From an uncultured Alphaproteobacteria bacterium (lineage in GTDB: Bacteria > Pseudomonadota > Alphaproteobacteria > JALCBB01): DNA of 64,000 bases. Position numbers and translations under genes: made by a program. The notes beneath the pieces were generated by a model. That model saw only the letters and a program-made list of their open reading frames with translations. It had not been told where the DNA came from and did not search any database. Positions 1 through 64,000 of this stretch are shown here, in pieces. Within the stretch, counting starts at the first letter, position 1. Each line of letters starts with the position of its first letter. The stretch spans positions 167,726 to 231,725 of the forward strand of contig OY279575.1 of assembly GCA_958267355.1 (NCBI GenBank), given 5' to 3'.

Positions 1-894
1 ACTGAAACGCAATTTGCGCGGCTTCTTGGTTCAACTCCGTTGCAGGTGGAGTTAACTTTACTTCATACCGAGTCCTATCGTTCGCGGCATGTGTCAGAAG
101 AACACTTAAAGGCTTTCTATCAAACCTTTCCCCGCGTACGCGACCAGAAGTTTGATGGACTCATTGTCACGGGGGCTCCGATTGAAACTTTGCCCTTTGA
201 AGATGTGCTGTACTGGCGCGAGCTTTCTGAGATTTTGAATTGGAGCACAGACAATGTGCATGCTTCCTGCTTCATCTGTTGGGGAGCACAAGCTGCTTTG
301 TATCATCGCTATGGTGTGCCGAAGCATCCACTGCCATCTAAGCTCTTCGGAGTCTATCGCCAACACACCCATCGCCAGAATACGGAAACCACTCGCTCGC
401 CTTTGCTTGTCGGTATGGATGATCAATTCCTTATGCCTGTCTCACGCTATACCGAAGTGCGGGCTGAAGATTTGCCACAGGACTCCAACTTGCAGGTGCT
501 TGCGACATCTCCTGAGTCGGGATTGTGTATTGTTGAAGACCCGAACTATCGCTCTACGTATATGTTTAACCATGTTGAATACGATGCGTACAGCTTGCGC
601 GATGAATTCAAGCGCGACCAAGACCAAGGAGTAGAAATCGCACTTCCTGTGAACTATTTTCCGAATGATGATTCGACTGCTGAACCTGTAAATCGCTGGC
701 GGGCGTACGCTCACTTGCTGTTTTGGAACTGGATTCATCGCATTTACCAGACCACGCCTTTTGACATCAACGAAATCGGACAAAACAGCCAACGCGAAGC
801 TGCTGATTATGCTCGTGGCAAGCCTGTAGTTGCGGCTACGGGGCAGGGGGCGGAAGCAACGGCACGGGAAGCCGCGACTAAAATCCCTGCTTAG
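1..894 (+). CDS. metA: Homoserine O-acyltransferase (MetA family), 5' end outside window
   Basis: First committed step of methionine synthesis: transfers an acyl group from acyl-CoA to the hydroxyl of L-homoserine in the cytosol. The reading frame is open from base 1, so the true start lies upstream; the first visible residues (TETQFARLLGSTPLQV) already match the MetA core. Seen: the catalytic cysteine in CFICWGAQAAL, and the His and Glu of NHVEYDA that match the GHPEYDA motif of E. coli. The stretch GAPIETLPF carries Glu where the succinyl-CoA enzymes carry Gly; in the characterised Bacillus enzyme this Glu goes with acetyl-CoA use, so I infer an acetyltransferase. The C-terminus has about 35 residues of Ala/Gly-rich tail beyond the family core. 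Genes for transsulfuration and cysteine synthesis lie downstream. Confidence 0.93.
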   Translation, partial: TETQFARLLGSTPLQVELTLLHTESYRSRHVSEEHLKAFYQTFPRVRDQKFDGLIVTGAPIETLPFEDVLYWRELSEILNWSTDNVHASCFICWGAQAALYHRYGVPKHPLPSKLFGVYRQHTHRQNTETTRSPLLVGMDDQFLMPVSRYTEVRAEDLPQDSNLQVLATSPESGLCIVEDPNYRSTYMFNHVEYDAYSLRDEFKRDQDQGVEIALPVNYFPNDDSTAEPVNRWRAYAHLLFWNWIHRIYQTTPFDINEIGQNSQREAADYARGKPVVAATGQGAEATAREAATKIPA

Positions 895-938
895 AACCTG
901 CTCTAACTCTAAAGGGAGCAAAGAAGGCAAAGCTATTC

Positions 939-1068
939 TGTGCTGATATAGCCCTGCGCTACCCCCGTGCTGGTATAGCCCTGTGCTACCCCTGTGCTGA
1001 TATAGCCCCTGTGCTACCCCCGTGCTGATATAGCCCCTGTGCCGATATAGCCTTGTGCTGGTATAATC
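939..1068. repeat. Minisatellite, 27-nt then 17-nt units
   Basis: Six degenerate copies of a unit beginning GTGCTGATATAGCCC fill the metA to aldehyde dehydrogenase gap. The TATA cores recur at spacings of 27, 27, 27, 17 and 17 nt. The last copy mutates TATAGC to TATAAT. No gene is supported here; reverse-strand reading gives a LYQHRG-repeat peptide that is only the repeat translated. Confidence 0.9.
1059..1067 (+). promoter_or_regulatory. Candidate extended -10 promoter for aldehyde dehydrogenase
   Basis: TGGTATAAT has a consensus -10 with the TGN extension and sits in the final unit of the minisatellite, 87 bp before the aldehyde dehydrogenase start. No good -35 is visible. The other repeat copies have TATAGC at the same place, so the promoter may have arisen from a repeat unit. 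Inference only. Confidence 0.4.
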
Positions 1069-1153
1069 ACCACCTAACTCATCACGAGCTGTACGGCTTG
1101 CCAATAGAGCCATTTAATCTTCATCCAATAAGGCTACGCAAGGAAATTCCCCG

Positions 1154-2677
1154 ATGGCAACACTCGCTACCCTACAAAACCCTGACACCAGCACGGCAGA
1201 CGATTGGCGTACTGCTGCTGACAGCCTGACCTTTCGCCAACGGGCTTTTATCAACGGCGATTTCAAAGACGCGGAGTCGGGTAAGACTTTTTCTTGTTTT
1301 AGTCCGTTGCGTAAATCTCCCTTGGCGGATGTAGCCGAATGCGACGAGCAAGATGTAAACAGCGCAGTTGCAGCCGCTCGCAAAGCCTTTGATAGCGGAG
1401 CTTGGTCACGCACAGACCCTGCCGACCGCAAGCGCGTTTTGTTTCGCCTTTCTGACTTGATAGAAGAACACCGTGCTGAATTCGCCTTGCTAGACACCTT
1501 GGATATGGGCAAGCCAATTTCCGATAGTTTGACTGCAGATGTGCCTGAAGCGGTATCGCTTTTCCGTTGGTATGGTGAAGCGATAGACAAAGTCTATGAA
1601 GAAATTGCTCCTGTTGCGCCGGGCAATTTGGCGATGATTAAGCGTCCGCCGCTGGGTGTGGTTGCGGCTGTGGTGCCGTGGAACTATCCGCTGGATATGG
1701 CGACTTGGAAAGTTGCTCCTGCTTTAGCGGCGGGCAACTCGGTGGTGCTGAAACCTGCCGAGCAATCGCCGTTATCGGCACTTCTGCTTGCTGAGCTGGC
1801 TGTTGCGGCGGGTTTGCCTGATGGCGTGTTTAATGTCGTGACAGGCTTCGGGGAAAGCGCAGGTGCTGCTCTGGGCCGTCATCCCGATATAGACTGTTTG
1901 GGCTTTACGGGTTCTACCGAAGTGGGCAAGTTTTTCTTGCGTTATGCGGGTGAGTCTAATATGAAGCGGGTCTGGCTAGAATGCGGAGGCAAAAGCCCGA
2001 ATGTTGTTTTCGCTGATTACGACAATTTAGATACTGTTGCTGAAAAAGCTGCGTTGGGTATCTTCTTCAATCAAGGACAAGTTTGCTCAGCCAATTCCCG
2101 TCTTGTTGTTGAGCGTAGTATTAAAGATGCACTGGTTGAGAAGATTGCGGAGCGGGCACGGGCTTTGCGTCCTGCTGACCCGCTAGACCCTGAGACGCGG
2201 CTTGGAGCTTTGGTAAATCAAGAGCAAACCGATAGGGTTATGTCGTATATCAAAATCGGCAGAGAAGAAGCAAAGCTTGTTGTTGGTGGCGAGCGTATCA
2301 CTTTGGGTGAAAGCGACTGCTATGTTGAGCCTACCATTTTTGACGGAGTGGCTTCTAATGACCGCCTTGCTCAAGAAGAAATTTTTGGTCCTGTTTTGTC
2401 GGTGATTGCTTTTGACAGTGAAGAAGAAGCGGTTACGATTGCGAATAATTCTCCGTATGGCTTGGCGGCTTCGCTGTGGACTCGCGATCTATCGCGAGCC
2501 CATCGTCTATCGGAGCGTTTGATTGCGGGTTCGGTTTCTGTCAATACGGTGGATGCAATTTCCTTCACCACGCCGTTTGGCGGACTCAAGCAATCGGGTA
2601 TTGGTAGTGATTTATCTCTACACGGCTTGGAGAAATACACTTCTATGAAAACCGTGTGGATTAAGTACGAAGATTAA
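1154..2677 (+). CDS. NAD(P)-dependent aldehyde dehydrogenase (PuuC/GabD-like)
   Basis: Oxidises an aldehyde to the carboxylate; cytosolic. The 507 residues have the usual ALDH length. Seen: cofactor-binding PWNYPL near residue 173, the general-base Glu276 in LECGGKSPN, the nucleophile Cys311 in NQGQVCSANSR, and the C-terminal EEIFGPVLSV and PFGGLKQSG motifs. An AAGGAA ribosome site lies 8 nt before the ATG. The closest recognisable subgroup is gamma-glutamyl-gamma-aminobutyraldehyde and related amino-aldehyde dehydrogenases, but substrate cannot be read from sequence. A clear paralogue lies at 37933. It is followed tail-to-tail by an M20 deacetylase gene, a pairing repeated loosely by the second copies of both families. 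Confidence 0.92.
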   Translation: MATLATLQNPDTSTADDWRTAADSLTFRQRAFINGDFKDAESGKTFSCFSPLRKSPLADVAECDEQDVNSAVAAARKAFDSGAWSRTDPADRKRVLFRLSDLIEEHRAEFALLDTLDMGKPISDSLTADVPEAVSLFRWYGEAIDKVYEEIAPVAPGNLAMIKRPPLGVVAAVVPWNYPLDMATWKVAPALAAGNSVVLKPAEQSPLSALLLAELAVAAGLPDGVFNVVTGFGESAGAALGRHPDIDCLGFTGSTEVGKFFLRYAGESNMKRVWLECGGKSPNVVFADYDNLDTVAEKAALGIFFNQGQVCSANSRLVVERSIKDALVEKIAERARALRPADPLDPETRLGALVNQEQTDRVMSYIKIGREEAKLVVGGERITLGESDCYVEPTIFDGVASNDRLAQEEIFGPVLSVIAFDSEEEAVTIANNSPYGLAASLWTRDLSRAHRLSERLIAGSVSVNTVDAISFTTPFGGLKQSGIGSDLSLHGLEKYTSMKTVWIKYED

Positions 2678-2755
2678 ACGCGAAGATTAAGCACACAAAT
2701 TAAGTGCGAAGATTAAACGCGCAGATTAAGCACACAGATTAAGTGTGCAGATTAA
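2668..2755. repeat. AT-rich minisatellite spanning two stop codons
   Basis: Tandem ~12-13 nt units of the type AGATTAAGCACAC run from the stop of the aldehyde dehydrogenase (GAAGATTAA) to the stop of the reverse-strand argE. Each unit contains TTAA or TAA, so the array looks like repeated copying of the gene end. Confidence 0.85.
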
Positions 2756-3927
2756 ATCCCTGCTTCTAATCGCACCAAAAGATTTTCCAGCATTGCGTCG
2801 CAATGGGCGAGCTGGTCTAGTGCGACCCACTCGTTCGGCTGATGGGCTTGCGTAATGGAGCCAGGCCCACAAAGCACAGTCGGCAAGTTCAAACGTTCGG
2901 CAAATAGCCCTGCTTCTGTGCCGTAGGCAACTTTGCAGGTGCTATTGCCACCCGTTAGGCTTTTGACAAATTCAGTAGCAAAAGAGTCGGCAGGTGTATC
3001 CAAGGCAGGATTGGTTACTTCAACTGTTACTTCAATTCCTGTTTCGGAATCTTGCTTCTGGGCTTCGGCTGTAATTTTTGCGGCTTCTTCTTGTACCCGC
3101 TGTATCAAGTCTTCGGAGCTATCGCTGTGAAGATTGCGAAATTCCATTTCCATTTCGGCTTTTCCAGGCACAATGTTTAACGCCGTGCCTGCATGGAAAA
3201 CACCAACATGCAAAGTTGTGCGTGGTACATCATACTCTTCATCGTATGCTCCCTTGGCGTTTATCTCATCCTGTATCGCCCGTATTGCTGCTACGAAATC
3301 ACAGGCAAGATGTAGGGCACTGACCTTCCCAGGAGCAAACGATGAATGGGCTTCGCGCCCTGTACAAACCACACGAAAATCGGTTTTGCCTTTGTGTCCT
3401 AAGCCGACTTCTAAAGAAGTGGGCTCACCGACGATGCATAGGGCAGGGCGTAATCCCGTTTCACTGACAAAGTCCAGCATGGGGCGTACACCTAAGCAGC
3501 CCACTTCTTCATCGTACGAAAAGGCAAAGTATAAGGGGCTTTGCAATTCGCGTTCTGCGGCTTGGGTGGCAATACGCAAGGCACAGGCGATAAAGCCTTT
3601 CATATCGGCAGTGCCACGTCCATAAAATCGCTGGTCGCGTTCGGTTAGAGTGAAAGGTGGTGTATCCCATTTTTGTCCGTCAATTGGCACGACATCGGTG
3701 TGTCCTGACAGCACGACTCCGCCATCGCCTTGCGGACCCAGAGTGGCAAATAAGTTGGCTTTCGTGCCTTCGGCATTTGGCAAAATATGACACTCTGCAC
3801 CCAAGGCAGACAGGTGGGTTTTGATATAGTCTATAAGCTCCAAATTGGAGTCACGGCTTACGGTTGGAAATCCAACCAGCTTGGCGAGTAGTTCGTGGCT
3901 TGTCTGCATGGTGCTGTAATTTATCAC
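2752..3927 (-). CDS. argE: Acetylornithine deacetylase-like M20 peptidase, copy 1
   Basis: Zinc-dependent hydrolase of the ArgE/DapE/CPG2 (M20) family; ArgE releases acetate from N-acetyl-L-ornithine in arginine synthesis. The 391 residues match ArgE length. Seen: His76 and Asp78 in SGHTDVVP, bridging Asp108 in GRGTADMKG, general base Glu140 with Glu141 in YDEEVG, Glu168 in GEPT, and the last zinc His in GSITQAHQPNEW. The dimerisation lid domain lies between about 180 and 290. Met1 or Met7 could be the start; Met7 would drop a poorly conserved MINYST leader. A second copy lies at 43241, so one may be an amidohydrolase with another N-acyl amino acid substrate. No other arg genes are in the window. 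Confidence 0.85.
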   Translation of the reverse strand: MINYSTMQTSHELLAKLVGFPTVSRDSNLELIDYIKTHLSALGAECHILPNAEGTKANLFATLGPQGDGGVVLSGHTDVVPIDGQKWDTPPFTLTERDQRFYGRGTADMKGFIACALRIATQAAERELQSPLYFAFSYDEEVGCLGVRPMLDFVSETGLRPALCIVGEPTSLEVGLGHKGKTDFRVVCTGREAHSSFAPGKVSALHLACDFVAAIRAIQDEINAKGAYDEEYDVPRTTLHVGVFHAGTALNIVPGKAEMEMEFRNLHSDSSEDLIQRVQEEAAKITAEAQKQDSETGIEVTVEVTNPALDTPADSFATEFVKSLTGGNSTCKVAYGTEAGLFAERLNLPTVLCGPGSITQAHQPNEWVALDQLAHCDAMLENLLVRLEAGI

Positions 3928-4237
3928 GCTTGCATTTTACAGTCCAAGGATGGACTATGCGCTAGGTCATCCAGCACCCGCTACTCCCAGCTATTCCAAG
4001 CTACTTCCATCTACTCCCTTCTACTCCCTTCTACTCCTATCCACCCCTTTCTACTTAATGCAAATCCCTTACCCCAAAACGCTCACCCCAAAACACCCAC
4101 TCCACTGAATGCAAATCCCTTACCCCAAAACACCCACTCCACTCCCTTCTACTTAATGCAAATCCCTTACCTCAAAACGCTCACCCCAAAGCACCCACTC
4201 CACAATCAAAACACCCACTCCACAATCAGGAGCAAAA
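3928..4237. repeat. Divergent intergenic gap filled by C-rich minisatellites
   Basis: Between argE (reverse) and the uronate dehydrogenase-like gene (forward). From about 3975 a CTACTCCCTT-type repeat passes into a longer unit beginning TTAATGCAAATCCCTTACC and containing CACCCACTCCAC, about three copies, ending a few bases before the start codon. AGGAG precedes the ATG at 4238. No gene is seen. Confidence 0.88.
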
Positions 4238-5068
4238 ATGCAACACTTTGAACGAATTCTACTAACAGGAGCCGCGGGAGACCTTGGCACAGTCTTACGC
4301 AAGGGCTTGGCTCCGCTTGCTAAGACTTTGCGTTTGAATGACCGTGAGCCGATAGCTAATCCTGCGGACAACGAAGAAGTTGTGCAGTGCGATCTTGCCG
4401 ATATGCAGGCGGTTTTTGATATGGTTGCAGACACGGACGCAATCGTGCATTTCGGCGGAGCCAGTCGCGAACGTGCTTGGCAAGATGTTTTGGACAGTAC
4501 AATTCGCGGCTCGTATCACATCTACGAAGCGGCTCGCAAGCACGGAGTAAAACGCATTATCTATGCGAGCAGTATCCATGCTGTGGGGTTTCATACAACC
4601 GAGTCTGTACCTGACACGCGGGTGGCCCATCGCCCTGACACACTATACGGACTTTCTAAGTGCTTCACCGAAGACCTTGCCAGTCTGTACTGGGACAAAT
4701 ATAAAGTGGAAACTGTTTGCTTACGGATTTGCTCCTGCTTTACCGAGCCGCAAGACAGGCGGCAATTGTTTTCCTATATGAGCTACGATGATTGTGTGCG
4801 GCTTGTGGAAGCTGCACTTACGGCTCCGCGTGTTGGCCATAGTATTATTTACGGCACTTCTGACAATCGCGGAAAAGTTGTCTCTAATGTGCATGCGACT
4901 CATATCGGCTATCGTCCGCAGGACAACACCGATGCACACTTTGAAAAAGTCTGGAAAGCAAAACCCCCGTTAGACCGTGAAGAAGCTCAAGCTAAATATG
5001 TTGGCGGCTGGTTTTGTGACTTAAAACATCCAGATGATCCTGAGTACAACCCTGACCCGCCTGCATAG
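4238..5068 (+). CDS. Uronate dehydrogenase-like NAD-dependent SDR
   Basis: Extended short-chain dehydrogenase of 276 residues. Seen: the nucleotide-binding glycine motif TGAAGDLG at residues 10-17 and the catalytic Tyr137-x3-Lys141 in YGLSK, with the preceding serine pair in YASSIH. The overall run of motifs (NEEVVQCDLAD, GVKRIIYASS, RPDTLYGLSKCFTEDLA, RICSC) follows the Agrobacterium uronate dehydrogenase that oxidises galacturonate or glucuronate to the aldarolactone, which is the basis for the call. Other NAD-dependent epimerase/dehydratases are possible. The final 25 residues are proline- and aspartate-rich. No other uronate pathway genes lie nearby, so pathway assignment is weak. Confidence 0.75.
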   Translation: MQHFERILLTGAAGDLGTVLRKGLAPLAKTLRLNDREPIANPADNEEVVQCDLADMQAVFDMVADTDAIVHFGGASRERAWQDVLDSTIRGSYHIYEAARKHGVKRIIYASSIHAVGFHTTESVPDTRVAHRPDTLYGLSKCFTEDLASLYWDKYKVETVCLRICSCFTEPQDRRQLFSYMSYDDCVRLVEAALTAPRVGHSIIYGTSDNRGKVVSNVHATHIGYRPQDNTDAHFEKVWKAKPPLDREEAQAKYVGGWFCDLKHPDDPEYNPDPPA

Positions 5069-5232
5069 TTTTAGACTAGTAAGCTCCAAACCGCAGACTC
5101 CAAATAGCAGACTCTGAACAACAGGTTTTAACAGCTTCTAAACACGGGGTCTTAAGTGCAAGTGCTGAATTCTCCGAACCACACACTCTGAACCACACAC
5201 TCTGAACCACACACTAAGGTGCTGATACGGCT
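5069..5232. repeat. Short tandem repeats before the cystathionine beta-synthase gene
   Basis: Degenerate GACTCCAAA/GACTCTGAAC words followed by three perfect copies of CACACTCTGAAC near 5180-5212. No gene or clear ribosome-binding consensus; GGTGCTGATACGGCT precedes the ATG. Confidence 0.75.
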
Positions 5233-6651
5233 ATGGGGCAAGCAGAAGTACTAAGCTCTTCCGCTGGAGTCTTATCCTTGATTGGCAATACGCCCCTGTT
5301 GCGTACAACGCAATTGGATACGGGGTTATGCACTCTATCGCTTAAGCTTGAAAATCAGAATCCGGGTGGATCCATCAAAGACCGCGTTGCGCTTGGCATC
5401 ATTGAAGCTGCCGAACGCGATGGAAGGCTCCAAGCGGGTGGTACAATCCTTGAGGCAACGGCGGGCAATACGGGTATTGGCTTGGCAATGGTCGGAGCTC
5501 TTAAGGGCTACCGCGTTATCTTGATTGTGCCTGATAAGATGGCGCGTGAGAAAGTGCAACACCTACGCGCACTCGGAGCCGAAATTATCATCACCCGCTC
5601 CGATGTGGCGCGTGGTCATCCAGAGTATTACCAAGACATCGCGAAGCGATTGGTGGATGAAATCCACGGAGCCTTCTGGGCAGACCAATTTTCTAATCCT
5701 GCGAATCCTGCGACCCACGAGGCGACAACGGCTCGTGAAATCTTAGAGCAGTGTCGCGAACAGAGTAGTGGGCAGCTAGACGCATTCGTAGCAGGAGTCG
5801 GTTCAGGCGGTACACTCACGGGCTGTGCGCGTGGCTTCCGCACAGCAGGAGCAGAAGTGCAGATTATTGCCGCTGACCCTGAAGGCTCGGTTATTGCCGA
5901 AGCGGTGCAAAGCGGCAAATTTTCCTACGCAGGCGGCTCGTGGTTGGTGGAAGGTATCGGCGAAGATTTCATCCCATCCAACCTAGACCTGTCCTTGATA
6001 GATGAAGCGATAACGGTGAGCGATGCGGCGGCGTTTGCGGCGATCCGTGACCTGCTACGCCACGAAGGAATTCTTGCGGGCAGCAGTAGCGGCACACTAC
6101 TGGCGGCGGCTTTGGCTTGGTGTCGCAAGCAGAACGAGCCGAAGCATGTAGTTACTCTGATTTGTGATACGGGTAATAAATATCTTACTCGTGCTTTTGA
6201 TGATGGGTGGTTACGCGATGAAGGGCTTATTGACCGCGAAGAAGGCGAGGGTAATCTTGCTGACTTATTGTCCCGTCGTGCGGATAGGGGTGAGTTGGTT
6301 TTTGTGGCTCCGCATGACACATTGGCTACGGCGTATCGGCGTATGCGTATGGCAGATGTATCGCAGGTGCCTGTGTTAGATGGCGGGGCTTTGGTGGGCT
6401 TTTTGGACGAAGATGATTTGGTGCGGAAAGTGCTGGGCGATGGGGCAACAAAGGAAGCGGGCTTTAATCAGCAGGTACAGGAAGCGATGGTGCGCGAGCT
6501 TGAACTGTTGGATGCAGATGCTTCTATTGCTGAGTTGCGAGAAGTCTTACAAAAGGACAGGGTAGGTATCATCGTGAAAGGCGGAGTCTTCTTAGGGCTT
6601 TTGACTCGCACTGATCTTTTGGCGGCGTATGCGCGTAAGGAAACGCCTTGA
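5233..6651 (+). CDS. Cystathionine beta-synthase-like PLP enzyme with C-terminal CBS pair
   Basis: Fold-type II PLP enzyme of 472 residues. The catalytic domain (about 1-335) has the PLP lysine Lys49 in NPGGSIKDR, the substrate loop EATAGNTGIGLA and the phosphate-binding VGSGGTLTG. Residues about 345-470 form two CBS motifs, the layout of cystathionine beta-synthase rather than plain cysteine synthase. Expected reaction: L-serine (or O-acetylserine) plus homocysteine to cystathionine. A gamma-lyase-like gene follows 69 bp downstream on the same strand, which together would give reverse transsulfuration to cysteine. The CBS domains suggest control by an adenosyl ligand, but this is inferred. 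Cysteine synthase activity remains possible because cysE is nearby. Confidence 0.87.
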   Translation: MGQAEVLSSSAGVLSLIGNTPLLRTTQLDTGLCTLSLKLENQNPGGSIKDRVALGIIEAAERDGRLQAGGTILEATAGNTGIGLAMVGALKGYRVILIVPDKMAREKVQHLRALGAEIIITRSDVARGHPEYYQDIAKRLVDEIHGAFWADQFSNPANPATHEATTAREILEQCREQSSGQLDAFVAGVGSGGTLTGCARGFRTAGAEVQIIAADPEGSVIAEAVQSGKFSYAGGSWLVEGIGEDFIPSNLDLSLIDEAITVSDAAAFAAIRDLLRHEGILAGSSSGTLLAAALAWCRKQNEPKHVVTLICDTGNKYLTRAFDDGWLRDEGLIDREEGEGNLADLLSRRADRGELVFVAPHDTLATAYRRMRMADVSQVPVLDGGALVGFLDEDDLVRKVLGDGATKEAGFNQQVQEAMVRELELLDADASIAELREVLQKDRVGIIVKGGVFLGLLTRTDLLAAYARKETP

Positions 6652-6720
6652 AGCGTGGGCGTGTAAAATCTAAAGCAAGAGTGAAAGCGCAAGCAAACCC
6701 CTAAAGCAAACTTTAAGACA

Positions 6721-7917
6721 ATGAGTGCAAGCAAAACCAGCAAGCTGAGTCGTAAGGGCAATCGCGAAGGCTTTGCCACGCGAGCGATTCATGCGGGTCA
6801 GCCGCCTGACCCGACTACGGGAGCGATTATGACTCCGATTTACGCGACTTCTACCTATGTTCAGGAGAGTCCAGGTAAGCATCGTGGTTATGAATATTCG
6901 CGATCTGCGAATCCGACTCGCACGGCGTTGGAGACCTGCATTGCCGACTTAGAAGGCGGAGCGACTGCCCGTGCCTTTGCTTCGGGGCTTGCCGCGACAG
7001 CGACGCTATTAGAGTTGCTAGACCATGGTTCGCAGATTGTGGCTATGGACGATTGCTACGGTGGTACCCGTCGCCTTTTTTCTGATGTGCGTGGGCGGAG
7101 TGCGAATTTGTCCTTTACCTATGCTGACTTGTCTGACCCTGCGGCGTTTGCGGCGGTGTGCACTTCTGAGACGAAGATGCTTTGGGTGGAGTCGCCTACC
7201 AATCCGCTTTTGCGTCTTGCTGACTTGGCGGTTTTGTCTGAAGAGGCGAAGAAGCGGAATATTATTACGGTATGCGACAATACTTTTTGTTCTCCGTGGG
7301 TGCAGCGGCCACTGGAGCTGGGTTTTGATATTGTGATGCACTCGGCGACAAAATATCTTGGTGGCCATTCGGATGTAATTGCTGGTGTGGCGATTGTTTC
7401 GGCGGATTGTCCAGACCTTGCTGAGCGGTTGGGTTTTCTTGCGAATGCTGTGGGTGGAGTTTTGAGTCCTTTTGACTCGTTTTTGCTTTTACGTAGTTTG
7501 AAGACACTTCCTTTAAGAATGGAGCGGCATTCGGCGAATGCGTTAGCGATTGCGCGTTACTTAGAAGATCACTCTGCGGTTTCGCGGGTGTATTACCCAG
7601 GCTTGGAGAGTCACCCGCAGCATGCTTTAGCAAAGCGGCAGATGCATACCTATGGCGGAATGGTTAGCGCAAGTTTAAAGGGCGGATTAGACGCGGCGAC
7701 AAAATTTCTGCAGCGTACGCGGCTTTTTTCTTTAGCTGAAAGTCTTGGCGGAGTGGAAAGTTTGATTGAACACCCTGGGATTATGACACATGCTTCTGTG
7801 CCACCTGAAACGCGGGCGGCTTTGGGTATAGATGATGGGCTTGTGCGCTTATCGGTTGGCGTGGAAGATTTAGACGATTTGCTGAATGATTTAGCCCAAG
7901 CCTTGAGCGGCTTGTAA
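6721..7917 (+). CDS. Cystathionine gamma-lyase / Cys-Met metabolism PLP enzyme
   Basis: Fold-type I PLP enzyme of 398 residues in the MetB/MetC/MetY/CGL family. Seen: the PLP lysine Lys211 in SATKYLGGHSD, YEYSRSANPTR near the N-terminus, VESPTNP, and the C-terminal GGVESLIEHPGIMTHASVP that is typical of gamma-lyases and gamma-synthases. With the upstream beta-synthase-like gene, a gamma-lyase splitting cystathionine to cysteine, 2-oxobutyrate and ammonia is most likely. A cystathionine gamma-synthase or O-acetylhomoserine sulfhydrylase role is not excluded, particularly since MetA is encoded nearby. The N-terminal 15 residues (Ser/Lys rich) are not part of the family core. Confidence 0.87.
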   Translation: MSASKTSKLSRKGNREGFATRAIHAGQPPDPTTGAIMTPIYATSTYVQESPGKHRGYEYSRSANPTRTALETCIADLEGGATARAFASGLAATATLLELLDHGSQIVAMDDCYGGTRRLFSDVRGRSANLSFTYADLSDPAAFAAVCTSETKMLWVESPTNPLLRLADLAVLSEEAKKRNIITVCDNTFCSPWVQRPLELGFDIVMHSATKYLGGHSDVIAGVAIVSADCPDLAERLGFLANAVGGVLSPFDSFLLLRSLKTLPLRMERHSANALAIARYLEDHSAVSRVYYPGLESHPQHALAKRQMHTYGGMVSASLKGGLDAATKFLQRTRLFSLAESLGGVESLIEHPGIMTHASVPPETRAALGIDDGLVRLSVGVEDLDDLLNDLAQALSGL

Positions 7918-8100
7918 TCTAATTTGAAGTTAGCTTGCAACGGGCTTGAAGATAGTTTGAAGTTAGCTTTAAATTAATTTGAAAATGGTTTGCAGTTAGC
8001 TTTAAATTAGTTTGAAGCTAGTTTGCAGTTAGCTTGCAACGGGCTTGAAGATAGTTTGAAGTTAGCTTTAAATTAGTTTGAAGATGGTTTGCAGTTAGCT
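7918..8100. repeat. Minisatellite between convergent transsulfuration and cysE genes
   Basis: About five rounds of TTTGAAGTTAGCTTTAAAT and TTTGCAGTTAGCTTGCAAC type units fill the whole gap. The last unit overlaps the stop codon of cysE (TTAGCTTGC on the forward strand), so the array abuts or derives from a gene end. No terminator hairpin with a T-run is seen. Confidence 0.9.
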
Positions 8101-8835
8101 TGCTTTTTGCGAGTCGGATTGTGAGTCGGATTTTTGGCTTTTATTGTTAGTTTTGCTCTGCTGAACTTGTTTTACTTGTTTTTCTATGGCTTCTACGCGT
8201 TGCTTGAGTGTATGGAAGGCGGCGAGAGTTGGGTCAGGCAGGTCAGCACTCGGAGTGCCATAGGGGTGAAAGGTTTGATCAACGGGATGGGTTCCGACGA
8301 TACGGGCGGGAATTCCTACTACTGTCACGCCTTCTGGCACGGGTTTGAGCACAACGGAGTTGGCACCGACGCGGGCGCAATCGCCGATGGTGATGGCTCC
8401 GAGCACTTGCGCTCCCGAACCAATCACGACTCCATCGCCGAGCGTTGGATGACGCTTTATGCCGCGTTGTTTGCGGCTATTTTCCGAAGGAGATAACCCG
8501 CCCAGAGTCACTCCCTGATACAGGGTTACATCATCACCGATTTCTGAAGTTTCGCCGATGACTACGCCGCTTCCGTGGTCAATGAAGAAGTGTTTGCCGA
8601 TTTGTGCGGCGGGATGGATTTCTACTCCTGTGAGCCAGCGGGCGATTGTCATGAGCAGTCTGGCGAGCAGGCGCAGGCGCAGGCGGTGTAGGCGCGAGGC
8701 CAAGCGATAGAAGACGACTGCATGGAATGATGAAGTTGCGAGTGCGACTTCTAGCCGACTGTTTGCTGCGGGGTCGCGTTCTAGGGCGGCGGCTAGATCG
8801 CCGCTGACTTCTTGCCACAGGGAGAGTTTTTGCAT
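8095..8835 (-). CDS. cysE: Serine O-acetyltransferase
   Basis: Transfers acetyl from acetyl-CoA to L-serine, giving O-acetylserine for cysteine synthesis; trimeric left-handed beta-helix enzyme of the cytosol. Seen: N-terminal helical region, then hexapeptide repeats from about residue 80 with the active-site His in FIDHGSGVVIGET, LYQGVTLGG, RHPTLGDGVVIGSGAQVLG and VPEGVTVVGIPARIV. I start at the ATG at 8835 (MQKLSLWQEVSGDL); the open frame runs further upstream, but that part is repeat sequence and the shadow of the next gene. No ribosome site is visible before this ATG. The C-terminus ends in a Ser/Gln/Asp repeat encoded by 12-nt units. Confidence 0.9.
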   Translation of the reverse strand: MQKLSLWQEVSGDLAAALERDPAANSRLEVALATSSFHAVVFYRLASRLHRLRLRLLARLLMTIARWLTGVEIHPAAQIGKHFFIDHGSGVVIGETSEIGDDVTLYQGVTLGGLSPSENSRKQRGIKRHPTLGDGVVIGSGAQVLGAITIGDCARVGANSVVLKPVPEGVTVVGIPARIVGTHPVDQTFHPYGTPSADLPDPTLAAFHTLKQRVEAIEKQVKQVQQSKTNNKSQKSDSQSDSQKAS

Positions 8836-8927
8836 TGTTGGGTGGTGCGTGTGCGGTGCGTGGGTGGTGCGTGTGCGTTGCGTTCGTTGCGTGTGCGTGC
8901 GTGGTGCGTGTGTGTAGCGTGGTATTT
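8836..8927. repeat. GT-rich simple repeat upstream of cysE
   Basis: Variants of GTGCGTGGGTGGTGCGTGTGC fill the 92 bp between the cysE start and the stop of the DUF4396 gene. It occupies the place where the cysE ribosome site would be expected. Confidence 0.85.
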
Positions 8928-9371
8928 TTAGTGGCAGTGTTTTAGGTTTCGGCGTAGAAGTACATAATTGACAGGAAAGGCGGCGATATATCCTGCGGGA
9001 ATGGCGAAGGCGAGCGCGACCCAAAAGACGGGCGAGATAACGGAATGTGCGGAAGCTCCGCCGAGTGCCCAATCTACCCAGTTCATGGCGATTTCCATAG
9101 CTGAGATGGAAATGCATTCGCCGAGCCACAAGCTCTGAAACGCGGAGACGAAGCCTGACTTGTGGCGGCGCATTACGCCTGCTGTGGCGAGTGTTAGTCC
9201 TGAGATGAAGGCGAGAGCGACGGCGAGGGTAATGGTTTGCCATGCGGCCCATCCGAGGGATACGCCGATGGCTAGTCCTGCGACTTCGCCGATTACGCAT
9301 CCTGTGAGGCAATGGGCGGTGGCGTGGGCGGTGGTTTTGAGTCCGACGGAGTTATGTTCTTGTTCTGCCAT
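8928..9371 (-). CDS. DUF4396-like small membrane protein
   Basis: 147 residues, function unknown. Four hydrophobic segments are visible at about 22-42 (LTGCVIGEVAGLAIGVSLGW), 47-66, 80-97 and 114-134. The N-terminal HATAHCLTGCVIGE pattern, with His and Cys before the first membrane span, resembles DUF4396 proteins, which is the basis for the call. It would sit in the inner membrane. It shares the strand of cysE, which begins after a 92-bp repeat; whether they are co-transcribed is unclear. Confidence 0.65.
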   Translation of the reverse strand: MAEQEHNSVGLKTTAHATAHCLTGCVIGEVAGLAIGVSLGWAAWQTITLAVALAFISGLTLATAGVMRRHKSGFVSAFQSLWLGECISISAMEIAMNWVDWALGGASAHSVISPVFWVALAFAIPAGYIAAFPVNYVLLRRNLKHCH

Positions 9372-9430
9372 AGCTCCAGACTAACACAGGCGGCACACAG
9401 ACAGCACACAGAAAGCACAGGGACACACAA

Positions 9431-9458
9431 GCAGGCGGGGGGGGGGGTATAAGCCTGC
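9431..9458. repeat. G11 tract inside a hairpin
   Basis: Eleven consecutive G (9437-9447) flanked by GCAGGC and GCCTGC, which can pair. It lies 60 bp upstream of the DUF4396 start and 150 bp before tRNA-Lys. Homopolymers of this length are prone to slippage. Confidence 0.8.
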
Positions 9459-9532
9459 CGCTACCTGCACGGACAGGCTTACTGGTGCGTTTTTCTAACG
9501 CTGGTGTATGATGGGGCTACGGATGGCGAACC

Positions 9533-9602
9533 ATCTACGAAGCGGGAAGCGGGAAGCAAGAAGCGGGAAGCAATAAGCAAGAAGCGGGAAGCAATAAGCA
9601 GA
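9533..9602. repeat. Minisatellite upstream of tRNA-Lys
   Basis: Tandem AGCGGGAAGCAATAAGCA-type units (GCGGGAAGC repeated with AAGCAAGAAGC variants) run to seven bases before the tRNA. Confidence 0.85.
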
Positions 9603-9608
9603 TGTATC

Positions 9609-9681
<73 letters not shown>

Positions 9682-9739
9682 CGCTTTTTATTGGATTGAT
9701 ATTGTCTGCCCTGTGCGAATTCCCCCTGCGATTTTATAT

Positions 9740-9917
9740 CTGAAGCTCCACCGAGTGCCTGTAGGGCACGAGCGCAAGCGTAGCGGGCACCTTGCGGTGC
9801 GTCCGCCTTGCGGCGGGGCATTCGTGCCAAGCCCCTTGCGGGGCGGCATTCGTGCCAGCCCTTGTTTCCCCCACCAACCGCCAAGCCCCATAGTTTTAGC
9901 CAAAGGACTAATTGAGC
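9740..9917. repeat. Cluster of GC-rich hairpins, shared with 22.6 kb in inverse orientation
   Basis: A string of short perfect palindromes with TTG or GTA loops: GTGCCTGTAGGGCAC, GCACCTTGCGGTGC, CCGCCTTGCGGCGG, CCCCTTGCGGGG. The part from about 9820 (GCGGCATTCGTGCC, then CCCCCACCAACCGCC and GCCCCATAGTTTTAGCC) reappears inverted at about 22620-22720. No gene: reading frames here change with each hairpin. Confidence 0.85.
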
Positions 9918-10160
9918 CGAAGCCCCACCGAGTGCCCGTAGGGCACGAACGCGAGCGTAGCGGAGTGAAACGAGCGGAGCGAAGCGGACGCCGCGAAGCG
10001 TCTTGCGCGTAGCGCAAGGCTTCGCGGCACTAGGCGGCGCAAGCCGCCGTAAATTAAATGTTGAGAGAAAGCTTAACCCTTACCCCTTTTTCTACGGCTC
10101 AGAAATCAGAGTTCTGTGAAGACAGGGAAAGCCACAGCCCACCCTTAGAGACGAATCCCC
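9918..10160 (+). repeat. Left arm of ~240-bp imperfect inverted repeat around the MmeI island
   Basis: This arm is the reverse complement of 15571-15811. It runs from CGAAGCCCCACCGAGTG through the hairpin block to CCACAGCCCACCCTTAGAGAC. Differences between arms are concentrated in hairpins, and some are paired on both sides of a stem. Confidence 0.9.
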
Positions 10161-10647
10161 TTACCCCCTCGGGCCGCGCAGGTGGTCTTGCGTTTCGCGC
10201 CCTTTAGGGCGCGGATAGCAAGCCAGATGCGCAAAGGTGCCGCCCCACAGGCGGCACCGCGAAGCGGCGGCGTTAGCCACCGCGAAGCGGCGGCTTTAGC
10301 CACGGAAAAAAGCGGGGGTCAAACTCGCGTAGCGAGTTTGGGGGGTGGGTTGGGCGCGGGCGAAGCCCGCGAGGGAATTAAAGAAAGCCCGCAAATCCCT
10401 GTACCCTGCCCCTAAATTAAAGGATTAAAAAGCTGTGGCTCGTCAGAGCCACGCAAAGGGACGCGCTCAGCGCGTCCCCGATTGCGCCCTTTAGCGCGAG
10501 CCTTGGCGAGCGCGTGAGCGCAATCTGCGCGAAGCGCGATTTATTTTTACCTTTTCTACTTTACGTTTTCTCCAGCCAGACGGATATATACCCCCACCCT
10601 TACTGATTACTTACTTCTCTCTTCTTTTTCTTAATACGGGAGCTATT
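10161..10647. repeat. Gene-free mosaic of hairpin modules
   Basis: Contains GGCGGCACCGCGAAGCGGCG-type palindromes, the module GGGGGTCAAA with stem CTCGCGTAGCGAG then TTTGGGGGGTGGG near 10314-10345, GGGCGCGGGCGAAGCCCGC at 10349-10367, and GGCTCGTCAGAGCC and GGGACGCGCTCAGCGCGTCCC palindromes near 10437-10480. No coding frame shows conserved protein features. Confidence 0.8.
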
Positions 10648-10812
10648 AATAATTCACCCCCCTAGGGGCGAGCTGTGGCGTTAGCCACGGCGAGGGCAAA
10701 GGGGGGTTAAGGGTTGCGAGCGTCCGCCACGGCGAGCTTGCCGAGCCGTGCAAAGCACCCGCAAGGGTGCATAAAGTGCCGCGAAGCAAGCCTTGGGGGG
10801 GATGGGCGGGAA
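10648..10812 (+). repeat. 165-bp modular repeat, copy 1 of a direct pair
   Basis: Scaffold TAATAATTCACCCCCCTAGG, hairpin slot holding GTGGCGTTAGCCAC, then GGGCAAAGGGGGGTTAAGGG, a second hairpin group (GGCGAGCTTGCC, GCACCCGCAAGGGTGC) and the end GGGGGATGGGCGGGAA. Nearly identical to 11072-11236 except for the slot hairpin. Confidence 0.9.
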
Positions 10813-11071
10813 ACAAAAGGGTTGCGAAGCAACCCTCACCCCCTCGGGACGGAGGGGGTCAAAATTTGCGTAGCAAATTTTGGGGGGTGGGGTGGGCGCG
10901 GGCGAAGCCCGCGAGGGAATTAAAGAGTGGTTGCCCGCAGGGCAACCTCCTATTCATCCAAAGCTCAACTAGCCTTACCCCTTTACTTTTAAGAACACGG
11001 CTAATTAATTAGCCGTCCCCATAGGGGCTAGACTTATATTCTCTTTTCTTTTTTTCTTTTAGACGGACATC
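10813..11071. repeat. Hairpin modules between the direct repeats
   Basis: AGGGTTGCGAAGCAACCCT and CCCCCTCGGGACGGAGGGGG palindromes, the slot module GGGGGTCAAA with stem ATTTGCGTAGCAAAT and TTTGGGGGGTGGGG near 10855-10890, another copy of GGGCGCGGGCGAAGCCCGC, and GGTTGCCCGCAGGGCAACC at 10929-10947. No gene seen. Confidence 0.85.
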
Positions 11072-11236
11072 TAATAATTCACCCCCCTAGGGGCTGTGTC
11101 TGCCGTAGGCAGGCACAGGGCAAAGGGGGGTCAAGGGTTGCGAGCGTCCGCCACGGCGAGCTTGCCGAGCCGTGCAAAGCACCCGCAAGGGTGCATAAAG
11201 TGCCGCGAAGCAAGCCTTGGGGGGGATGGGCGGGAA
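11072..11236 (+). repeat. 165-bp modular repeat, copy 2 of a direct pair
   Basis: Same scaffold as 10648-10812, ending 35 bp before the MmeI-family gene, but the slot holds a different hairpin: GTGTCTGCC, GTA loop, GGCAGGCAC at about 11096-11116. The 110 bp after the slot match copy 1 almost base for base. Confidence 0.9.
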
Positions 11237-11271
11237 GGCGGCGGGCGCAATTCTAGTCTATATTGTGCCTT

Positions 11272-14094
11272 ATGAGGCTTAGCTGGAATGAAATCCGCGC
11301 AAACGCGGCGGAGTTTGCGGAGACCTATAAAGACGCGACTCGCGAGCGTGGTGAGACGCAAAGTTTTTACAACGATTTTTTTGCGATTTTTGGAACGAAG
11401 CGTCGTTCGGTGGCTCGCTACGAACAGCATGTAGAAAAGCACTTTGGCAAAAAGCACGGTTTCATAGATTTATTCTGGCCAGGCATGTTGCTGGTAGAGC
11501 AGAAAAGCGCGGGACGTGATTTAACCAAGGCGAACGAACAGGCACTAGAATATTTTGACTTGTTAAAAGAACATGAAAAGCCGCGTTTTATTCTTGTTTC
11601 TGATTTTCAAAACTTCGTACTTCACGACCTAGACACGGATGAGTCGTGGAGTTTCAAGCTCGCCGATCTGCCAAAACATATAGAGCGGTTTGGCTTTATG
11701 ATGGGAGTGTTTAAACGTTCCTATAAAGACCAAGACGAAGTTAATATTTTTGCTGCTGAATTGATGGGTTCTTTGCACGATAGGTTTGAAGAAAAAGGGT
11801 ATCTTGGCGATAAGTTGGAGCGTCTATTGATGCGCCTGTTGTTTTGTTTATTTGCGGAAGACACAGGCTTATTTCCCCGCGACTCTTTCTTGGATTTAAT
11901 TGAAATCTGCATTGAGAATTCGGCTGACTTTGGTGCGACTCTCACCCGTCTTTTTGAGGTATTGGATACCCCTGAAGATGAGCGCGAGCAAGATTTGAGC
12001 GAAGAGTTAAAAGCTTTTCCTTATGTGAATGGCGGGCTTTTTGAAGGGCACTTGCAGATGCCCATCTTTACCAAGGATATGATGCAGACTCTTAGGCTTG
12101 CCGCCATTCATAATTGGAGCAGTATTTCCCCTGCGATTTTTGGCGCACTTTTTCAATCGGTGATGGATAAAGACCGCCGCCGCAAGCTTGGCTCACACTA
12201 CACGACCGAGCAAAACATTTTAAAAACAATTGGCCCGCTCTTTTTGGATGATTTACGCGCCGAATATAATCGGCTTCAAAGCAAAGCCCGAAAGAATGAA
12301 CGCAAGAAGGCTTTGCTTGATTTTCAAAAGCACCTAGCCTCTCTGACCTTTTTTGATCCTGCCTGTGGCTGTGGCAACTTTTTGGTGATTGCCTATCGTG
12401 AATTGCGCCGACTAGAGATGGAGCTACTTCGTAGAATTTATATAGAAGAAGGTGACGCTTTTTTAGTAGATGATTTTTCGCTTCTGGATATTAACCAATT
12501 CTACGGCATAGAAATTGAAGAATTCCCTGCCCGTATTGCTGAAACCGCAATGTGGATGATGGATGCACTTATGAACCAAGAATTGAGCGAAGCACTTCAC
12601 CGCTCGTACGAACGCCTGCCCTTACGCGAGTCAGCCCATATCTACCACGGCGATGCCCTAGAAAAAGATTGGAGCGAACTTCTTCCTGCTAAAAATTGCT
12701 CTTATCTTTTCGGCAACCCACCCTTTGTCGGTTATAGCCTACGGACAGATAAGCAAAAGCAACAAATGGACGCAATCGCCAAAAAACACGGGAGCGGTCG
12801 TGCCTTAGATTATGTAGCGTCTTGGTTTCTGAAGGCAGGTGAATACCTTAAGGACAATCGCAAAATTAGAATTGCCCTTGTCGCCACGAACTCCATTACT
12901 CAAGGCGAGCAGGTCGCACAACTCTGGTCTGTTCTCTACGATCGCTATCAATTAGAAATTACTTTTGCCCACCGTACTTTCGCTTGGGGGTCAGAAGTAA
13001 AAGGCAAAGCAAATGTTCATGTTGTCATCATCGGTTTGACACACCAAACCGAAGCTTCAAAACAACGCCATTTGTTCTTTTACGAAACCCCTAAAAGTGC
13101 TCCCGAAGAACTTTCCTGCACTGCTATAACGCCCTATCTAACTGATGGTAGCAACTTACAGAGTCCACACTTAGTTATCAGAAAAACAACTAGCCCCCTG
13201 AGTGGATTTTCTGAAATGCTTAAGGGTACGCAACCAACCGATGGCGGACATTATATCTTCAGCGAAGAAGAGAAAAGTATCTTTTTAAGAGAAGAGCCAA
13301 ATGCAGAGTCTCTATTTAAGCCTTATGTGGGTGCTGAAGAATTTCTTAATGGAGAAATCCGCCACATCCTTTATCTTGAAAAAGCTGAACCAAATCAGTT
13401 AAGCAACTTGCCAAAAGTGCGCGAGCGAATTGTTGCAGTTCGAGAACACCGTAAGAAAAGTAAAAAGAAACCCACAAGAGAAATGGCGGAGAGACCACAA
13501 GAGTACGACTCAAGCATAATTCCAAAAAAACCTTTTCTTTTTGTGCCTGGCATAAGCTCTGAGCGAAGATATTATGCACCTATCGGCTGGCTTGAACCCC
13601 CAACAATCCCATCAAATAGGGGCTATGTAATAGAGGGAGCACCCAAGTCACTTTTTGCCCTGCTTACTTCGGCAATGCATATGACTTGGTTGCGTGCAGT
13701 CTGTGGACGCTTAACTAGTCGTTATGTCTACTCAATAGGAGTGGTCTACAACACTTTCCCCTTACCAACCGAACTTGGCAAATTTGGCAGTGATGAGGCA
13801 CAGAAAAAGTTAGCGCATTTAACCCCCTTGGCAGACACGATTTTAGAAACCCGTGCCAATCATAAGGGTTCTACCTTGGCACAACTCTACGACCCTGACT
13901 TCATGCCGCCCGACCTACGCAAAGCCCACCAAGCCTTGGATAAAGCCGTAGATAAACTCTACCGCCGAACCCCCTTCACAGGAGAAGCCGATCGCCTAGC
14001 CCTGCTTTTGAAGCTGTACGAGCAACAGCGAGCTGCCCGTCTTATCACTGAGGCGAAACCCAAACGCGCCCGCCGCCGCCGCCTAAAATCCTAA
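11272..14094 (+). CDS. MmeI-family Type IIL restriction-modification enzyme
   Basis: Single-chain enzyme that both methylates adenine on one strand of its target and cuts about 20 nt away. Domain order seen over 940 residues: N-terminal nuclease with D66-x9-E76-Q-K78 (IDLFWPGMLLVEQK), matching the MmeI D-x9-EXK active site; a helical spacer; an adenine methyltransferase with motif I DPACGCGNF at 362 and motif IV NPPF at 482, preceded by GSHYTTEQNI; then a target-recognition region (about 650-850) and a basic tail (KPKRARRRRLKS). The ATG at 11272 is preferred to an upstream TTG at 11263. TATATT lies 8 nt before it, and no ribosome site is seen, so a leaderless transcript is possible. Followed by the conserved cassette carrying the coiled-coil gene. 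Confidence 0.92.
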   Translation: MRLSWNEIRANAAEFAETYKDATRERGETQSFYNDFFAIFGTKRRSVARYEQHVEKHFGKKHGFIDLFWPGMLLVEQKSAGRDLTKANEQALEYFDLLKEHEKPRFILVSDFQNFVLHDLDTDESWSFKLADLPKHIERFGFMMGVFKRSYKDQDEVNIFAAELMGSLHDRFEEKGYLGDKLERLLMRLLFCLFAEDTGLFPRDSFLDLIEICIENSADFGATLTRLFEVLDTPEDEREQDLSEELKAFPYVNGGLFEGHLQMPIFTKDMMQTLRLAAIHNWSSISPAIFGALFQSVMDKDRRRKLGSHYTTEQNILKTIGPLFLDDLRAEYNRLQSKARKNERKKALLDFQKHLASLTFFDPACGCGNFLVIAYRELRRLEMELLRRIYIEEGDAFLVDDFSLLDINQFYGIEIEEFPARIAETAMWMMDALMNQELSEALHRSYERLPLRESAHIYHGDALEKDWSELLPAKNCSYLFGNPPFVGYSLRTDKQKQQMDAIAKKHGSGRALDYVASWFLKAGEYLKDNRKIRIALVATNSITQGEQVAQLWSVLYDRYQLEITFAHRTFAWGSEVKGKANVHVVIIGLTHQTEASKQRHLFFYETPKSAPEELSCTAITPYLTDGSNLQSPHLVIRKTTSPLSGFSEMLKGTQPTDGGHYIFSEEEKSIFLREEPNAESLFKPYVGAEEFLNGEIRHILYLEKAEPNQLSNLPKVRERIVAVREHRKKSKKKPTREMAERPQEYDSSIIPKKPFLFVPGISSERRYYAPIGWLEPPTIPSNRGYVIEGAPKSLFALLTSAMHMTWLRAVCGRLTSRYVYSIGVVYNTFPLPTELGKFGSDEAQKKLAHLTPLADTILETRANHKGSTLAQLYDPDFMPPDLRKAHQALDKAVDKLYRRTPFTGEADRLALLLKLYEQQRAARLITEAKPKRARRRRLKS

Positions 14095-14114
14095 CCTTAG
14101 AAATCAGGGGACAT

Positions 14115-14537
14115 ACATACCCCCCACCCAACTGCCAAAGCTGTCTCCTACCCCCGTGCTGGACGCACGGGGCAGTCGCCCGCTTTGGTTTCCTGTCTCT
14201 ATTTTCTGCCTTTATTCTCTTTACCTCTCCCTTATGTTTGTCTTTTTTATATAGAGGGGGACTATCTAATTAACACCCCCCTAGGGGCGAGCCACACGAA
14301 GTGTGGCGAGGGCAAAGGGGGGTCGCAACTCACAAGCCCGCTAGGGCGCAGTGAGTGCGGGGGGGATGGGTGGGAAGGCCACAGGAAATTTATTTTTTGG
14401 CTTGAGCTCTACAACTCCCCCTAATTTTGCCAAATCGGAGCGAAAATAATTTGAATCCGCCTGAAAATGGCTCATTTCCTATATAGGAGAATTTCGCAAC
14501 TCTATTAGCCCCAAACCCCCAAAACAAGGATTACCCC
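14115..14537 (+). repeat. Conserved non-coding part of restriction-gene cassette, copy A
   Basis: Starts within about 20 bp of the MmeI stop and runs to the coiled-coil start. It matches the reverse complement of 25211-25628: GTGCTGGACGCACGGGGCAG, the TTGGTTTCCTG and TTATGTTTGTC stretches, the CCCCCCTAGGGG scaffold with slot hairpin CCACACGAAGTGTGG (14292-14306), and a 160-bp block before the gene. The last block looks more conserved between copies than synonymous sites of the gene. Confidence 0.9.
14477..14488. promoter_or_regulatory. Perfect 12-bp palindrome upstream of coiled-coil gene, copy A
   Basis: TCCTATATAGGA is its own reverse complement and lies 50 bp before the start codon. The same palindrome is kept at 25260-25271 before the second copy. 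It could be an operator or the -10 region of the promoter. Confidence 0.5.
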
Positions 14538-15467
14538 ATGCACAGCACTCGCCCAGCCGACCAGCCAACGACAGCCGCCAAGCTGCAGGAAGTGCGCCAA
14601 TACTTGTCAGACCTAGACCCCGAACTACTGACAGAATCCCTAGCCAACCACTACGCGGGGCAGGCGAGCAAGAGTGCCGAAATCCGCAGGGCTAACCTTG
14701 CCCAACTCCTGCCCCATCTCAACGACAAACTAGAAGACGAAGTCAAAGCACTCCTGTCGCTCCAACGCTCTATACAGGAAGAAGACGAAACCAACGCCAA
14801 AGAGCGCGCTTTAGGCAGGGCTTTTAACGCCCAACGAAGACGAGACGAACGCCAGCTCATAATGTTCAACTTAGAGTTATTACGCCTAAATCCTATGCCC
14901 GAGGGCTTGACCGACCAAGAACTTCGCCACCACCAAGAGATTACGACCGAGACGATGAACAGGTTAACCGAAGCCTTAGAAAATATGCGCACCCGTGGAA
15001 AGCTTGTAGAGCCTGAAACCTTTGACAAAAAGCAAACGATTGCCCCCCGCCGCAACCTGCGGAGAGAAGAAGCGATACGCCGTACCGAGATGATCCGCGA
15101 GCTGACCCAGTTCTGCGAGCTGGTAGAACAAGTTGTAGCAGGAAAGAAAATCGTTGATGACGCGACTATGGCAGAGCTAATTGACCGCGCTCAGGCGTAT
15201 TTATCCCCTGACCAGCCTGTAAAGGAATACAGCGAGACCGAAGACTACCGCTCCACGCGCCGTTTGATTGACAATAGTTCTTCACACGAGAAGAAGATTG
15301 CGCTCCGTGTAGAAGCCGAAGACCGCTACGCCGGCATGGATTGGAGCAACCCCTACGAAAAGAAGCCTGACGCACCCAAGAAAGAACCCAGTGCCATCTA
15401 TGTAGACGGAGGCAACATCCCCAACCCCAAGCTCTACCCCCCAAAACCCAAATCCCAAAGCCCTTGA
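14538..15467 (+). CDS. Coiled-coil protein of unknown function, copy A
   Basis: Not recognised. 309 residues, highly charged, with no signal peptide or membrane span, so probably cytosolic. Residues about 45-150 and 165-220 are long amphipathic helices rich in Glu, Arg, Leu and Gln (for example QRRRDERQLIMFNLELLRLN). The C-terminal 50 residues are proline- and lysine-rich and contain GMDWSNPYEKKPD and SAIYVDGGNIPNPKLYPP. AAGGA lies 8 nt before the ATG. The protein differs from the copy at 24281-25210 at about 18 of 309 positions, although many codons differ at third positions, which indicates purifying selection. Each copy follows a restriction-modification gene on the same strand by about 430-440 bp, so a role linked to those enzymes (inhibitor, chaperone or accessory factor) is a guess from context. 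Confidence 0.85.
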   Translation: MHSTRPADQPTTAAKLQEVRQYLSDLDPELLTESLANHYAGQASKSAEIRRANLAQLLPHLNDKLEDEVKALLSLQRSIQEEDETNAKERALGRAFNAQRRRDERQLIMFNLELLRLNPMPEGLTDQELRHHQEITTETMNRLTEALENMRTRGKLVEPETFDKKQTIAPRRNLRREEAIRRTEMIRELTQFCELVEQVVAGKKIVDDATMAELIDRAQAYLSPDQPVKEYSETEDYRSTRRLIDNSSSHEKKIALRVEAEDRYAGMDWSNPYEKKPDAPKKEPSAIYVDGGNIPNPKLYPPKPKSQSP

Positions 15468-16231
15468 ACCTTTTTCCCCACTAAACCAAACCCTATTCCC
15501 CCTTACAACTTAGAAAACCCGCAGACCCCAGTTCTGCCGAAAGCACGAGTCCATTAAAACCTTACTGAACGGGGATTTGTCTCTAAGGGTGGGCTGTGGC
15601 TTTCCCTGTCTTTACAGAACTCGGATTTCTGAGCCGAAAAAGAAAAAGTTAGGGGCGGGCTTTCTCTCACTGTTTAAGTTACGGCGGCTTGCGCCGCCTA
15701 GTGCCGTGAAGCGGTGCGCTACGCGCAAGACGCTTCACGGCGTCCGCTTCGCTTCGCTCGTTTCACTCCGCTACGCTCGCGTTCGTGGCTACGCCACTCG
15801 GTGGGGCTTCGTCTCAAAGTTAGGAAAGGGCAAGGCGCGTATCACCCGTCTAAAAAATAGGCGGGGGGCTTAACCCCCTACGCGCACTCGGTGGGGCTTC
15901 GGGTCAAAAATGGGGGTGTTCGGTGTTCTAAATTGCTCCAATTCCGCCCCAATTCATAAGCCTTAGGAGAAGGGGTTAGGGGAGGGGGATTCTAAATTTT
16001 GAGGATAGGGAGATTCGGCAGATTTCTAAGGGTTGGGGGGGAATTCCACGCATAAAGACTTGCATTCTATACCCGCCTGAAGTAAAAATAATCCGCGTTG
16101 CTTCTACAGAACCTCGCGCCAGCTCAGTGCCAGTAAGCCGCCCACGATCGCCCAAAAGCATCCCCAAGCGCACGGCTCAGAACTGAATACCCCCAATCAC
16201 AACACCGTAATCAATACGAGGAGATCCTCAT
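15468..16231. repeat. Gene-free region with right inverted-repeat arm and aapJ upstream DNA
   Basis: 15571-15811 is the reverse complement of 9918-10160, and a second GCACTCGGTGGGGCTTCG word follows at 15884. From about 15910 to 16231 the DNA is ordinary sequence leading to aapJ, with a possible weak promoter TTGCAT (16060) and TAAAAA (16083) 17 bp apart, and GAGGAG-like GAGGAGATCC just before the ATG. No gene is supported. Confidence 0.85.
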
Positions 16232-17257
16232 ATGCGTACCCTTGCAACCATCGCCGCAGCTCTCGCAGTAGCGGCTTCCTTCGCACTCTCAGCCCCCGCT
16301 TCCGCAGGCACTCTAGAAGATGTCAAAGCCCGCGGCTCGCTCAAGTGCATCATTAACACAGGGCTCATCGGTTTCGCCTTCACCGACGCTAACGGTCAGT
16401 GGCAGGGCTTCGATGTCGACTTCTGTCGCGCAACAGCCGCCGCAGTACTCGGCGATCCTAACGCCGTGGAATTCGTCAACGCCACAGGCAAAACTCGCTT
16501 CACTCTGCTCAACTCAGGCGAAGGTGACCTGCTCTACAGAAACACCACCGTCACCATGAGCCGTGACGCCGACTTAAAGCTCACCTTCCTTGGCGTGAAC
16601 TACTATGACGGACAAGGCTTCATCGTGCCAAAGTCTCTGGGTATCTCCAGTGCGCACGACCTGGATGGCGCTTCTGTTTGCATTCAAACAGGAACCACCA
16701 CCGAGCTAAACCTCGCCGACTTCTTCCGCGCAAACAACATCAGCTACGAATCCGTGCCGATCGAAACCAACGAAGAAGCCCGTCAAACCTATCTAGCAGG
16801 CCGTTGCGACGCATACACAACCGACCACTCTGGTCTCGCCGCTACTCGCGCCTCGTTTGACGACCCTTCAGCGCATGTGCTGCTACCCGAAATCATCTCC
16901 AAGGAACCGCTCGGCCCAGCCGTGCGCCAAGGCGATGACGAGTGGGCAGATGTCGTACGCTGGGTCATGACCGCCCTAATCGAAGCCGAAGAATACGGCA
17001 TCACCAGTGGCAACGCAGACCAGCTCGTCAGCGGTAGTGATAATCCTTCAGTGCGGCGTATTCTCGGCGTGGAAGGTAGCTACGGCTCCTTCATCGGGCT
17101 AGACGAAGAATGGGCGCGGCGCGCAATCAAGTCCGTCGGTAACTACGGCGAAATCTTTGAGCGCCATCTCGGGCCAAACACTCCAATCGGCCTAGAACGC
17201 GGACTCAACGCACAGTGGACAGACGGCGGTCTGCTCTACGCCTATCCAATCCGCTAA
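16232..17257 (+). CDS. aapJ: General L-amino-acid ABC transporter, periplasmic binding protein
   Basis: Binds amino acids in the periplasm and delivers them to AapQM. 341 residues. Signal peptide seen at 1-25 (cleavage after SAPASA, before GTLEDVKARG). The body shows the polar amino-acid binding protein pattern GSLKCIINTGLIGFAFTDANG, GFDVDFCRATAAAV, RFTLLNSGEGDLLYRNTTVT and GRCDAYTTDHSGLA, all typical of AapJ/BztA. A strong terminator hairpin follows within 20 bp of the stop, before aapQ, so most transcripts should end here and the binding protein should be made in excess of the membrane parts. Confidence 0.95.
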   Translation: MRTLATIAAALAVAASFALSAPASAGTLEDVKARGSLKCIINTGLIGFAFTDANGQWQGFDVDFCRATAAAVLGDPNAVEFVNATGKTRFTLLNSGEGDLLYRNTTVTMSRDADLKLTFLGVNYYDGQGFIVPKSLGISSAHDLDGASVCIQTGTTTELNLADFFRANNISYESVPIETNEEARQTYLAGRCDAYTTDHSGLAATRASFDDPSAHVLLPEIISKEPLGPAVRQGDDEWADVVRWVMTALIEAEEYGITSGNADQLVSGSDNPSVRRILGVEGSYGSFIGLDEEWARRAIKSVGNYGEIFERHLGPNTPIGLERGLNAQWTDGGLLYAYPIR

Positions 17258-17275
17258 AACGGGTTGAACGCAGAT

Positions 17276-17325
17276 AGGGGAGGCGAGACACCGAGTCATC
17301 TCGGCAAGCTCGCCTCCCCTTTTTT
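17276..17325 (+). terminator. Rho-independent terminator or attenuator between aapJ and aapQ
   Basis: A 12-bp perfect stem, AGGGGAGGCGAG (17276-17287) with CTCGCCTCCCCT (17309-17320), followed by a T6 run. Its place inside the operon suggests partial read-through. Confidence 0.9.
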
Positions 17326-17329
17326 GTGC

Positions 17330-17490
17330 CTTCTTGTCCTTAGTACCTTAATGCACCTTTGCACCTTATGTACCTTTAATATGTACCCTTAACTAATATG
17401 TACCCTTAACTAACGTAACTAACGCGCCTTTGTACCCATATCCCGCAACTTCTATCCCGCAACTTCAAAACCAGCCATACCCCCAGCCGC
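17330..17490. repeat. Short tandem repeats between aapJ and aapQ
   Basis: CTTATGTACCTTTAATATGTACCC, then two copies of AATATGTACCCTTAACTA and two of ATCCCGCAACTTC. No gene. Confidence 0.8.
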
Positions 17491-17493
17491 AGC

Positions 17494-18738
17494 ATGACTT
17501 CTGTAACCACAGATCCAGCCCAAGACCCGCGCATGTCAGGCGCAAGCAAACCGCCTTCGCTCTTTGATGGCGGATTGCAGGGCTTCCTACGCCGCAAAGA
17601 AGTGCGGGCTGTGCTCTACCAAATACTCGCCGTTACCGTTCTTTTCGCCGCCTTCGCCTGGATGGGAAACAATGTCGTTATCAACCTGAAAGCACTCGGC
17701 AAAGACTTCAGCTACGAATTTCTCGGACAAGCTTCTAACTACGATATTAATCAGCGTCCGATTGAATATGACTCGCAGTCCACTCACGGACGCGCAATGC
17801 TCATCGGGATCATCAACACAGGACTCGTCGCCTTCGTCGGAATCATCTTCGCCAGTGTCATCGGCTTGTTGGTCGCAATTGCGCGTTTGTCTCCGAACTG
17901 GCTACTCAGCAGGCTGGCGTATGCCTTCACGGAATTCGTCCGTAATGTGCCTGTGCTGCTGCATATCCTGCTCGTCTATGGCGTGGTCATCACCGTCCTG
18001 CCAAACCAACGCGAAGGAGAAGAACCCTTCACGCTTTTTGACAGAGTTATCCTTTCTAATCGCGGCTTGTTTATCCCCAAGCCCGAAATGCATCAAGGCG
18101 CAGGGTACCTGTTCATCGCCTTCCTAGCCGCCTGTGCGCTCGCCTACCTATGGCGACGCTACGCCAAAGTACGGCAAGAACAAGAAGGCAAAACCCTGCC
18201 CGTCTTGCTTCCGTCTTTGGGCCTGATAATTCTTCTGCCGTTTCTAATGTGGCTCACAAGCCCCGACTCTTTAACTTTTTCCATACCCGAACAGGGGCGC
18301 TTTAATGTCAAACACGGGCTACGGCTCCTGCCCGAATTCTTTGCCTTAACTCTCGCCCTAGCAATCTACACTTCTGCCTTTATCGCTGAAGTTATCCGCG
18401 CAGGGATTTTGTCCGTCTCTAAAGGGCAGAAAGAAGCCGCAGGTGCACTCGGCTTCTCGCGTCTCTACGCCTTGCGACTGATTATCCTGCCACAGGCCTT
18501 GCGAGTCGCCATTCCGCCAATTACCAACCAATACCTAAACCTAACCAAAAACTCATCGCTCGCAATCGCCATCGGCTACCAAGATATCGTCGGAACCATC
18601 GGCGGAATCACTCTAAACCAAACAGGGCGCGAAATGGAGTGCATGATCTTAGTCTTGCTACTCTATTTGTCTTTCTCTCTGTTTATCTCGTTTCTGATGA
18701 ATATCTACAATCGCTCCATTGCGCTCGTAGAACGCTAA
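17494..18738 (+). CDS. aapQ: General L-amino-acid ABC transporter, permease
   Basis: Inner-membrane channel subunit, 414 residues. The N-terminal 40 residues are cytosolic; membrane spans are visible at about 44-60, 105-125, 140-165 and further on, with the long extracytoplasmic loop (around FLGQASNYDINQRPIEYDSQ) typical of AapQ. The ABC-contact motif is EVIRAGILSVSKGQKEAAGALG near residue 300. It pairs with AapM, whose gene starts 24 bp downstream. No ribosome site of good quality is seen; CCCAGCCGCAGC precedes the ATG. Confidence 0.94.
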   Translation: MTSVTTDPAQDPRMSGASKPPSLFDGGLQGFLRRKEVRAVLYQILAVTVLFAAFAWMGNNVVINLKALGKDFSYEFLGQASNYDINQRPIEYDSQSTHGRAMLIGIINTGLVAFVGIIFASVIGLLVAIARLSPNWLLSRLAYAFTEFVRNVPVLLHILLVYGVVITVLPNQREGEEPFTLFDRVILSNRGLFIPKPEMHQGAGYLFIAFLAACALAYLWRRYAKVRQEQEGKTLPVLLPSLGLIILLPFLMWLTSPDSLTFSIPEQGRFNVKHGLRLLPEFFALTLALAIYTSAFIAEVIRAGILSVSKGQKEAAGALGFSRLYALRLIILPQALRVAIPPITNQYLNLTKNSSLAIAIGYQDIVGTIGGITLNQTGREMECMILVLLLYLSFSLFISFLMNIYNRSIALVER

Positions 18739-18762
18739 AGCAAGACAAGCAGGACAAAACAA

Positions 18763-19881
18763 GTGGCAGACACAACTGCGCATAAAGACGAAGAACAAGC
18801 CCCCATCACCGAGCGAATTCCCGCAGTCGGTTGGGTGTGGAAGAATTTATTCTCCACGCCGCTCAATACCGTTTTAACCCTCTTCTCGCTGTGGCTCATC
18901 TGGAAAGTCGGATTCAGTTTCGTTGATTGGGCGTTCTTAAAAGGTGTGCTTTTCGCCGACTCGCGTGTCGCCTGTCGCGAAATATCTCCGCACGGTGCCT
19001 GCTGGGGAATCATCAGCGAGCGGTTTGATATCTTCGTCTATGGACGATACCCACACGAACACCGCTGGCGGGTGAATCTGTCCTTTATCTTGCTCATCGT
19101 CGCCCTTGCCCCCGTACTATGGGAAACAATGCCCTTCCGCAAACGCGGTCTGCTTTTCACCGTCGCCTATCCGTTCATCGCTGGCTGGCTACTCGCAGGT
19201 GGACTCTTCGGGCTTGACCCCGTCAATACCCGCAACTTCAGCGGCTTCATGCTAACGCTGGTAATCGGTGTCACAGGAATTTCTTTGTCTCTGCCAATCG
19301 GCGTGGCTCTGGCTTTAGCTCGGCGCTCTTCAATGCCCGTCTTGCGGATCATCGCCGTAGTCTTTATTGAATTCATTCGTGGCGTACCGCTAATTACCCT
19401 GCTGTTTATCGCCTCAGTCTTGCTGGCGTATTTTCTGCCGCCTGGTACGGATTTTGATCTCATCATCCGCGTGCTGATAATGGTAACGCTCTTTGCCTCC
19501 GCCTATATGGCGGAAGTGATACGCGGGGGCTTCCAAGCCCTGCCACGCGGACAATACGAAGCCGCCGAAGCACTCGGCTTAAGCTACTGGAAAAGCCTGC
19601 AGAAAATCTATCTGCCACAAGTCTTGCGTATTTCAATCCCCGGAATCGTCAACTCGTTCATCGGACTATACAAAGATACGACTCTGGTTATCATCATCGG
19701 CTTGCTTGACCCACTCGGTATTGGTCGCTCGCTCCTGTCAGACGCAAAATGGGCAGGACTCGCCGCCGAAATGTACCTCTTCGTCGCACTCTTCTATTTC
19801 ATCTCATGCTTCGCAATGTCGCGCTATAGCCTCTACTTAGAGCGCAAGCTAGAACGCGAACAAGCCGCCGAGCAAAACTAA
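18763..19881 (+). CDS. aapM: General L-amino-acid ABC transporter, permease
   Basis: Second channel subunit, 372 residues. Start is GTG at 18763 with AGGA 8 nt upstream. Membrane spans include about 37-55, 108-125, 130-150, 170-195 and 210-235, with the ABC-contact motif EVIRGGFQALPRGQYEAAEALG near residue 250. The N-terminal extension (MADTTAHKDEEQAPITER) is hydrophilic. Gene order aapQ-aapM-aapP on one strand with short gaps is the standard operon. Confidence 0.94.
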   Translation: MADTTAHKDEEQAPITERIPAVGWVWKNLFSTPLNTVLTLFSLWLIWKVGFSFVDWAFLKGVLFADSRVACREISPHGACWGIISERFDIFVYGRYPHEHRWRVNLSFILLIVALAPVLWETMPFRKRGLLFTVAYPFIAGWLLAGGLFGLDPVNTRNFSGFMLTLVIGVTGISLSLPIGVALALARRSSMPVLRIIAVVFIEFIRGVPLITLLFIASVLLAYFLPPGTDFDLIIRVLIMVTLFASAYMAEVIRGGFQALPRGQYEAAEALGLSYWKSLQKIYLPQVLRISIPGIVNSFIGLYKDTTLVIIIGLLDPLGIGRSLLSDAKWAGLAAEMYLFVALFYFISCFAMSRYSLYLERKLEREQAAEQN

Positions 19882-19917
19882 AGACAAAAAAACCAAACCA
19901 GAGGACAGGAGACCAAT

Positions 19918-20676
19918 ATGAACACCGAAATGCAAGGCGATAGCATTATCCGCTTGGTGAATGTCAACAAGTGGTACGGAAAGTTCCATGTGCTGCGCAA
20001 CATCAACCTAGATGTTAAGCGGTCAGAACGAATTGTTATCTGCGGTCCAAGTGGCTCGGGTAAATCTACGATGATCCGCTGCATCAACAGGCTAGAAGAA
20101 CACCAACAGGGCGATATCATCGTTGATGGTACAACCCTAACCGACGATGTAAAGAAAATTGGTGAAATCCGCCGCGAAGTCGGTATGGTGTTTCAGCAGT
20201 TCAATCTGTTTCCGCATCTTACCGTGTTGGAGAATTGTACTTTGGCTCCGATTTGGGTGCGTAAGACTCCGCTCAAAGAAGCCGAAGAAGCCGCGATGAA
20301 GTATTTGGAGCGCGTGAAAATCCCCGAACAAGCAAACAAGTATCCAGGGCAGCTGTCAGGCGGACAACAACAACGCGTCGCCATCGCCCGCTCGCTCTGT
20401 ATGAATCCGCGGATTATGCTCTTTGATGAGCCAACCAGTGCCCTTGACCCCGAAATGATCTCCGAAGTGCTGGATGTGATGGTTGAGCTGGCAGAAAGCG
20501 GCGATATGACAATTCTGTGCGTCACCCACGAAATGGGCTTCGCCCGCAAAGTCGCACACCGAGTCATCTTCATGGACGCAGGCGAAATCGTCGAAGAAAA
20601 TAACCCCGAAGATTTCTTCAACAATCCACAAGCCGATCGCACCAAGCTGTTCTTAAAGCAGATTCTGCAACACTAG
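19918..20676 (+). CDS. aapP: General L-amino-acid ABC transporter, ATPase
   Basis: Energises AapQM by ATP hydrolysis on the cytosolic face. 252 residues with Walker [10 protein letters not shown] at 43-51, Q-loop [13 protein letters not shown], signature [12 protein letters not shown], Walker [15 protein letters not shown] and the switch His in VTHEMGFA. An AGGAG site lies 8 nt before the ATG. It ends only 9 bp from the convergent lipoprotein gene, with a small AGGCTTAAGCCT palindrome between them. Confidence 0.96.
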
Positions 20677-20685
20677 GCTTAAGCC

Positions 20686-21663
20686 TTAGCCGCTTGTGGT
20701 TTGGTTTGCGCGGGCTTGTAGGAGTTTTTCGCGTAGGCACCAAAGGTCAAGGCGTTCGCCAGGTGTCGGGGTGAAGTTTTTCCCGAAGCCATAGACGCAC
20801 TGCAAAGCCATATCCACCACTTCTTTCGGCTTCGTGCCCAGCGGCATGCGTTCATACACCTTGTTTAAAGTCGCAAGAAGATAGGTAGCAGAAAAACTCG
20901 TGCCTTCTACGCGATGCTCCGATTTCAAAGCGAAAAAACCCTTCGTGTGAAGGCAGATCGGTTCAAACCCCTCACAAATACCCGCTCCAGCATAGTGCCG
21001 AGTCGCATTCGTATTTTGCCGCGTGACTAAAACAACGCAAGTCTCTGGGTCTAGCAAAATTTGATTCAGATACGCTGTGTCTATCTCTCCATGCCAGTTG
21101 AAATTGTAGCTCAAGACAGAAATCAAATCCTTGTCGCCTTTGTTCTGCATAGCAAATAAAAAACAAGTCCCCGTTTTTAACATCGGCTCAGCAATCACCT
21201 TCCAATCTTCGCGCTCTATAACCCCTTTAACCTCCGCGTTCGGAGCAATCACAGGCGCAAACGCAAAAGAAATAAAACCCTTGTTCCCTACCTCCCTAAC
21301 AGGAAGCCACAAACCCTGCCGCCCATACCCCTCAAGAAATTGCACCCTGCACGAAGCACTACCATCCGAAAGAGACTTTAAAAGAGCAATCACCTTCCAC
21401 GCATGATTATATCCGCCCAGCTCAACCGCAACGCACTTGCCATCAAAGCCCTGCGTACGGGGTATGTCGTTGAAGACTCGCTCCATACAACCCAGATGTT
21501 CCGCGCTCTCGTACGCCGTTCGAGTCTGACACTCTAAAGTAGAAACAGAATCACTCGGAATGTAATCGTTAACCGTAGTAGCAGAACCCGCACATCCCGC
21601 CAAAATAACAAGCAATAGCCCAGCCAATAAAAGGCGAACAGAAGCACTTTTAAAAACCAACAT
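20686..21663 (-). CDS. Lipoprotein with subtilase-like C-terminal motifs
   Basis: Not firmly recognised. I start at the ATG at 21663, with AAGGAA 8 nt upstream; this gives a 325-residue lipoprotein with signal MLVFKSASVRLLLAGLLLVI and lipobox LAGC. A longer frame begins at 21723 but would bury the signal. Two stretches recall S8 (subtilisin-like) proteases: EGTSFSATYLLATLNKV resembles the catalytic-serine motif GTSxAAP, and the preceding HYAGAGICEGFEPICLHTKG resembles the Y-x-x-x-G...C-L-x-x-x-G segment before it. GYNHAWKVIALLK could be the His motif, but no clear Asp motif is visible. It may be a divergent or inactive protease. The cysteine-rich mature part suggests an exported location. Confidence 0.6.
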   Translation of the reverse strand: MLVFKSASVRLLLAGLLLVILAGCAGSATTVNDYIPSDSVSTLECQTRTAYESAEHLGCMERVFNDIPRTQGFDGKCVAVELGGYNHAWKVIALLKSLSDGSASCRVQFLEGYGRQGLWLPVREVGNKGFISFAFAPVIAPNAEVKGVIEREDWKVIAEPMLKTGTCFLFAMQNKGDKDLISVLSYNFNWHGEIDTAYLNQILLDPETCVVLVTRQNTNATRHYAGAGICEGFEPICLHTKGFFALKSEHRVEGTSFSATYLLATLNKVYERMPLGTKPKEVVDMALQCVYGFGKNFTPTPGERLDLWCLREKLLQARANQTTSG

Positions 21664-21788
21664 TATGCCTATTCCTTGCAGGTTAGGTGAAGCGAGCGGG
21701 CGAAACAAGTACATAAAAACCAAAGCTACAGGATTTTCCGTAAATATATTTATGTGCTACCCTTGAGTCAAGTTTTGTTGCTATCCAT

Positions 21789-22508
21789 ATGAACGCGACC
21801 GAAAGACTCTACGAGGAAGACTCATACCTGAAAGACTGCACGGCAGAAGTCGTTGCGTCCGAAGTAGGACTCTTTCGCGTCAATCGCACCGTGCTTTACG
21901 CCGAAGGGGGCGGACAGCCAGGCGACTCAGGTGCCGTGACTCTGCCCGACGGACAAGAGCTGGCAATCGTAAAGTCGGTCAAACAGCCCGGCAATCCGAA
22001 CGCAGTGCTGCACTATTTGCAAGACGCAGACACTGTTTTAGAAGTCGGCTCGCAAGTTAAGCTCGCCGTAGATTGGGCACGTCGCCACCGCTTGATGCGT
22101 ATGCACTCAGCTTTGCACCTGCTTTGCGCACAGGTTTCAGCAGGCGTTACAGGCGGCTCGGTTGGCGATGGTAAGGGGCGGATTGATTTCAATATCGGTG
22201 CCGACGGCTTAGACAAAGAACGCATCAACGACGGGCTGAACGAATTGGTCTCCCGCGATCTAGAAGTTGCTGCGCGATGGATTACCGCAGACGAGCTAGA
22301 CGAAAATCCTGATCTAGTGCGCACGATGGAAGTGCAACCACCACGCAGTGGCGGGAAAGTGCGGCTGATTGAAGTGCAGTCCGCTGATTTGCAACCCTGT
22401 GGTGGCACCCATGTCAAACGCACTTCCGAAATCGGCGCACTGGTTGTCGGCAAGATTGAAAACAAAGGCAAGCAAAACCGCCGCGTCAATATACGCTTCG
22501 CCGATTAG
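21789..22508 (+). CDS. alaX: Alanyl-tRNA editing protein
   Basis: Free-standing editing domain that hydrolyses Ser-tRNA(Ala) or Gly-tRNA(Ala) in the cytosol. 239 residues correspond to the editing and C-terminal part of AlaRS without the synthetase. Seen: GGGQPGDSG near residue 40, the zinc ligands in MRMHSALHLL and the CGGTHV motif near residue 208. The C-terminal EIGALVVGKIENKGKQNRRVNIRF is typical of AlaX-II type proteins. No ribosome site is visible before the ATG. Confidence 0.92.
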   Translation: MNATERLYEEDSYLKDCTAEVVASEVGLFRVNRTVLYAEGGGQPGDSGAVTLPDGQELAIVKSVKQPGNPNAVLHYLQDADTVLEVGSQVKLAVDWARRHRLMRMHSALHLLCAQVSAGVTGGSVGDGKGRIDFNIGADGLDKERINDGLNELVSRDLEVAARWITADELDENPDLVRTMEVQPPRSGGKVRLIEVQSADLQPCGGTHVKRTSEIGALVVGKIENKGKQNRRVNIRFAD

Positions 22509-22770
22509 CTAGGGCTTCGCACTGCCCACCTGCGGGCGAATGCCGTGGCTTCGCCGCCGCTACGTGGTGCGTGCCGCTCGTTTCATTCCGCTCCGCTCGC
22601 GCTCCCCTCCCGCCATAAGGGGTTTTGGCTCAATTAACCTTTTACTGGAAACTATGGGGCTTAACAGTTGGTGGGGGGCACAAGGCTTGGCACGAATGCC
22701 GCACCGCAAGGTGCCACCGCCGCAAGGTGTTCGCTGCTTTACAACCATAGGGCGTGGATTAAGGAAAAGC
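22509..22770. repeat. Hairpin-rich repeat block, inverse of the 9.8-9.93 kb cluster
   Basis: Contains CACCTGCGGGCG, TTCATTCCGCTCCGCTCGCG and, from about 22615, the reverse complement of 9820-9925 (GGGGTTTTGGCTCAATTAACC, GTTGGTGGGGGGCACAAGGC, GGCACGAATGCCGCACC), ending with CACCGCAAGGTGC-type hairpins. The remaining ~140 bp up to the next gene are unremarkable, with AAGGA sites before both possible starts. No gene. Confidence 0.85.
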
Positions 22771-22908
22771 CGTCTTTAATAAACGCGGAAGGAAGCAGAA
22801 ATAAATAAACGAAGAAGAAAAGTAGGAGACAAGGCAATCGCATCCATAGCGGGATATATTGCTTGCGGGGTTAAGGAAAGAAAAGTCGTGGCGTGGTATA
22901 AAGGACAC

Positions 22909-24249
22909 ATGACCACAAAAACCATTCGCTATCGCGGAGTCGCACTGCAGGAAGAAAGCTTGGCATTCGCTAGTCGCGCTGGCGTGTCGCTGGCGGCGAA
23001 GCTGGAATATCCGTCAGAAGACTTTTTGCACGCGCATCCCGAGCTTGGCGGCAAGCCTTGGGCGGTCGTGGTGTACGCTCCGTGCTTCACTTGCGGCAAA
23101 GACATCGCCGCCGCTCGCAACATCACCCGCGGACTCGCGCAACGCGGAATGCTGGCTCTGCGTTTGGACTTCACAGGCCTCGGCGAAAGCGAAGGCGAGT
23201 TCGCCGAAAGCGGATTTTCATCTAACCGCGAAGACTTGCTCTCCGCTGTGCGCGAGCTGGCAAAACGCGGCCACGAAACCACGCTTTTGGTCGGGCACAG
23301 CTTGGGCGGCACAGCAGCTCTGGCAAGCGTCGGAGCGGCAATGGAGTTCGCTCCCATCAAAGGCGCCGTGACCATCGCGTCACCCGCCGATCCTGCCCAC
23401 GCCAAGCACCTGTTCGGAGCCGCTTTGGAAGAGATTACAACCACAGGTAAAGGCGAAATAGAAGTCGGCGGACGCAAGTTCTCTGTCTCGCGCGAATTCT
23501 TACAAGACTTAGAGTCGCAGTGCCCCGACTCAATCGTGCCAAACTTGCATTGTCCTGTTTTGGTGATGCACGCGCCAGGCGACAACACAGTCGGAGTAGA
23601 CAACGCCGCCAAAATTTTTAGCTGGGCAAAACATCCGAAGTCTTTCGTCTCGCTAGACCGCGCCGACCATGTCATCTCTAACGCCGACGACGCCGACTAC
23701 GTCGCCGAAATGATCGCCGCCTGGGCAAGCCGCTTTCACAAACCACATCCCGTTATGAGCGGAAGCGCAAAGCCCGCCGCTTCCGCAGGACAGAGCGAAG
23801 AAGAGCAGGGCGAAGAAGGGGAAGAAGGGCAGGTCATCGTCAGCGAACGCCTGCCCTTCGGGGCTTTAACGCAAGAAGTCTCAGTGCGCAACCACAAGTT
23901 GCTTGCAGGCGAACCCGTGCCCATCGGCGATGACGCAGGGCCGACTCCGTATGATTATTTGTTGGCGGGACTCGGCGCCTGCACCTCAATGACCGTGCGG
24001 CTCTACGCCAAACGTAAAGGCTGGGACCTGCAACATGTTTCAGTGCGTCTGTCACACGCCCGCCGCCACGCCACCGATTGCGAAGTCGCCGAAGGTGCAT
24101 CCGCGCAGTTGGAAGAAATCGTGCGCGTGGTTAATTTAGTCGGCAACTTAGACGACACACAACGCGCGCGGCTTCTAGAAATCGCCGACAAATGCCCCGT
24201 CCACCGCACCCTGACGGGCAAGGTGATTGTTAAGACGGAATTGGGCTGA
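22909..24249 (+). CDS. Bifunctional alpha/beta hydrolase - OsmC fusion
   Basis: Fusion of two domains. Residues about 1-270 are an alpha/beta hydrolase with nucleophile motif GHSLGG, an acid Asp in HAPGDNTVG and a His in RADHVIS. Residues about 300-446 are an OsmC/Ohr-like domain with DDAGPTPYDYLLAGLGACTSMTVRLYA, whose Cys would be the peroxidatic residue; the second Cys is in ADKCPVHRTL. Such fusions are widespread in proteobacteria and linked to handling organic hydroperoxides, though the hydrolase substrate is unknown. The interdomain linker is an acidic low-complexity segment (EEEQGEEGEEG). An alternative GTG start at 22888 would add seven residues; the ATG at 22909 has AAGGA four bases upstream. 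Confidence 0.88.
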   Translation: MTTKTIRYRGVALQEESLAFASRAGVSLAAKLEYPSEDFLHAHPELGGKPWAVVVYAPCFTCGKDIAAARNITRGLAQRGMLALRLDFTGLGESEGEFAESGFSSNREDLLSAVRELAKRGHETTLLVGHSLGGTAALASVGAAMEFAPIKGAVTIASPADPAHAKHLFGAALEEITTTGKGEIEVGGRKFSVSREFLQDLESQCPDSIVPNLHCPVLVMHAPGDNTVGVDNAAKIFSWAKHPKSFVSLDRADHVISNADDADYVAEMIAAWASRFHKPHPVMSGSAKPAASAGQSEEEQGEEGEEGQVIVSERLPFGALTQEVSVRNHKLLAGEPVPIGDDAGPTPYDYLLAGLGACTSMTVRLYAKRKGWDLQHVSVRLSHARRHATDCEVAEGASAQLEEIVRVVNLVGNLDDTQRARLLEIADKCPVHRTLTGKVIVKTELG

Positions 24250-24280
24250 TTGCCTTTACGCAGGGGAAGGGCTATTGGCT

Positions 24281-25210
24281 CTAAGGGTCTTGGCCTTTCG
24301 GCTTTGGGGGGTAGAGTTTTGGGTTGGGGATGTTGCCTCCGTCTACATAGATGGCACTGGGCTCTTTTTTGGGCTTGTCGGGTTTCTTTTCGTACGGGTT
24401 GCTCCAATCCATGCCAGCGTAGCGGTCTTCAGCTTCTACACGGAGCGCAATCTTCTTTTCGTGTGAAGAACTATTATCTATCAAACGCCGCGTAGAACGG
24501 TAGTCTGCGGTCTCGCTGTACTCTTTGATATGTTCGTCTGGGGATAGATACGCCTGAGCGCGGTCAATTAGCTCTGCCATAGTCGCGTCATCAACGATTT
24601 TCTTTCCTGCCACAACTTGTTCTACCAGCTCGCAAAACTGCGTCAGCTCGCGGATCATCTCAGTGCGGCGTATGGCTTCTTCTCGCCGCAGGTTGCGGCG
24701 GGGGGCAATCGCTTGCTTCTTGTCAAAGGTTTCAGGCTCTACGAGCTTTCCGCGGGTACGCATATTCTCTAGGGCTTCGGTTAACCTGTTCATCGTCTCG
24801 GTCGTAATCTCTTGGTGGTGGCGAAGTTCCTGCTCGGTCAAGCCCTCGGGCGTAGGGTTGAGCCGTAATAACTCTAGGTTGAACATTATGAGCTGGCGTT
24901 CATCGCGGCGGCGTTGGGCGTTAAAAGCCCTGCCAAGGGCGCGTTCTTTAGCGTTGGTTTCGTCTTCTTCCTGTATAGAGCGTTGGAGGGAAAGTAGGGC
25001 TTTAACCTCGTCTTCTAGTTTGTCGTTGAGATGGGGTAGGAGTTGGGCAAGGTTTGCCCTGCGGATTTCCGCGCTTTTGTCCGCCTGTCCTGCGTAGTGG
25101 TTAGAAAACGCTTCCGCCAGTAGTTCAGGGTCAAGGGCGGACAGGTATTGGCGCACTTCCTGCAGCTTGGCGGCTGTCGTTGGCTGGTCGGCTGGTCGGG
25201 CGGCGTGCAT
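24281..25210 (-). CDS. Coiled-coil protein of unknown function, copy B
   Basis: Inverted paralogue of the gene at 14538, 309 residues, about 94% identical by eye. Differences cluster at the N-terminus (HAARP for HSTRP; LAEAFSNHY for LTESLANHY), around residue 228 (PDEHIKE for PDQPVKE) and at the last residues. The central helical region is almost unchanged. Many synonymous third-position differences exist, for example CGCCGCCGC for CGAAGACGA at QRRRDE. It follows the 1079-residue restriction enzyme gene by 430 bp on the same strand. AAGGA precedes the ATG. Homology to copy A stops at the stop codon; the next gene, the OsmC fusion, is convergent and 31 bp away. Confidence 0.85.
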   Translation of the reverse strand: MHAARPADQPTTAAKLQEVRQYLSALDPELLAEAFSNHYAGQADKSAEIRRANLAQLLPHLNDKLEDEVKALLSLQRSIQEEDETNAKERALGRAFNAQRRRDERQLIMFNLELLRLNPTPEGLTEQELRHHQEITTETMNRLTEALENMRTRGKLVEPETFDKKQAIAPRRNLRREEAIRRTEMIRELTQFCELVEQVVAGKKIVDDATMAELIDRAQAYLSPDEHIKEYSETADYRSTRRLIDNSSSHEKKIALRVEAEDRYAGMDWSNPYEKKPDKPKKEPSAIYVDGGNIPNPKLYPPKPKGQDP

Positions 25211-25628
25211 GGGGTAATCCTTCGTTTTGGGGTTTGGGGGCTAATAGAGTTGCGAAATCTCCTATATAGGAAATGAGCCATTTTCAGGCGGATTCAAATT
25301 TTTTTTGCTCCGATTTGGCAAAATTAGGGGGAGTTGTAGGGCTCAAGCCAAAAAATAAATTTCCTGTGGCCTTCCCACCCATCCCCCCCAAAGTCTGCTA
25401 CGCAGACTTTGACCCCCCTTTGCCCTCGCCACGCTTCGCGTGGCTCGCCCCTAGGGGGGTGTTAATTAGATAGTCCCCTCTGTATAAAAAAGAAAAACAT
25501 AAGGGAGAGGTAAGGAGAATAAAGGCAGAGAATAGAAACAGGAAACCAAAGCGGGCGACTGCCCCGTGCGTCCAGCACGGGCGCAGGAGACAGCTTTGGC
25601 AATGGGGTGGGGGTTATATATCTACCCT
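25211..25628 (-). repeat. Conserved non-coding part of restriction-gene cassette, copy B
   Basis: Reverse complement of 14115-14537, beginning about 12 bp past the stop of the Type ISP-like gene. It carries the palindrome TCCTATATAGGA at 25260-25271, slot hairpin CCACGCTTCGCGTGG (25429-25443) in the CCCCTAGGGG scaffold, and the second slot hairpin GTCTGCTACGCAGAC (25393-25407), where copy A has an unrelated stem. Outside the slots the two copies align almost continuously. Confidence 0.9.
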
Positions 25629-25640
25629 TTTGTGGGGGAA

Positions 25641-28600
25641 TTAAGGCTTCCAAGTTTTATCGATTTCTTGCATTAGGCGATCGGTTTCAATCAAGACAGC
25701 AATGATTTTTCGGTAGTGCTTTATCTCGTTTTTCGTGAGGCAACGCCCTTTGCGGTCTTTAAGCCATTTTTGTGCGGGTTGGTAGGCACCGATACGGAAC
25801 TCCCATGCTTTCTCTGGTACGTTGGAGAAGTATTGCTTGCTGTTGATGAAAACTTTGCCACCATCTTTCGGGTCAAAGTTTATTTTCTTTACTTCGTGGT
25901 TGCCTTTTTTGGGGTAGCCGACTTTTGGCTCTGGCACTTCCTCCATCAGGTGTAGTTTGCGAATTTTGCTTCCAAGGTTTGCTAAAGCACGGAAGGTTTT
26001 TGCATCTTCAGGATAGGGCACACGCGGAAAGTCGTATTTTAGAAATTCAACATATTCCTCGCGGTAGGTTGGGGAATGCAAAACTGCATAGATATAATCC
26101 AGCAGGTTATAGGGTGAAAAACACTTGCTATCCCTGTTTGGTTCGGCTGTGAAGCGTAAGCCGATTTTTTGAGCAATTCTCTCAACGATTTTCTCATTAA
26201 GATTTGGTTCGCGTCCACTAGACCCATTAGCTTTTTGCACAAGGTCGTCTTCTGGATAAAGATAAAGCGGTGCTTGATAGTTTGTCGTCTTGCCCGAAGT
26301 AATACCGTGTTCGGTTATATGCCTACTGACAAACACATGGGCAAAAGGTCCAACAATTTCTTCTCGCTTGTGAAGAATTATTCCAATATTCTCGCCTGCC
26401 AAAAAGTGGCGCATCAATTCTCTGCGTGGCCAACTAGAAAACCCACTGGTCGTGCCAGTGTAATAGGTATAGCGTTCATCAAACGGACGATACGCGATGA
26501 GGGTAGGCTTATCTTCTTTTTTCTTATCAAAAACATTTTCTTTCAAATCTCTTCTTGCCCCTGCAACAGACCAGTTTCTTCCATCATCTCCTAATTTAAA
26601 TTCCTCTCGAGCCTCTTCATTGTTCAATTTCATGAAGCGAGTTGTAGCGTTTCTTAACTCTTCAGGTGTAAAATAAATCGTGAATTTATCTTTGGCTGTG
26701 ACAATTCCAGAAACCCTTTTTGTAAATGCATCTTTTAAAGAAAAACCTAAAATGTAGCTATCGTGCTTGGACATGTCCGTTGGGATAAAATAGTAAGAAG
26801 GCGAAATAGGAGCAAGGCTATTCCACTTTATATTTTGCATCGCATTCCTTAAAAGAAATTGGTACTTATCCATGCGCTTCCCATAAACATCTTTGTGGCA
26901 CACCTTGCCGAGCTCATTCTTTTTCTTCTTACCCGTCTTGATAAACAGGTTGATGGAGACGCCCTGCTGAATATCAAATACATTCTCGTCTTTTGAACCA
27001 TCAGGAGCTACTTCTTTTTTCTTAGAATTTCCGTGCAGATTTAACACGTAAATTTTGTCAAAAGTGCGGAGCAAGTGCTGACGCATACCGCGAAAAGTCG
27101 GATTATCCAAGAATGCATGGTTGCAGATATAGGCAAGCACTCCCTGTTCTGCCCTTTCAATGTAAGCTTCTCCCATACGGATAAATTTCACATAATCATC
27201 TTGCAACCAATGTTTTTGCTCTCTGAAATGCTTGCCATCTACACGTTTGTACTCCTTTACTAATTTGGTAATCCAATCCCCTTTGTTAGCTGAACGGGCG
27301 TTGTAGGGTGGATTGCCGATAATTACCATTATCGGCTTATCCTTTTTAACCCTGTCTGCCTCTTTTGCCTCGTACTTGAGCCATCTACCAAGATCGAATT
27401 CTGCAGGGGCTTTGCTACGGTCTTCTAAAGAGTTGGTGAGGAAGATTTGTAACCGCTCATTTTCATCTGCATCGGTAAGCCCTTCTTTTTCGCGCAAAAC
27501 CATCCTTAACTTAGCGTGGGCGATGGCGTAGGGAGCCATTAAATACTCAAAGCCGTGCAGACGCGGGATGAGCTCGTCTTTTACATAGTCGCGCCAAGTG
27601 CCGCGTTGATCTTTAATGAGCGGGTCGTTATAGATATGCTCCACGATGGCGGCAAGAAAAGTACCCGTGCCTGTGGCGGGGTCTAAAATCTGTACACAGT
27701 GGATGTGTTCTTTTTTTTCTACCTTTTCTTTTTTTACATCCGCGTCTACATCTACCTCTTCGCCTTTCTCGTCTAGGTAAACTTCCCTTTTGTGCCAAAA
27801 TTTCTCTTTATAAGCTAGACCACCTTTCAATCCGAATTCTTGCTCTAAGATATCATCCACCGCACGGACAATAAAATCCACGACTGAGTCGGGGGTGTAA
27901 TAGACACCACGAATTCGGCGTAACTTGGGGTCATATGCTTTCAGAAAAGTTTCATAAAAATGCATAAAAGGATCAATTTTTTTGTCTTGTCTATCTGTCT
28001 GTGCCACTTGTTCCATAAGGCTATGGACATTTGCAGCGTCAAACATTTCTGCGAGCTCTTCCACCAATGGAGCAATTCTTTCGTCTAGTTTGCTCCCTGC
28101 TATATAATCAAAGAAGTTACGCAAAAATGGATTGCTCTTCGGGATCAATTCCCCTGCTTTCTGGCGTGTGAATCCCTTGTCATTAGGGTCATACATACGG
28201 GCGGCGAGCATTCCGTAAACCAGAGTTTGTGCATACATATCCGCAAAAGCATCGTCGTTTAAGTCGTGAATTAAGTACTTCTCAAAAATCCCCATCTGGT
28301 CGGCAAAATTTTCATTCGCGCCATTTTCATCTTTTCCCTTATCTTCCTCCAAGGCTTCTTTTATCTTATCCCTTAAGGCAACCGCCATATCCGCCATAAA
28401 TTCTGCTAGGTCGTCTGCACTGGAAATAAAACTTTTGTGCTTCTCAAAAAGACTCACCAAATTGGCGAAGGTCTCATAGTTTTCTGGCAAGAGTTTAATC
28501 TTGTCGCCCGCCAATTTTGCAACTTCCACCCGACGAATTTCTTTTTTGTCGCGGTACAAACGAAATTCTAACTGGTTCGTCAGAATTAAGTTGGGAAACT

Positions 28601-28880
28601 TTTCCAAATAACCTTTCAGTTGCTTGCTTTTTTCAGCAGTATTCAGGTCAATGTGTACATCTTTCGCCTCCAAGTGCCCGAAGGGAATACCCTTGCGGCG
28701 GAAGTTCATATCAGGCTTTTTCCCTGCCCTCTGTTTTGGCTCGTTGGTAACCCGAACCCCCTTCTTGAGGACGGAATTAAAGAAATTCACCAAGTGCGGG
28801 CGGTACGAGTGCTCGGAGGTCTCGCCAGCCTTATGCTCGGCGACAATGTCCTTCACATAGGCGGATATGTCTTTTTTCAT
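25641..28880 (-). CDS. Type ISP/IIG-like restriction enzyme with adenine methyltransferase
   Basis: 1079-residue single-chain restriction-modification protein. Seen: N-terminal Mrr-like nuclease with PD56-57 and E71-A-K73 (KKPDMNF, FGHLEAK); helical connector to about 300; an N6-adenine methyltransferase with GVYYTPDSVVDFIV, motif I DPATGTGTFL near 399 and motif IV NPPY near 521; then a C-terminal target-recognition region ending WKP. It lacks the SF2 helicase domain of true Type ISP enzymes such as LlaBIII, so it may act as a Type IIG-like enzyme. GGAGG lies 10 nt before the ATG. The interior has markedly lower GC than the flanks, in keeping with acquisition. Divergent from the HrgA-like nuclease, and followed by cassette copy B. 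Confidence 0.88.
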   Translation of the reverse strand: MKKDISAYVKDIVAEHKAGETSEHSYRPHLVNFFNSVLKKGVRVTNEPKQRAGKKPDMNFRRKGIPFGHLEAKDVHIDLNTAEKSKQLKGYLEKFPNLILTNQLEFRLYRDKKEIRRVEVAKLAGDKIKLLPENYETFANLVSLFEKHKSFISSADDLAEFMADMAVALRDKIKEALEEDKGKDENGANENFADQMGIFEKYLIHDLNDDAFADMYAQTLVYGMLAARMYDPNDKGFTRQKAGELIPKSNPFLRNFFDYIAGSKLDERIAPLVEELAEMFDAANVHSLMEQVAQTDRQDKKIDPFMHFYETFLKAYDPKLRRIRGVYYTPDSVVDFIVRAVDDILEQEFGLKGGLAYKEKFWHKREVYLDEKGEEVDVDADVKKEKVEKKEHIHCVQILDPATGTGTFLAAIVEHIYNDPLIKDQRGTWRDYVKDELIPRLHGFEYLMAPYAIAHAKLRMVLREKEGLTDADENERLQIFLTNSLEDRSKAPAEFDLGRWLKYEAKEADRVKKDKPIMVIIGNPPYNARSANKGDWITKLVKEYKRVDGKHFREQKHWLQDDYVKFIRMGEAYIERAEQGVLAYICNHAFLDNPTFRGMRQHLLRTFDKIYVLNLHGNSKKKEVAPDGSKDENVFDIQQGVSINLFIKTGKKKKNELGKVCHKDVYGKRMDKYQFLLRNAMQNIKWNSLAPISPSYYFIPTDMSKHDSYILGFSLKDAFTKRVSGIVTAKDKFTIYFTPEELRNATTRFMKLNNEEAREEFKLGDDGRNWSVAGARRDLKENVFDKKKEDKPTLIAYRPFDERYTYYTGTTSGFSSWPRRELMRHFLAGENIGIILHKREEIVGPFAHVFVSRHITEHGITSGKTTNYQAPLYLYPEDDLVQKANGSSGREPNLNEKIVERIAQKIGLRFTAEPNRDSKCFSPYNLLDYIYAVLHSPTYREEYVEFLKYDFPRVPYPEDAKTFRALANLGSKIRKLHLMEEVPEPKVGYPKKGNHEVKKINFDPKDGGKVFINSKQYFSNVPEKAWEFRIGAYQPAQKWLKDRKGRCLTKNEIKHYRKIIAVLIETDRLMQEIDKTWKP

Positions 28881-29328
28881 CGCTGGAAAGCCTCCGACAC
28901 AAAACGAATCTCTAAAGGCAACTTTACTACGAAATCAGCGAGCTTGCGCCGCTTTTTATGCGCCCCTGCGGGGCGCGTTCCCTCACGCTTGGGGCAAGCC
29001 CCAAGCGTGCCCACCCCTCCCCCCGCGTTGCCTGCGGCAACGCGACCCCCTCCGTCCCGAGGGGGTATGCGGCTCTGCGAGCCGCACTTTTCCCGCCATC
29101 CCCCCCAAAGTCTGCTCCGCAGACTTTGACCCCAGCTTTTTTACGGCGGCTTGCACCGCCTTTTTGCACGGCTCGGCAAGCTCGCCGTGGCTTCGCCGCC
29201 ACTTCGTGGTGCGTGCCCTCGTGCCTGCCTACGGCAGACACAGCCCATAGGGGGGAATAAAAATATTCCCTCTGTTCTAGAGAGAAAAGGTTTGGCGAAT
29301 TCCGTGAGAGAGAGTAAATTCCCGCAGT
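28881..29328. repeat. Hairpin block between divergent restriction genes
   Basis: From about 28945: GCCCCTGCGGGGC, CGCTTGGGGCAAGCCCCAAGCG, CCCCCTCCGTCCCGAGGGGG, GCGGCTCTGCGAGCCGC, the slot module CCCCCCCAAA with GTCTGCTCCGCAGAC and TTTGACCCC (29103-29133), GGCGGCTTGCACCGCC, and a degenerate CCCATAGGGGGG scaffold near 29247-29259 with slot hairpin GTGCCTGCCTACGGCAGACAC. No coding frame is supported. Confidence 0.85.
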
Positions 29329-29357
29329 TTGGCAATCGCAATCCTTAGGGGTATCAT
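29329..29357 (+). promoter_or_regulatory. Sigma-70 promoter for the HrgA-like nuclease
   Basis: TTGGCA (29329-29334), 17-bp spacer, TATCAT (29352-29357), 38 bp before the start codon. It is the best -35/-10 pair seen in the window. Confidence 0.6.
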
Positions 29358-29395
29358 CTAGCCAAGGCAAAACTTTCTAATCGAGGAGAAAGAAA

Positions 29396-30781
29396 ATGGA
29401 ATTCGGAAGCTACGAAGAACGACAAGACGTGAAGATGAATTTGTCCGAAAGGATTGGAAAGTATCTCCAACAAAATTCTGGCAAAAAGCTGACAGCTGGC
29501 GATCTGGTTCAGTGGTTTAAAGTAACCTATAGACCAGCATATGAAGAGAAAAGACAAGCAACCAACAAAAAAACAGATGAAGAACTTGATTTGCAAATCG
29601 GAGCTGAAATAAGATCCTGTTACTATCACGGATATCTAAACAATTATGGAATTCAACGAACAGAAGAAGTTAACGAAGGTAAGTCTACACTCTATTACTA
29701 CTATAGTGGTGTGGATGGGAATCATAACTTTTCTACTTCTGAAGCTCCGAACTATGTAGATACAAAACAAGAAGACCGAGGTGAGGCAATTCGCCTAACA
29801 GAGCGATTGACGATTTACCTTAAGGAAAATCCAGGTAAAAGATGCACTGCCAGAGAATTAGCCGTGTGGTTTATGCAGAAATTTCCGCAGGCGTGTGAAG
29901 CTAAAAAACGGCGCTCAAGAGCACAAAAAACACCAATAGATTCTGATGCAGCCTTAGAGACTCAAATTGTGTCTGAGATAGGTGCTCACCGAAAAGCCCT
30001 AGAGAAAAACGGAATTCTGGTTACAAGCGAAAGACCACGCAGATACTATTATGAGGAAGGTGAAAATAGTTCAGGTGAAACAATTGCCTATGCAGAACCT
30101 GCATCAACTCCCCATGCTGTCGAATCTTTTGGAGTTGCAGACAAAGATCAAATTCACCTTCAAGAAAAAACTCGCCCTTCAAGTGAAGAAGATTTATACA
30201 TGCCAGCTTTAGAATTTATTCGCACTGAGCGAGGTGTTCTTGGCAAGCGGATTCATGAAGGGCGATCCAGCAACAGAAGGGGGCCTGGCGGTAATCGTTG
30301 GCTCTACCCTGACTTGGTCGGCATGGAGGACTTAAGCTCCAATTGGAATAGGGGAGTTAGAGATTATGTTTTTGAGACAGAGGAAAAGAAGGTGAAGCTC
30401 TGGTCTCTGGAGGTAAAGGTAGAAATTAACCGATCTGATGTGCGAGAGTACTTTTTCCAAGCCGTTAGCAATTCCTCTTGGGCAAATGTCGGCTACTTGG
30501 CAGCATGGGATATAAAGGATAGCGCCCTTGATGAATTACGAATTCTATCAGGACTGCATGGTATCGGATTTATTCAACTCAATTACGATGAACCATCTGA
30601 GAGTCAGATCATCATCCCAGCACAAGAGCGAGCAGATGTAGATTGGTCTACCGCAAGTAGAATTGCTGATGAAAACACGGATTTCAGAAATTATATCAAT
30701 GCTGTCAAAGTCTATCGCAGGATGGGTGGTGATGGTATTAACTGGTCAGATTGGGATACGCCCGAAATTGAAGATGATTAA
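29396..30781 (+). CDS. HrgA-like nuclease with two N-terminal winged-helix repeats
   Basis: 461 residues. Two related winged-helix-like domains of the type found at the N-terminus of HrgA/COG2958 proteins lie at about 16-103 (LSERIGKYLQQNSGKKLTAG) and 134-220 (LTERLTIYLKENPGKRCTAR). A linker of about 45 residues leads to a C-terminal PD-(D/E)xK-like nuclease with Asp306 in RWLYPDLVG and E339-V-K341 in WSLEVKVE, followed by FFQAVSNSSWANVGYLAAW. This pattern suggests a DNA-cleaving defence enzyme; no methyltransferase partner is adjacent other than the divergent Type ISP-like gene. GAGGAG lies 8 nt before the ATG. GC is lower than in neighbouring core genes. Confidence 0.78.
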   Translation: MEFGSYEERQDVKMNLSERIGKYLQQNSGKKLTAGDLVQWFKVTYRPAYEEKRQATNKKTDEELDLQIGAEIRSCYYHGYLNNYGIQRTEEVNEGKSTLYYYYSGVDGNHNFSTSEAPNYVDTKQEDRGEAIRLTERLTIYLKENPGKRCTARELAVWFMQKFPQACEAKKRRSRAQKTPIDSDAALETQIVSEIGAHRKALEKNGILVTSERPRRYYYEEGENSSGETIAYAEPASTPHAVESFGVADKDQIHLQEKTRPSSEEDLYMPALEFIRTERGVLGKRIHEGRSSNRRGPGGNRWLYPDLVGMEDLSSNWNRGVRDYVFETEEKKVKLWSLEVKVEINRSDVREYFFQAVSNSSWANVGYLAAWDIKDSALDELRILSGLHGIGFIQLNYDEPSESQIIIPAQERADVDWSTASRIADENTDFRNYINAVKVYRRMGGDGINWSDWDTPEIEDD

Positions 30782-30894
30782 GTTTGTTGGTGGGGGGGGG
30801 ATTTTGGTGTCTTGCCCGCTTGTGGGCACTTGGTGGGGGTTTGTCTTCTAAAGTTGGGGGAGGGTAGGGGGCTGGGCCCTACGGGCAGTGCGGA
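30782..30894. repeat. G-rich gap with G9 tract
   Basis: G9 at 30792-30800, the palindrome GTGTCTTGCCCGCTTGTGGGC, and GGGCCCTACGGGC near 30871. No gene. Confidence 0.6.
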
Positions 30895-31983
30895 TTAAGC
30901 CTTAACTTTTCTGTTTTTCTTGTTTCTTTGACGCTCCGCCTTCTTTCTGCGCATTTCCACCATCGCTTTATCTCCTGCTTCTGTGCCGTCGTGGAAAGTG
31001 CCCATCCAGTAGTCCCACGGAGTGTCAGGGCTGCCGTAGTTGCAGTCAAAGTAGCGGTGGTGCAGGTGGTGGTAAAAGTCGGCGACATCAAGCCGTTTGC
31101 GTCCGCGCAGGCGAAAGCCTTCAAAGCCTGTGTGGCTCAAAGGTGCGCCGAGTCCGTGGATCAGCAAGTTAAAGAACGCATGCACAGGATGCGACAGCAC
31201 AAACAAATACAACAAGCAGTCGGTAAACAAGATCACATGCTCGGCAGGATGCATCGCCAATCCTGACCACGGACCAATATTCACATTGTTGTGATGCCAT
31301 GAATGAATGCGCTTGTACAATGGCTTCCAATGCAACAGGCGGTGTTGTGCGTAGAAATGCACTCCTGTCCAAAACGGAATTAACAAGAACAGGGCGACGA
31401 GCCACACCCACGCCCACGGCGAGCCTTCGCCAACCCCTAGCAACGGAGAAAATCCACTGGCAAAGCCCCACAACAGCAGGCATTCATAGGCGCTCCACGC
31501 GCCGACACCGCCAGTCAAAGTCCAAAACATATTGTCGCGGACTTGGTCGCCGAACAAAAACCGCTTACTACCTTTGACGAAAGGCCGTGCATCGTATTGC
31601 AGTTCGGCATTTTGTCCGCGCAAAACATAAAACCACAGGTGCGCTCCGCCGACGATGGCTAGCGTGATGATGAAGTTACGCGCCCAGATGTAGCTCATCC
31701 ACTGCCAGTGAAAGTCAGCCATTGTCTCCAATGGTGGAGTGAAGAAAAACCACAGCACCAGCGCGATCATCAGAAACCAGAACCGCTCCTTGGTTGGCCG
31801 CCACGGACGCGCAATAAACCACGCCACCGCCAACGGCTTGCGCCACGGGCGATACCACAGCGGAGGTACAGCAAGCGGCTCGGGCGGCAGGTAGTTCCAC
31901 TGTTTGCGTTGTTTGGCGCGTAAGCTTGCGTTTGTGCTTGCGTCTGCGCCTGTGTTTGCGCTTATGCTTGTGGCTTCGCTCAT
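30895..31983 (-). CDS. Sterol desaturase / fatty acid hydroxylase superfamily protein
   Basis: Di-iron membrane oxygenase family, 362 residues. Seen: the histidine clusters HFYAQHRLLH, HSWHH, HPAEH and HHLHHRYFD, which ligate the iron pair, and membrane spans at about 70-85, 105-125, 165-190 and 198-215. The lipid substrate cannot be inferred. The N-terminal 35 residues are a Ser/Thr/Ala repeat (TSISANTGADASTNAS) encoded by four 12-nt units at 31924-31971, and the C-terminus is basic (RRKKAERQRNKKNRKVK). It is divergent from the dehydrogenase gene at 32141. Confidence 0.88.
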   Translation of the reverse strand: MSEATSISANTGADASTNASLRAKQRKQWNYLPPEPLAVPPLWYRPWRKPLAVAWFIARPWRPTKERFWFLMIALVLWFFFTPPLETMADFHWQWMSYIWARNFIITLAIVGGAHLWFYVLRGQNAELQYDARPFVKGSKRFLFGDQVRDNMFWTLTGGVGAWSAYECLLLWGFASGFSPLLGVGEGSPWAWVWLVALFLLIPFWTGVHFYAQHRLLHWKPLYKRIHSWHHNNVNIGPWSGLAMHPAEHVILFTDCLLYLFVLSHPVHAFFNLLIHGLGAPLSHTGFEGFRLRGRKRLDVADFYHHLHHRYFDCNYGSPDTPWDYWMGTFHDGTEAGDKAMVEMRRKKAERQRNKKNRKVKA

Positions 31984-32140
31984 GGCAACCCTCCCTACCC
32001 CTTAAGGATATGATTGTAAGGACACGATTGACTCGGCATTTTATTAGGCGAATTTTGTGGCTCTTGCAATGGCGGCGTTTTTCCTATATCCCCTAAATCG
32101 CACGGACAAGACTCCACTTCTGGCAAAGGAATTCTGACTT

Positions 32141-33124
32141 ATGACGCAATCCACGATCGCGAAAATCGGCTTTATCGGCCTCGGCAATGTCGGAGCCAAA
32201 CTTGCGGGCAGTCTTCTGCGCAATGGCTACGACTTAACGGTGCGCGACCTGGACGAGTCGGCGGCGCGTCCGCTGTTAGACGCGGGCGCGGCGTGGAGTG
32301 AGTCGCCGCGAGCGATGGCAGAGTCGTGCGACTTACTGATAACCTGCTTGCCTTCGCCAGCGGCGAGTGCTGCGGTGCTGGAAGACGCGAGCGATGGCGC
32401 ACTTGCGGGCTTATCGGAGGGCAAGATCTGGGCTGAGATGAGCACAACCGACTACAACGAAGCCACGCGGCTTGGAGCACTTGTCAAGCAACGGGGTGCA
32501 ATGCCCGTTGATTGTCCTGTCTCGGGCGGATGTCACCGTGCGGCGACGGGTAACATTTCCATTTTTGCAGGATGCGACCGCGCTACCTTTGACTGCATAC
32601 TTCCTGTGCTGACGACGATGGGGCGGCGCATTTTGCATACGGGAGATCTTGGCTCTGCCAGCATTTTGAAGGTCCTGACGAACTACTTGGCGACAGCGAA
32701 TTTGCTGTCGTGTGCTGAAGCTTTGGCGACTGCGCAGGCGGCGGGTATGGATTTAGCTACGACCTACGAAGCGATCCGCATATCTTCGGGTACATCGTTT
32801 GTGCATGAAACCGAAAGCCAGGTGATTTTAAACGGAAGTCGCGACATTAACTTCACGATGGACTTAGTCTGCAAAGACATAGGCTTATTTCAATCTATCG
32901 CCGAAGAACACGGAGTCCCCTTAGAGTTATCCCCTTTACTGGTGCGCATTTTTGAACAGGCTCGCCAAACTTACGGCGACCGCGAGCACTCCCCGAACAT
33001 TATCCGCCGTTATGAAGAGGCAACGGGCACAAAAATTCTCGCTGACGGCTTCCCTTCCGAGATCACCGACGACGAACCCGAAGAACCTGGTGCCGAAATT
33101 AAGCCCCATCAGCAACACCCCTAA
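32141..33124 (+). CDS. 3-Hydroxyisobutyrate dehydrogenase-family oxidoreductase
   Basis: NAD(P)-dependent beta-hydroxyacid dehydrogenase, 327 residues. Seen: the N-terminal Rossmann motif IGFIGLGNVGAKLAGSLL, the substrate-binding DCPVSGGCHRAATG, and the catalytic Lys in ASILKVLTNYLATANL. The C-terminal helical domain ends near residue 300, after which an acidic and proline tail (DDEPEEPGAEIKPHQQ) follows. Substrate could be 3-hydroxyisobutyrate, tartronate semialdehyde or a related hydroxyacid. AAGGAA lies 11 nt before the ATG. Confidence 0.88.
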   Translation: MTQSTIAKIGFIGLGNVGAKLAGSLLRNGYDLTVRDLDESAARPLLDAGAAWSESPRAMAESCDLLITCLPSPAASAAVLEDASDGALAGLSEGKIWAEMSTTDYNEATRLGALVKQRGAMPVDCPVSGGCHRAATGNISIFAGCDRATFDCILPVLTTMGRRILHTGDLGSASILKVLTNYLATANLLSCAEALATAQAAGMDLATTYEAIRISSGTSFVHETESQVILNGSRDINFTMDLVCKDIGLFQSIAEEHGVPLELSPLLVRIFEQARQTYGDREHSPNIIRRYEEATGTKILADGFPSEITDDEPEEPGAEIKPHQQHP

Positions 33125-33500
33125 CCCCTGCTCACCACCTATGGGGTGCGCGTGAGCAAAAGCACTAGCAAGGGGGATTTGGGGGAGGGCTAATAAAAAG
33201 TGCTTTAATCGTGTCCTTGGTGGGTTGGTGGAGCCACGGTAGGCTCAAGGCTTGGGTGTGTCCTAAATGGATTAGGGGGGCTTTAATTGTGTCCTTAAGC
33301 CTGTAAGCCAAGCCTGTAAGCCAAGCCTGTAAGCCTGTCTTTGGTAGGCTGTAAGGGGATAATCAGGGCTTCGCTCCATAAGGCAAGAGAGAGAAGCCGC
33401 TTTATGCTAGTTTAAGCGAATTGTGTCGCAACCCAACCAAGACTAAGGCTTAAACTTAATCCGCTTCAGCTAAGGGGGTGGTAGGTAATAGGATATCGTT
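33125..33500. repeat. Gap with short tandem repeats upstream of the XRE regulator
   Basis: Includes two partial copies of GGGGGCTTTAATTGTGTCCTT and a perfect 11-nt tandem AAGCCTGTAAGCC array at about 33297-33332. The remaining bases show no gene. AGGATA lies shortly before the GTG start at 33501. Confidence 0.75.
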
Positions 33501-34307
33501 GTGGTAAAGACCGAACAAACCGATTTCTCTCAAAACTTGCGGCTGCTCTGCAGCTTTGAGAAGTCCGTGTCTGATGTTTGCCGCGCCATCAGCATCAATC
33601 GCCAGCAATTCAATAAATATCTAAATGCCGCGTCTAAACCCTCCGCGGCAAACCTGCGCAGAATCTGCGAGCATTTCCATACCCATCAATCAGAACTTTA
33701 TCTGCCACACGCCGAGTTCACCGAATTACTCTCCCTGCGCGGATACGGTAGCGAACACACAGTCGCAGGACTCGCCGCTCCCGAACAACTCGTACGCCGT
33801 GCATTTCCAGGTAATCGCCGCGCACTTAGCCGCTATCTCGGATATTATCTCGCCCATTCACACGCGCTAAGTTGGGAAGGATATATCTTACGCGCGCTGG
33901 TCTGTCTCTACGAACGAGACGGAATGATACTAAGCAAAACAATTTCACGGGTTAAAGATCCGAAAGATGGGACTCCGTTTATCTCTAAATACGATGGCTA
34001 TGTCTCGTGGCTCGGCAGTGGCAATACAATCTTTGTCGTGGAATTCCAAAACCTCGCACAAGACGCTATCGCCACCACAATCCTGCAACCCAATATACGC
34101 AGTCAGGTCAGTCTGCTACGCGGTATCACACTGGATATGTCCAGCAAGCTGAAAGTGCCCTACGCTTCCAACTCAGTCTGGAAATTCTTAGGCACCACCG
34201 TCAAGCAACGTTCCGTGCTGCAGTCACTCGGAGTCTTTGCTCCAGACTCGCGGGCACTAGACCCACAGGTCAAACAAATACTCAAGAACACAGCCCTATA
34301 CCACTAA
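33501..34307 (+). CDS. XRE-type helix-turn-helix transcriptional regulator
   Basis: 268 residues from a GTG start. N-terminal helix-turn-helix at about 12-65 (KSVSDVCRAISINRQQFNKY followed by NLRRICEHFHTHQSELYLP) is of the Cro/CI type. The remaining 200 residues form an unrecognised ligand or effector domain rich in beta structure (for example KYDGYVSWLGSGNTIFVVEF). It lies tail-to-tail with the flavin monooxygenase gene, 3 bp apart, and could regulate it or the nearby amine genes, which is inferred from position only. Confidence 0.8.
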   Translation: MVKTEQTDFSQNLRLLCSFEKSVSDVCRAISINRQQFNKYLNAASKPSAANLRRICEHFHTHQSELYLPHAEFTELLSLRGYGSEHTVAGLAAPEQLVRRAFPGNRRALSRYLGYYLAHSHALSWEGYILRALVCLYERDGMILSKTISRVKDPKDGTPFISKYDGYVSWLGSGNTIFVVEFQNLAQDAIATTILQPNIRSQVSLLRGITLDMSSKLKVPYASNSVWKFLGTTVKQRSVLQSLGVFAPDSRALDPQVKQILKNTALYH

Positions 34308-34310
34308 ACC

Positions 34311-35564
34311 CTAAGCAGTCGGACTGTAGGTAAGGTAATCCCTTTGAATCGCGATTTGGTCAGCGATAAACTTCGCATCCTGCCAAACCCCCCAGATAAA
34401 TGACGAACCACGGCGCGATTGCCACGGCAAACCCACAAAATACAGTCCCGACTCAGTAGATATCCCACGCGTATGCGCAGGATTGCCCGCCGCGTCTAAT
34501 CCCTTGCCCTCCAACCAGCCAAAGTCAAAACCATAGCCCGTCGCCCAGATAATAGACTGTACATCCGCCGCCGCCAGATCAAGCTCGCGGAGCGGATTTT
34601 TTACGCACTCAGGGTCAGGCAAAATCTCTCGCGCTTCGGGCTCTTCGGGTAAGTCCAAACCGTGATCGGAAATATACAAATCCGCCGCGTCTAACAAGTC
34701 AAAGTAATTTTTATCTCCGTAGGCAATGTTTTCTTGTAAATCATCGGCAAAATAAATTTTTCCGTCTTTATAGCTGTCCGTGCGACCCACCAATGTCATA
34801 CCAAGATGACCAAAACGCCGATAGTCAATCGTCTTGCCGCCATCAACTCCGCTCACCGCTATCGTCACATGCTTCGTACCCGGACGCGGAGTCGGCATTT
34901 CCCACAAACCCAAAACCCCCAACCACCAAACATTATCCCGTCCGCGATAGCGACGCGGTAAACGATCATGCGCACTCACAGACAAATACACCGTACGCCC
35001 CGACTCCATCAGCTCTTGCGCTATCTGCGCCCCAGATGAACCCGCTCCCACCACCAATACAGCTCCGTCAGGAAGCTGACGCGGATTCTTATAGCCAGAC
35101 GAGTGCAGCTGAAATACCTTCGCCGCAGTCGGCACCACCCGCGGAATCACGGGCTCCTGAAACGAACCCGTCGCCGCCACCACAACCCGCGCCCGCCAAG
35201 TACCAGCAGATGTCTCAACCGTAAACCCCGCCGCACCACTCCGCCTAGAAACCCGCGTGACTTCAACGCCACACTTAATCGGCGCCTTAATCCGCCGCGC
35301 AAACGACTCAAAGTACGCAACCACGCCTTCACGCGGAACAAACGCATCACGATTGTAATCTTCAAACTCCATCGTCGGAAACCTGTCGTGCCATGCAGGT
35401 CCGTTCGCAACCAGCGAATCCCAACGGCAAGTACGCCAACGTTCAGCAATACGATCGCGCTCCAGTACAAGGTGTTCAATCCCACGCTCAGATAACTGCG
35501 CACTCAAAGCTAAACCCGATTGTCCCGCGCCGACAATCACAACTTCCGTAGTCTGAATCGTCAT
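34311..35564 (-). CDS. Flavin-containing monooxygenase-like FAD/NADPH oxidoreductase
   Basis: 417 residues. Seen: FAD-binding VVIVGAGQSGLALSAQL at 9-25, the motif LERDRIAERWRTCRWDSL, and the NADPH-binding GAVLVVGAGSSGAQIAQEL near 165. IIWATGYGFDFGWL precedes the C-terminus. These match class B monooxygenases or putative flavoprotein monooxygenases (YUCCA/CzcO-like) that oxidise amines, sulfides or ketones. I start at the ATG at 35564 with AAGGGG five bases upstream; an upstream in-frame extension of 24 residues lacks conservation. A palindromic operator-like motif lies about 200 bp upstream. Confidence 0.85.
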   Translation of the reverse strand: MTIQTTEVVIVGAGQSGLALSAQLSERGIEHLVLERDRIAERWRTCRWDSLVANGPAWHDRFPTMEFEDYNRDAFVPREGVVAYFESFARRIKAPIKCGVEVTRVSRRSGAAGFTVETSAGTWRARVVVAATGSFQEPVIPRVVPTAAKVFQLHSSGYKNPRQLPDGAVLVVGAGSSGAQIAQELMESGRTVYLSVSAHDRLPRRYRGRDNVWWLGVLGLWEMPTPRPGTKHVTIAVSGVDGGKTIDYRRFGHLGMTLVGRTDSYKDGKIYFADDLQENIAYGDKNYFDLLDAADLYISDHGLDLPEEPEAREILPDPECVKNPLRELDLAAADVQSIIWATGYGFDFGWLEGKGLDAAGNPAHTRGISTESGLYFVGLPWQSRRGSSFIWGVWQDAKFIADQIAIQRDYLTYSPTA

Positions 35565-35637
35565 CGCTACCCCTTCCGCATTTCGCAAAACGCACAATAC
35601 TTCATATCCAAAACTTACGCCCAAAACCCATGCCATG

Positions 35638-35760
35638 CAATTTACGCCACAATTTATTCTACGATTTACTCTACGATTTATTCTACGATTTACTTTGCTA
35701 TTTATTCTACAAGCTATTCTACAATTTACTCTACAATCTACCCCAGCAATTTATTTTGCA
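35638..35760. repeat. AT-rich minisatellite upstream of the monooxygenase gene
   Basis: About eight units of TTTATTCTACGAT / TTTACTCTACAAT, 12-15 nt each, between 35640 and 35755. Confidence 0.9.
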
Positions 35761-35762
35761 AT

Positions 35763-35790
35763 TTAGGAATTTCCTAATCTATGATAAGGA
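35763..35790. promoter_or_regulatory. Operator-like motif, copy 1
   Basis: Palindrome TTAGGAATTTCCTAA, five bases, then GATAAGGA. The same layout, with GATAAGGA starting exactly 20 bases after the first T, occurs at 45410 upstream of potA. Three related half-sites (TTAGGA, TCCTAA, TAAGGA) suggest a repressor or activator site. Confidence 0.5.
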
Positions 35791-35944
35791 AAATAATTTA
35801 CCGCCAATCCTTGCTGCAAAACCTCCACCTTCTAAAACAGCTCCACGCCCATTCTGGTCTTGCATTCTAGTTTCGTGTTAATTTCTCTCCCAGTAGATCG
35901 CGCACCGCGTAGAGCGCGTGCAGGGTGCATATCGTGTGCTTTGC

Positions 35945-36303
35945 TCCGCTAAAGAAAAGCCAAGCCACAAGAAAAGCCAAGCCCACAAGAAAAGCCAAGC
36001 CCACAAGAAAAGCCAAGCCACCAAAAAAGCCAAGCCCACAAGAAAAGCCAAGCCACAAGAAAAGCCAAGCCACAAGAAAAGCCAAGCCACAAGAAAAGCC
36101 AAGCCCACAAGAAAAGCCAAGCCCACAAGAAAAGCCAAGCCACCAAAAAAGCCAAGCCCACAAGAAAAGCCAAGCCACAAGAAAAGCCAAGCCACAAGAA
36201 AAGCCAAGCCACAAGAAAAGCCAAGCCACAAAAAGCCAAGCCACAAGAAAATCCAAGCCACAAGAAAAACCAAAACCACCAAAAAGCCAAAGCCACAAGC
36301 CAG
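35945..36303. repeat. Minisatellite reading into ridA
   Basis: About 20 copies of a 16-18 nt unit (GAAAAGCCAAGCCACAA and variants) end eight bases before the ridA start codon. One forward frame is open through the array and continues into ridA, giving a KKSQATRKAKP-repeat leader, and the reverse strand reads as hydrophobic repeats. I regard both as repeat artefacts. Confidence 0.92.
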
Positions 36304-36310
36304 CAAGACA

Positions 36311-36730
36311 ATGACTCATCTCCGCATACGAAAGTTCAACACAGCGAACACCTATCCCGAGCAAAAGCTCAACAACGACCTGTGCCAAGCCGTAGTCACA
36401 CAAGGCGGAAAAATCATCTGGCTACGGGGACAATGTCCGCAAAACCTTGACGACGCAAAAAACATCAGCAGCTCAGACCCCGCAGAACAAACCCACAAAG
36501 TCATGCAAAATATCCAACAACTCATAGAAGAAGCAGGCGGCTCAATGAATCATCTCGTCAAAATCGTAGTCTATATCACCAACATCAAACACCGCGAAGC
36601 CGTATACCAAACCATCGGCAAATATATACAAGGAGTGCATCCCGTCTCCACAGGACTCGTCGTGTCAGCCCTAGCCCGCCCAGAATGGCTCGTAGAAATA
36701 GACGCCACCGCCGTAATACCCGAACCCTAA
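36311..36730 (+). CDS. RidA-family enamine/imine deaminase
   Basis: Hydrolyses reactive 2-aminoacrylate or other imines formed by PLP and amine-oxidising enzymes; homotrimer in the cytosol. 139 residues from the ATG at 36311 (MTHLRIRKFN). The family core GGSMNHLVKIVVYITNIKHR and PVSTGLVVSALARPEWLVEIDATAV is visible; the Arg that anchors the substrate carboxylate is probably the one in ALARPEWLVEID. The reading frame extends upstream through the minisatellite, so a long basic repeat N-terminus cannot be strictly ruled out. The DUF1028 gene follows at 24 bp. Confidence 0.85.
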   Translation: MTHLRIRKFNTANTYPEQKLNNDLCQAVVTQGGKIIWLRGQCPQNLDDAKNISSSDPAEQTHKVMQNIQQLIEEAGGSMNHLVKIVVYITNIKHREAVYQTIGKYIQGVHPVSTGLVVSALARPEWLVEIDATAVIPEP

Positions 36731-36754
36731 ACCCACAGAACCCACAGAACTCCC

Positions 36755-37432
36755 GTGACCTTCTCGCTCGTCGCACGATGCACCGAAACCAACAGATTCG
36801 GAGTCGCCATAACTTCTTCATCGCCCGCCGTAGCAGCACGCTGTTCCTTCACCCGCCCAGGAGTCGGAGCCGTCGCCTCACAAAATGTCACCGATCCAAA
36901 TCTCGGCACAAGGACTCTGGATCTAATGCAACAAGGACTCAACGCACAAAACGCCATCGCACAAATCCAACACAACAATCGCCACATGGAATACCGCCAA
37001 GTCCTTGCCGTTGATGCAGACGGTCAAACCGCCATCCACTCAGGAAGCAAAGCACTCGGAATCTGGGCAGAAGCCCAAACCCACAACGCCGCCGCAGGCG
37101 GAAATCTGCTCGCCAACAACAAAGTACCCCAAGCCATCATAGATGACTTCTCGCACACCACAGGACACATCGGCGATAGACTCATCACCGCCCTACAAGC
37201 AGGACTCACAGCAGGCGGAGAAGCTGGACCACTCCATTCGGCAGGGCTGAAAATCGTCGGCGATGAAGTGCCGTGGCCCATCGCTGACCTGCGATGCGAT
37301 TGGACAGAAACCTGCCCCCTAAAAGCCCTAGAAACCGCCTGGAACATCTATAAACCGCAAATGGACGATTATATCCAACGGGCTTTAGATCCGCGTTCTG
37401 CGCCTTCGTATGGGGTGCCTGGCGATGAGTGA
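36755..37432 (+). CDS. DUF1028 family protein (Ntn-hydrolase-like)
   Basis: 225 residues from a GTG start 24 bp after ridA, so probably co-transcribed. The N-terminal TFSLVARCTETNRFGVAITSSSPAVAARC matches DUF1028, a family with an Ntn-hydrolase-like fold and Thr or Ser at the mature N-terminus; function is not established. In proteobacteria it often lies beside amino-acid or amine catabolic genes and RidA-like genes, as here. The last codons (GGCGATGAGTGA) form the beginning of a tandem 40-bp repeat that carries on past the stop. Confidence 0.82.
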   Translation: MTFSLVARCTETNRFGVAITSSSPAVAARCSFTRPGVGAVASQNVTDPNLGTRTLDLMQQGLNAQNAIAQIQHNNRHMEYRQVLAVDADGQTAIHSGSKALGIWAEAQTHNAAAGGNLLANNKVPQAIIDDFSHTTGHIGDRLITALQAGLTAGGEAGPLHSAGLKIVGDEVPWPIADLRCDWTETCPLKALETAWNIYKPQMDDYIQRALDPRSAPSYGVPGDE

Positions 37433-37550
37433 GCGGAGCGTAGCGAAGCGAACGAATGCCACAGCAAAAAGGCGATGAGTGAGCGGAGCGAACGAATGCC
37501 ACAACAAAAAGGCGATGAGTGAGCGGAGCGAATGAATGCCACAGCAAAAA
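37421..37550. repeat. Triplicated 40-bp repeat starting inside the DUF1028 stop region
   Basis: Copies at 37421-37470, 37471-37510 and 37511-37550 of a unit starting GGCGATGAGTGAGCGGAGCG. The first copy includes the gene's last codons and stop and has ten extra bases (TAGCGAAGCG). Confidence 0.92.
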
Positions 37551-37740
37551 GGCGGTGCATAGGGGCAGGGTGGTGCTGCCCCTGCCCACCCATCCCCCCC
37601 AAGGCTTGCTTCGCGTCCTGCGGACGCTCGCAACCCTTGACCCCCCTTTGCCCGCTCGTTCGCTACGCTCACTCGCGCCCCTAGGGGGGTGAATTTTATA
37701 ATCAGCCCCTAAGTTTAAAAACTAAAAAGAACACTAAGAA
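37551..37740. repeat. Hairpin-slot mosaic, reverse orientation
   Basis: CCCACCCATCCCCCCCAAGG (37585-37604), hairpins GCTTGCTTCGCG and CGTCCTGCGGACG, GACCCCCCTTTGCCCG, slot hairpin of GCTCGTTCGCTACGCTCACTC type, and GCGCCCCTAGGGGGGTGAAT. It is the same scaffold as at 10.65, 11.07, 14.28 and 25.4 kb. No gene. Confidence 0.88.
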
Positions 37741-37898
37741 AAAAAGTAAAAAACTTCGTGGAGTAAATCTAGAACAGGTGAAACAGGGAGTAGAGTAAAG
37801 GTAAAGTTGCTACGCAGAAGAAAAGTAAAAAAACTTCGTGGAGCAAATCTAGAACAGGTGAAACAGGGAGTAGAGTAAAGGTAAAGCTCTGCGCAGAA
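37741..37898. repeat. 80-bp tandem duplication upstream of second aldehyde dehydrogenase
   Basis: Copies at 37741-37820 and 37821-37898 share AACTTCGTGGAG, AAATCTAGAACAGGTGAAAC and AGGGAGTAGAGTAAAGG; they differ mainly at the hairpin-like end (TTGCTACGCAG against CTCTGCGCAG). Confidence 0.92.
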
Positions 37899-37932
37899 GA
37901 AAAGGCACAAAGGCAACACGAGAGGAAAGGTT

Positions 37933-39438
37933 ATGGCAGAAAATACACTCCAAGATTGGCAAAGCCGTGCGGCGGCTTTGCACTTTCGTAACCAAGCTTT
38001 CATGGGCGGCAAGTTCGTAGACTCTGCTTCAGGCAAAACTTTTGACAGTATCAATCCCGCCACCGAAGAAGTGCTGACAAAAGTTGCTGAATGCGACTCC
38101 GAAGATATCAACCGCGCAGTCGCCGCCGCTCGCAAGGCTTTTGAAGCAGGCAGTTGGTCGCGGGCGGCTCCAGGGGAGCGCAAAGCCGTGCTGCTAAAGC
38201 TCGCCGAGCTGATACGCGCCAATCTTGAAGAAATGGCTCTGCTGGATAGCTTGGATATGGGTAAGCTCGTTCAAGATGCAGTCACGGTAGATGCACCCGG
38301 CTCAGCGCATTTCTTTCAGTGGTACGCCGAAGCAATTGATAAGCTTTACGACGAAGTTGCACCTACAGATCCGAATAACTTGGCTCTGGTTCAACGGGTT
38401 CCCGTCGGCGTAGTCGGAGCCGTCGTGCCGTGGAACTTTCCGCTGGATATGGCAACTTGGAAATCCGCCGCCGCCTTAGCCGTAGGCAATTCTGTTGTTC
38501 TAAAACCCGCCGAACAATCACCGCTGTCAGCTCTGCGTCTGGCAGAACTTGCCTCCGAAGCTGGACTGCCCGACGGAGTCTTCAATGTCGTTCCAGGCTT
38601 CGGGCATACCGCAGGGAAAGCCTTAGGACTGCATATGGATGTAGACTGCTTAGCGTTTACAGGCTCCACAGAAATCGGCAAAAAATTTATGCAGTACTCG
38701 GGTGAGTCCAACTTAAAACAAGTTTGGCCCGAAACAGGGGGGAAAAGTCCAAACCTAATCTTCGCCGATTGCGAAGACCTAGACACCGCCGCCGATATGG
38801 CAAGCTTCGGTATCTTCTTCAATCAAGGCGAAGTCTGCTCAGCAAATTCACGGCTCTATGTTGAACGTTCGGTTAAAGACACAATGCTAGAAAAGCTAAA
38901 AGCCCGCGCCGATGCAACCCAGCCAGGGAATCCGTTAAATCCCGAGTCAAAAATGGGCGCAATCGTAAACGAAACCCAAACCCAAGGAATCATGCACTTC
39001 GTTGACGAAGGCAAAAAAAGTGCAACCCTAATCACAGGCGGTGAACGTATCTATCTAGAAGGCAAGGGCTGTTTCGTACAACCAACAATTTTTGCCGATC
39101 TAGAGCAAAGTAATCCGCTCGCGCGCGATGAAATTTTTGGCCCCGTTTTGTCCGTCATCGCCTTTGACACAGAAGCCGAAGCCATAGAAATGGCAAATGA
39201 CTCCATCTATGGCTTAGCCGCTTCGCTATGGACAGATAACTTAAGTCGCGCCTGCCGTGTCGCCGAAGAACTCAATGTCGGTACCGTATCCGTAAATACG
39301 GTAGATGCACTTTCCGCCCAAACCCCGTTCGGGGGAATGAAACAATCAGGGTTTGGCCGTGACCTGTCCTTGCATTCGCTGGAAAAATACACAGCCCTGA
39401 AAACAACTTGGATCAAATATAAGCCCAATCGCTCCTAG
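37933..39438 (+). CDS. NAD(P)-dependent aldehyde dehydrogenase, copy 2
   Basis: 501 residues, clear paralogue of the gene at 1154. Seen: PWNFPLDMATW, Glu267 in PETGGKSPN, nucleophile Cys302 in NQGEVCSANSR, and DEIFGPVLSV. Like copy 1 it resembles PuuC-type amino-aldehyde dehydrogenases. AGGAAAGG lies shortly before the ATG. It stands between DUF1028/RidA and a LysR regulator followed by an amine dehydrogenase-family gene, so it may oxidise the aldehyde that amine dehydrogenase releases. This is inferred from position. Confidence 0.92.
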   Translation: MAENTLQDWQSRAAALHFRNQAFMGGKFVDSASGKTFDSINPATEEVLTKVAECDSEDINRAVAAARKAFEAGSWSRAAPGERKAVLLKLAELIRANLEEMALLDSLDMGKLVQDAVTVDAPGSAHFFQWYAEAIDKLYDEVAPTDPNNLALVQRVPVGVVGAVVPWNFPLDMATWKSAAALAVGNSVVLKPAEQSPLSALRLAELASEAGLPDGVFNVVPGFGHTAGKALGLHMDVDCLAFTGSTEIGKKFMQYSGESNLKQVWPETGGKSPNLIFADCEDLDTAADMASFGIFFNQGEVCSANSRLYVERSVKDTMLEKLKARADATQPGNPLNPESKMGAIVNETQTQGIMHFVDEGKKSATLITGGERIYLEGKGCFVQPTIFADLEQSNPLARDEIFGPVLSVIAFDTEAEAIEMANDSIYGLAASLWTDNLSRACRVAEELNVGTVSVNTVDALSAQTPFGGMKQSGFGRDLSLHSLEKYTALKTTWIKYKPNRS

Positions 39439-39576
39439 CACCAGAAAAGAAAAAGACTAGAGCGCAAGCAAGCCAAGTTGTACAAACAAGTCGTGCAAAA
39501 CAGAGCAAAGCAAAACCCAGCTACACAAAATCCAACACGCAACAGCAAAGCCAACAAGCCAGCAGAGAAAGATAAA

Positions 39577-40536
39577 ATGTTTCACTTCACCTTAAGGCAA
39601 TTAGAATACTTCGTCGCCGTAGGGGAATGCGGCTCCATTGCGCTGGCTTCAGAAAAGGTAAATGTATCGTCTCCGTCTATTTCAGCAGCAATCACCCACC
39701 TAGAAAGCGAATTCGGCTTGCCACTCTTCGCCCGCCAACACGCCCAAGGATTAACCCTAACCTCAGCAGGACGACAAATGATGCAACAAGCCAAAATCAT
39801 CCTGGCAGACGCAGAACAACTCGTACATCTCTCAGGCGATATATCAGGCAGTGTACGCGGCACCTTAACCATCGGCTGCATGCTGACCTTCGCCCAAGTT
39901 GTTATCCCGACTTTGCGCTCTAGCTTCGTGAAGAAATATCCGCTTGTAGTCTTCCAGCAAACCGAGCTAGACCAAGCCGCTCTGTTTAGCCATCTACGCC
40001 GTGCCGAAATAGATGCAGCCCTAACCTATGACCTAGAAATACCCGCCGACTTAAGCTTTACACCGATTGCATCTTTGCCTCCCTACGCAATGCTAGATGT
40101 AAATCATCCACTCGCCGAACGAGACTCGCTAGACCTAGAAGAACTTGTACCCTATCCAATGGTGCTGTTAGATCTACCCTTTAGCTCAGATTATTTTTTG
40201 TCCTTCTTCACCAAAGCAGGAGTCAAACCAAACCTGTGCGAACGCACCCGCGATATGGCAATGCTACGAAGCCTTGTCGCCAACGGCTTCGGCTACTCCA
40301 TTGCCAATGTACGCCCGCTGAATGATCTGTCACCCGATGGCAAACCCTTACGCTTCGTACGCTTGAATGGCAATTTGCGCCCCATGACAATGGGCGTGCT
40401 AACCGTCGCCGACGCCAAAAATGTTAACCTGATTAAAGCCTTCATAGAACATTGTGTATCACTCCACGCCGCTGGCACGCTGCCAAGTTTGAATAACAGC
40501 GACTCCACCCGTTTGGATAACTCCGCCCATTCGTGA
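39577..40536 (+). CDS. LysR-family transcriptional regulator
   Basis: 319 residues from the ATG at 39577 (MFHFTLRQLEYFVAVGECGS). N-terminal winged helix with SEKVNVSSPSISAAITHLE, then the effector-binding domain. The open frame extends 33 codons upstream through a CAAAGCAAAACC-type low-complexity region, which I leave out. It probably controls the adjacent aldehyde dehydrogenase or the amine dehydrogenase-family gene downstream. Confidence 0.9.
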   Translation: MFHFTLRQLEYFVAVGECGSIALASEKVNVSSPSISAAITHLESEFGLPLFARQHAQGLTLTSAGRQMMQQAKIILADAEQLVHLSGDISGSVRGTLTIGCMLTFAQVVIPTLRSSFVKKYPLVVFQQTELDQAALFSHLRRAEIDAALTYDLEIPADLSFTPIASLPPYAMLDVNHPLAERDSLDLEELVPYPMVLLDLPFSSDYFLSFFTKAGVKPNLCERTRDMAMLRSLVANGFGYSIANVRPLNDLSPDGKPLRFVRLNGNLRPMTMGVLTVADAKNVNLIKAFIEHCVSLHAAGTLPSLNNSDSTRLDNSAHS

Positions 40537-40555
40537 CAACTCCGCACATTCGTAA

Positions 40556-40655
40556 AGTATTCACCACATCACACAAGCCCACGCCAAAGCCCACGCCTAA
40601 CGCCCACGCCAAAGCCCAACACCTAACACCTAAGCCCAACACCACCGTCAGGAGA
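40556..40655. repeat. CA-rich minisatellite before the amine dehydrogenase gene
   Basis: Tandem CCCACGCCAAAG, CCCACGCCTAACG and CCCAACACCTAAC units (about 10-14 nt). CAGGAG follows, 11 nt before the GTG start. Confidence 0.88.
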
Positions 40656-40662
40656 TACACCC

Positions 40663-42732
40663 GTGCCCGACTCCCGTTACAGCATTCTGTTTGAACCAAT
40701 GCAGATCGGTCCCGTAAAAGCCAAAAATCGCTTTTATCAAGTCCCACACTGCAACGGTGGCGGCTACCGCGACCCATCAGCCGCCGCCGCCATGCGCGGC
40801 ATAAAATCAGAAGGCGGCTGGGGAGTCATATTCACCGAACAATGCGAAATGCACCACTCTTCAGAAATCACTCCCTTTATTGAGCTGCGCCTGTGGGAAG
40901 ATAAAGATATTCCGCTTCTGCAGAATATGGCGGAGAAGATGAAAGCCCACGGAGCACTCGCAGGAATCCAACTCGCCTATTCAGGTATCAACGGACCAAA
41001 CCTATATTCACGCGAAGTTCCACTCGCTGTCTCGGCGATGCCAATCCGCACCTTCACCAATGACCCTGTACAAGCCCGCGCTTTAGATAAGTCTGATCTT
41101 CAGGACTTGCGGCGTTGGTTCGTCAACGCGGCGAAACGCTCCAAGGCAGCAGGGTTTGATTTAATTTGCCTCTACGGAGCCCACGGCTTCGGTATCTTCC
41201 AACATTTCCTAAGTCGCGCCACCAACCAACGCACCGACGAATACGGCGGAAGCCTAGAAAATCGCTCGCGCTTCATCAACGAAGTTGTGGCAGATCTACG
41301 CGATGCAGTAGGCGATACCATGGCTATCACCTTGCGCGTCAGCCTAGACGAAACAATCGGAGACTTGGGCTTCAGCAACGCCGAAGTGCGTGACTTCATC
41401 GCGCTGAATCACGATCTACCTGACCTTTGGGATCTAGCCCACGGAGCTTGGGAAGATTGCTCCGCCACTTCGCGCTTCAAAGAAGAAGCCGCACAGGAAG
41501 ACTTGGTGCGGGGTATCCGTGAGCTTACCGATAAGCCTGTTGTTGGCGTGGGGCGCTTTACCTCTCCTGATGTGATGGCAAGAATGATACGCAGTGGCAC
41601 ACTGGATTTCATCGGCTGTGCAAGACCTTCCATTGCTGACCCGTTCCTGCCGAAGAAGATTGAAGAAGAAAGAGTAGAAGATATCCGCGAATGCATCGGA
41701 TGCAACATCTGCATCACAGGCGATATGACCATGTCAATCAGTCGCTGCACGCAAAACCCTACCTTCATGGAAGAATGGCGCAAGGGCTGGCACCCAGAGC
41801 AAATGAATCCGAAAGGCGAAAGTAACACAGTGCTTGTCGTCGGAGCAGGTCCAGCAGGGTTAGAAGCCACACGCGCACTCGCCGAACGCGGATACAATGT
41901 TGCACTCGCCGAAGCCACCAAAACACTCGGCGGTAGAGTCACCCGCGAGCGCACACTTCCAGGCCTGTCGGCTTGGGGCAGAGTCGCCGATTATCGCGAA
42001 CACCAGATACGGCAAAAATCTAATGTTGAGATCTATCCCGATAGCGCACTGGACGCAGATGCGCTTTTGGAATTCGGCTTTGAACATATCTGCATCGCCA
42101 CAGGAGCAAAATGGCGGCGCGATGGAGTCAGTCGCCAGCATCTTGTCCCCTTTGCTATGGACGCGGCTATGCCGCTCTACACGCCCGATGACTTAATGGA
42201 AGGAAACAAGCCCACAGGTAAAGTTATCATCTACGACGATGACCACTACTATATGGGCGGAGTCCTAGCTGAACTTCTTGCCCAAGATGGGTGTGAAGTT
42301 ACGCTGATTACGCCTGCGGCTTATGTTTCCGAGTGGAGTGTTAATACGCTAGAACAACACGCCATACACAAAAAACTCGCCGAAATGGATGTGCAAATTG
42401 TGCTGAACCGTGGCGTAGTGGAAATCAGTAAAGATTATGTTGTATCTGATTGCTCCTTTACAGGCACAAAACAGAACTTCGCTTGCGATGCAGTGGTACT
42501 GGTCGCTTCGCGGATGGAAAACAATTCCCTGTACCTAGACCTAAAAGCCCGCACAGCAGATTGGACAGACGCAGGAATCAAATCCGTCAAAATCATCGGT
42601 GATGCCAATGCGCCAGGTCCGATTGCTTGGGCGACTTACGCAGGCCATCGCTACGCCCGCGAGCTGGATTGCAAAGATATCGGCGATGACTTGCCCTTCC
42701 GCCGTGAAATCACCCAGCTCGCCGCTTTATAG
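40663..42732 (+). CDS. Amine dehydrogenase of the trimethylamine/histamine dehydrogenase family
   Basis: Iron-sulfur flavoprotein of 689 residues from a GTG start. N-terminal TIM barrel with Cys30 in NRFYQVPHC, the site of the 6-S-cysteinyl FMN link in trimethylamine dehydrogenase; 4Fe-4S ligands Cys344, 347, 350 and 362 (CIGCNIC, then SISRC), matching the 345/348/351/364 set; then an ADP-binding flavoprotein domain with VLVVGAGPAGLEATRAL near 390. The substrate bowl has Gln60, Trp263 and Asp354 where trimethylamine dehydrogenase has Tyr60, Trp264 and Trp355. As I recall it, histamine dehydrogenase has the Gln/Trp/Asp set. Dimethylglycine demethylases (DgcA) belong to the same family. No electron-transferring flavoprotein gene is in the window. 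Confidence 0.87.
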   Translation: MPDSRYSILFEPMQIGPVKAKNRFYQVPHCNGGGYRDPSAAAAMRGIKSEGGWGVIFTEQCEMHHSSEITPFIELRLWEDKDIPLLQNMAEKMKAHGALAGIQLAYSGINGPNLYSREVPLAVSAMPIRTFTNDPVQARALDKSDLQDLRRWFVNAAKRSKAAGFDLICLYGAHGFGIFQHFLSRATNQRTDEYGGSLENRSRFINEVVADLRDAVGDTMAITLRVSLDETIGDLGFSNAEVRDFIALNHDLPDLWDLAHGAWEDCSATSRFKEEAAQEDLVRGIRELTDKPVVGVGRFTSPDVMARMIRSGTLDFIGCARPSIADPFLPKKIEEERVEDIRECIGCNICITGDMTMSISRCTQNPTFMEEWRKGWHPEQMNPKGESNTVLVVGAGPAGLEATRALAERGYNVALAEATKTLGGRVTRERTLPGLSAWGRVADYREHQIRQKSNVEIYPDSALDADALLEFGFEHICIATGAKWRRDGVSRQHLVPFAMDAAMPLYTPDDLMEGNKPTGKVIIYDDDHYYMGGVLAELLAQDGCEVTLITPAAYVSEWSVNTLEQHAIHKKLAEMDVQIVLNRGVVEISKDYVVSDCSFTGTKQNFACDAVVLVASRMENNSLYLDLKARTADWTDAGIKSVKIIGDANAPGPIAWATYAGHRYARELDCKDIGDDLPFRREITQLAAL

Positions 42733-43235
42733 GGGCTGTACAGCCACTCACAGCCACACAGAGCCGCTTGGAGCGTTGGGGGGCTACTTTGGGCAATCAG
42801 GGCAGCTTAGAGCCACACAGAGCCATATAGAGCGATATAGAGCCACTCACAGCCCCATAGAGCCACTCACAGCCCCATAGAGCCGCTTGGAGCGTTGGTA
42901 GGCTACTTTGGGCAGTCAGGGCAACTTAGAGCCACACAGAGCCATATAGAGCCACTCACAGCCCCATAGAGCCACTTACAGCCCCATAGAGCCACTCACA
43001 GCCACACAGAGCCGCTTGGAGCGTTGGTAGGCTACTTTGGGCAATCAGGGTAGCTTAGAGCCACACAGAGCCATATAGAGCGATATAGAGCCACTCACAG
43101 CCCCATAGAGCCACTTGGAGCGTTGGTAGGCTACTTTGGGCAGTCAGGGCAGCTTAGAGCCATACAGAGCCATTTAGAGCCATATAGAGCCACACAGAGC
43201 CACTCACAGCCCCATAGAGCCCACAGCAGGAGACC
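42733..43235. repeat. Long higher-order minisatellite before second argE
   Basis: About 500 bp of CATAGAGCCACTCACAGCCC and CACACAGAGCCATATAGAGC units with a longer unit superimposed: GCTTGGAGCGTTGG recurs near 42765, 42884, 43013 and 43112. No unique spacers of constant length exist, so it is not a CRISPR array. GCAGGAGACC precedes the next gene. Confidence 0.93.
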
Positions 43236-43240
43236 AAACC

Positions 43241-44404
43241 TTGGACTTAGTCTTATCCGCCCTAGAACGGCTTGTCGGCTTCAATACAGTCAGCAAGCAC
43301 TCCAATGCCGCCTTGATGGACTACGTAGAAACCTTCTGCCGCGAACGGGGTGCAACCATTCAGCGGCTTCCCGCCACGCCAGCAGAACCCAACACAGAAG
43401 GACAAAGCGGCTTAATCGCCCGCTTTGGTCCCGACGAAGCAGGCGGAATCCTGCTATCAGGACACTCCGATGTCGTGCCCACAGACGGACAGAAATGGCA
43501 CTACCCCGCCTTCACCCTGACAAGAAAAGACTCCCGACTCTACGGACGCGGCACCACCGACATGAAAGGTTTTCTCGCCTGTATGCTGGCAGCTGGAGAT
43601 ATCGCTTCGCGCTCCAAGCTCACCAAGCCGCTAACTCTGGTTTTTTCCTACGATGAAGAAATTGGCTGCGTTGGCATGCAGGCAATGAAATCAAAGCTAA
43701 GTAATTTGCTCCGCCAGCCGCGCCTGTGCCTTGTCGGTGAACCCACAGGAATGCAGGTGGCACTGGGTCATAAAGGCAAGACTGCACTCCAAGCCCAATG
43801 TACAGGACAAGCCGCACATTCAGCCCTGGCTCCGAACTTTGTTAATGCACTCCACCTGGCTGGAGATTTCATCACCGCAATCCGCAAACTACAAAACTGG
43901 TTCAAAGAAAATGGAGCGCAAGACTCAGCCTATACAATTCCGTACACAACCCTACATATCGGCAAGCTTAACGGCGGCACAGCACTAAACATCGTGCCCG
44001 ACTCTGCAACCCTAGACCTAGAATACCGCTACCTGCCCGATGATGGCGAAGACGCAATTTTCTCTCGTCTTAGCAAACTGGCAGAAGAAACTTCCAAGCC
44101 CTTCAAAACCCAATGGACAGAAGCCGCAATCACTCTAACCCGTGGCAATTCCTATTCGGGCTTTAGCTTGGCTCCGACTGCAGACACAGTACAGCTTGCC
44201 CTCAACCTGTCAGGACAAAACACCACCACAAAAGTTGATTTCGGAACCGAAGCAGGAATATTAACAGAACTCAATATTCCTACCATCGTGTGCGGACCCG
44301 GCTCTATGGCACACCAAGGACACAAGCCCGACGAATACATAGAATTAGAGCAGTTGCAATCCTGTATGATAATGCTTAACCGCGTTGTTGAATCCCTAAC
44401 CTAA
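43241..44404 (+). CDS. argE: Acetylornithine deacetylase-like M20 peptidase, copy 2
   Basis: 387 residues from a TTG start with AGGAG 8 nt upstream. Zinc and catalytic residues are intact: His75 and Asp77 in SGHSDVVP, Asp107 in GRGTTDMKG, Glu139/Glu140 in YDEEIG, Glu in GEPTGMQ, and the terminal His in GSMAHQGHKPDEY. It is a paralogue of the gene at 2752 but clearly diverged. Placed between the amine dehydrogenase-family gene and aguB, it could deacylate N-acyl polyamines or amino acids rather than acetylornithine; this is inferred. Confidence 0.83.
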   Translation: MDLVLSALERLVGFNTVSKHSNAALMDYVETFCRERGATIQRLPATPAEPNTEGQSGLIARFGPDEAGGILLSGHSDVVPTDGQKWHYPAFTLTRKDSRLYGRGTTDMKGFLACMLAAGDIASRSKLTKPLTLVFSYDEEIGCVGMQAMKSKLSNLLRQPRLCLVGEPTGMQVALGHKGKTALQAQCTGQAAHSALAPNFVNALHLAGDFITAIRKLQNWFKENGAQDSAYTIPYTTLHIGKLNGGTALNIVPDSATLDLEYRYLPDDGEDAIFSRLSKLAEETSKPFKTQWTEAAITLTRGNSYSGFSLAPTADTVQLALNLSGQNTTTKVDFGTEAGILTELNIPTIVCGPGSMAHQGHKPDEYIELEQLQSCMIMLNRVVESLT

Positions 44405-44421
44405 AGCAAAGAGCTACGCCA

Positions 44422-45327
44422 ATGAGAAAAGTTACCCTCGCCACCACCCAGATGACCTGCAGCTGGGATCTTGACGACAATATCGCTCGTGCCGAAAGCC
44501 TAGTGCGTACTGCCGCCAATGATGGAGCGCAAATCATTCTGCTCCAAGAGCTATTTGAAACCCCATACTTCTGCCTTGAACAAAACCCAAGCCACTTTGA
44601 ACAAGCAAAGACAGCACAGACAAGCCGCGTCGTACAACACTTTTCAGCCCTAGCAAAAGAACTCGGAGTCGTTTTGCCAATTTCGTTTTTTGAACGGGCA
44701 GGGCAAAATTTCTTCAACTCAATTGTTATTGCCGATGCAGATGGTGCGCTTGTCAGTCACTATCGCAAATCGCATTTGCCGCAAAATCCGGGGTATGAAG
44801 AAAAGTATTACTTCAGCCACGGTGATACAGGCTTTCAAGTTGCCGATACAAAATACGGAAGAATTGGCTGTGCGGTTTGTTGGGATCAGTGGTTTCCTGA
44901 AACCGCTCGCGTCTTGGCTCTGAAAGGAGCCGAAGTCTTGTTCTATCCAACTGCCATTGGCTCGGAACCTGCGAATCCAGAACTTGATAGCTCACGCCAT
45001 TGGCAACGGGTCATGCAAGGCCATGCGGCGGCGAACTTGGTACCTGTTGTGGCTTCTAACCGTATCGGCACGGAACGAGGTAAAAATACTGAAATCACCT
45101 TCTACGGATTTTCTTTCATCACAGACACGACAGGGGCAATTATCGCCACACCAGAAGACAACAAGAGCGATTCACATAGCACTGCGACTCTAGACTTAGA
45201 TGCGGCGGCACAAGCCCGTACCGAGTGGTGTGTATTCCGTGATCGTCGTCCAGACCTGTACGGTGCGCTCTTGTCGCTAGACGGAGCAGATTCTAGAAGC
45301 CCTATAACGAACTTAACCAAGGCGTAA
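44422..45327 (+). CDS. aguB: N-carbamoylputrescine amidase
   Basis: Nitrilase-superfamily amidase that converts N-carbamoylputrescine to putrescine, carbon dioxide and ammonia. 301 residues with the catalytic triad Glu43 (LLQELFETPYFC), Lys116 (YRKSHLP) and Cys153 (GCAVCWDQWFPE). The motifs ELFETPYFC and NPGYEEKYYFSHGD are characteristic of AguB. It starts 17 bp after argE copy 2 and lies before the pot transporter. The agmatine deiminase gene (aguA), normally adjacent, is not in the window. Confidence 0.92.
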   Translation: MRKVTLATTQMTCSWDLDDNIARAESLVRTAANDGAQIILLQELFETPYFCLEQNPSHFEQAKTAQTSRVVQHFSALAKELGVVLPISFFERAGQNFFNSIVIADADGALVSHYRKSHLPQNPGYEEKYYFSHGDTGFQVADTKYGRIGCAVCWDQWFPETARVLALKGAEVLFYPTAIGSEPANPELDSSRHWQRVMQGHAAANLVPVVASNRIGTERGKNTEITFYGFSFITDTTGAIIATPEDNKSDSHSTATLDLDAAAQARTEWCVFRDRRPDLYGALLSLDGADSRSPITNLTKA

Positions 45328-45405
45328 GATATAAGCCCCATCATCACATAGAACTGGTGGTGAGCTTGCGGTGAGCTGGTGGTGCGTTGGTGGCAATTCA
45401 GTGGC
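45328..45405. repeat. GT-rich repeat in the aguB-potA gap
   Basis: GAACTGGTGGTGAGCTTGCGGTGAGCTGGTGG units. No gene in the 177-bp gap; the operator-like motif follows. Confidence 0.7.
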
Positions 45406-45409
45406 GGAA

Positions 45410-45437
45410 TTAGGCTTTTCCTAACACGAGATAAGGA
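45410..45437. promoter_or_regulatory. Operator-like motif, copy 2, upstream of potA
   Basis: Palindrome TTAGGCTTTTCCTAA, five bases, GATAAGGA; same arrangement and spacing as at 35763-35790. TATGCT at 45470-45475 could be the -10 of the potA promoter, placing the motif just upstream of it. Confidence 0.5.
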
Positions 45438-45504
45438 AGACCGTAATCTTAAGCCCGCGCCATCTTTGGTATGCTAGGGCGTAAGTCTAGGGGGAGTTAA
45501 ACCG

Positions 45505-46602
45505 TTGGCAGAGTCTAGCGAAAATCAAAACGCGATTGATGTGATTAACGCTGTGAAACGCTACGGTGATTTCGTGGCGATTAGGCGCGTTTCTTTGCGT
45601 ATTCGCGATAACGAGTTTTTTACTTTGCTGGGCCCGTCGGGCTGTGGCAAGACGACTCTTTTGCGTATGATTGCGGGCTTTGAAGAAGTCACCGAAGGTG
45701 AAATTCATCTCTACGGCAAGGAGATAAAAAATCTTCCGCCGCATAAGCGGCCTGTGAATACGGTGTTCCAGAACTATGCGCTCTTTCCGCATATGTCTGT
45801 GCGCGAAAATGTAGCCTTCGGATTAGAAATGCTCGGCACGCCAAAAGCCGAAGCCGCAAGCCGTGCTGATGCAATGCTAGAGCTGGTGCGCTTGACGCAA
45901 TTCGCTCACCGCAAAACCACGCAACTCTCAGGCGGACAGCAACAGCGTGTGGCTTTGGCGCGGGCTTTGGCTCCGCAACCGAAAGTCTTGCTGTTGGATG
46001 AACCGCTATCTGCACTGGACTTAAAACTCCGTAAGGCGATGCAGCTTGAGCTCAAGCACCTGCAACGCGAAACAGGAATCACTTTCATCTTCGTCACCCA
46101 CGACCAAGAAGAAGCTTTAACTATGTCAGACCGTATCGCCGTTATGTCAGCAGGAGAAATACAACAGCTCGGTGCAGCTCGTGATATTTATGAACGTCCG
46201 TGCAATATGTTTGTTGCAGACTTTATCGGTGAGACCAACTTGCTGGAAGTTTCCGTCAAAGCCGTGGAAAACGGAAAAGCCACTTGCATCTTAAGCAGCA
46301 AGCACCAGCTCACCTGTCCTGCGATTGATGGACTCACAACAGGAGCCAAAGCGCATCTGTCTGTGCGTCCTGAACGTTTGTTTCTGTCAAGCACGCCTAG
46401 CGAAACTGAATCCCTACACGGGACAATCAAAGAAAATGTTTTTATCGGTACTGACATTACAACAATCGTTTCCTTAAGCGATGGCTTGGAGCTCACAGTA
46501 CGCACTTCCAACTCTGACCGTGGCAACAAGCGCATCTTTGAAGTCGGAGCCGAAGTCTGTGTCAATCTAGAACCCCAAGCGGCACAGTTGCTCTCCGATT
46601 GA
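45505..46602 (+). CDS. potA: Spermidine/putrescine ABC transporter, ATPase
   Basis: 365 residues from a TTG start with GGGGAG upstream. Walker A LLGPSGCGKTT at 41-51, Q-loop VFQNYALFPHMSV, signature [15 protein letters not shown], Walker B VLLLDEPLSALDLKL and switch VTHDQEEAL, followed by a C-terminal TOBE domain (about 290-360). Length and TOBE domain fit PotA/PotG. First gene of a potABCD-order operon; the permease genes start after a ~430-bp repeat array. Confidence 0.93.
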   Translation: MAESSENQNAIDVINAVKRYGDFVAIRRVSLRIRDNEFFTLLGPSGCGKTTLLRMIAGFEEVTEGEIHLYGKEIKNLPPHKRPVNTVFQNYALFPHMSVRENVAFGLEMLGTPKAEAASRADAMLELVRLTQFAHRKTTQLSGGQQQRVALARALAPQPKVLLLDEPLSALDLKLRKAMQLELKHLQRETGITFIFVTHDQEEALTMSDRIAVMSAGEIQQLGAARDIYERPCNMFVADFIGETNLLEVSVKAVENGKATCILSSKHQLTCPAIDGLTTGAKAHLSVRPERLFLSSTPSETESLHGTIKENVFIGTDITTIVSLSDGLELTVRTSNSDRGNKRIFEVGAEVCVNLEPQAAQLLSD

Positions 46603-46990
46603 TCTAGCGATTGACTCACCGACTTGCCTAGCAACTAGCCCAACGATTAACCCAGCGACTGACACAGCAACTAGCCCAACGATTAACTCACCGCTTCACC
46701 GAACCAACAAACTAACCAACTAACCCAGCGATTAACTCACCACTTCACCGAACCAACAAACTAACCAACTAACCCAGCGATTAACTCACCACTTCACCGA
46801 ACCAACAAACTAACCAACTAGCCCAGCGATTAACTCACCGCTTCACCGAACCAACAAACTAACCAACGAGCCCAGCGATTAACTCACTGCTTCACCGAAC
46901 CAACAAACTAACCAACTAGCCCAGCGATTAACTCACCGCTTCACCGAACCAACAAACTAACCAACGAACCCAGCGATTGACTCATCCATT
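46603..46990. repeat. 49-bp minisatellite between potA and potB
   Basis: About six copies of a 49-nt unit, GATTAACTCACCGCTTCACC then GAACCAACAAACTAACCAAC plus TAGCCCAGC; starts at 46681, 46730, 46779 and onward are exactly 49 nt apart. Shorter degenerate units precede them from 46603. Near-identical copies indicate recent expansion. No gene. Confidence 0.95.
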
Positions 46991-47033
46991 CACGAACCAA
47001 CCAACGCGCAGAAGACAGCATCAAGGCAAGCAA

Positions 47034-47972
47034 ATGGCAGGCGGAGCAACCATAGAAGGCAGTAACACCACCGCGACCTACGAACAGGCGCGCACATGGC
47101 TTCTGTTGCCCGCTTGGATAACCCTAGCGGTCTTGGTGCTAACGCCTGTTCTGCTTATGCTGGTCTATTCGTTCTTGACCAAAGAATTTCGCGGTGGAGT
47201 CATCTGGGAATTTAGCTTTGCCGCCTACGAGCAATTCTTCTGCGATCGCGGACTCTTCGGAGATGATCCATGCAGTATGGAATGGACATACATTAACATC
47301 TTCTGGCGGTCTATATGGCAAGCGGGTCTCGCAACACTTCTATGCCTGTGTATTGGCTTTCCGACTGCGTATTTTATTGCAACACGTCCTGAACGGGTTC
47401 GCCCGATGTGGGTATTTCTTATCACCATTCCCTATTGGGTTAATTTGCTTATCCGTACTGTTTCTATGCGCTTTATGTTGCGCGAAGAAGGCCCAGTTAA
47501 TAACTTCCTGACTTGGACTCACATCATTGACGAACCCATACAGATGATTAACACCAACTTCGCCGTACAAGTCGGTTTATTCTATTCCTACCTGCCGTTT
47601 ATGGTTCTGCCAATTTATGCCGCTGTTGAACGCTATAACTTTACCTTAAGCGAAGCCGCCGCAGATCTGTACGCAACCAAATGGGTAATCTTGCGGCGGG
47701 TGTTAATTCCAACGGTCAAGCCCGGAGTTATCGCAGGATGCATACTTGTCTTTGTGCCTTCACTCGGAGCCTTTCTAGCCCCTGACCTACTCGGCGGAGC
47801 CAAAAACTTTATGATCGGCTCGTTGATTGAAGAACAGTTCAAAGGCAACGCTGGCAACTGGCCATTCGGAGCTGCCGCTTCCATGATTTTGCTTTCGTCG
47901 GTGCTGGTTTTGTTGATGATCTATGCGCGGTCGCAGGTGCGTCCGAGGCGTGTGCATAGCGAAGGAGCATAA
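47034..47972 (+). CDS. potB: Spermidine/putrescine ABC transporter, permease
   Basis: 312 residues from the ATG at 47034 ([18 protein letters not shown]); the frame is open for 19 codons further upstream into the repeat. Six membrane spans typical of PotB/PotH are visible, the first at about 22-43 ([21 protein letters not shown]). The ABC-contact [20 protein letters not shown] lies near residue 210. The next gene starts 4 bp after the stop. Confidence 0.93.
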
Positions 47973-47976
47973 CCCC

Positions 47977-48786
47977 ATGCGCTCGCAAACTTTGAATATT
48001 CGCAACTACACGGGCTTTGCCTCAATGACTGTGGTGTGTCTGCTTATACTGTACCTGCCCTTGGCAGTGGTGGCGGTTTATAGCTTTAACGCTTCGCAGT
48101 CCATTGTTGCGTGGGAAGGGTTTTCTTTCCGCTGGTATGTTGATGTCTTCACAGGATTAGAAAGCGAAAAGTTTAAACTTGCCGCTCGCAATAGCTTTGT
48201 TATCGCACTTACAGCGGCAACGGTTTCCACGATGATTGCAACGCTTGCCGCTACAGGTATGACCCGTGGCGGACGATTCCGCGGCCGCACACTGTCGTTC
48301 GGGCTTATTTCCTTGCCGCTTATGGTGCCTGAAATCGTCACGGCAGTCGCAACGCTAATCTTCTTCAATACCATCGGATTTGAACGCGGCTTGCTGACAA
48401 TCCTGCTGGCACATATCGCCTTTTGTATTCCCTTCGCCTACCTGCCCATCGCCGCCCGCATGCAAGGGATAGAAGAAACCTACGAACAAGCCGCCCAAGA
48501 CCTATACGCCACCAAACGCCAAGCCTTCACTAAAATTCTACTGCCCCTGATGATGCCGGGCATTATCTCGGGCTTTCTACTTGCTTTTATCATCTCTTTG
48601 GATGACTTTATTATCACCAACTTCGTCAAGGGAGCTGGTGTAGAAACCTTGCCAACGGCAATCTTCGGAGCCGTTAAACAAGGCATTAAACCAAACATCA
48701 TGGCGATATCCACTATGCTGCTTGGTTTTTCTATCGTGATGGTCACGATATCGTACTTCGTCAGCAAGAAAGATGATGAAGTTTAA
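47977..48786 (+). CDS. potC: Spermidine/putrescine ABC transporter, permease
   Basis: 269 residues from the ATG at 47977, with GAAGGAG 8 nt upstream inside the end of potB. Six spans of the PotC/PotI type; the ABC-contact motif is [22 protein letters not shown] near residue 170. [14 protein letters not shown] is also typical of PotC. Confidence 0.93.
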
Positions 48787-48817
48787 CTCACCGTAAATCC
48801 CATGAAGGAGTAAAACC

Positions 48818-49864
48818 ATGAAACATCTAACCCAATGCACTCTTGCAGTCGTAGCCGCTCTGGCTCTAACACTCGGAGCCACTACGGCAGCACAAGCCGC
48901 AGGTAAGCTTTCCATTTACCACTGGTTTGAATACATCCCGCAGGAACTGCTGGACAAATTCGCCGCCCAGCACGATGTGGAAGTCGTAATGGATACATAC
49001 GACTCAAACGAAGCCATGCTGGCAACGCTAAAAGCTGGTGCGCTTGGCGAATACGATGTTGCAGTGCCAGGCGACTATATGGTCGCAATCTTAATTCAAG
49101 AAGGAATGCTTGACCCAATCGCCGATGGCGAACGGAAAAATATGGGTAACATTAAGGCTTCCTTTGCGAGTCCGTCGTATGACCCAGGGTGGAAGCATTC
49201 CATTCCGTACCAGGGAGGTACAACCAGCTTCGCCGTAGATACCGCTCAATACAGTGGCGATATCAACACCACGGACATTTTGTTTAACCCGCCCGCCGAG
49301 CTACGCGGTAAGATCAATATGCTCGACTCACAAGGTGAAGTGCTAACGATGGCGGCTCTGCACTTAGGAATTCCGCAGTGCTCGCAAGACCGTAGCCAGC
49401 TGGAAGCGGTTAACGATTTGCTCCAGAATGCGAAACAGCATTGGGCAAGCTTTAACTCCGACACAGCCAAGGAAGTACTTGTGTCAGGCGATGTAACCGT
49501 CGGAATGATCTACGATGGTTTCGGTGCCAAAGCCCGTTCCGAGAAAGCAAGCTTGCAATATGCTTTCCCCAAACAGGGCTGGGTCAACTGGATGGACAAT
49601 GTAGTCCTGCTCAAAGATGCACCCAACCGCGCAAACGCAATTTTGTTTATGGACTTCCTGCTAGAACCCGAAAACATAGCCGCAGTCACCAACTACGCCC
49701 GCTATGTAGACGCAGTCAAAGGAAGCGAAGCCTTCCGCGACCCTGACCTTGCGTCCCAGCCTGAGAGCAATCCGCCAGCGGGTATTTCAGGCGCGTTCAT
49801 TGAAACTTGCGACCAAGCCACGCAAGAAGTCTATGACCGCATCTGGACCGCCGTGAAAAAATAA
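48818..49864 (+). CDS. potD: Polyamine-binding periplasmic protein
   Basis: 348 residues. Signal peptide at about 1-27 (AVVAALALTLGATTAAQA, then AGKLSIYHWFEY). The mature start LSIYHWFEYIPQELLDKF and the motif YDVAVPGDYMV match the PotD/PotF family, whose Trp, Tyr and acidic residues hold the polyamine. GAAGGAG lies upstream. A strong terminator follows, so this is the last gene of the operon. Putrescine preference (PotF type) is as likely as spermidine. Confidence 0.92.
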   Translation: MKHLTQCTLAVVAALALTLGATTAAQAAGKLSIYHWFEYIPQELLDKFAAQHDVEVVMDTYDSNEAMLATLKAGALGEYDVAVPGDYMVAILIQEGMLDPIADGERKNMGNIKASFASPSYDPGWKHSIPYQGGTTSFAVDTAQYSGDINTTDILFNPPAELRGKINMLDSQGEVLTMAALHLGIPQCSQDRSQLEAVNDLLQNAKQHWASFNSDTAKEVLVSGDVTVGMIYDGFGAKARSEKASLQYAFPKQGWVNWMDNVVLLKDAPNRANAILFMDFLLEPENIAAVTNYARYVDAVKGSEAFRDPDLASQPESNPPAGISGAFIETCDQATQEVYDRIWTAVKK

Positions 49865-49886
49865 CCACACCACGGCTCACACAATC

Positions 49887-49924
49887 AGGCGGAGCTACAG
49901 CACTTGTTGTAGCTCCGCCTTTTT
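49887..49924 (+). terminator. Rho-independent terminator after potD
   Basis: Perfect 13-bp stem AGGCGGAGCTACA (49887-49899) with TGTAGCTCCGCCT (49908-49920), loop of 8 nt, then a T run. It closes the pot operon. Confidence 0.93.
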
Positions 49925-49957
49925 GTTTAATTTCTTCTGTCTGTTAGGCTTGTCGCA

Positions 49958-50809
49958 ATGACTTCTCGCCCGCCACTCCAATTGGGTGTATGGCAAGCCA
50001 CTGCTCCTTCTGTTCTGTCAGGTGGAATAGCAGACGCAGTGCAATCCATCACCCAAGCCTTAACCCACGCCAAAAAAGCAGGAGTAGAAATACTGGTATT
50101 CCCCGAATGCTTTCTCACAGGCTACTTCAGACCCACAGAAGAAGTGCCAGCCATTGCCGCACAGGTGAGCAAAGCCATTCTTGAACAGCTTGCCGACTTG
50201 GCTAAGACAATAGATATCGCTTTCGTGCTTGGCTCCTATGCACTGATGGAAGATGCACCCATAGAAAACGCAACCGTAAAAAACACAGCCATAAAAAACA
50301 CAGCGAAAGCCGTAACCAACACCGCCTATGTCTTCTTACCCGCCGCACAAAAGCCACTTGCCTACCACAAGCGAGCTTTATTCGGCGACTGGGAAAAATC
50401 CACCTTTCAACGCGGAACCAAACCGCTTCTGTTTAACCATCGTAACTACACCTTCGCAGTTTTGATTTGCTACGACATAGAATTTCCTGAGCTGACACGC
50501 GAAGTCGCCCAACTTGGAGCCGATGCACTCCTTGTGCCAACTGCCCTAATGGAACCCGAACACTGGATCGCCGATTGCTTCATTCCGACTCGTGCCATAG
50601 AAAGCGGAGTCACAATCGCCTACGCCAACTACACAGGCAAGTCGCAAAACTTAAGCTTCATCGGCAAAAGCCAGATCTATAACCCGTCAGCACAGAAGAA
50701 AGTTATCGCTCCGCCAAATCATCATGGACTCATCACCGCAAACCTTGAAGACTTAAAGCCTTACACCGATTATCTAGACGAAATCAAAATCCAAAACATA
50801 AAGCCGTAA
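49958..50809 (+). CDS. Nitrilase-fold carbon-nitrogen hydrolase
   Basis: 283 residues. Catalytic triad Glu50 (VFPECFLTGYF), Lys138 (YHKRALFGDWE) and Cys171 (AVLICYDIEFPE). This resembles the aliphatic or R-stereoselective amidase branch of the superfamily; substrate unknown. Residues about 101-123 (IENATVKNTAIKNTAKAV) are an in-frame repeat insertion with a 15-nt unit in a surface loop before NTAYVFLPA. It follows the pot operon terminator and so has its own promoter, perhaps serving amide by-products of polyamine breakdown. Confidence 0.88.
   Translation: MTSRPPLQLGVWQATAPSVLSGGIADAVQSITQALTHAKKAGVEILVFPECFLTGYFRPTEEVPAIAAQVSKAILEQLADLAKTIDIAFVLGSYALMEDAPIENATVKNTAIKNTAKAVTNTAYVFLPAAQKPLAYHKRALFGDWEKSTFQRGTKPLLFNHRNYTFAVLICYDIEFPELTREVAQLGADALLVPTALMEPEHWIADCFIPTRAIESGVTIAYANYTGKSQNLSFIGKSQIYNPSAQKKVIAPPNHHGLITANLEDLKPYTDYLDEIKIQNIKP
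50256..50328 (+). repeat. In-frame 15-nt minisatellite inside the amidase gene
   Basis: Units of the type GTAAAAAACACAGCC, encoding KNTAI/KNTAK, lengthen a loop without shifting the reading frame. Confidence 0.8.
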
Positions 50810-50862
50810 AACCGTAAAACCGTAAAACCATAAAGCCATAAAGCAAAGTCGTGAAGCCAAGC
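50803..50862. repeat. Short tandem repeat after the amidase gene
   Basis: Five AAAACCGTA / AAAGCCATA units (9 nt) that start in the last codons of the gene (AAGCCGTAA) and extend past the stop. Confidence 0.85.
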
Positions 50863-50892
50863 TTAAGTCCTGCCCACAGAATGTGGTACAAT
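50863..50892 (+). promoter_or_regulatory. Candidate promoter of the class II aldolase gene
   Basis: TTAAGT (50863-50868), 18-bp spacer, and TGG-TACAAT with -10 at 50887-50892, 46 bp before the start codon. An extended -10 compensates for the weak -35. Confidence 0.45.
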
Positions 50893-50937
50893 CGTTTCCT
50901 GTAAGCCAAAGCGCAAATCCGAACGGGAGGGAAGACA

Positions 50938-51726
50938 ATGAGCGTTGCACTCAATCAAACTTCTGTAGAGCAAACCACGAGCCAAGCTTCTGATTGTAGT
51001 CCTGCAGAGTGGCAGGCACGTAGCGAGCTAGCTGCACTCTTTCGTATTGTCGCCCAATACGGAATGGCTGATCTCGCCAATGGCGGAATCGCCGCTCGCG
51101 TGCCTGACCAACCAGACCATTACTTAACCCATCCGTACGGAATGTTCTGGGAAGAAGCCACAGCATCGCAGATGGTCAAAATTGATTCACAAGGACAAGC
51201 CGTTGATGCAAATGCTCCGTGGCTCAATGACGGACTGCAAAATCTGTGCCAGTGGATTCTTGGCTCACGTCCCGAAACCAATTTCTTCATCCACGGACAC
51301 GAAGAAGAAGTTATGGCAGTCGGTTCCATTGAAGAAGGCTTAATGCCGCTCAATCAGCCCGCTGTCTATCTCGGCAACTTAACGGGATACATTGAATACG
51401 AATTTGATGAAAACGAAGAATTCGGCAAACACTTCGTAGAAACACTCGCCGACCACGAAATTCTTATCAGTCGCAATCACGGATACTACGCCCTTGGCAC
51501 AACCGCCGCCGAAGCGTTTTTCCGTGCTTACTATTTGCGCCAAACCTGTTCGGCACAGATTAAGACTCTGTCTATGGGGCGCGAACTGCATCTGCTAGAC
51601 CCACAGAAAGTTGCACGCTATCAGGACCAGATGGCAAAATCTCCGCACTATAACTACAACGGCAAAACCGAGTGGAAAGCACTCCTGCGTATGCTGGATA
51701 CGCAAAACCCCGAATACAAAAGCTAA
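50938..51726 (+). CDS. Class II aldolase/adducin-family protein
   Basis: 262 residues. Zinc-site histidines are visible in HGHEEEVMAVG (near 123) and NHGYYALG (near 180), in the order found in the aldolase_II/FucA fold, with NGGIAARVP and YLTHPYGMFWEEA upstream. Likely an aldolase or decarboxylase of a small sugar phosphate or keto acid. The HAD gene downstream is convergent. GGGAGG lies 8 nt before the ATG. Residues 1-22 (Ser, Gln and Thr rich) are outside the fold. Confidence 0.86.
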   Translation: MSVALNQTSVEQTTSQASDCSPAEWQARSELAALFRIVAQYGMADLANGGIAARVPDQPDHYLTHPYGMFWEEATASQMVKIDSQGQAVDANAPWLNDGLQNLCQWILGSRPETNFFIHGHEEEVMAVGSIEEGLMPLNQPAVYLGNLTGYIEYEFDENEEFGKHFVETLADHEILISRNHGYYALGTTAAEAFFRAYYLRQTCSAQIKTLSMGRELHLLDPQKVARYQDQMAKSPHYNYNGKTEWKALLRMLDTQNPEYKS

Positions 51727-51767
51727 ACCCCGCACGCCAGTCGATTAACCCGCTTCACGCCAACCGA

Positions 51768-52490
51768 TTAGCCCGCTCGTTCGGCTTGGTGGGCTTGTAC
51801 TAGCTCCGCCATAGAGTTAAAGCAAAAGTCATAGCGGGGCATTTCAGTCGGAGTCATTGTGGCTCCAAAACCTTGCTTGTCGTGGCGGCGATAAATCCAG
51901 CAGTTGGCTATGCCAAACCTGTTCGCAGGTGCGTGGTCGTGAAACATACTTTCCGCCGTGTGTAATATTTCGTGCTTTTCTATTCCCTGACGGGCTAGGG
52001 CTTTAAGCATATAGTCAAAGTTTCTGTCTGCAGGCTTGTAGCTGCCAATATCTTCAGCCGTATAGATTGCGTCAAACTGCACTCCGAGCTGGGCGTTTGA
52101 ATCCTGAAAACTTGCGTTATCCGTATTCGTCAGAACCGCCAGCTTGTAGTGCCGTTTCAGATGGACTAGGGCTTCACGACTATCGGCAAATGCTTGCCAC
52201 TGGCTTACAGATTGTCCGTAGGCTAGGCATTCTTGCCAGCTTGCCTCCACGCCCCACTCTTCAGCCAAACGCCGATAGACCACAGGCAAAAGCGCACGAT
52301 ACCGCTTAGACGGAGTCAAACCCTGTATCGCCGACTCGTGATAGGCATGAGCTTCTAAAATAGCGTCACGGGTAAGCGTGCGACTCATCCTGTCGGTCAG
52401 GGGCTTCAAGCCATTGACGATACCTGTCTCCCAATCAATCAGCGTGCCGTACACATCAAAGGTCAGCACCTTGAAATCGCTTAGCTTCAT
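51768..52490 (-). CDS. Haloacid dehalogenase type II-like hydrolase
   Basis: HAD-superfamily hydrolase, 240 residues. The nucleophile Asp12 is in LTFDVYGTLIDWE, Thr/Ser motif II in LAVLTNTDNASF, Lys motif III in EDIGSYKPADRNFDYML, and the acidic motif IV in MFHDHAPANRFGI. DVYGTL with Tyr at the third position is typical of 2-haloacid dehalogenase type II and related proteins; a phosphatase role is also possible. Confidence 0.85.
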   Translation of the reverse strand: MKLSDFKVLTFDVYGTLIDWETGIVNGLKPLTDRMSRTLTRDAILEAHAYHESAIQGLTPSKRYRALLPVVYRRLAEEWGVEASWQECLAYGQSVSQWQAFADSREALVHLKRHYKLAVLTNTDNASFQDSNAQLGVQFDAIYTAEDIGSYKPADRNFDYMLKALARQGIEKHEILHTAESMFHDHAPANRFGIANCWIYRRHDKQGFGATMTPTEMPRYDFCFNSMAELVQAHQAERAG

Positions 52491-52609
52491 AGGCTTGTCC
52501 TAACTCTCACGCCATTAAAAATACTTGTTCGCATTCTTCAATCTTGCGTGGCTTGATGGCGATGCTTAAATCCCATGGGGTGCATGAAGGGGTGCATGAA
52601 TCTGTTGCG

Positions 52610-52695
52610 GTGCATCAATCTGTCTCAGCCGCCCGTGGCTATCCGTGGTTACCTGTGGCTATCCGTGGTTACCTGTGGCTACCCGTGGAGCGTCT
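52610..52695. repeat. Minisatellite between HAD gene and tRNA-Met
   Basis: Three to four copies of GTGGCTATCCGTGGTTACCT (20-nt unit), preceded by GGGGTGCATGAA-type copies from about 52576. Confidence 0.88.
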
Positions 52696-52717
52696 AGTTA
52701 GCCTACGCCCAATACGG

Positions 52718-52791
52718 TAGCGGGGGAGGGACTTGAACCCCCGACACGCGGATTATGATTCCGCTGCTCTAACCAGCTGAGCTACCCCGCC
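52718..52791 (-). tRNA. tRNA-Met, elongator (anticodon CAT)
   Basis: Seventy-four nt: acceptor GGCGGGG with CCCCGCT, D arm AGCTCAGCTGGTTAGAGC, anticodon arm GCGGAATCATAATCCGC with loop ATCATAA, T loop TTCAAGT, discriminator A. This is the usual alphaproteobacterial elongator Met form; a lysidine-modified tRNA-Ile with CAT is the alternative. CCA is not encoded. Confidence 0.93.
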
Positions 52792-52881
52792 ACCTGTATC
52801 GGTAAATCTAGTGTAAAAAGCACTTTTTTTCTAGTTCATCTCTGTATGCCCGCTGACGCAGGGTTTGCTATAAAGGACAAA

Positions 52882-53409
52882 ATGACGAGCAAAATTCTTA
52901 TACGCAAAGCCCAAGAAGCCGACAACGCGGAAGTCATCGCCGTCTGGCAAGACGGATTAGAAGATGGCGCGGCAAGTTTTTTGCCTCCCCAGGCGGCACA
53001 GCAGGAAGGCTTGGCGGGGTTTCTGCCTGCTCCGCGGTTGGTTGTTGAAGATGGCGGTAAAGTTATTGGCTTTGCTTTTCTTAAGTCCTTTGCGGATAGT
53101 GCTAAAAAGTCGCACTACAGCGGAGTCGCAGAGATGAGCATTTACCTGCTCCGCTCGCACCACGGACACGGTATCGGCAGCCAATTGCTAGAAGCTCTGA
53201 TAGAAGCCAGCGAAGCCGAAGGCTTCTGGACTCTGCTGGCTAAGATCTTCCGTGAAAATACGGCGAGTCGGGCTTTGTTGCTCCGCTATGGTTTCAGCGA
53301 AGTGGGCACTTTAGAAAAGCTGGCAAAACAGCAGCACGGCACCTTCGCCAACCAATGGCGGGATGTAATTCTATTCGCCCGAAGAAGCGATACAGTTGGG
53401 CTAGGCTAA
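52882..53409 (+). CDS. GNAT-family N-acetyltransferase (phosphinothricin-acetyltransferase-like)
   Basis: 175 residues from the ATG at 52882, with AAGGA 6 nt upstream; an upstream in-frame ATG at 52846 has no ribosome site. Acetyl-CoA loop HHGHGIGSQLLEALIE near 105-120, then FRENTASRALLLRYGF, as in the phosphinothricin/methionine sulfoximine acetyltransferase group. Substrate unknown. It precedes guaB by 42 bp on the same strand. Confidence 0.85.
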   Translation: MTSKILIRKAQEADNAEVIAVWQDGLEDGAASFLPPQAAQQEGLAGFLPAPRLVVEDGGKVIGFAFLKSFADSAKKSHYSGVAEMSIYLLRSHHGHGIGSQLLEALIEASEAEGFWTLLAKIFRENTASRALLLRYGFSEVGTLEKLAKQQHGTFANQWRDVILFARRSDTVGLG

Positions 53410-54918
<1,509 letters not shown>

Positions 54919-54964
54919 CTTGCCCTAACCCTTAACGCGACTTTTTTACTTGGTGTCCTGTCCA

Positions 54965-55885
54965 ATGAACGCGCTGATAGCCGCCGAGCTTGAGAGACGA
55001 AAAGCTCTATGGGAGGAGATGAAAAGAATTTCTGGGGGCAATGTTCCTGCAGATAAAGTGCCTGTGTCTTTTGTAAGACAGAATGACATTTATCATCCGC
55101 AAGCAGGAACTTATGTAGATCAAGCCCGCACTTTGCCATTAACGGAAGATGGAATTGGTGCAACTATATCTATTCGGCTTAGGGGAAATCGCTATACTAA
55201 TTACATAAATGAAGATGGGGCTAAATTTGCTTACCCTGATACAAGCAATAGAGGTGCAGATAGGAATAGAGTGCAAGCGTCAAAAAATGCACAAAGATTA
55301 AACTTGCCAATTTTTATAATTATAGGTGATACAGCGAGAAAAAATGGAAGAAGTGTTTATGAGAGAATAGAATTAGCCAAAGTGGTTAAGTATGATGATA
55401 GCGATAAATCTTTTGTAGTTGAGTTCATTAATGAAACTCCAATTCCCCCCTCCACCGAAGAAACAGATGACTTTGAGTTGGAAGAAAGCGGGAAAGTAAA
55501 ATCTGCAAGGGAAAGAATAGGGCTAAGGCAGAGTGAATTTCGTTCTAGTCTTATAGAAAAATATGGACTCAAGTGCGCTGTTTGCAATGTGCGTCATCCA
55601 GATCTTTTAGATGCAGCACATATTGTCGCAAAAGCAGAACGCGGAACTGATGATTTGCGTAATGGAATTGTCCTTTGCAAAAATCATCATGCAGCGTTTG
55701 ACAACAATTTATTCGGTATAAACCCTGAAAGTAAAAAGTTGGTTTTTTTATCAAAAGAAATAAAGCAAGAATTAAATTTTCCTCAAAGAAAATTAAAAAC
55801 AGCAACAGGTGTATTGCCTAATATAAAAGCACTTAGATGGAAATGGAAAAGATTCCAAAAAGTGTTGAAGGAAGCTAACCAGTGA
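54965..55885 (+). CDS. HNH endonuclease with N-terminal putative base-reading domain
   Basis: 306 residues from the ATG at 54965; a TTG at 54950 would add five. The C-terminal HNH domain is intact: Cys204/Cys207 (CAVC), DAAHIVAKAERGTDD with His219, Asn233 and LCKNHHAAFD with Cys238 and His241/242. The first 165 residues, with GATISIRLRGNRYTNYINED, YPDT and NAQRLNLPIFIII, resemble the N-terminal domains seen before HNH nucleases in modification-dependent enzymes; this part is inference. Base composition is much richer in A and T than guaB and guaA on either side, pointing to transfer. It splits an otherwise common guaBA pair, with 13 bp to guaA. Confidence 0.85.
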   Translation: MNALIAAELERRKALWEEMKRISGGNVPADKVPVSFVRQNDIYHPQAGTYVDQARTLPLTEDGIGATISIRLRGNRYTNYINEDGAKFAYPDTSNRGADRNRVQASKNAQRLNLPIFIIIGDTARKNGRSVYERIELAKVVKYDDSDKSFVVEFINETPIPPSTEETDDFELEESGKVKSARERIGLRQSEFRSSLIEKYGLKCAVCNVRHPDLLDAAHIVAKAERGTDDLRNGIVLCKNHHAAFDNNLFGINPESKKLVFLSKEIKQELNFPQRKLKTATGVLPNIKALRWKWKRFQKVLKEANQ

Positions 55886-55897
55886 GTCCATAGAGCA

Positions 55898-57580
55898 ATG
55901 CACGAATTGGTTTTGATACTTGATTATGGGTCGCAGTTTACGCAGTTGATTGCGCGGCGATTGCGCGAAGTGGGGTGCTACGCCGAAGTTGTGCCTTGTA
56001 CTACGGCGACAGAAGAAATCACCAGGCGTGAGCCGAAGGCACTGGTGCTGTCTGGCGGGCCCAACTCGCTGGCGGGAGGCGAAAAGCAGTATAAAGCCGA
56101 CTCTGGGCTTTTTGCCTTGGGAGTTCCTGTGCTGGGCATCTGCTACGGACAACAGGCTATGGCTGAAGCTTTAGGCGGCACGGTGGCGGAAGGCGGAAAT
56201 CGCCGTGAGTTTGGGCGGGCAAGCGTAAAGGTGTTGCGCGACTCGCCATTGTTTGAAGGTGTGTGGCGGACAGGCGAGTCACACGAAGTCTGGATGAGCC
56301 ACGGCGACAAGGTGCAAACTTTGCCGCAAGGCTTTACGCCGATTGCTGAGACGGGAAGTGCAGTTGCGGCTATGGCTGACGAGTCGCGGCAGCTGTACGG
56401 AGTGCAGTTTCATCCTGAAGTGGTTCATACGCCCGCGGGCACGGAGTTGTTGCGTAACTTTGCGCTCCGTATTGCCAGGCTACGCGGCGATTGGACAATG
56501 GACTCCTTTGCCAGTGAGTCCGTGGCGGCTATTCGTGGGCAAGTCGGCGGGGCGGGGCGCGTGCTGTGTGCCCTATCAGGCGGAGTCGACTCAGCCGTAA
56601 CAGCGGCACTGGTGCATAAGGCGATTGGCGACAGGCTGGTTTGTGTCTTTGTGGATACGGGCTTACTGCGGCAGGGCGAGCGACAAGAAGTAGAGCGACT
56701 CTTTGCCGAAGGACTCGGCTTGCCTTTGCGGGTTGTAGATGCATCGGCGCAGTTTTTGTCGGTGCTGGATGGTATTTCCGACTCGGAAGACAAGCGCAAG
56801 CGCATTGGCAATACTTTTATTGAAGTCTTTGAGCGGGAAGTAAATCAGCTCCGTGGTGTGAATTCGGCAGATATAGATTCAGGTACTACGGATTCAGATA
56901 CTATAAGTTCAGGTGATATACATTCGGGTAGTACGAATTTGGGTAAAACGAGTCCAGCGAATATAGATTCAGAAAGGACAATTGCAAATTGGTTTTTAGC
57001 GCAAGGTACTTTGTATCCTGATGTAATAGAGTCGGTTTCGTTTCACGGCGGCCCATCGCACACGATTAAAAGTCATCACAATGTTGGCGGCTTGCCCGAG
57101 CGTATGAAGCTAGCCTTGGTGGAGCCACTACGCACACTTTTCAAAGACGAAGTGCGGGCATTGGGTGCATTGCTCGGCTTGCCGCACGAGTTTTTATGGC
57201 GGCACCCATTTCCTGGGCCGGGTTTGGCGATACGCATTCCTGGAGTTGTCACCGCTGACCGTGTGACTTTGCTCCAACAGGCGGACGCGATTTTCTTAGA
57301 AGAATTACGCGCCGCAAATCTTTACGACCAGACTTGGCAGGCGTTTGCGGTCTTACTTCCAGTGCGAAGCGTGGGCGTGATGGGAGATGCACGCTCCTAC
57401 GATGAAGCCATTGCCCTGCGGGCTGTCACTGCCACCGATGGAATGACTGCCGAAGCTGCACCTTTGCCTCACGCTTTTCTCAACCGCGTAGCGACACGGA
57501 TTGTCAATGAAGTCCGCGGCATTAACCGCGTCGTCTACGACATCACTTCCAAACCCCCAGGCACCATAGAGTGGGAGTAG
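55898..57580 (+). CDS. guaA: GMP synthase (glutamine-hydrolysing), with in-frame repeat insertion
   Basis: Converts XMP to GMP with ATP and glutamine. 560 residues. Glutamine amidotransferase domain with Cys82 (GICYGQQ), His172 and Glu174 (GVQFHPEV); ATP pyrophosphatase domain with P-loop SGGVDS at 227-232; C-terminal dimerisation domain ending in [11 protein letters not shown]. Between [14 protein letters not shown] and [15 protein letters not shown] about 35 residues are inserted, encoded by seven 15-nt units. The E. coli protein has 525 residues, so the insertion accounts for the whole excess. Both enzyme domains otherwise appear complete. Confidence 0.96.
56863..56967 (+). repeat. In-frame 15-nt minisatellite inside guaA
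   Basis: Seven consecutive 15-nt units of the type TTCAGGTACTACGGA start at 56863, 56878, 56893, 56908, 56923, 56938 and 56953, and encode [20 protein letters not shown]-like pentapeptides. Confidence 0.9.
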
Positions 57581-57742
57581 AACTTAGAACTTTCCCTTCT
57601 CTCCCCCCTGTTCTCTATGGGGACTGTTATTAGATTCACCCCCCTAGGGGCGCGAGTGGGCGTAATAAAGCTGGGGTTAAGTGTGCTAAAGTGGGGAGTA
57701 GGGTAACTGGGGGACGGGGGAAGGTTATAAGGGAAGAAGGTG
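57581..57742. repeat. Gap with half of the CCCCCCTAGGGG scaffold
   Basis: GATTCACCCCCCTAGGGGCG at 57632-57652, followed by GCGAGTGGGCGTAATAAAGC and G-rich sequence; the rest of the mosaic module is missing. No terminator-like hairpin after guaA. Confidence 0.75.
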
Positions 57743-58492
57743 ATGACTCAGCTTAACCAAAAACAAAAAGATCTGTGCAGTCAGTCCGAGTGGGATTTTT
57801 CGGATCTGTCTGCGCTGTTTATTAACTGCACCCTGAAACGCAGTCCTGAAGTTTCGCATACCGAAGGCTTGATGAAGATCAGCCAGGAGATTATGAAGCT
57901 TAATGGAGTGCAGGTGGAATTTGTCCGTGCCGTGGATGAAAACTTCGCCACAGGAGTCTGGCCCGATATGCGCGAACATGGGTGGAAGCACGATGGCTGG
58001 CCTGCAGTCTATGAAAAGGTCAAGCAGGCGAATATTTTAATTGTTGGGACTCCGATTTGGTTGGGCGAGAAGTCTAGTGTTTGCACTCAAGTTGTGGAGC
58101 GACTCTACGCCACTTCGGGCGATTTAAATCAGCACGGGCAATACGCCTATTATGGAAAGGTTGCAGGCTGTTTGGTCACAGGTAACGAAGATGGAATTAA
58201 ACACTGCGCGATGAGCGTTTTGTATGCCCTGCAACATATCGGCTATTCAATTCCGCCACAGGCTGACGCAGGCTGGATCGGCGAAGCGGGGCCAGGGCCT
58301 TCATATCTAGACAAAGAGTCAGGCGGAGTAGAAAACGATTTCACAAACCGCAACACAACGTTTATGACTTGGAACTTAATGCATCTCGCGCGTATGCTAA
58401 AAGATGCAGGCGGAATTCCCGCCCACGGCAATCAGCGTTCGGAATGGGACGCAGGCTGTCGCTTTGATTTTCCCAACCCAGAACACCGCTAA
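57743..58492 (+). CDS. NADPH-dependent FMN reductase / flavodoxin-like protein
   Basis: 249 residues, flavodoxin fold. Seen: SALFINCTLKRSPEVSHTEGL at the N-terminus of the fold, where FMN phosphate would bind, and ILIVGTPIWLGEKSSVCTQVVERL. GKVAGCLVTGNEDGIKHCAMSVLYAL and ADAGWIGEAGPGPSYLD are also family-like. It is probably an NAD(P)H:FMN or quinone oxidoreductase. GTG at 57740 and ATG at 57743 are adjacent; I use ATG. The Fe-S carrier gene starts 11 bp downstream. Confidence 0.84.
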   Translation: MTQLNQKQKDLCSQSEWDFSDLSALFINCTLKRSPEVSHTEGLMKISQEIMKLNGVQVEFVRAVDENFATGVWPDMREHGWKHDGWPAVYEKVKQANILIVGTPIWLGEKSSVCTQVVERLYATSGDLNQHGQYAYYGKVAGCLVTGNEDGIKHCAMSVLYALQHIGYSIPPQADAGWIGEAGPGPSYLDKESGGVENDFTNRNTTFMTWNLMHLARMLKDAGGIPAHGNQRSEWDAGCRFDFPNPEHR

Positions 58493-58503
58493 GGATGGGG
58501 CGC

Positions 58504-58875
58504 ATGCAACCCGACACGACACAAGACCATCCGTTGCAGGTCACGCCACGCGGCTTCGCCCAGATCGCCGCTCTGTCAAAAAAGAGTCAGCAAGATGGTA
58601 CAGGTGCGCAGGTGTTAAAGCTCATCGTTGAAGGCGGTGGCTGTTCGGGGTTTCAATACCAGTTTTCGCTGATCTCTCCGAGTGAGAAAAGTCCAGACGA
58701 TATCGCCATCAGCGATACAAAAACTTCAGCCCAAGTGCTGGTGGATAAAACTTCCCTGCCCCTGCTAGAAGGCGCAACTTTGGATTACACCCAAGAACTC
58801 ATCGGCAGTCGCTTTGTGGTCTCTAATCCGAATGCAACGGCTTCCTGTGGCTGTGGGGTTTCGTTTTCTGTCTAA
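58504..58875 (+). CDS. A-type iron-sulfur cluster carrier (IscA/ErpA family)
   Basis: 123 residues. The three conserved cysteines are present: GGGCSGFQY and the C-terminal SCGCGVSF. The family core LKLIVEGGGCSGFQY, DYTQELIGSRFVVSNPNATASCGCG is complete. AAGGA lies 8 nt before the ATG at 58504; an earlier ATG at 58495 overlaps that site and is less likely. It carries Fe-S clusters to apoproteins. It may be co-transcribed with the upstream flavoprotein and perhaps xthA. Confidence 0.93.
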   Translation: MQPDTTQDHPLQVTPRGFAQIAALSKKSQQDGTGAQVLKLIVEGGGCSGFQYQFSLISPSEKSPDDIAISDTKTSAQVLVDKTSLPLLEGATLDYTQELIGSRFVVSNPNATASCGCGVSFSV

Positions 58876-58942
58876 GTTTGTATCTCACACGTATTTCAAT
58901 CCATAGCTAAACAGCAACGCGAAACCAAAACGCGAAAATAAA

Positions 58943-59755
58943 GTGGCACTTAAAGTCGCATCCTGGAATGTCAATTCAGTTCGGCGACGGCAAGAACACA
59001 TAACCCAGTGGCTTGCGTCTGCCGCTCCTGATCTGTTGCTCTTGCAGGAGCTTAAATGCGAAGAAAACCAATTCCCGCTGGCTCTGTTTCAGGCACAGGG
59101 CTATGACGCTTTGCTGGTTGGGCAGAAGTCGTACAACGGAGTCGCAGTTGTCTATAAGCAAGAACTCAAAGTCGTTGAACGACTCCGCGCCTTGCCGAAC
59201 GAGTCGTCAGGACAAGCCCGCTACTTAGAAGTTGAGCTGGACTCGTGGATCATCTCCACGCTGTATTTGCCGAACGGAAATCCAACCCACAACGCCGATG
59301 GCTCAATACACGAAAAGTTTCAGCTCAAGCTGGATTGGATGCAATGCCTAGTTTCCCACGCCCAAACCTTACGCAAGCTTGAACGCCCCGCAATACTCGC
59401 TGGCGATTACAATATTATTCCTACCGCTCGCGATTGCGTAAATCCAGCCGATTGGCACAGCGATGCGCTTTATCGTTCCGAGTCGCGGCAAGTCTTTCGC
59501 CGACTGCTTAACCAAGGCTGGGCGGATGCACTTGACGACTTAAGCACAGGCAAACGCGTGCCGAGCGATACGACTCCTTGGACTTATTGGAGCTACCAAG
59601 GCGGGGCTTTTGATTCAGATAACGGAATACGCATTGACCACTTGCTGTTGTCTCCGCAAGCCGCCGATAGATACCAGCAGGGCACAATTGATCGGACTCC
59701 ACGGGCGGAAGAAGGTGCATCTGACCATACCCCCGTAATCGCCGAATTTATTTAA
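58943..59755 (+). CDS. xthA: Exodeoxyribonuclease III
   Basis: AP endonuclease and 3'-exonuclease for base-excision repair. 270 residues from a GTG start. Motifs: WNVNSVRRR (Asn), LLQELKCEENQFP (Glu), YLPNGN, LAGDYNI (Asp-Asn), WTYWSYQGGAFDSDNGIRIDHLLLS, and SDHTPVIAEF (Asp-His). The 67-bp gap upstream has CGAAACCAAAACGCGAAAA repeats. Confidence 0.95.
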   Translation: MALKVASWNVNSVRRRQEHITQWLASAAPDLLLLQELKCEENQFPLALFQAQGYDALLVGQKSYNGVAVVYKQELKVVERLRALPNESSGQARYLEVELDSWIISTLYLPNGNPTHNADGSIHEKFQLKLDWMQCLVSHAQTLRKLERPAILAGDYNIIPTARDCVNPADWHSDALYRSESRQVFRRLLNQGWADALDDLSTGKRVPSDTTPWTYWSYQGGAFDSDNGIRIDHLLLSPQAADRYQQGTIDRTPRAEEGASDHTPVIAEFI

Positions 59756-59814
59756 CGCAGACTTTAACGCAGGATTTAACACAGGACTTAACGCAGGATT
59801 TAGCACGGGCTTTT
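59752..59814. repeat. 15-nt minisatellite between xthA and rhomboid gene
   Basis: Four to five units of TTTAACGCAGGATTTAACAC starting in the xthA stop codon (TTTAACGCAGAC) and ending at the rhomboid start. Confidence 0.88.
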
Positions 59815-60495
59815 ATGCTACCGCTCCACGATACAGAAAAACGGGTCTGGATACGCCGCCCCTGGGCCACTTACGCCATTATGGCACTCTGTGTGCTGCT
59901 GTGGCTTCCGCAAGCCTTCGCCGACGACGCAGAAGCCTTAAGGCGGATAGAACAGACTTTCCTGACCTTTGGTGTGATTCCCAAAGAACTCGCCCTGCAT
60001 ACGTTGGTTTCTGCAACTTTTCTCCACGCAGGGTTTTTGCATCTTTTCGGCAATATGCTCTACCTGCATATTTTTGCTGACAATGTAGAAGATGCACTCG
60101 GGCATAAACGTTTTATCTTCTTCTTTTTGCTGTGTGGCGTAATCGCAAGTCTGGTGCATGTATCTTTGTTTTCCGACTCCGATGTGCCTTTAGTCGGAGC
60201 AAGCGGAGCTATATCAGGCGTGTTAGGTGCATACTTGGTGCTATATCCCAAAGCAAAAATTCTTGTGCCGATCTTGTTCTTTCCTGTCTTCATCTCGGCG
60301 TGGCTGGTGATTGGCTTCTGGTTCATCTTTCAGATCTTAAACTCCGCAGGAAGTGCAACAAGCGGAGTCGCGTGGTTTGCCCATCTGGGCGGTTTTGTCG
60401 CGGGCTTGGTGCTGGTCTTTCGCTTCCGCCGCAAGATTGCTCCGCTGTTTCAGGGCGGAGATTTGCCACGCGGTATCCGCCTACGCCGAGAATAG
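59815..60495 (+). CDS. Rhomboid-family intramembrane serine protease
   Basis: 226 residues, six membrane spans (about 18-35, 66-90, 100-120, 128-145, 152-172, 185-203). Catalytic dyad Ser130 (VGASGAISG) and His190 (WFAHLGGFVAG). HAGFLHLFGNMLYLHIFADNVED with the His/Asn oxyanion residues is also present. It would cleave transmembrane substrates in the inner membrane. Confidence 0.94.
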   Translation: MLPLHDTEKRVWIRRPWATYAIMALCVLLWLPQAFADDAEALRRIEQTFLTFGVIPKELALHTLVSATFLHAGFLHLFGNMLYLHIFADNVEDALGHKRFIFFFLLCGVIASLVHVSLFSDSDVPLVGASGAISGVLGAYLVLYPKAKILVPILFFPVFISAWLVIGFWFIFQILNSAGSATSGVAWFAHLGGFVAGLVLVFRFRRKIAPLFQGGDLPRGIRLRRE

Positions 60496-60543
60496 GGTAG
60501 GGGTTTCGCTATCGGCTTTCAGTATCGGCTTTCGCTATGGGCT

Positions 60544-61662
60544 TTAATCACGGGTCAAAGCCAGCACACGAAAATCACCCAAGCCATTTGTCTCCACAAG
60601 ATTACCTGCCGCCCGTGCCGCAGGTTCAGGCAAGGCAGTAGCGCGTTGTTCTAGTCCGTGGTTGCGTAAAAAATCGCGTTGCGTGGAAAGTCGTGCCACG
60701 ACTCCCGCGTTTTCGGCTACCCGCTGACAGGCAGTAAAATCTACATGCGAAGATAAATCCGTTTGCCCCAAGTGGCGCAAAACTTCAGCAGGCTTGTGTC
60801 CGCGTATCGCCGACAAAGTACTTTGCCCGCTCGCTTCTTCATAGCCGTAATCAATCAGTAAAGCTGCACCATTATGCACAGCGATTTGCTCGGCGATTAA
60901 AGCCACTGCCGCTTCACGCTGGGGAGATAGCTCCACGACAAAAGGCGTATTCCTGTATTTTCCATCGATTGCAACCACAGGCACAGGCGGACGAGCAGGC
61001 AAAAGACAAAAGGCTAACTTGTCTTGGTCTAAAGTGACTCCGCGTTCGTGCCACTTGCCTTGCGTAAAAACATACTGGCGGATTGGCAGTGCATCCAAAA
61101 ACTCGTTGGCAAGAAAAAATAAAGCTCCACGCGGTACAGTGCCAAGACTTTCGTGCCAAGTTGCTTCCACAGGTGGGGAAAGCGTAGCAAGTCGCGTTTC
61201 CTGTGCCTTGCGTAGCGTTGCGCTCGTCTCAATCAAGTGCGGCTGCACCGCCGCACAAAAAGTTGCATCCGCTTTGGCAATGGCTTGCCACAGGTCAGCA
61301 AAGAGTCGGCCTGTGCCTGCTCCTGCTTCGGCAAGAAGGCACGGGTTAGGGGTATGGACTTTCCGCCACTGGTCAGCAAGCCACAAGCCCAAGATTTCAC
61401 CAAAGACCTGCGAAGTTTCAGGAGCAGTCGTAAAATCGCCCTGTACTCTTCTGTCTTGCCCGCTGGGTTCGGTTTCGCTCTGTGGCGTGTCTGTTGTCTC
61501 CAAACTTGTCTCCAAACTTGTTTCCACACTTGTCCCCAAACTAGGGAAAGGCTCTGCCGTGGCGTAGTAGTGGCTCGTGCTAAAGGCTAGGAAGTGGTCT
61601 AGCGGTATCGCTCCATCGCGGCGTATCTGCCGCCGTAAAAGCTCTTCTAGGGATTGCGCCAC
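60544..61662 (-). CDS. SAM-dependent methyltransferase, MidA/NDUFAF7 family
   Basis: 372 residues. N-terminal IRRDGAIPLDHF, DFTTAPETSQVFGEILGLWLADQW, the glycine motif LLAEAGAGTGRLFADLW, and NEFLDALPIRQY mark the class. Family members methylate an arginine of complex I in mitochondria; the bacterial substrate is unknown. Residues about 41-52 (ETSLETSLETT) are a repeat from four 12-nt units at 61495-61542. It follows lgt on the same strand by 27 bp, the arrangement typical of alphaproteobacteria. Confidence 0.9.
   Translation of the reverse strand: MAQSLEELLRRQIRRDGAIPLDHFLAFSTSHYYATAEPFPSLGTSVETSLETSLETTDTPQSETEPSGQDRRVQGDFTTAPETSQVFGEILGLWLADQWRKVHTPNPCLLAEAGAGTGRLFADLWQAIAKADATFCAAVQPHLIETSATLRKAQETRLATLSPPVEATWHESLGTVPRGALFFLANEFLDALPIRQYVFTQGKWHERGVTLDQDKLAFCLLPARPPVPVVAIDGKYRNTPFVVELSPQREAAVALIAEQIAVHNGAALLIDYGYEEASGQSTLSAIRGHKPAEVLRHLGQTDLSSHVDFTACQRVAENAGVVARLSTQRDFLRNHGLEQRATALPEPAARAAGNLVETNGLGDFRVLALTRD
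61495..61542 (-). repeat. In-frame 12-nt minisatellite in midA-like gene
   Basis: Four consecutive units of TGTCTCCAAACT (forward strand), encoding SLET-type tetrapeptides, lie between the N-terminal motif and the DFTTAPETSQ motif. Confidence 0.9.
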
Positions 61663-61689
61663 GCTCTACGATAAAGATTAAGCACAAGG

Positions 61690-62934
61690 TCAAGGACGCA
61701 ACGGATCAATGCGCCCTGTCGGCAAGCACAGAAGAATAAGCCCCAAGACCAACATCGGCACAGATAGCCATTGCCCCGCCGATAAATCCCACCACAGAAG
61801 CCCAAGCTGTGCATCAGGCTCGCGGGTGTATTCAATCAAAAACCGCCCCGTGCCATAGCCCAACAAAAACCACGCGGATACAAGTCCGTGGCGGTAGAGC
61901 GCACCCATACGCACCAGAAGCCCCAAGAAGGCAAAGAGCAGTAACCCTTCCGCCAAGGCTTCATAAAGCTGACTCGGATGACGCGAGTCTTCTCCCGCGT
62001 TGGGAAAGACAAAAGACCAAGCCACATCGCTTGTGCGTCCGTATAGCTCGCCGTTGATGAAATTCGCAACCCGCCCCAAAAATAAACCAACAGTGCAACC
62101 CAGTGCTAGTAAATCCGTCAAAGCCAAAAATGGCACACCGCGTATCCACGCATATAAAGCCGCCGCAATCACCACACCCAACATACCACCATGGAATGAC
62201 ATTCCACCCTGCCACAAAGCTAAACTATCCATTGGGTTGGCAAAATAGTATTCAGCGTTATAGGCAAGCACATAGCCAAGCCTGCCGCCGATTAGAATTC
62301 CAAAAATAGACCAAGCCACAAATTCATCAATCGCCGCTGGCGGCACAAAGGTTAAGCGTCCATGCATTCTACGCGACTCGTTCGCCACAGACTTACGCCG
62401 CGATTTTTGCGCACGGCTATCTTGCGCATCGGATGGGGTTTGCTCGCTCGTGTCGCCTTTGTCACGCTCGCGGGTGCGTAATCTTCCCTTCATCTCAGCT
62501 TTTAAGGCTTCAGTGCGCTCCCGCTCTTCGTGGCCTGCTTTATGGCGATGACGCACCCGCGCCCGCCTGCCCGTGCGCCGCTGTGTACGCCGCCGCGTTT
62601 CCCGCGCAATCCGTTGTGCCTTGCGCTTGCGCTCGCGCACCGCGTCTTGAGTCGCCTCGCCCACCGCGTCTTCGCTGTCAGCTTCTGCTTCGCCAACGCC
62701 GACATGCGCCCACGATGGTCCACGCGCCCGCTTGTCGCGTTCAATTGTCCAATCGGTGATGGCTCCGTCTAAGCCGCCTGTTGCCGCCGCGTAAGAAATC
62801 CGCCGCAAGAACCACCAAGCCCATAAGGCTCCAACCAGATACGCTAGGGCATACCAGCGAAACGCCAGCGGACCGAGCGAAAACGCCACAGGATCCACCA
62901 ACGGATAGGGTAAGACTGCCAAAACCCACTGCAT
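61690..62934 (-). CDS. lgt: Prolipoprotein diacylglyceryl transferase with large charged insertion
   Basis: Transfers diacylglycerol to the lipobox Cys of prelipoproteins in the inner membrane. 414 residues, about 120 more than usual. Core motifs intact: FRWYALAYLVGALWAWW (span 1), the EFVAWSIFGILIGGRLGYVL segment, MSFHGGMLG with His248, GRVANFINGELYGR (essential Arg) and HPSQLYEAL. The excess is a very basic and acidic low-complexity block at about 66-190, rich in Arg, Lys, Glu and Asp, in the loop after span 1. Positive charge suits a cytosolic loop. The rest of the protein shows no sign of damage. Confidence 0.93.
   Translation of the reverse strand: MQWVLAVLPYPLVDPVAFSLGPLAFRWYALAYLVGALWAWWFLRRISYAAATGGLDGAITDWTIERDKRARGPSWAHVGVGEAEADSEDAVGEATQDAVRERKRKAQRIARETRRRTQRRTGRRARVRHRHKAGHEERERTEALKAEMKGRLRTRERDKGDTSEQTPSDAQDSRAQKSRRKSVANESRRMHGRLTFVPPAAIDEFVAWSIFGILIGGRLGYVLAYNAEYYFANPMDSLALWQGGMSFHGGMLGVVIAAALYAWIRGVPFLALTDLLALGCTVGLFLGRVANFINGELYGRTSDVAWSFVFPNAGEDSRHPSQLYEALAEGLLLFAFLGLLVRMGALYRHGLVSAWFLLGYGTGRFLIEYTREPDAQLGLLWWDLSAGQWLSVPMLVLGLILLCLPTGRIDPLRP
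62365..62739 (-). repeat. Low-complexity in-frame insertion in lgt
   Basis: About 125 codons of GC-rich Arg/Glu/Lys-coding sequence (RRRTQRRTGRRARVRHRHK and similar) without a clear period. It lies between two membrane spans of Lgt. Confidence 0.75.
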
Positions 62935-63481
62935 CGTGTTGTTTAACTCCTAGAAGGCAAAATACGAGGGCAAGATACGAGGGCAAGATACGCCAAGACG
63001 CCAGCATAGCCCACAGACGCCTTTTATAGTCCCATAAAATACGCCTATAAAGCGGCTTTGCAATTGTCCGCAAACCTATCCCCCGTGCGGGGGGAGATAT
63101 TAGGTGCTGGGGGTATATCTGGCTCTAGAAAAGCTACTTTAAAATTGTCCTCAAACTTATAGGGGGGGGGTATGGGGGTTTTTACTAGGGGTACAGTTAG
63201 AGGGATAGAGTTAGGGGTACAGTTTGATGGATAGAGTTAGGGGGAGATATTAGGTGCTGGGGGTATATCTAGCTCTAGAAAAGTTGCTTTCAATTGTCCG
63301 CAAGCTATGTCTAGGGGGCGTAAGCCAGAAAAAAGACAATTTGCACCCCACGCCCGCCACTGCTATCTATCTACCATCTCACACGCGGAGTGCCCGCCAC
63401 AAACAAGTCGGCTGGGCGTTCCAGTCTGGAGCCACATCCAGCATCTCCGCGGAAGACCAACTGGAACTAGAGGAAAAGCCT
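62935..63481. repeat. Gap before rpsB with ~50-bp direct repeats
   Basis: GGGGGAGATATTAGGTGCTG, GGGGTATATCTGGCTCTAG and AAAAGCTACTTT occur at about 63091-63142 and again at 63240-63292, and CAATTGTCCGCAA occurs at both 63061 and 63291. A G9 tract lies at 63162-63170 and GGGTACAGTT..GGGATAGAGTTA units between. Upstream part (62950-63000) has GCAAGATACGAGG units. A weak TTGCAC (63341) with TATCTA (63364), 17 bp apart, may be the rpsB promoter. Confidence 0.82.
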
Positions 63482-64000
63482 ATGTCCGTTCCCAATGTCA
63501 GCCTGCGCCTGCTCATAGAAGCAGGAGCGCACTTCGGCCACACACCACGCCGTTGGAACCCAAAGATGGAAAAATACATCTTCGGCGTTCGTAATGGAGT
63601 CCATATCTTAGATTTAGAACAAAGCGTGCCGCTGTTTCGGAACGCAATAGAATTTCTGTCAGAAACCGCATCCAAAGGCGGAAGATTTCTTTTCGTCGGA
63701 ACCAAACCACAAGCCGCGCCCGCTGTCCGTGCCGCCGCCGAACAATCAGCCCAGTACTATGTCAATCACCGCTGGCTCGGCGGAATGCTTACCAACTGGA
63801 CTTCCGTATCCGCTTCGCTAAAGCTTCTGCAAGAACTCAACGAACGGCTAGAAACTTCCGCCGACGAGCTGGTTAAGAAAGAACAAGTACGCATGATCCG
63901 CAAACGCGACAAGCTTGAAAAAGCACTCGGCGGTATCGTCGGTATGGGCGGAATTCCCGACGCACTAATCGTCATTGACACAAATCGCGAGTCCATCGCC
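63482..64000 (+). CDS. rpsB: 30S ribosomal protein S2, 3' end outside window
   Basis: First 173 codons visible. The start MSVPNVSLRLLIEAGAHFGH and the motifs RRWNPKMEKYIFGVRNGVHI, FLFVGTKPQA, YYVNHRWLGGMLTNW and GGIPDALIVIDTNRE are standard S2. GAGGA lies 9 nt before the ATG. Usually followed by tsf; the leader upstream is repeat-rich. Confidence 0.97.
   Translation, partial: MSVPNVSLRLLIEAGAHFGHTPRRWNPKMEKYIFGVRNGVHILDLEQSVPLFRNAIEFLSETASKGGRFLFVGTKPQAAPAVRAAAEQSAQYYVNHRWLGGMLTNWTSVSASLKLLQELNERLETSADELVKKEQVRMIRKRDKLEKALGGIVGMGGIPDALIVIDTNRESIA

Follow-up and report, generated by a model that had tools for sequence, protein, structure and literature searches.

Mosaic palindromic repeats carrying exchangeable hairpins in an invariant scaffold in an alphaproteobacterial genome

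The window analysed here is a stretch of 64,000 nucleotides (C1:167726-231725) from a single-contig source genome of 1,859,045 bp (1.86 Mb), the contig being referred to as C1. Around 11 kb it carries two near-identical direct repeats, which a preliminary description had reported to be unrelated at one place only, a slot filled by a different palindrome in each. The two copies indeed share 107 identical bases on the right, bar one T/C difference, and TAATAATTCACCCCCCTAGGGGC on the left, and differ solely at the slot, with GTGGCGTTAGCCAC at 10675 in the first and GTGTCTGCCGTAGGCAGGCAC at 11096 in the second. The same scaffold holds other palindromes elsewhere in the window, including CCACACGAAGTGTGG at 14292 and CCACGCTTCGCGTGG at 25429, and further slot types on the minus strand at 29221 and 37655, as had also been stated. 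Where a single variable slot per scaffold had been described, we found two, and the AT-rich leader and the linker are exchangeable as well. The features of the window are as follows.

2660-2763, 7883-8101, 35917-36316, 42709-43241 and 46619-47059: several unrelated arrays of tandem repeats, unit length 10-49 bp
10316-10350, plus strand: solo slot-2-type module GGGGGTC-AAACTCGCGTAGCGAGTTT-GGGGGGTGGG
10645-10812, plus strand: element copy 1, comprising the end of the leader, the scaffold, slot 1, a slot 2 that carries nested hairpins, and the tail
10656-10663, plus strand: copy 1, 5' arm ACCCCCCT of the fixed 8-bp helix, with the 3' arm AGGGGGGT at 10700-10707 (from sequence, folding and invariance in 15 aligned copies)
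10670-10693, plus strand: copy 1, slot 1 GAGCTGTGGCGTTAGCCACGGCGA, type A, GTTA loop
10709-10794, plus strand: copy 1, slot 2, a type g hairpin with a nested hairpin pair in its head
10795-10810, plus strand: copy 1, G-rich tail GGGGGGGATGGGCGGG
10856-10890, plus strand: solo slot-2-type module with AAAATTTGCGTAGCAAATTTT
10997-11028, plus strand: truncated upstream unit, palindromic leader ACGGCTAATTAATTAGCCGT and CCCCATAGGGGC, without slots
11070-11236, plus strand: element copy 2
11081-11088, plus strand: copy 2, 5' arm ACCCCCCT, with the 3' arm at 11124-11131 (from sequence and folding)
11095-11117, plus strand: copy 2, slot 1 TGTGTCTGCCGTAGGCAGGCACA, type B, GTA loop
11133-11218, plus strand: copy 2, slot 2, type g with nested hairpins
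11263-14094: MmeI-type restriction-modification gene, one of two copies (the other at C1:271560-274415)
14275-14370, plus strand: element with slot 1 of type A (CACACGAAGTGTG) and slot 2 of type i
14538-15467, plus strand, and 24281-25210, minus strand: two copies of a 309-aa orphan gene with 11 more in the source genome
25378-25460, minus strand: element with slot 1 of type A bearing a compensated change (CACGCGAAGCGTG) and slot 2 of type b
29091-29255, minus strand: element with scaffold CCCCCCTATGGGC, slot 1 of type B, a long linker and slot 2 of type b with a GGA loop
37589-37690, minus strand: element with slot 1 of type C (GCGAGTGAGCGTAGCGAACGAGC) and slot 2 of type g
57639-57651, plus strand: scaffold and truncated slot 1

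Folding with RNA energies gives the following layout of a unit: an 8-bp helix formed by ACCCCCCT and AGGGGGGT, whose arms are invariant across 15 aligned copies, encloses slot 1 and is followed by the slot-2 hairpin and the G-rich tail. When the 15 short-linker copies were aligned, the invariant columns ACCCCCCTA(G/T)GGGC, GGGCAAAGGGGGGTC and GGGGGGG were found to be separated by variable blocks. In the aligned copies the bases flanking the slot helices are AGGGGC/GGGC and TC/GG, with slot 2 lying between GGGGTC and GGGGGGG. Slot 1 comes in five hairpin types plus truncated forms, slot 2 in about nine types, and the AT-rich leaders, which sit just upstream of the invariant start, in at least 14. 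Two slot-2 types are also found in a form with a hairpin pair of ~50 nt, the same in both cases, nested within the head, and pairwise extension showed that the element ends differ between copies.

The scaffold CCCCCCTAGGGGC is not confined to a few sites, since 29 exact copies occur genome-wide compared to none for a reversed control, and with up to two mismatches allowed the window contains 14 matches where 1.3 would be expected. The stretches that were analysed in detail amount to ~23% of the genome and include every one of the 29 exact scaffolds and 21 slot-2 modules detected genome-wide. A covariance model of the repeat unit identified 33 places in the source genome and none in 20 relatives, and no copy of CCCCCCTAGGGGC was present in 40 relatives, including the only genome of the same family. 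A longer scaffold pattern gave no match in GTDB or viral contigs and the element gave none in phage and plasmid records, collections that may omit a few records close to the source genome; on the lack of matches in phages, plasmids and viral contigs, a phage or plasmid origin was rejected. Elements occupy all gene orientations, 3 of 39 lying antisense to the genes on either side, and we therefore rejected the reading that they form a fixed 5' leader of genes. One divergent, solitary copy (C1:639045-639147) has decayed slots. Examination of GC skew in the source genome revealed no clean skew. The scaffold repeat is a genome-specific family of about thirty copies, a finding that is real and larger than had been reported.

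Self-complementarity is kept while the slot sequence changes, as originally claimed, and partner bases within one hairpin type change in concert. Single-stem pairing in slot 2 reached 0.95 of the maximum compared to 0.63±0.08 for shuffled sequences, and in slot 1 it reached 0.73 compared to 0.59±0.08. Genome-wide, 21 of 21 slot-2 modules are palindromic, with a control value of 0, and every cell of the aligned set of 21-nt slot-2 sequences is paired, three pairs having changed on both sides. Across the 15-copy alignment 92.6% of cells pair and 37 cells are changed on both sides, giving a covariation score of 0.319 compared to 0.106 when shuffled (reached by 0 of 500 shuffles) and at most 0.102 when slid; these cells are not independent substitutions, because many reflect the swapping of a few types. 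Slot 1 pairs less perfectly than slot 2, the perfect loop-proximal stems of types C and E being just 2 bp long, and the C-type stem appears to run on through tandem G.A mismatches. Among the 2x2 internal loops next to stems with a GNA cap, tandem GA/GA is the most frequent and is found in five distinct contexts.

The hairpin loops follow a strong bias. Counting distinct stems in the intergenic DNA of the analysed stretches (~23% of the genome), 58 of ~144 triloop hairpins carry a GNA loop, where 12.5% would be expected (p about 5e-17). All four bases occur at the N position (GAA 23, GTA 17, GCA 11, GGA 7), and a C-G pair closes 43 of the 58. By copies, GNA accounts for 117 of 158 intergenic triloops (74%) compared to 17 of 91 in genes (19%), while its share is 3 of 41 (7%) in the same-family genome and 3 of 28 and 7 of 48 in two other relatives (7-15% overall). 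Tetraloops are mostly GCAA (17 distinct). Together with the scaffold counts and the covariation, the GNA excess ruled out a chance origin of the scaffold, loops and pairing. According to Yoshizawa et al. (1997), as cited in PMC6479982, C(GNA)G hairpins are an extraordinarily stable class of DNA mini-hairpin, and the loop and closing pair of the repeat caps fit this class. As the GNA loops lie on one strand, they fix which strand folds. GCAA is also one of the GNRA loops favoured by RNA, so that DNA folding is favoured, not proven, and we infer that DNA is the folding molecule. Non-Watson-Crick pairs in the stems (7 G.T and 4 A.C) are too few to separate RNA from DNA.

The hairpins assort as modules. 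The 25 full units represent 24 distinct combinations of leader, slot 1, linker and slot 2, a count that leaves out the row at 79150, an artefact whose slot 2 is part of the unit that follows. There are 17 distinct pairs of slot 1 with slot 2 compared to 15.8±1.3 after shuffling, and the pairing looks indistinguishable from random assortment. Pairwise extension from the scaffold ends mostly at module edges, right after GGGGC, slot 1 or GGGGTC. The duplicated MmeI-type loci at 178.8 kb and 271.4 kb match in their flanks and in slot 1 but have entirely different slot-2 sequences; whole hairpins have been exchanged between identical flanks. Separately, the two MmeI-type genes are near identical at the 5' end and more diverged over the remainder (78% over 3.1 kb), which suggests specificity exchange. 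Cassette replacement and selection for structure with free sequence had been put forward as alternatives. Both patterns are present, and the swapping may be driven either by DNA copying or by selection on an RNA.

To produce this pattern, a process must both swap entire hairpins between short common blocks and keep the stems perfect. Our preferred reading, to which we assign a probability of about 50%, is that these are non-autonomous, transposase-less mosaic palindromic repeats, reshuffled by short-homology recombination or by template switching at single-stranded DNA hairpins. Hairpins would fold wherever replication forks or repair expose single-stranded DNA, and the polymerase would stall there and switch template; alternatively, short-homology recombination might proceed through the common GC blocks of 12-20 bp. 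Hairpins would as a result be copied between sites, slot contents swapped, hairpins nested in the heads of other hairpins and stems re-perfected. Template switching in DNA replication creates and perfects hairpins (PMC8794818) and would account for the perfection of the stems; the hairpins themselves would be exchanged between copies by template switching or by short-homology recombination. The template-switch hairpins described previously likewise have perfect stems and multi-base compensatory changes made in one mutational step, but they are known from the histories of RNA genes and not from a dispersed, hairpin-exchanging family (PMC8794818). We propose that strong hairpins favour their own copying and that this maintains the repeats; persistence would then be selfish rather than by way of a known host function.

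The main rival, though on balance unlikely, is a multicopy structured non-coding RNA, in which the leader would be the promoter, transcription would start near CACCCCCC, the RNA would fold into helix P1 with the slot-1 hairpin and into the slot-2 hairpin, and structure would be selected while sequence is free. Such an RNA agrees with the consistent folding of one strand and with a fold predicted from RNA energies, but the repeat has no Rfam match, Rfam models having identified only two tRNAs in the window, and a known RNA family was thereby rejected. The stems covary, although a DNA-level process yields the same pattern, and the helix arms are invariant while whole domains are swapped at random. 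AT-rich leaders just upstream of an invariant start would suit promoters, yet the orientation of the elements is independent of genes. GCAA loops are common, yet G.T is not enriched over A.C, on small counts, and the family is missing from the one same-family genome. Given the gene-independent orientation and the decayed lone copy at 639 kb, a selfish repeat fits better than a conserved RNA.

As a kind, the repeat joins the mosaic palindromic repeats. REP/BIME sequences and REPINs (GTAG, CGTC) are likewise short, dispersed intergenic palindromes combined in mosaics, whereas the present hairpins are interchangeable within a fixed scaffold and obey a GNA loop rule. The foot of the palindrome bears neither a GTAG nor a CGTC tag in the aligned copies. 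The REP-associated transposase reported missing from the window is also missing genome-wide, since the RAYT-type Y1 transposase (Y1_Tnp, PF01797) has no match in the source genome compared to matches in five control genomes. The CGTC REPs are also without a transposase (PMC3733652), so that the missing Y1 alone is not decisive against a CGTC REP. With neither a GTAG foot nor a Y1 transposase, nor an integron integrase beside an array among the genome's two tyrosine recombinases, the repeat is not a REP/BIME or an integron array, nor is it a known RNA family.

RAYTs bind REP hairpins, and the elements might similarly be miniature transposons mobilised in trans, with an unrecognised enzyme binding the GNA hairpins, a reading we consider more doubtful. 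Copies are dispersed in unrelated flanks, with nesting, and the hairpin cap is uniform, but Y1_Tnp is missing, no dedicated transposase for the repeats was identified in the source genome, and transposition alone does not explain slot exchange. The 309-aa orphan gene is often found just downstream of an element, and its 13 dispersed copies, which are 92-98% identical, have the same ~200 bp upstream within unrelated flanks. The protein has no Pfam, PHROG or PADLOC match, was not found in 384 other genomes of the class and is all-helical in a model of low confidence, which shows no nuclease-like fold; on the lack of a family match and this model, we found no support for it as the mobilising enzyme. 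An improbable further reading is that dedicated, as yet unrecognised machinery exchanges the hairpin cassettes between scaffold sites, with the C(GNA)G hairpin in single-stranded DNA, and not its sequence, as the feature recognised. If true, such machinery would constitute a combinatorial cassette system without an integrase.

Two further mechanisms have very little probability. Spread by reverse transcription, with retron (RT-Toprim) single-stranded DNA seeding the hairpin cassettes, would match the DNA-stable type of the caps and the presence of a sole reverse transcriptase of RT-Toprim type with a plausible msr-msd bounded by perfect 13-bp inverted repeats. Retrons, however, are common defence systems, and the retron RNA and the elements have no common sequence beyond 12-16 nt, on which ground the retron was rejected as a cassette source. 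The retron-like locus itself lies at C1:883044-885248 on the minus strand, the apparent msr-msd non-coding RNA being just upstream of the RT-Toprim protein. Equally remote is cassette exchange by a site-specific recombinase, as at integron attC sites: the hairpins do fold from one strand and assort modularly, but the genome has only two tyrosine-recombinase matches (C1:1106822 and C1:1825155), as expected for XerC/XerD and neither near an array, and the breakpoints fall at several positions of the scaffold, not at a single one.

Parallels to transposase-less mosaic palindromic repeats exist outside bacteria. The nested palindromes of Volvox carteri organelles, in the excerpt of PMC2670323 on which this comparison draws, are likewise intergenic, lie inserted within each other and have stereotyped 3-5-nt loops; they differ in being organellar and in having TAAA/TTTA loops, that excerpt describes no scaffold with swappable slots, and it gives their mechanism as unresolved. 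The hairpin and double-hairpin elements of sponge and fungal mitochondria likewise consist of one or two intergenic hairpins, but their stems are conserved and their loops vary, whereas here the loops are constrained and the stems vary (PMC2800124). The fungal parallel drawn in the preliminary description is a fair analogy and not a homology. Hairpin promoters of bacteriophage N4 resemble the present hairpins in their short stems and 3-nt loops and are extruded from DNA.

As far as a limited literature search found, neither swappable slots in an invariant scaffold nor the GNA rule has been described for bacteria. How transposase-less palindromic repeats such as the CGTC REPs and the mitochondrial hairpin elements originate and stay perfect is an old open question. 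Here the pieces can be counted: the frame is fixed, the stems form a small repertoire that assorts at random, and a single loop rule identifies the strand that folds. The DNA-stable GNA cap may be the trait under selection.

Two further observations were made elsewhere in the genome. A second scaffold, GCCAAAGCTG[TG]CTC[CG]T ... GGGCAGTCGCC, is present in 15 copies with 10 distinct slot contents (for example at C1:79445, 181875, 709611 and 1754282). In addition, a reading frame on the minus strand is open through all 15 kb of C1:850001-865000, and the corresponding protein would therefore be at least about 5000 residues long.
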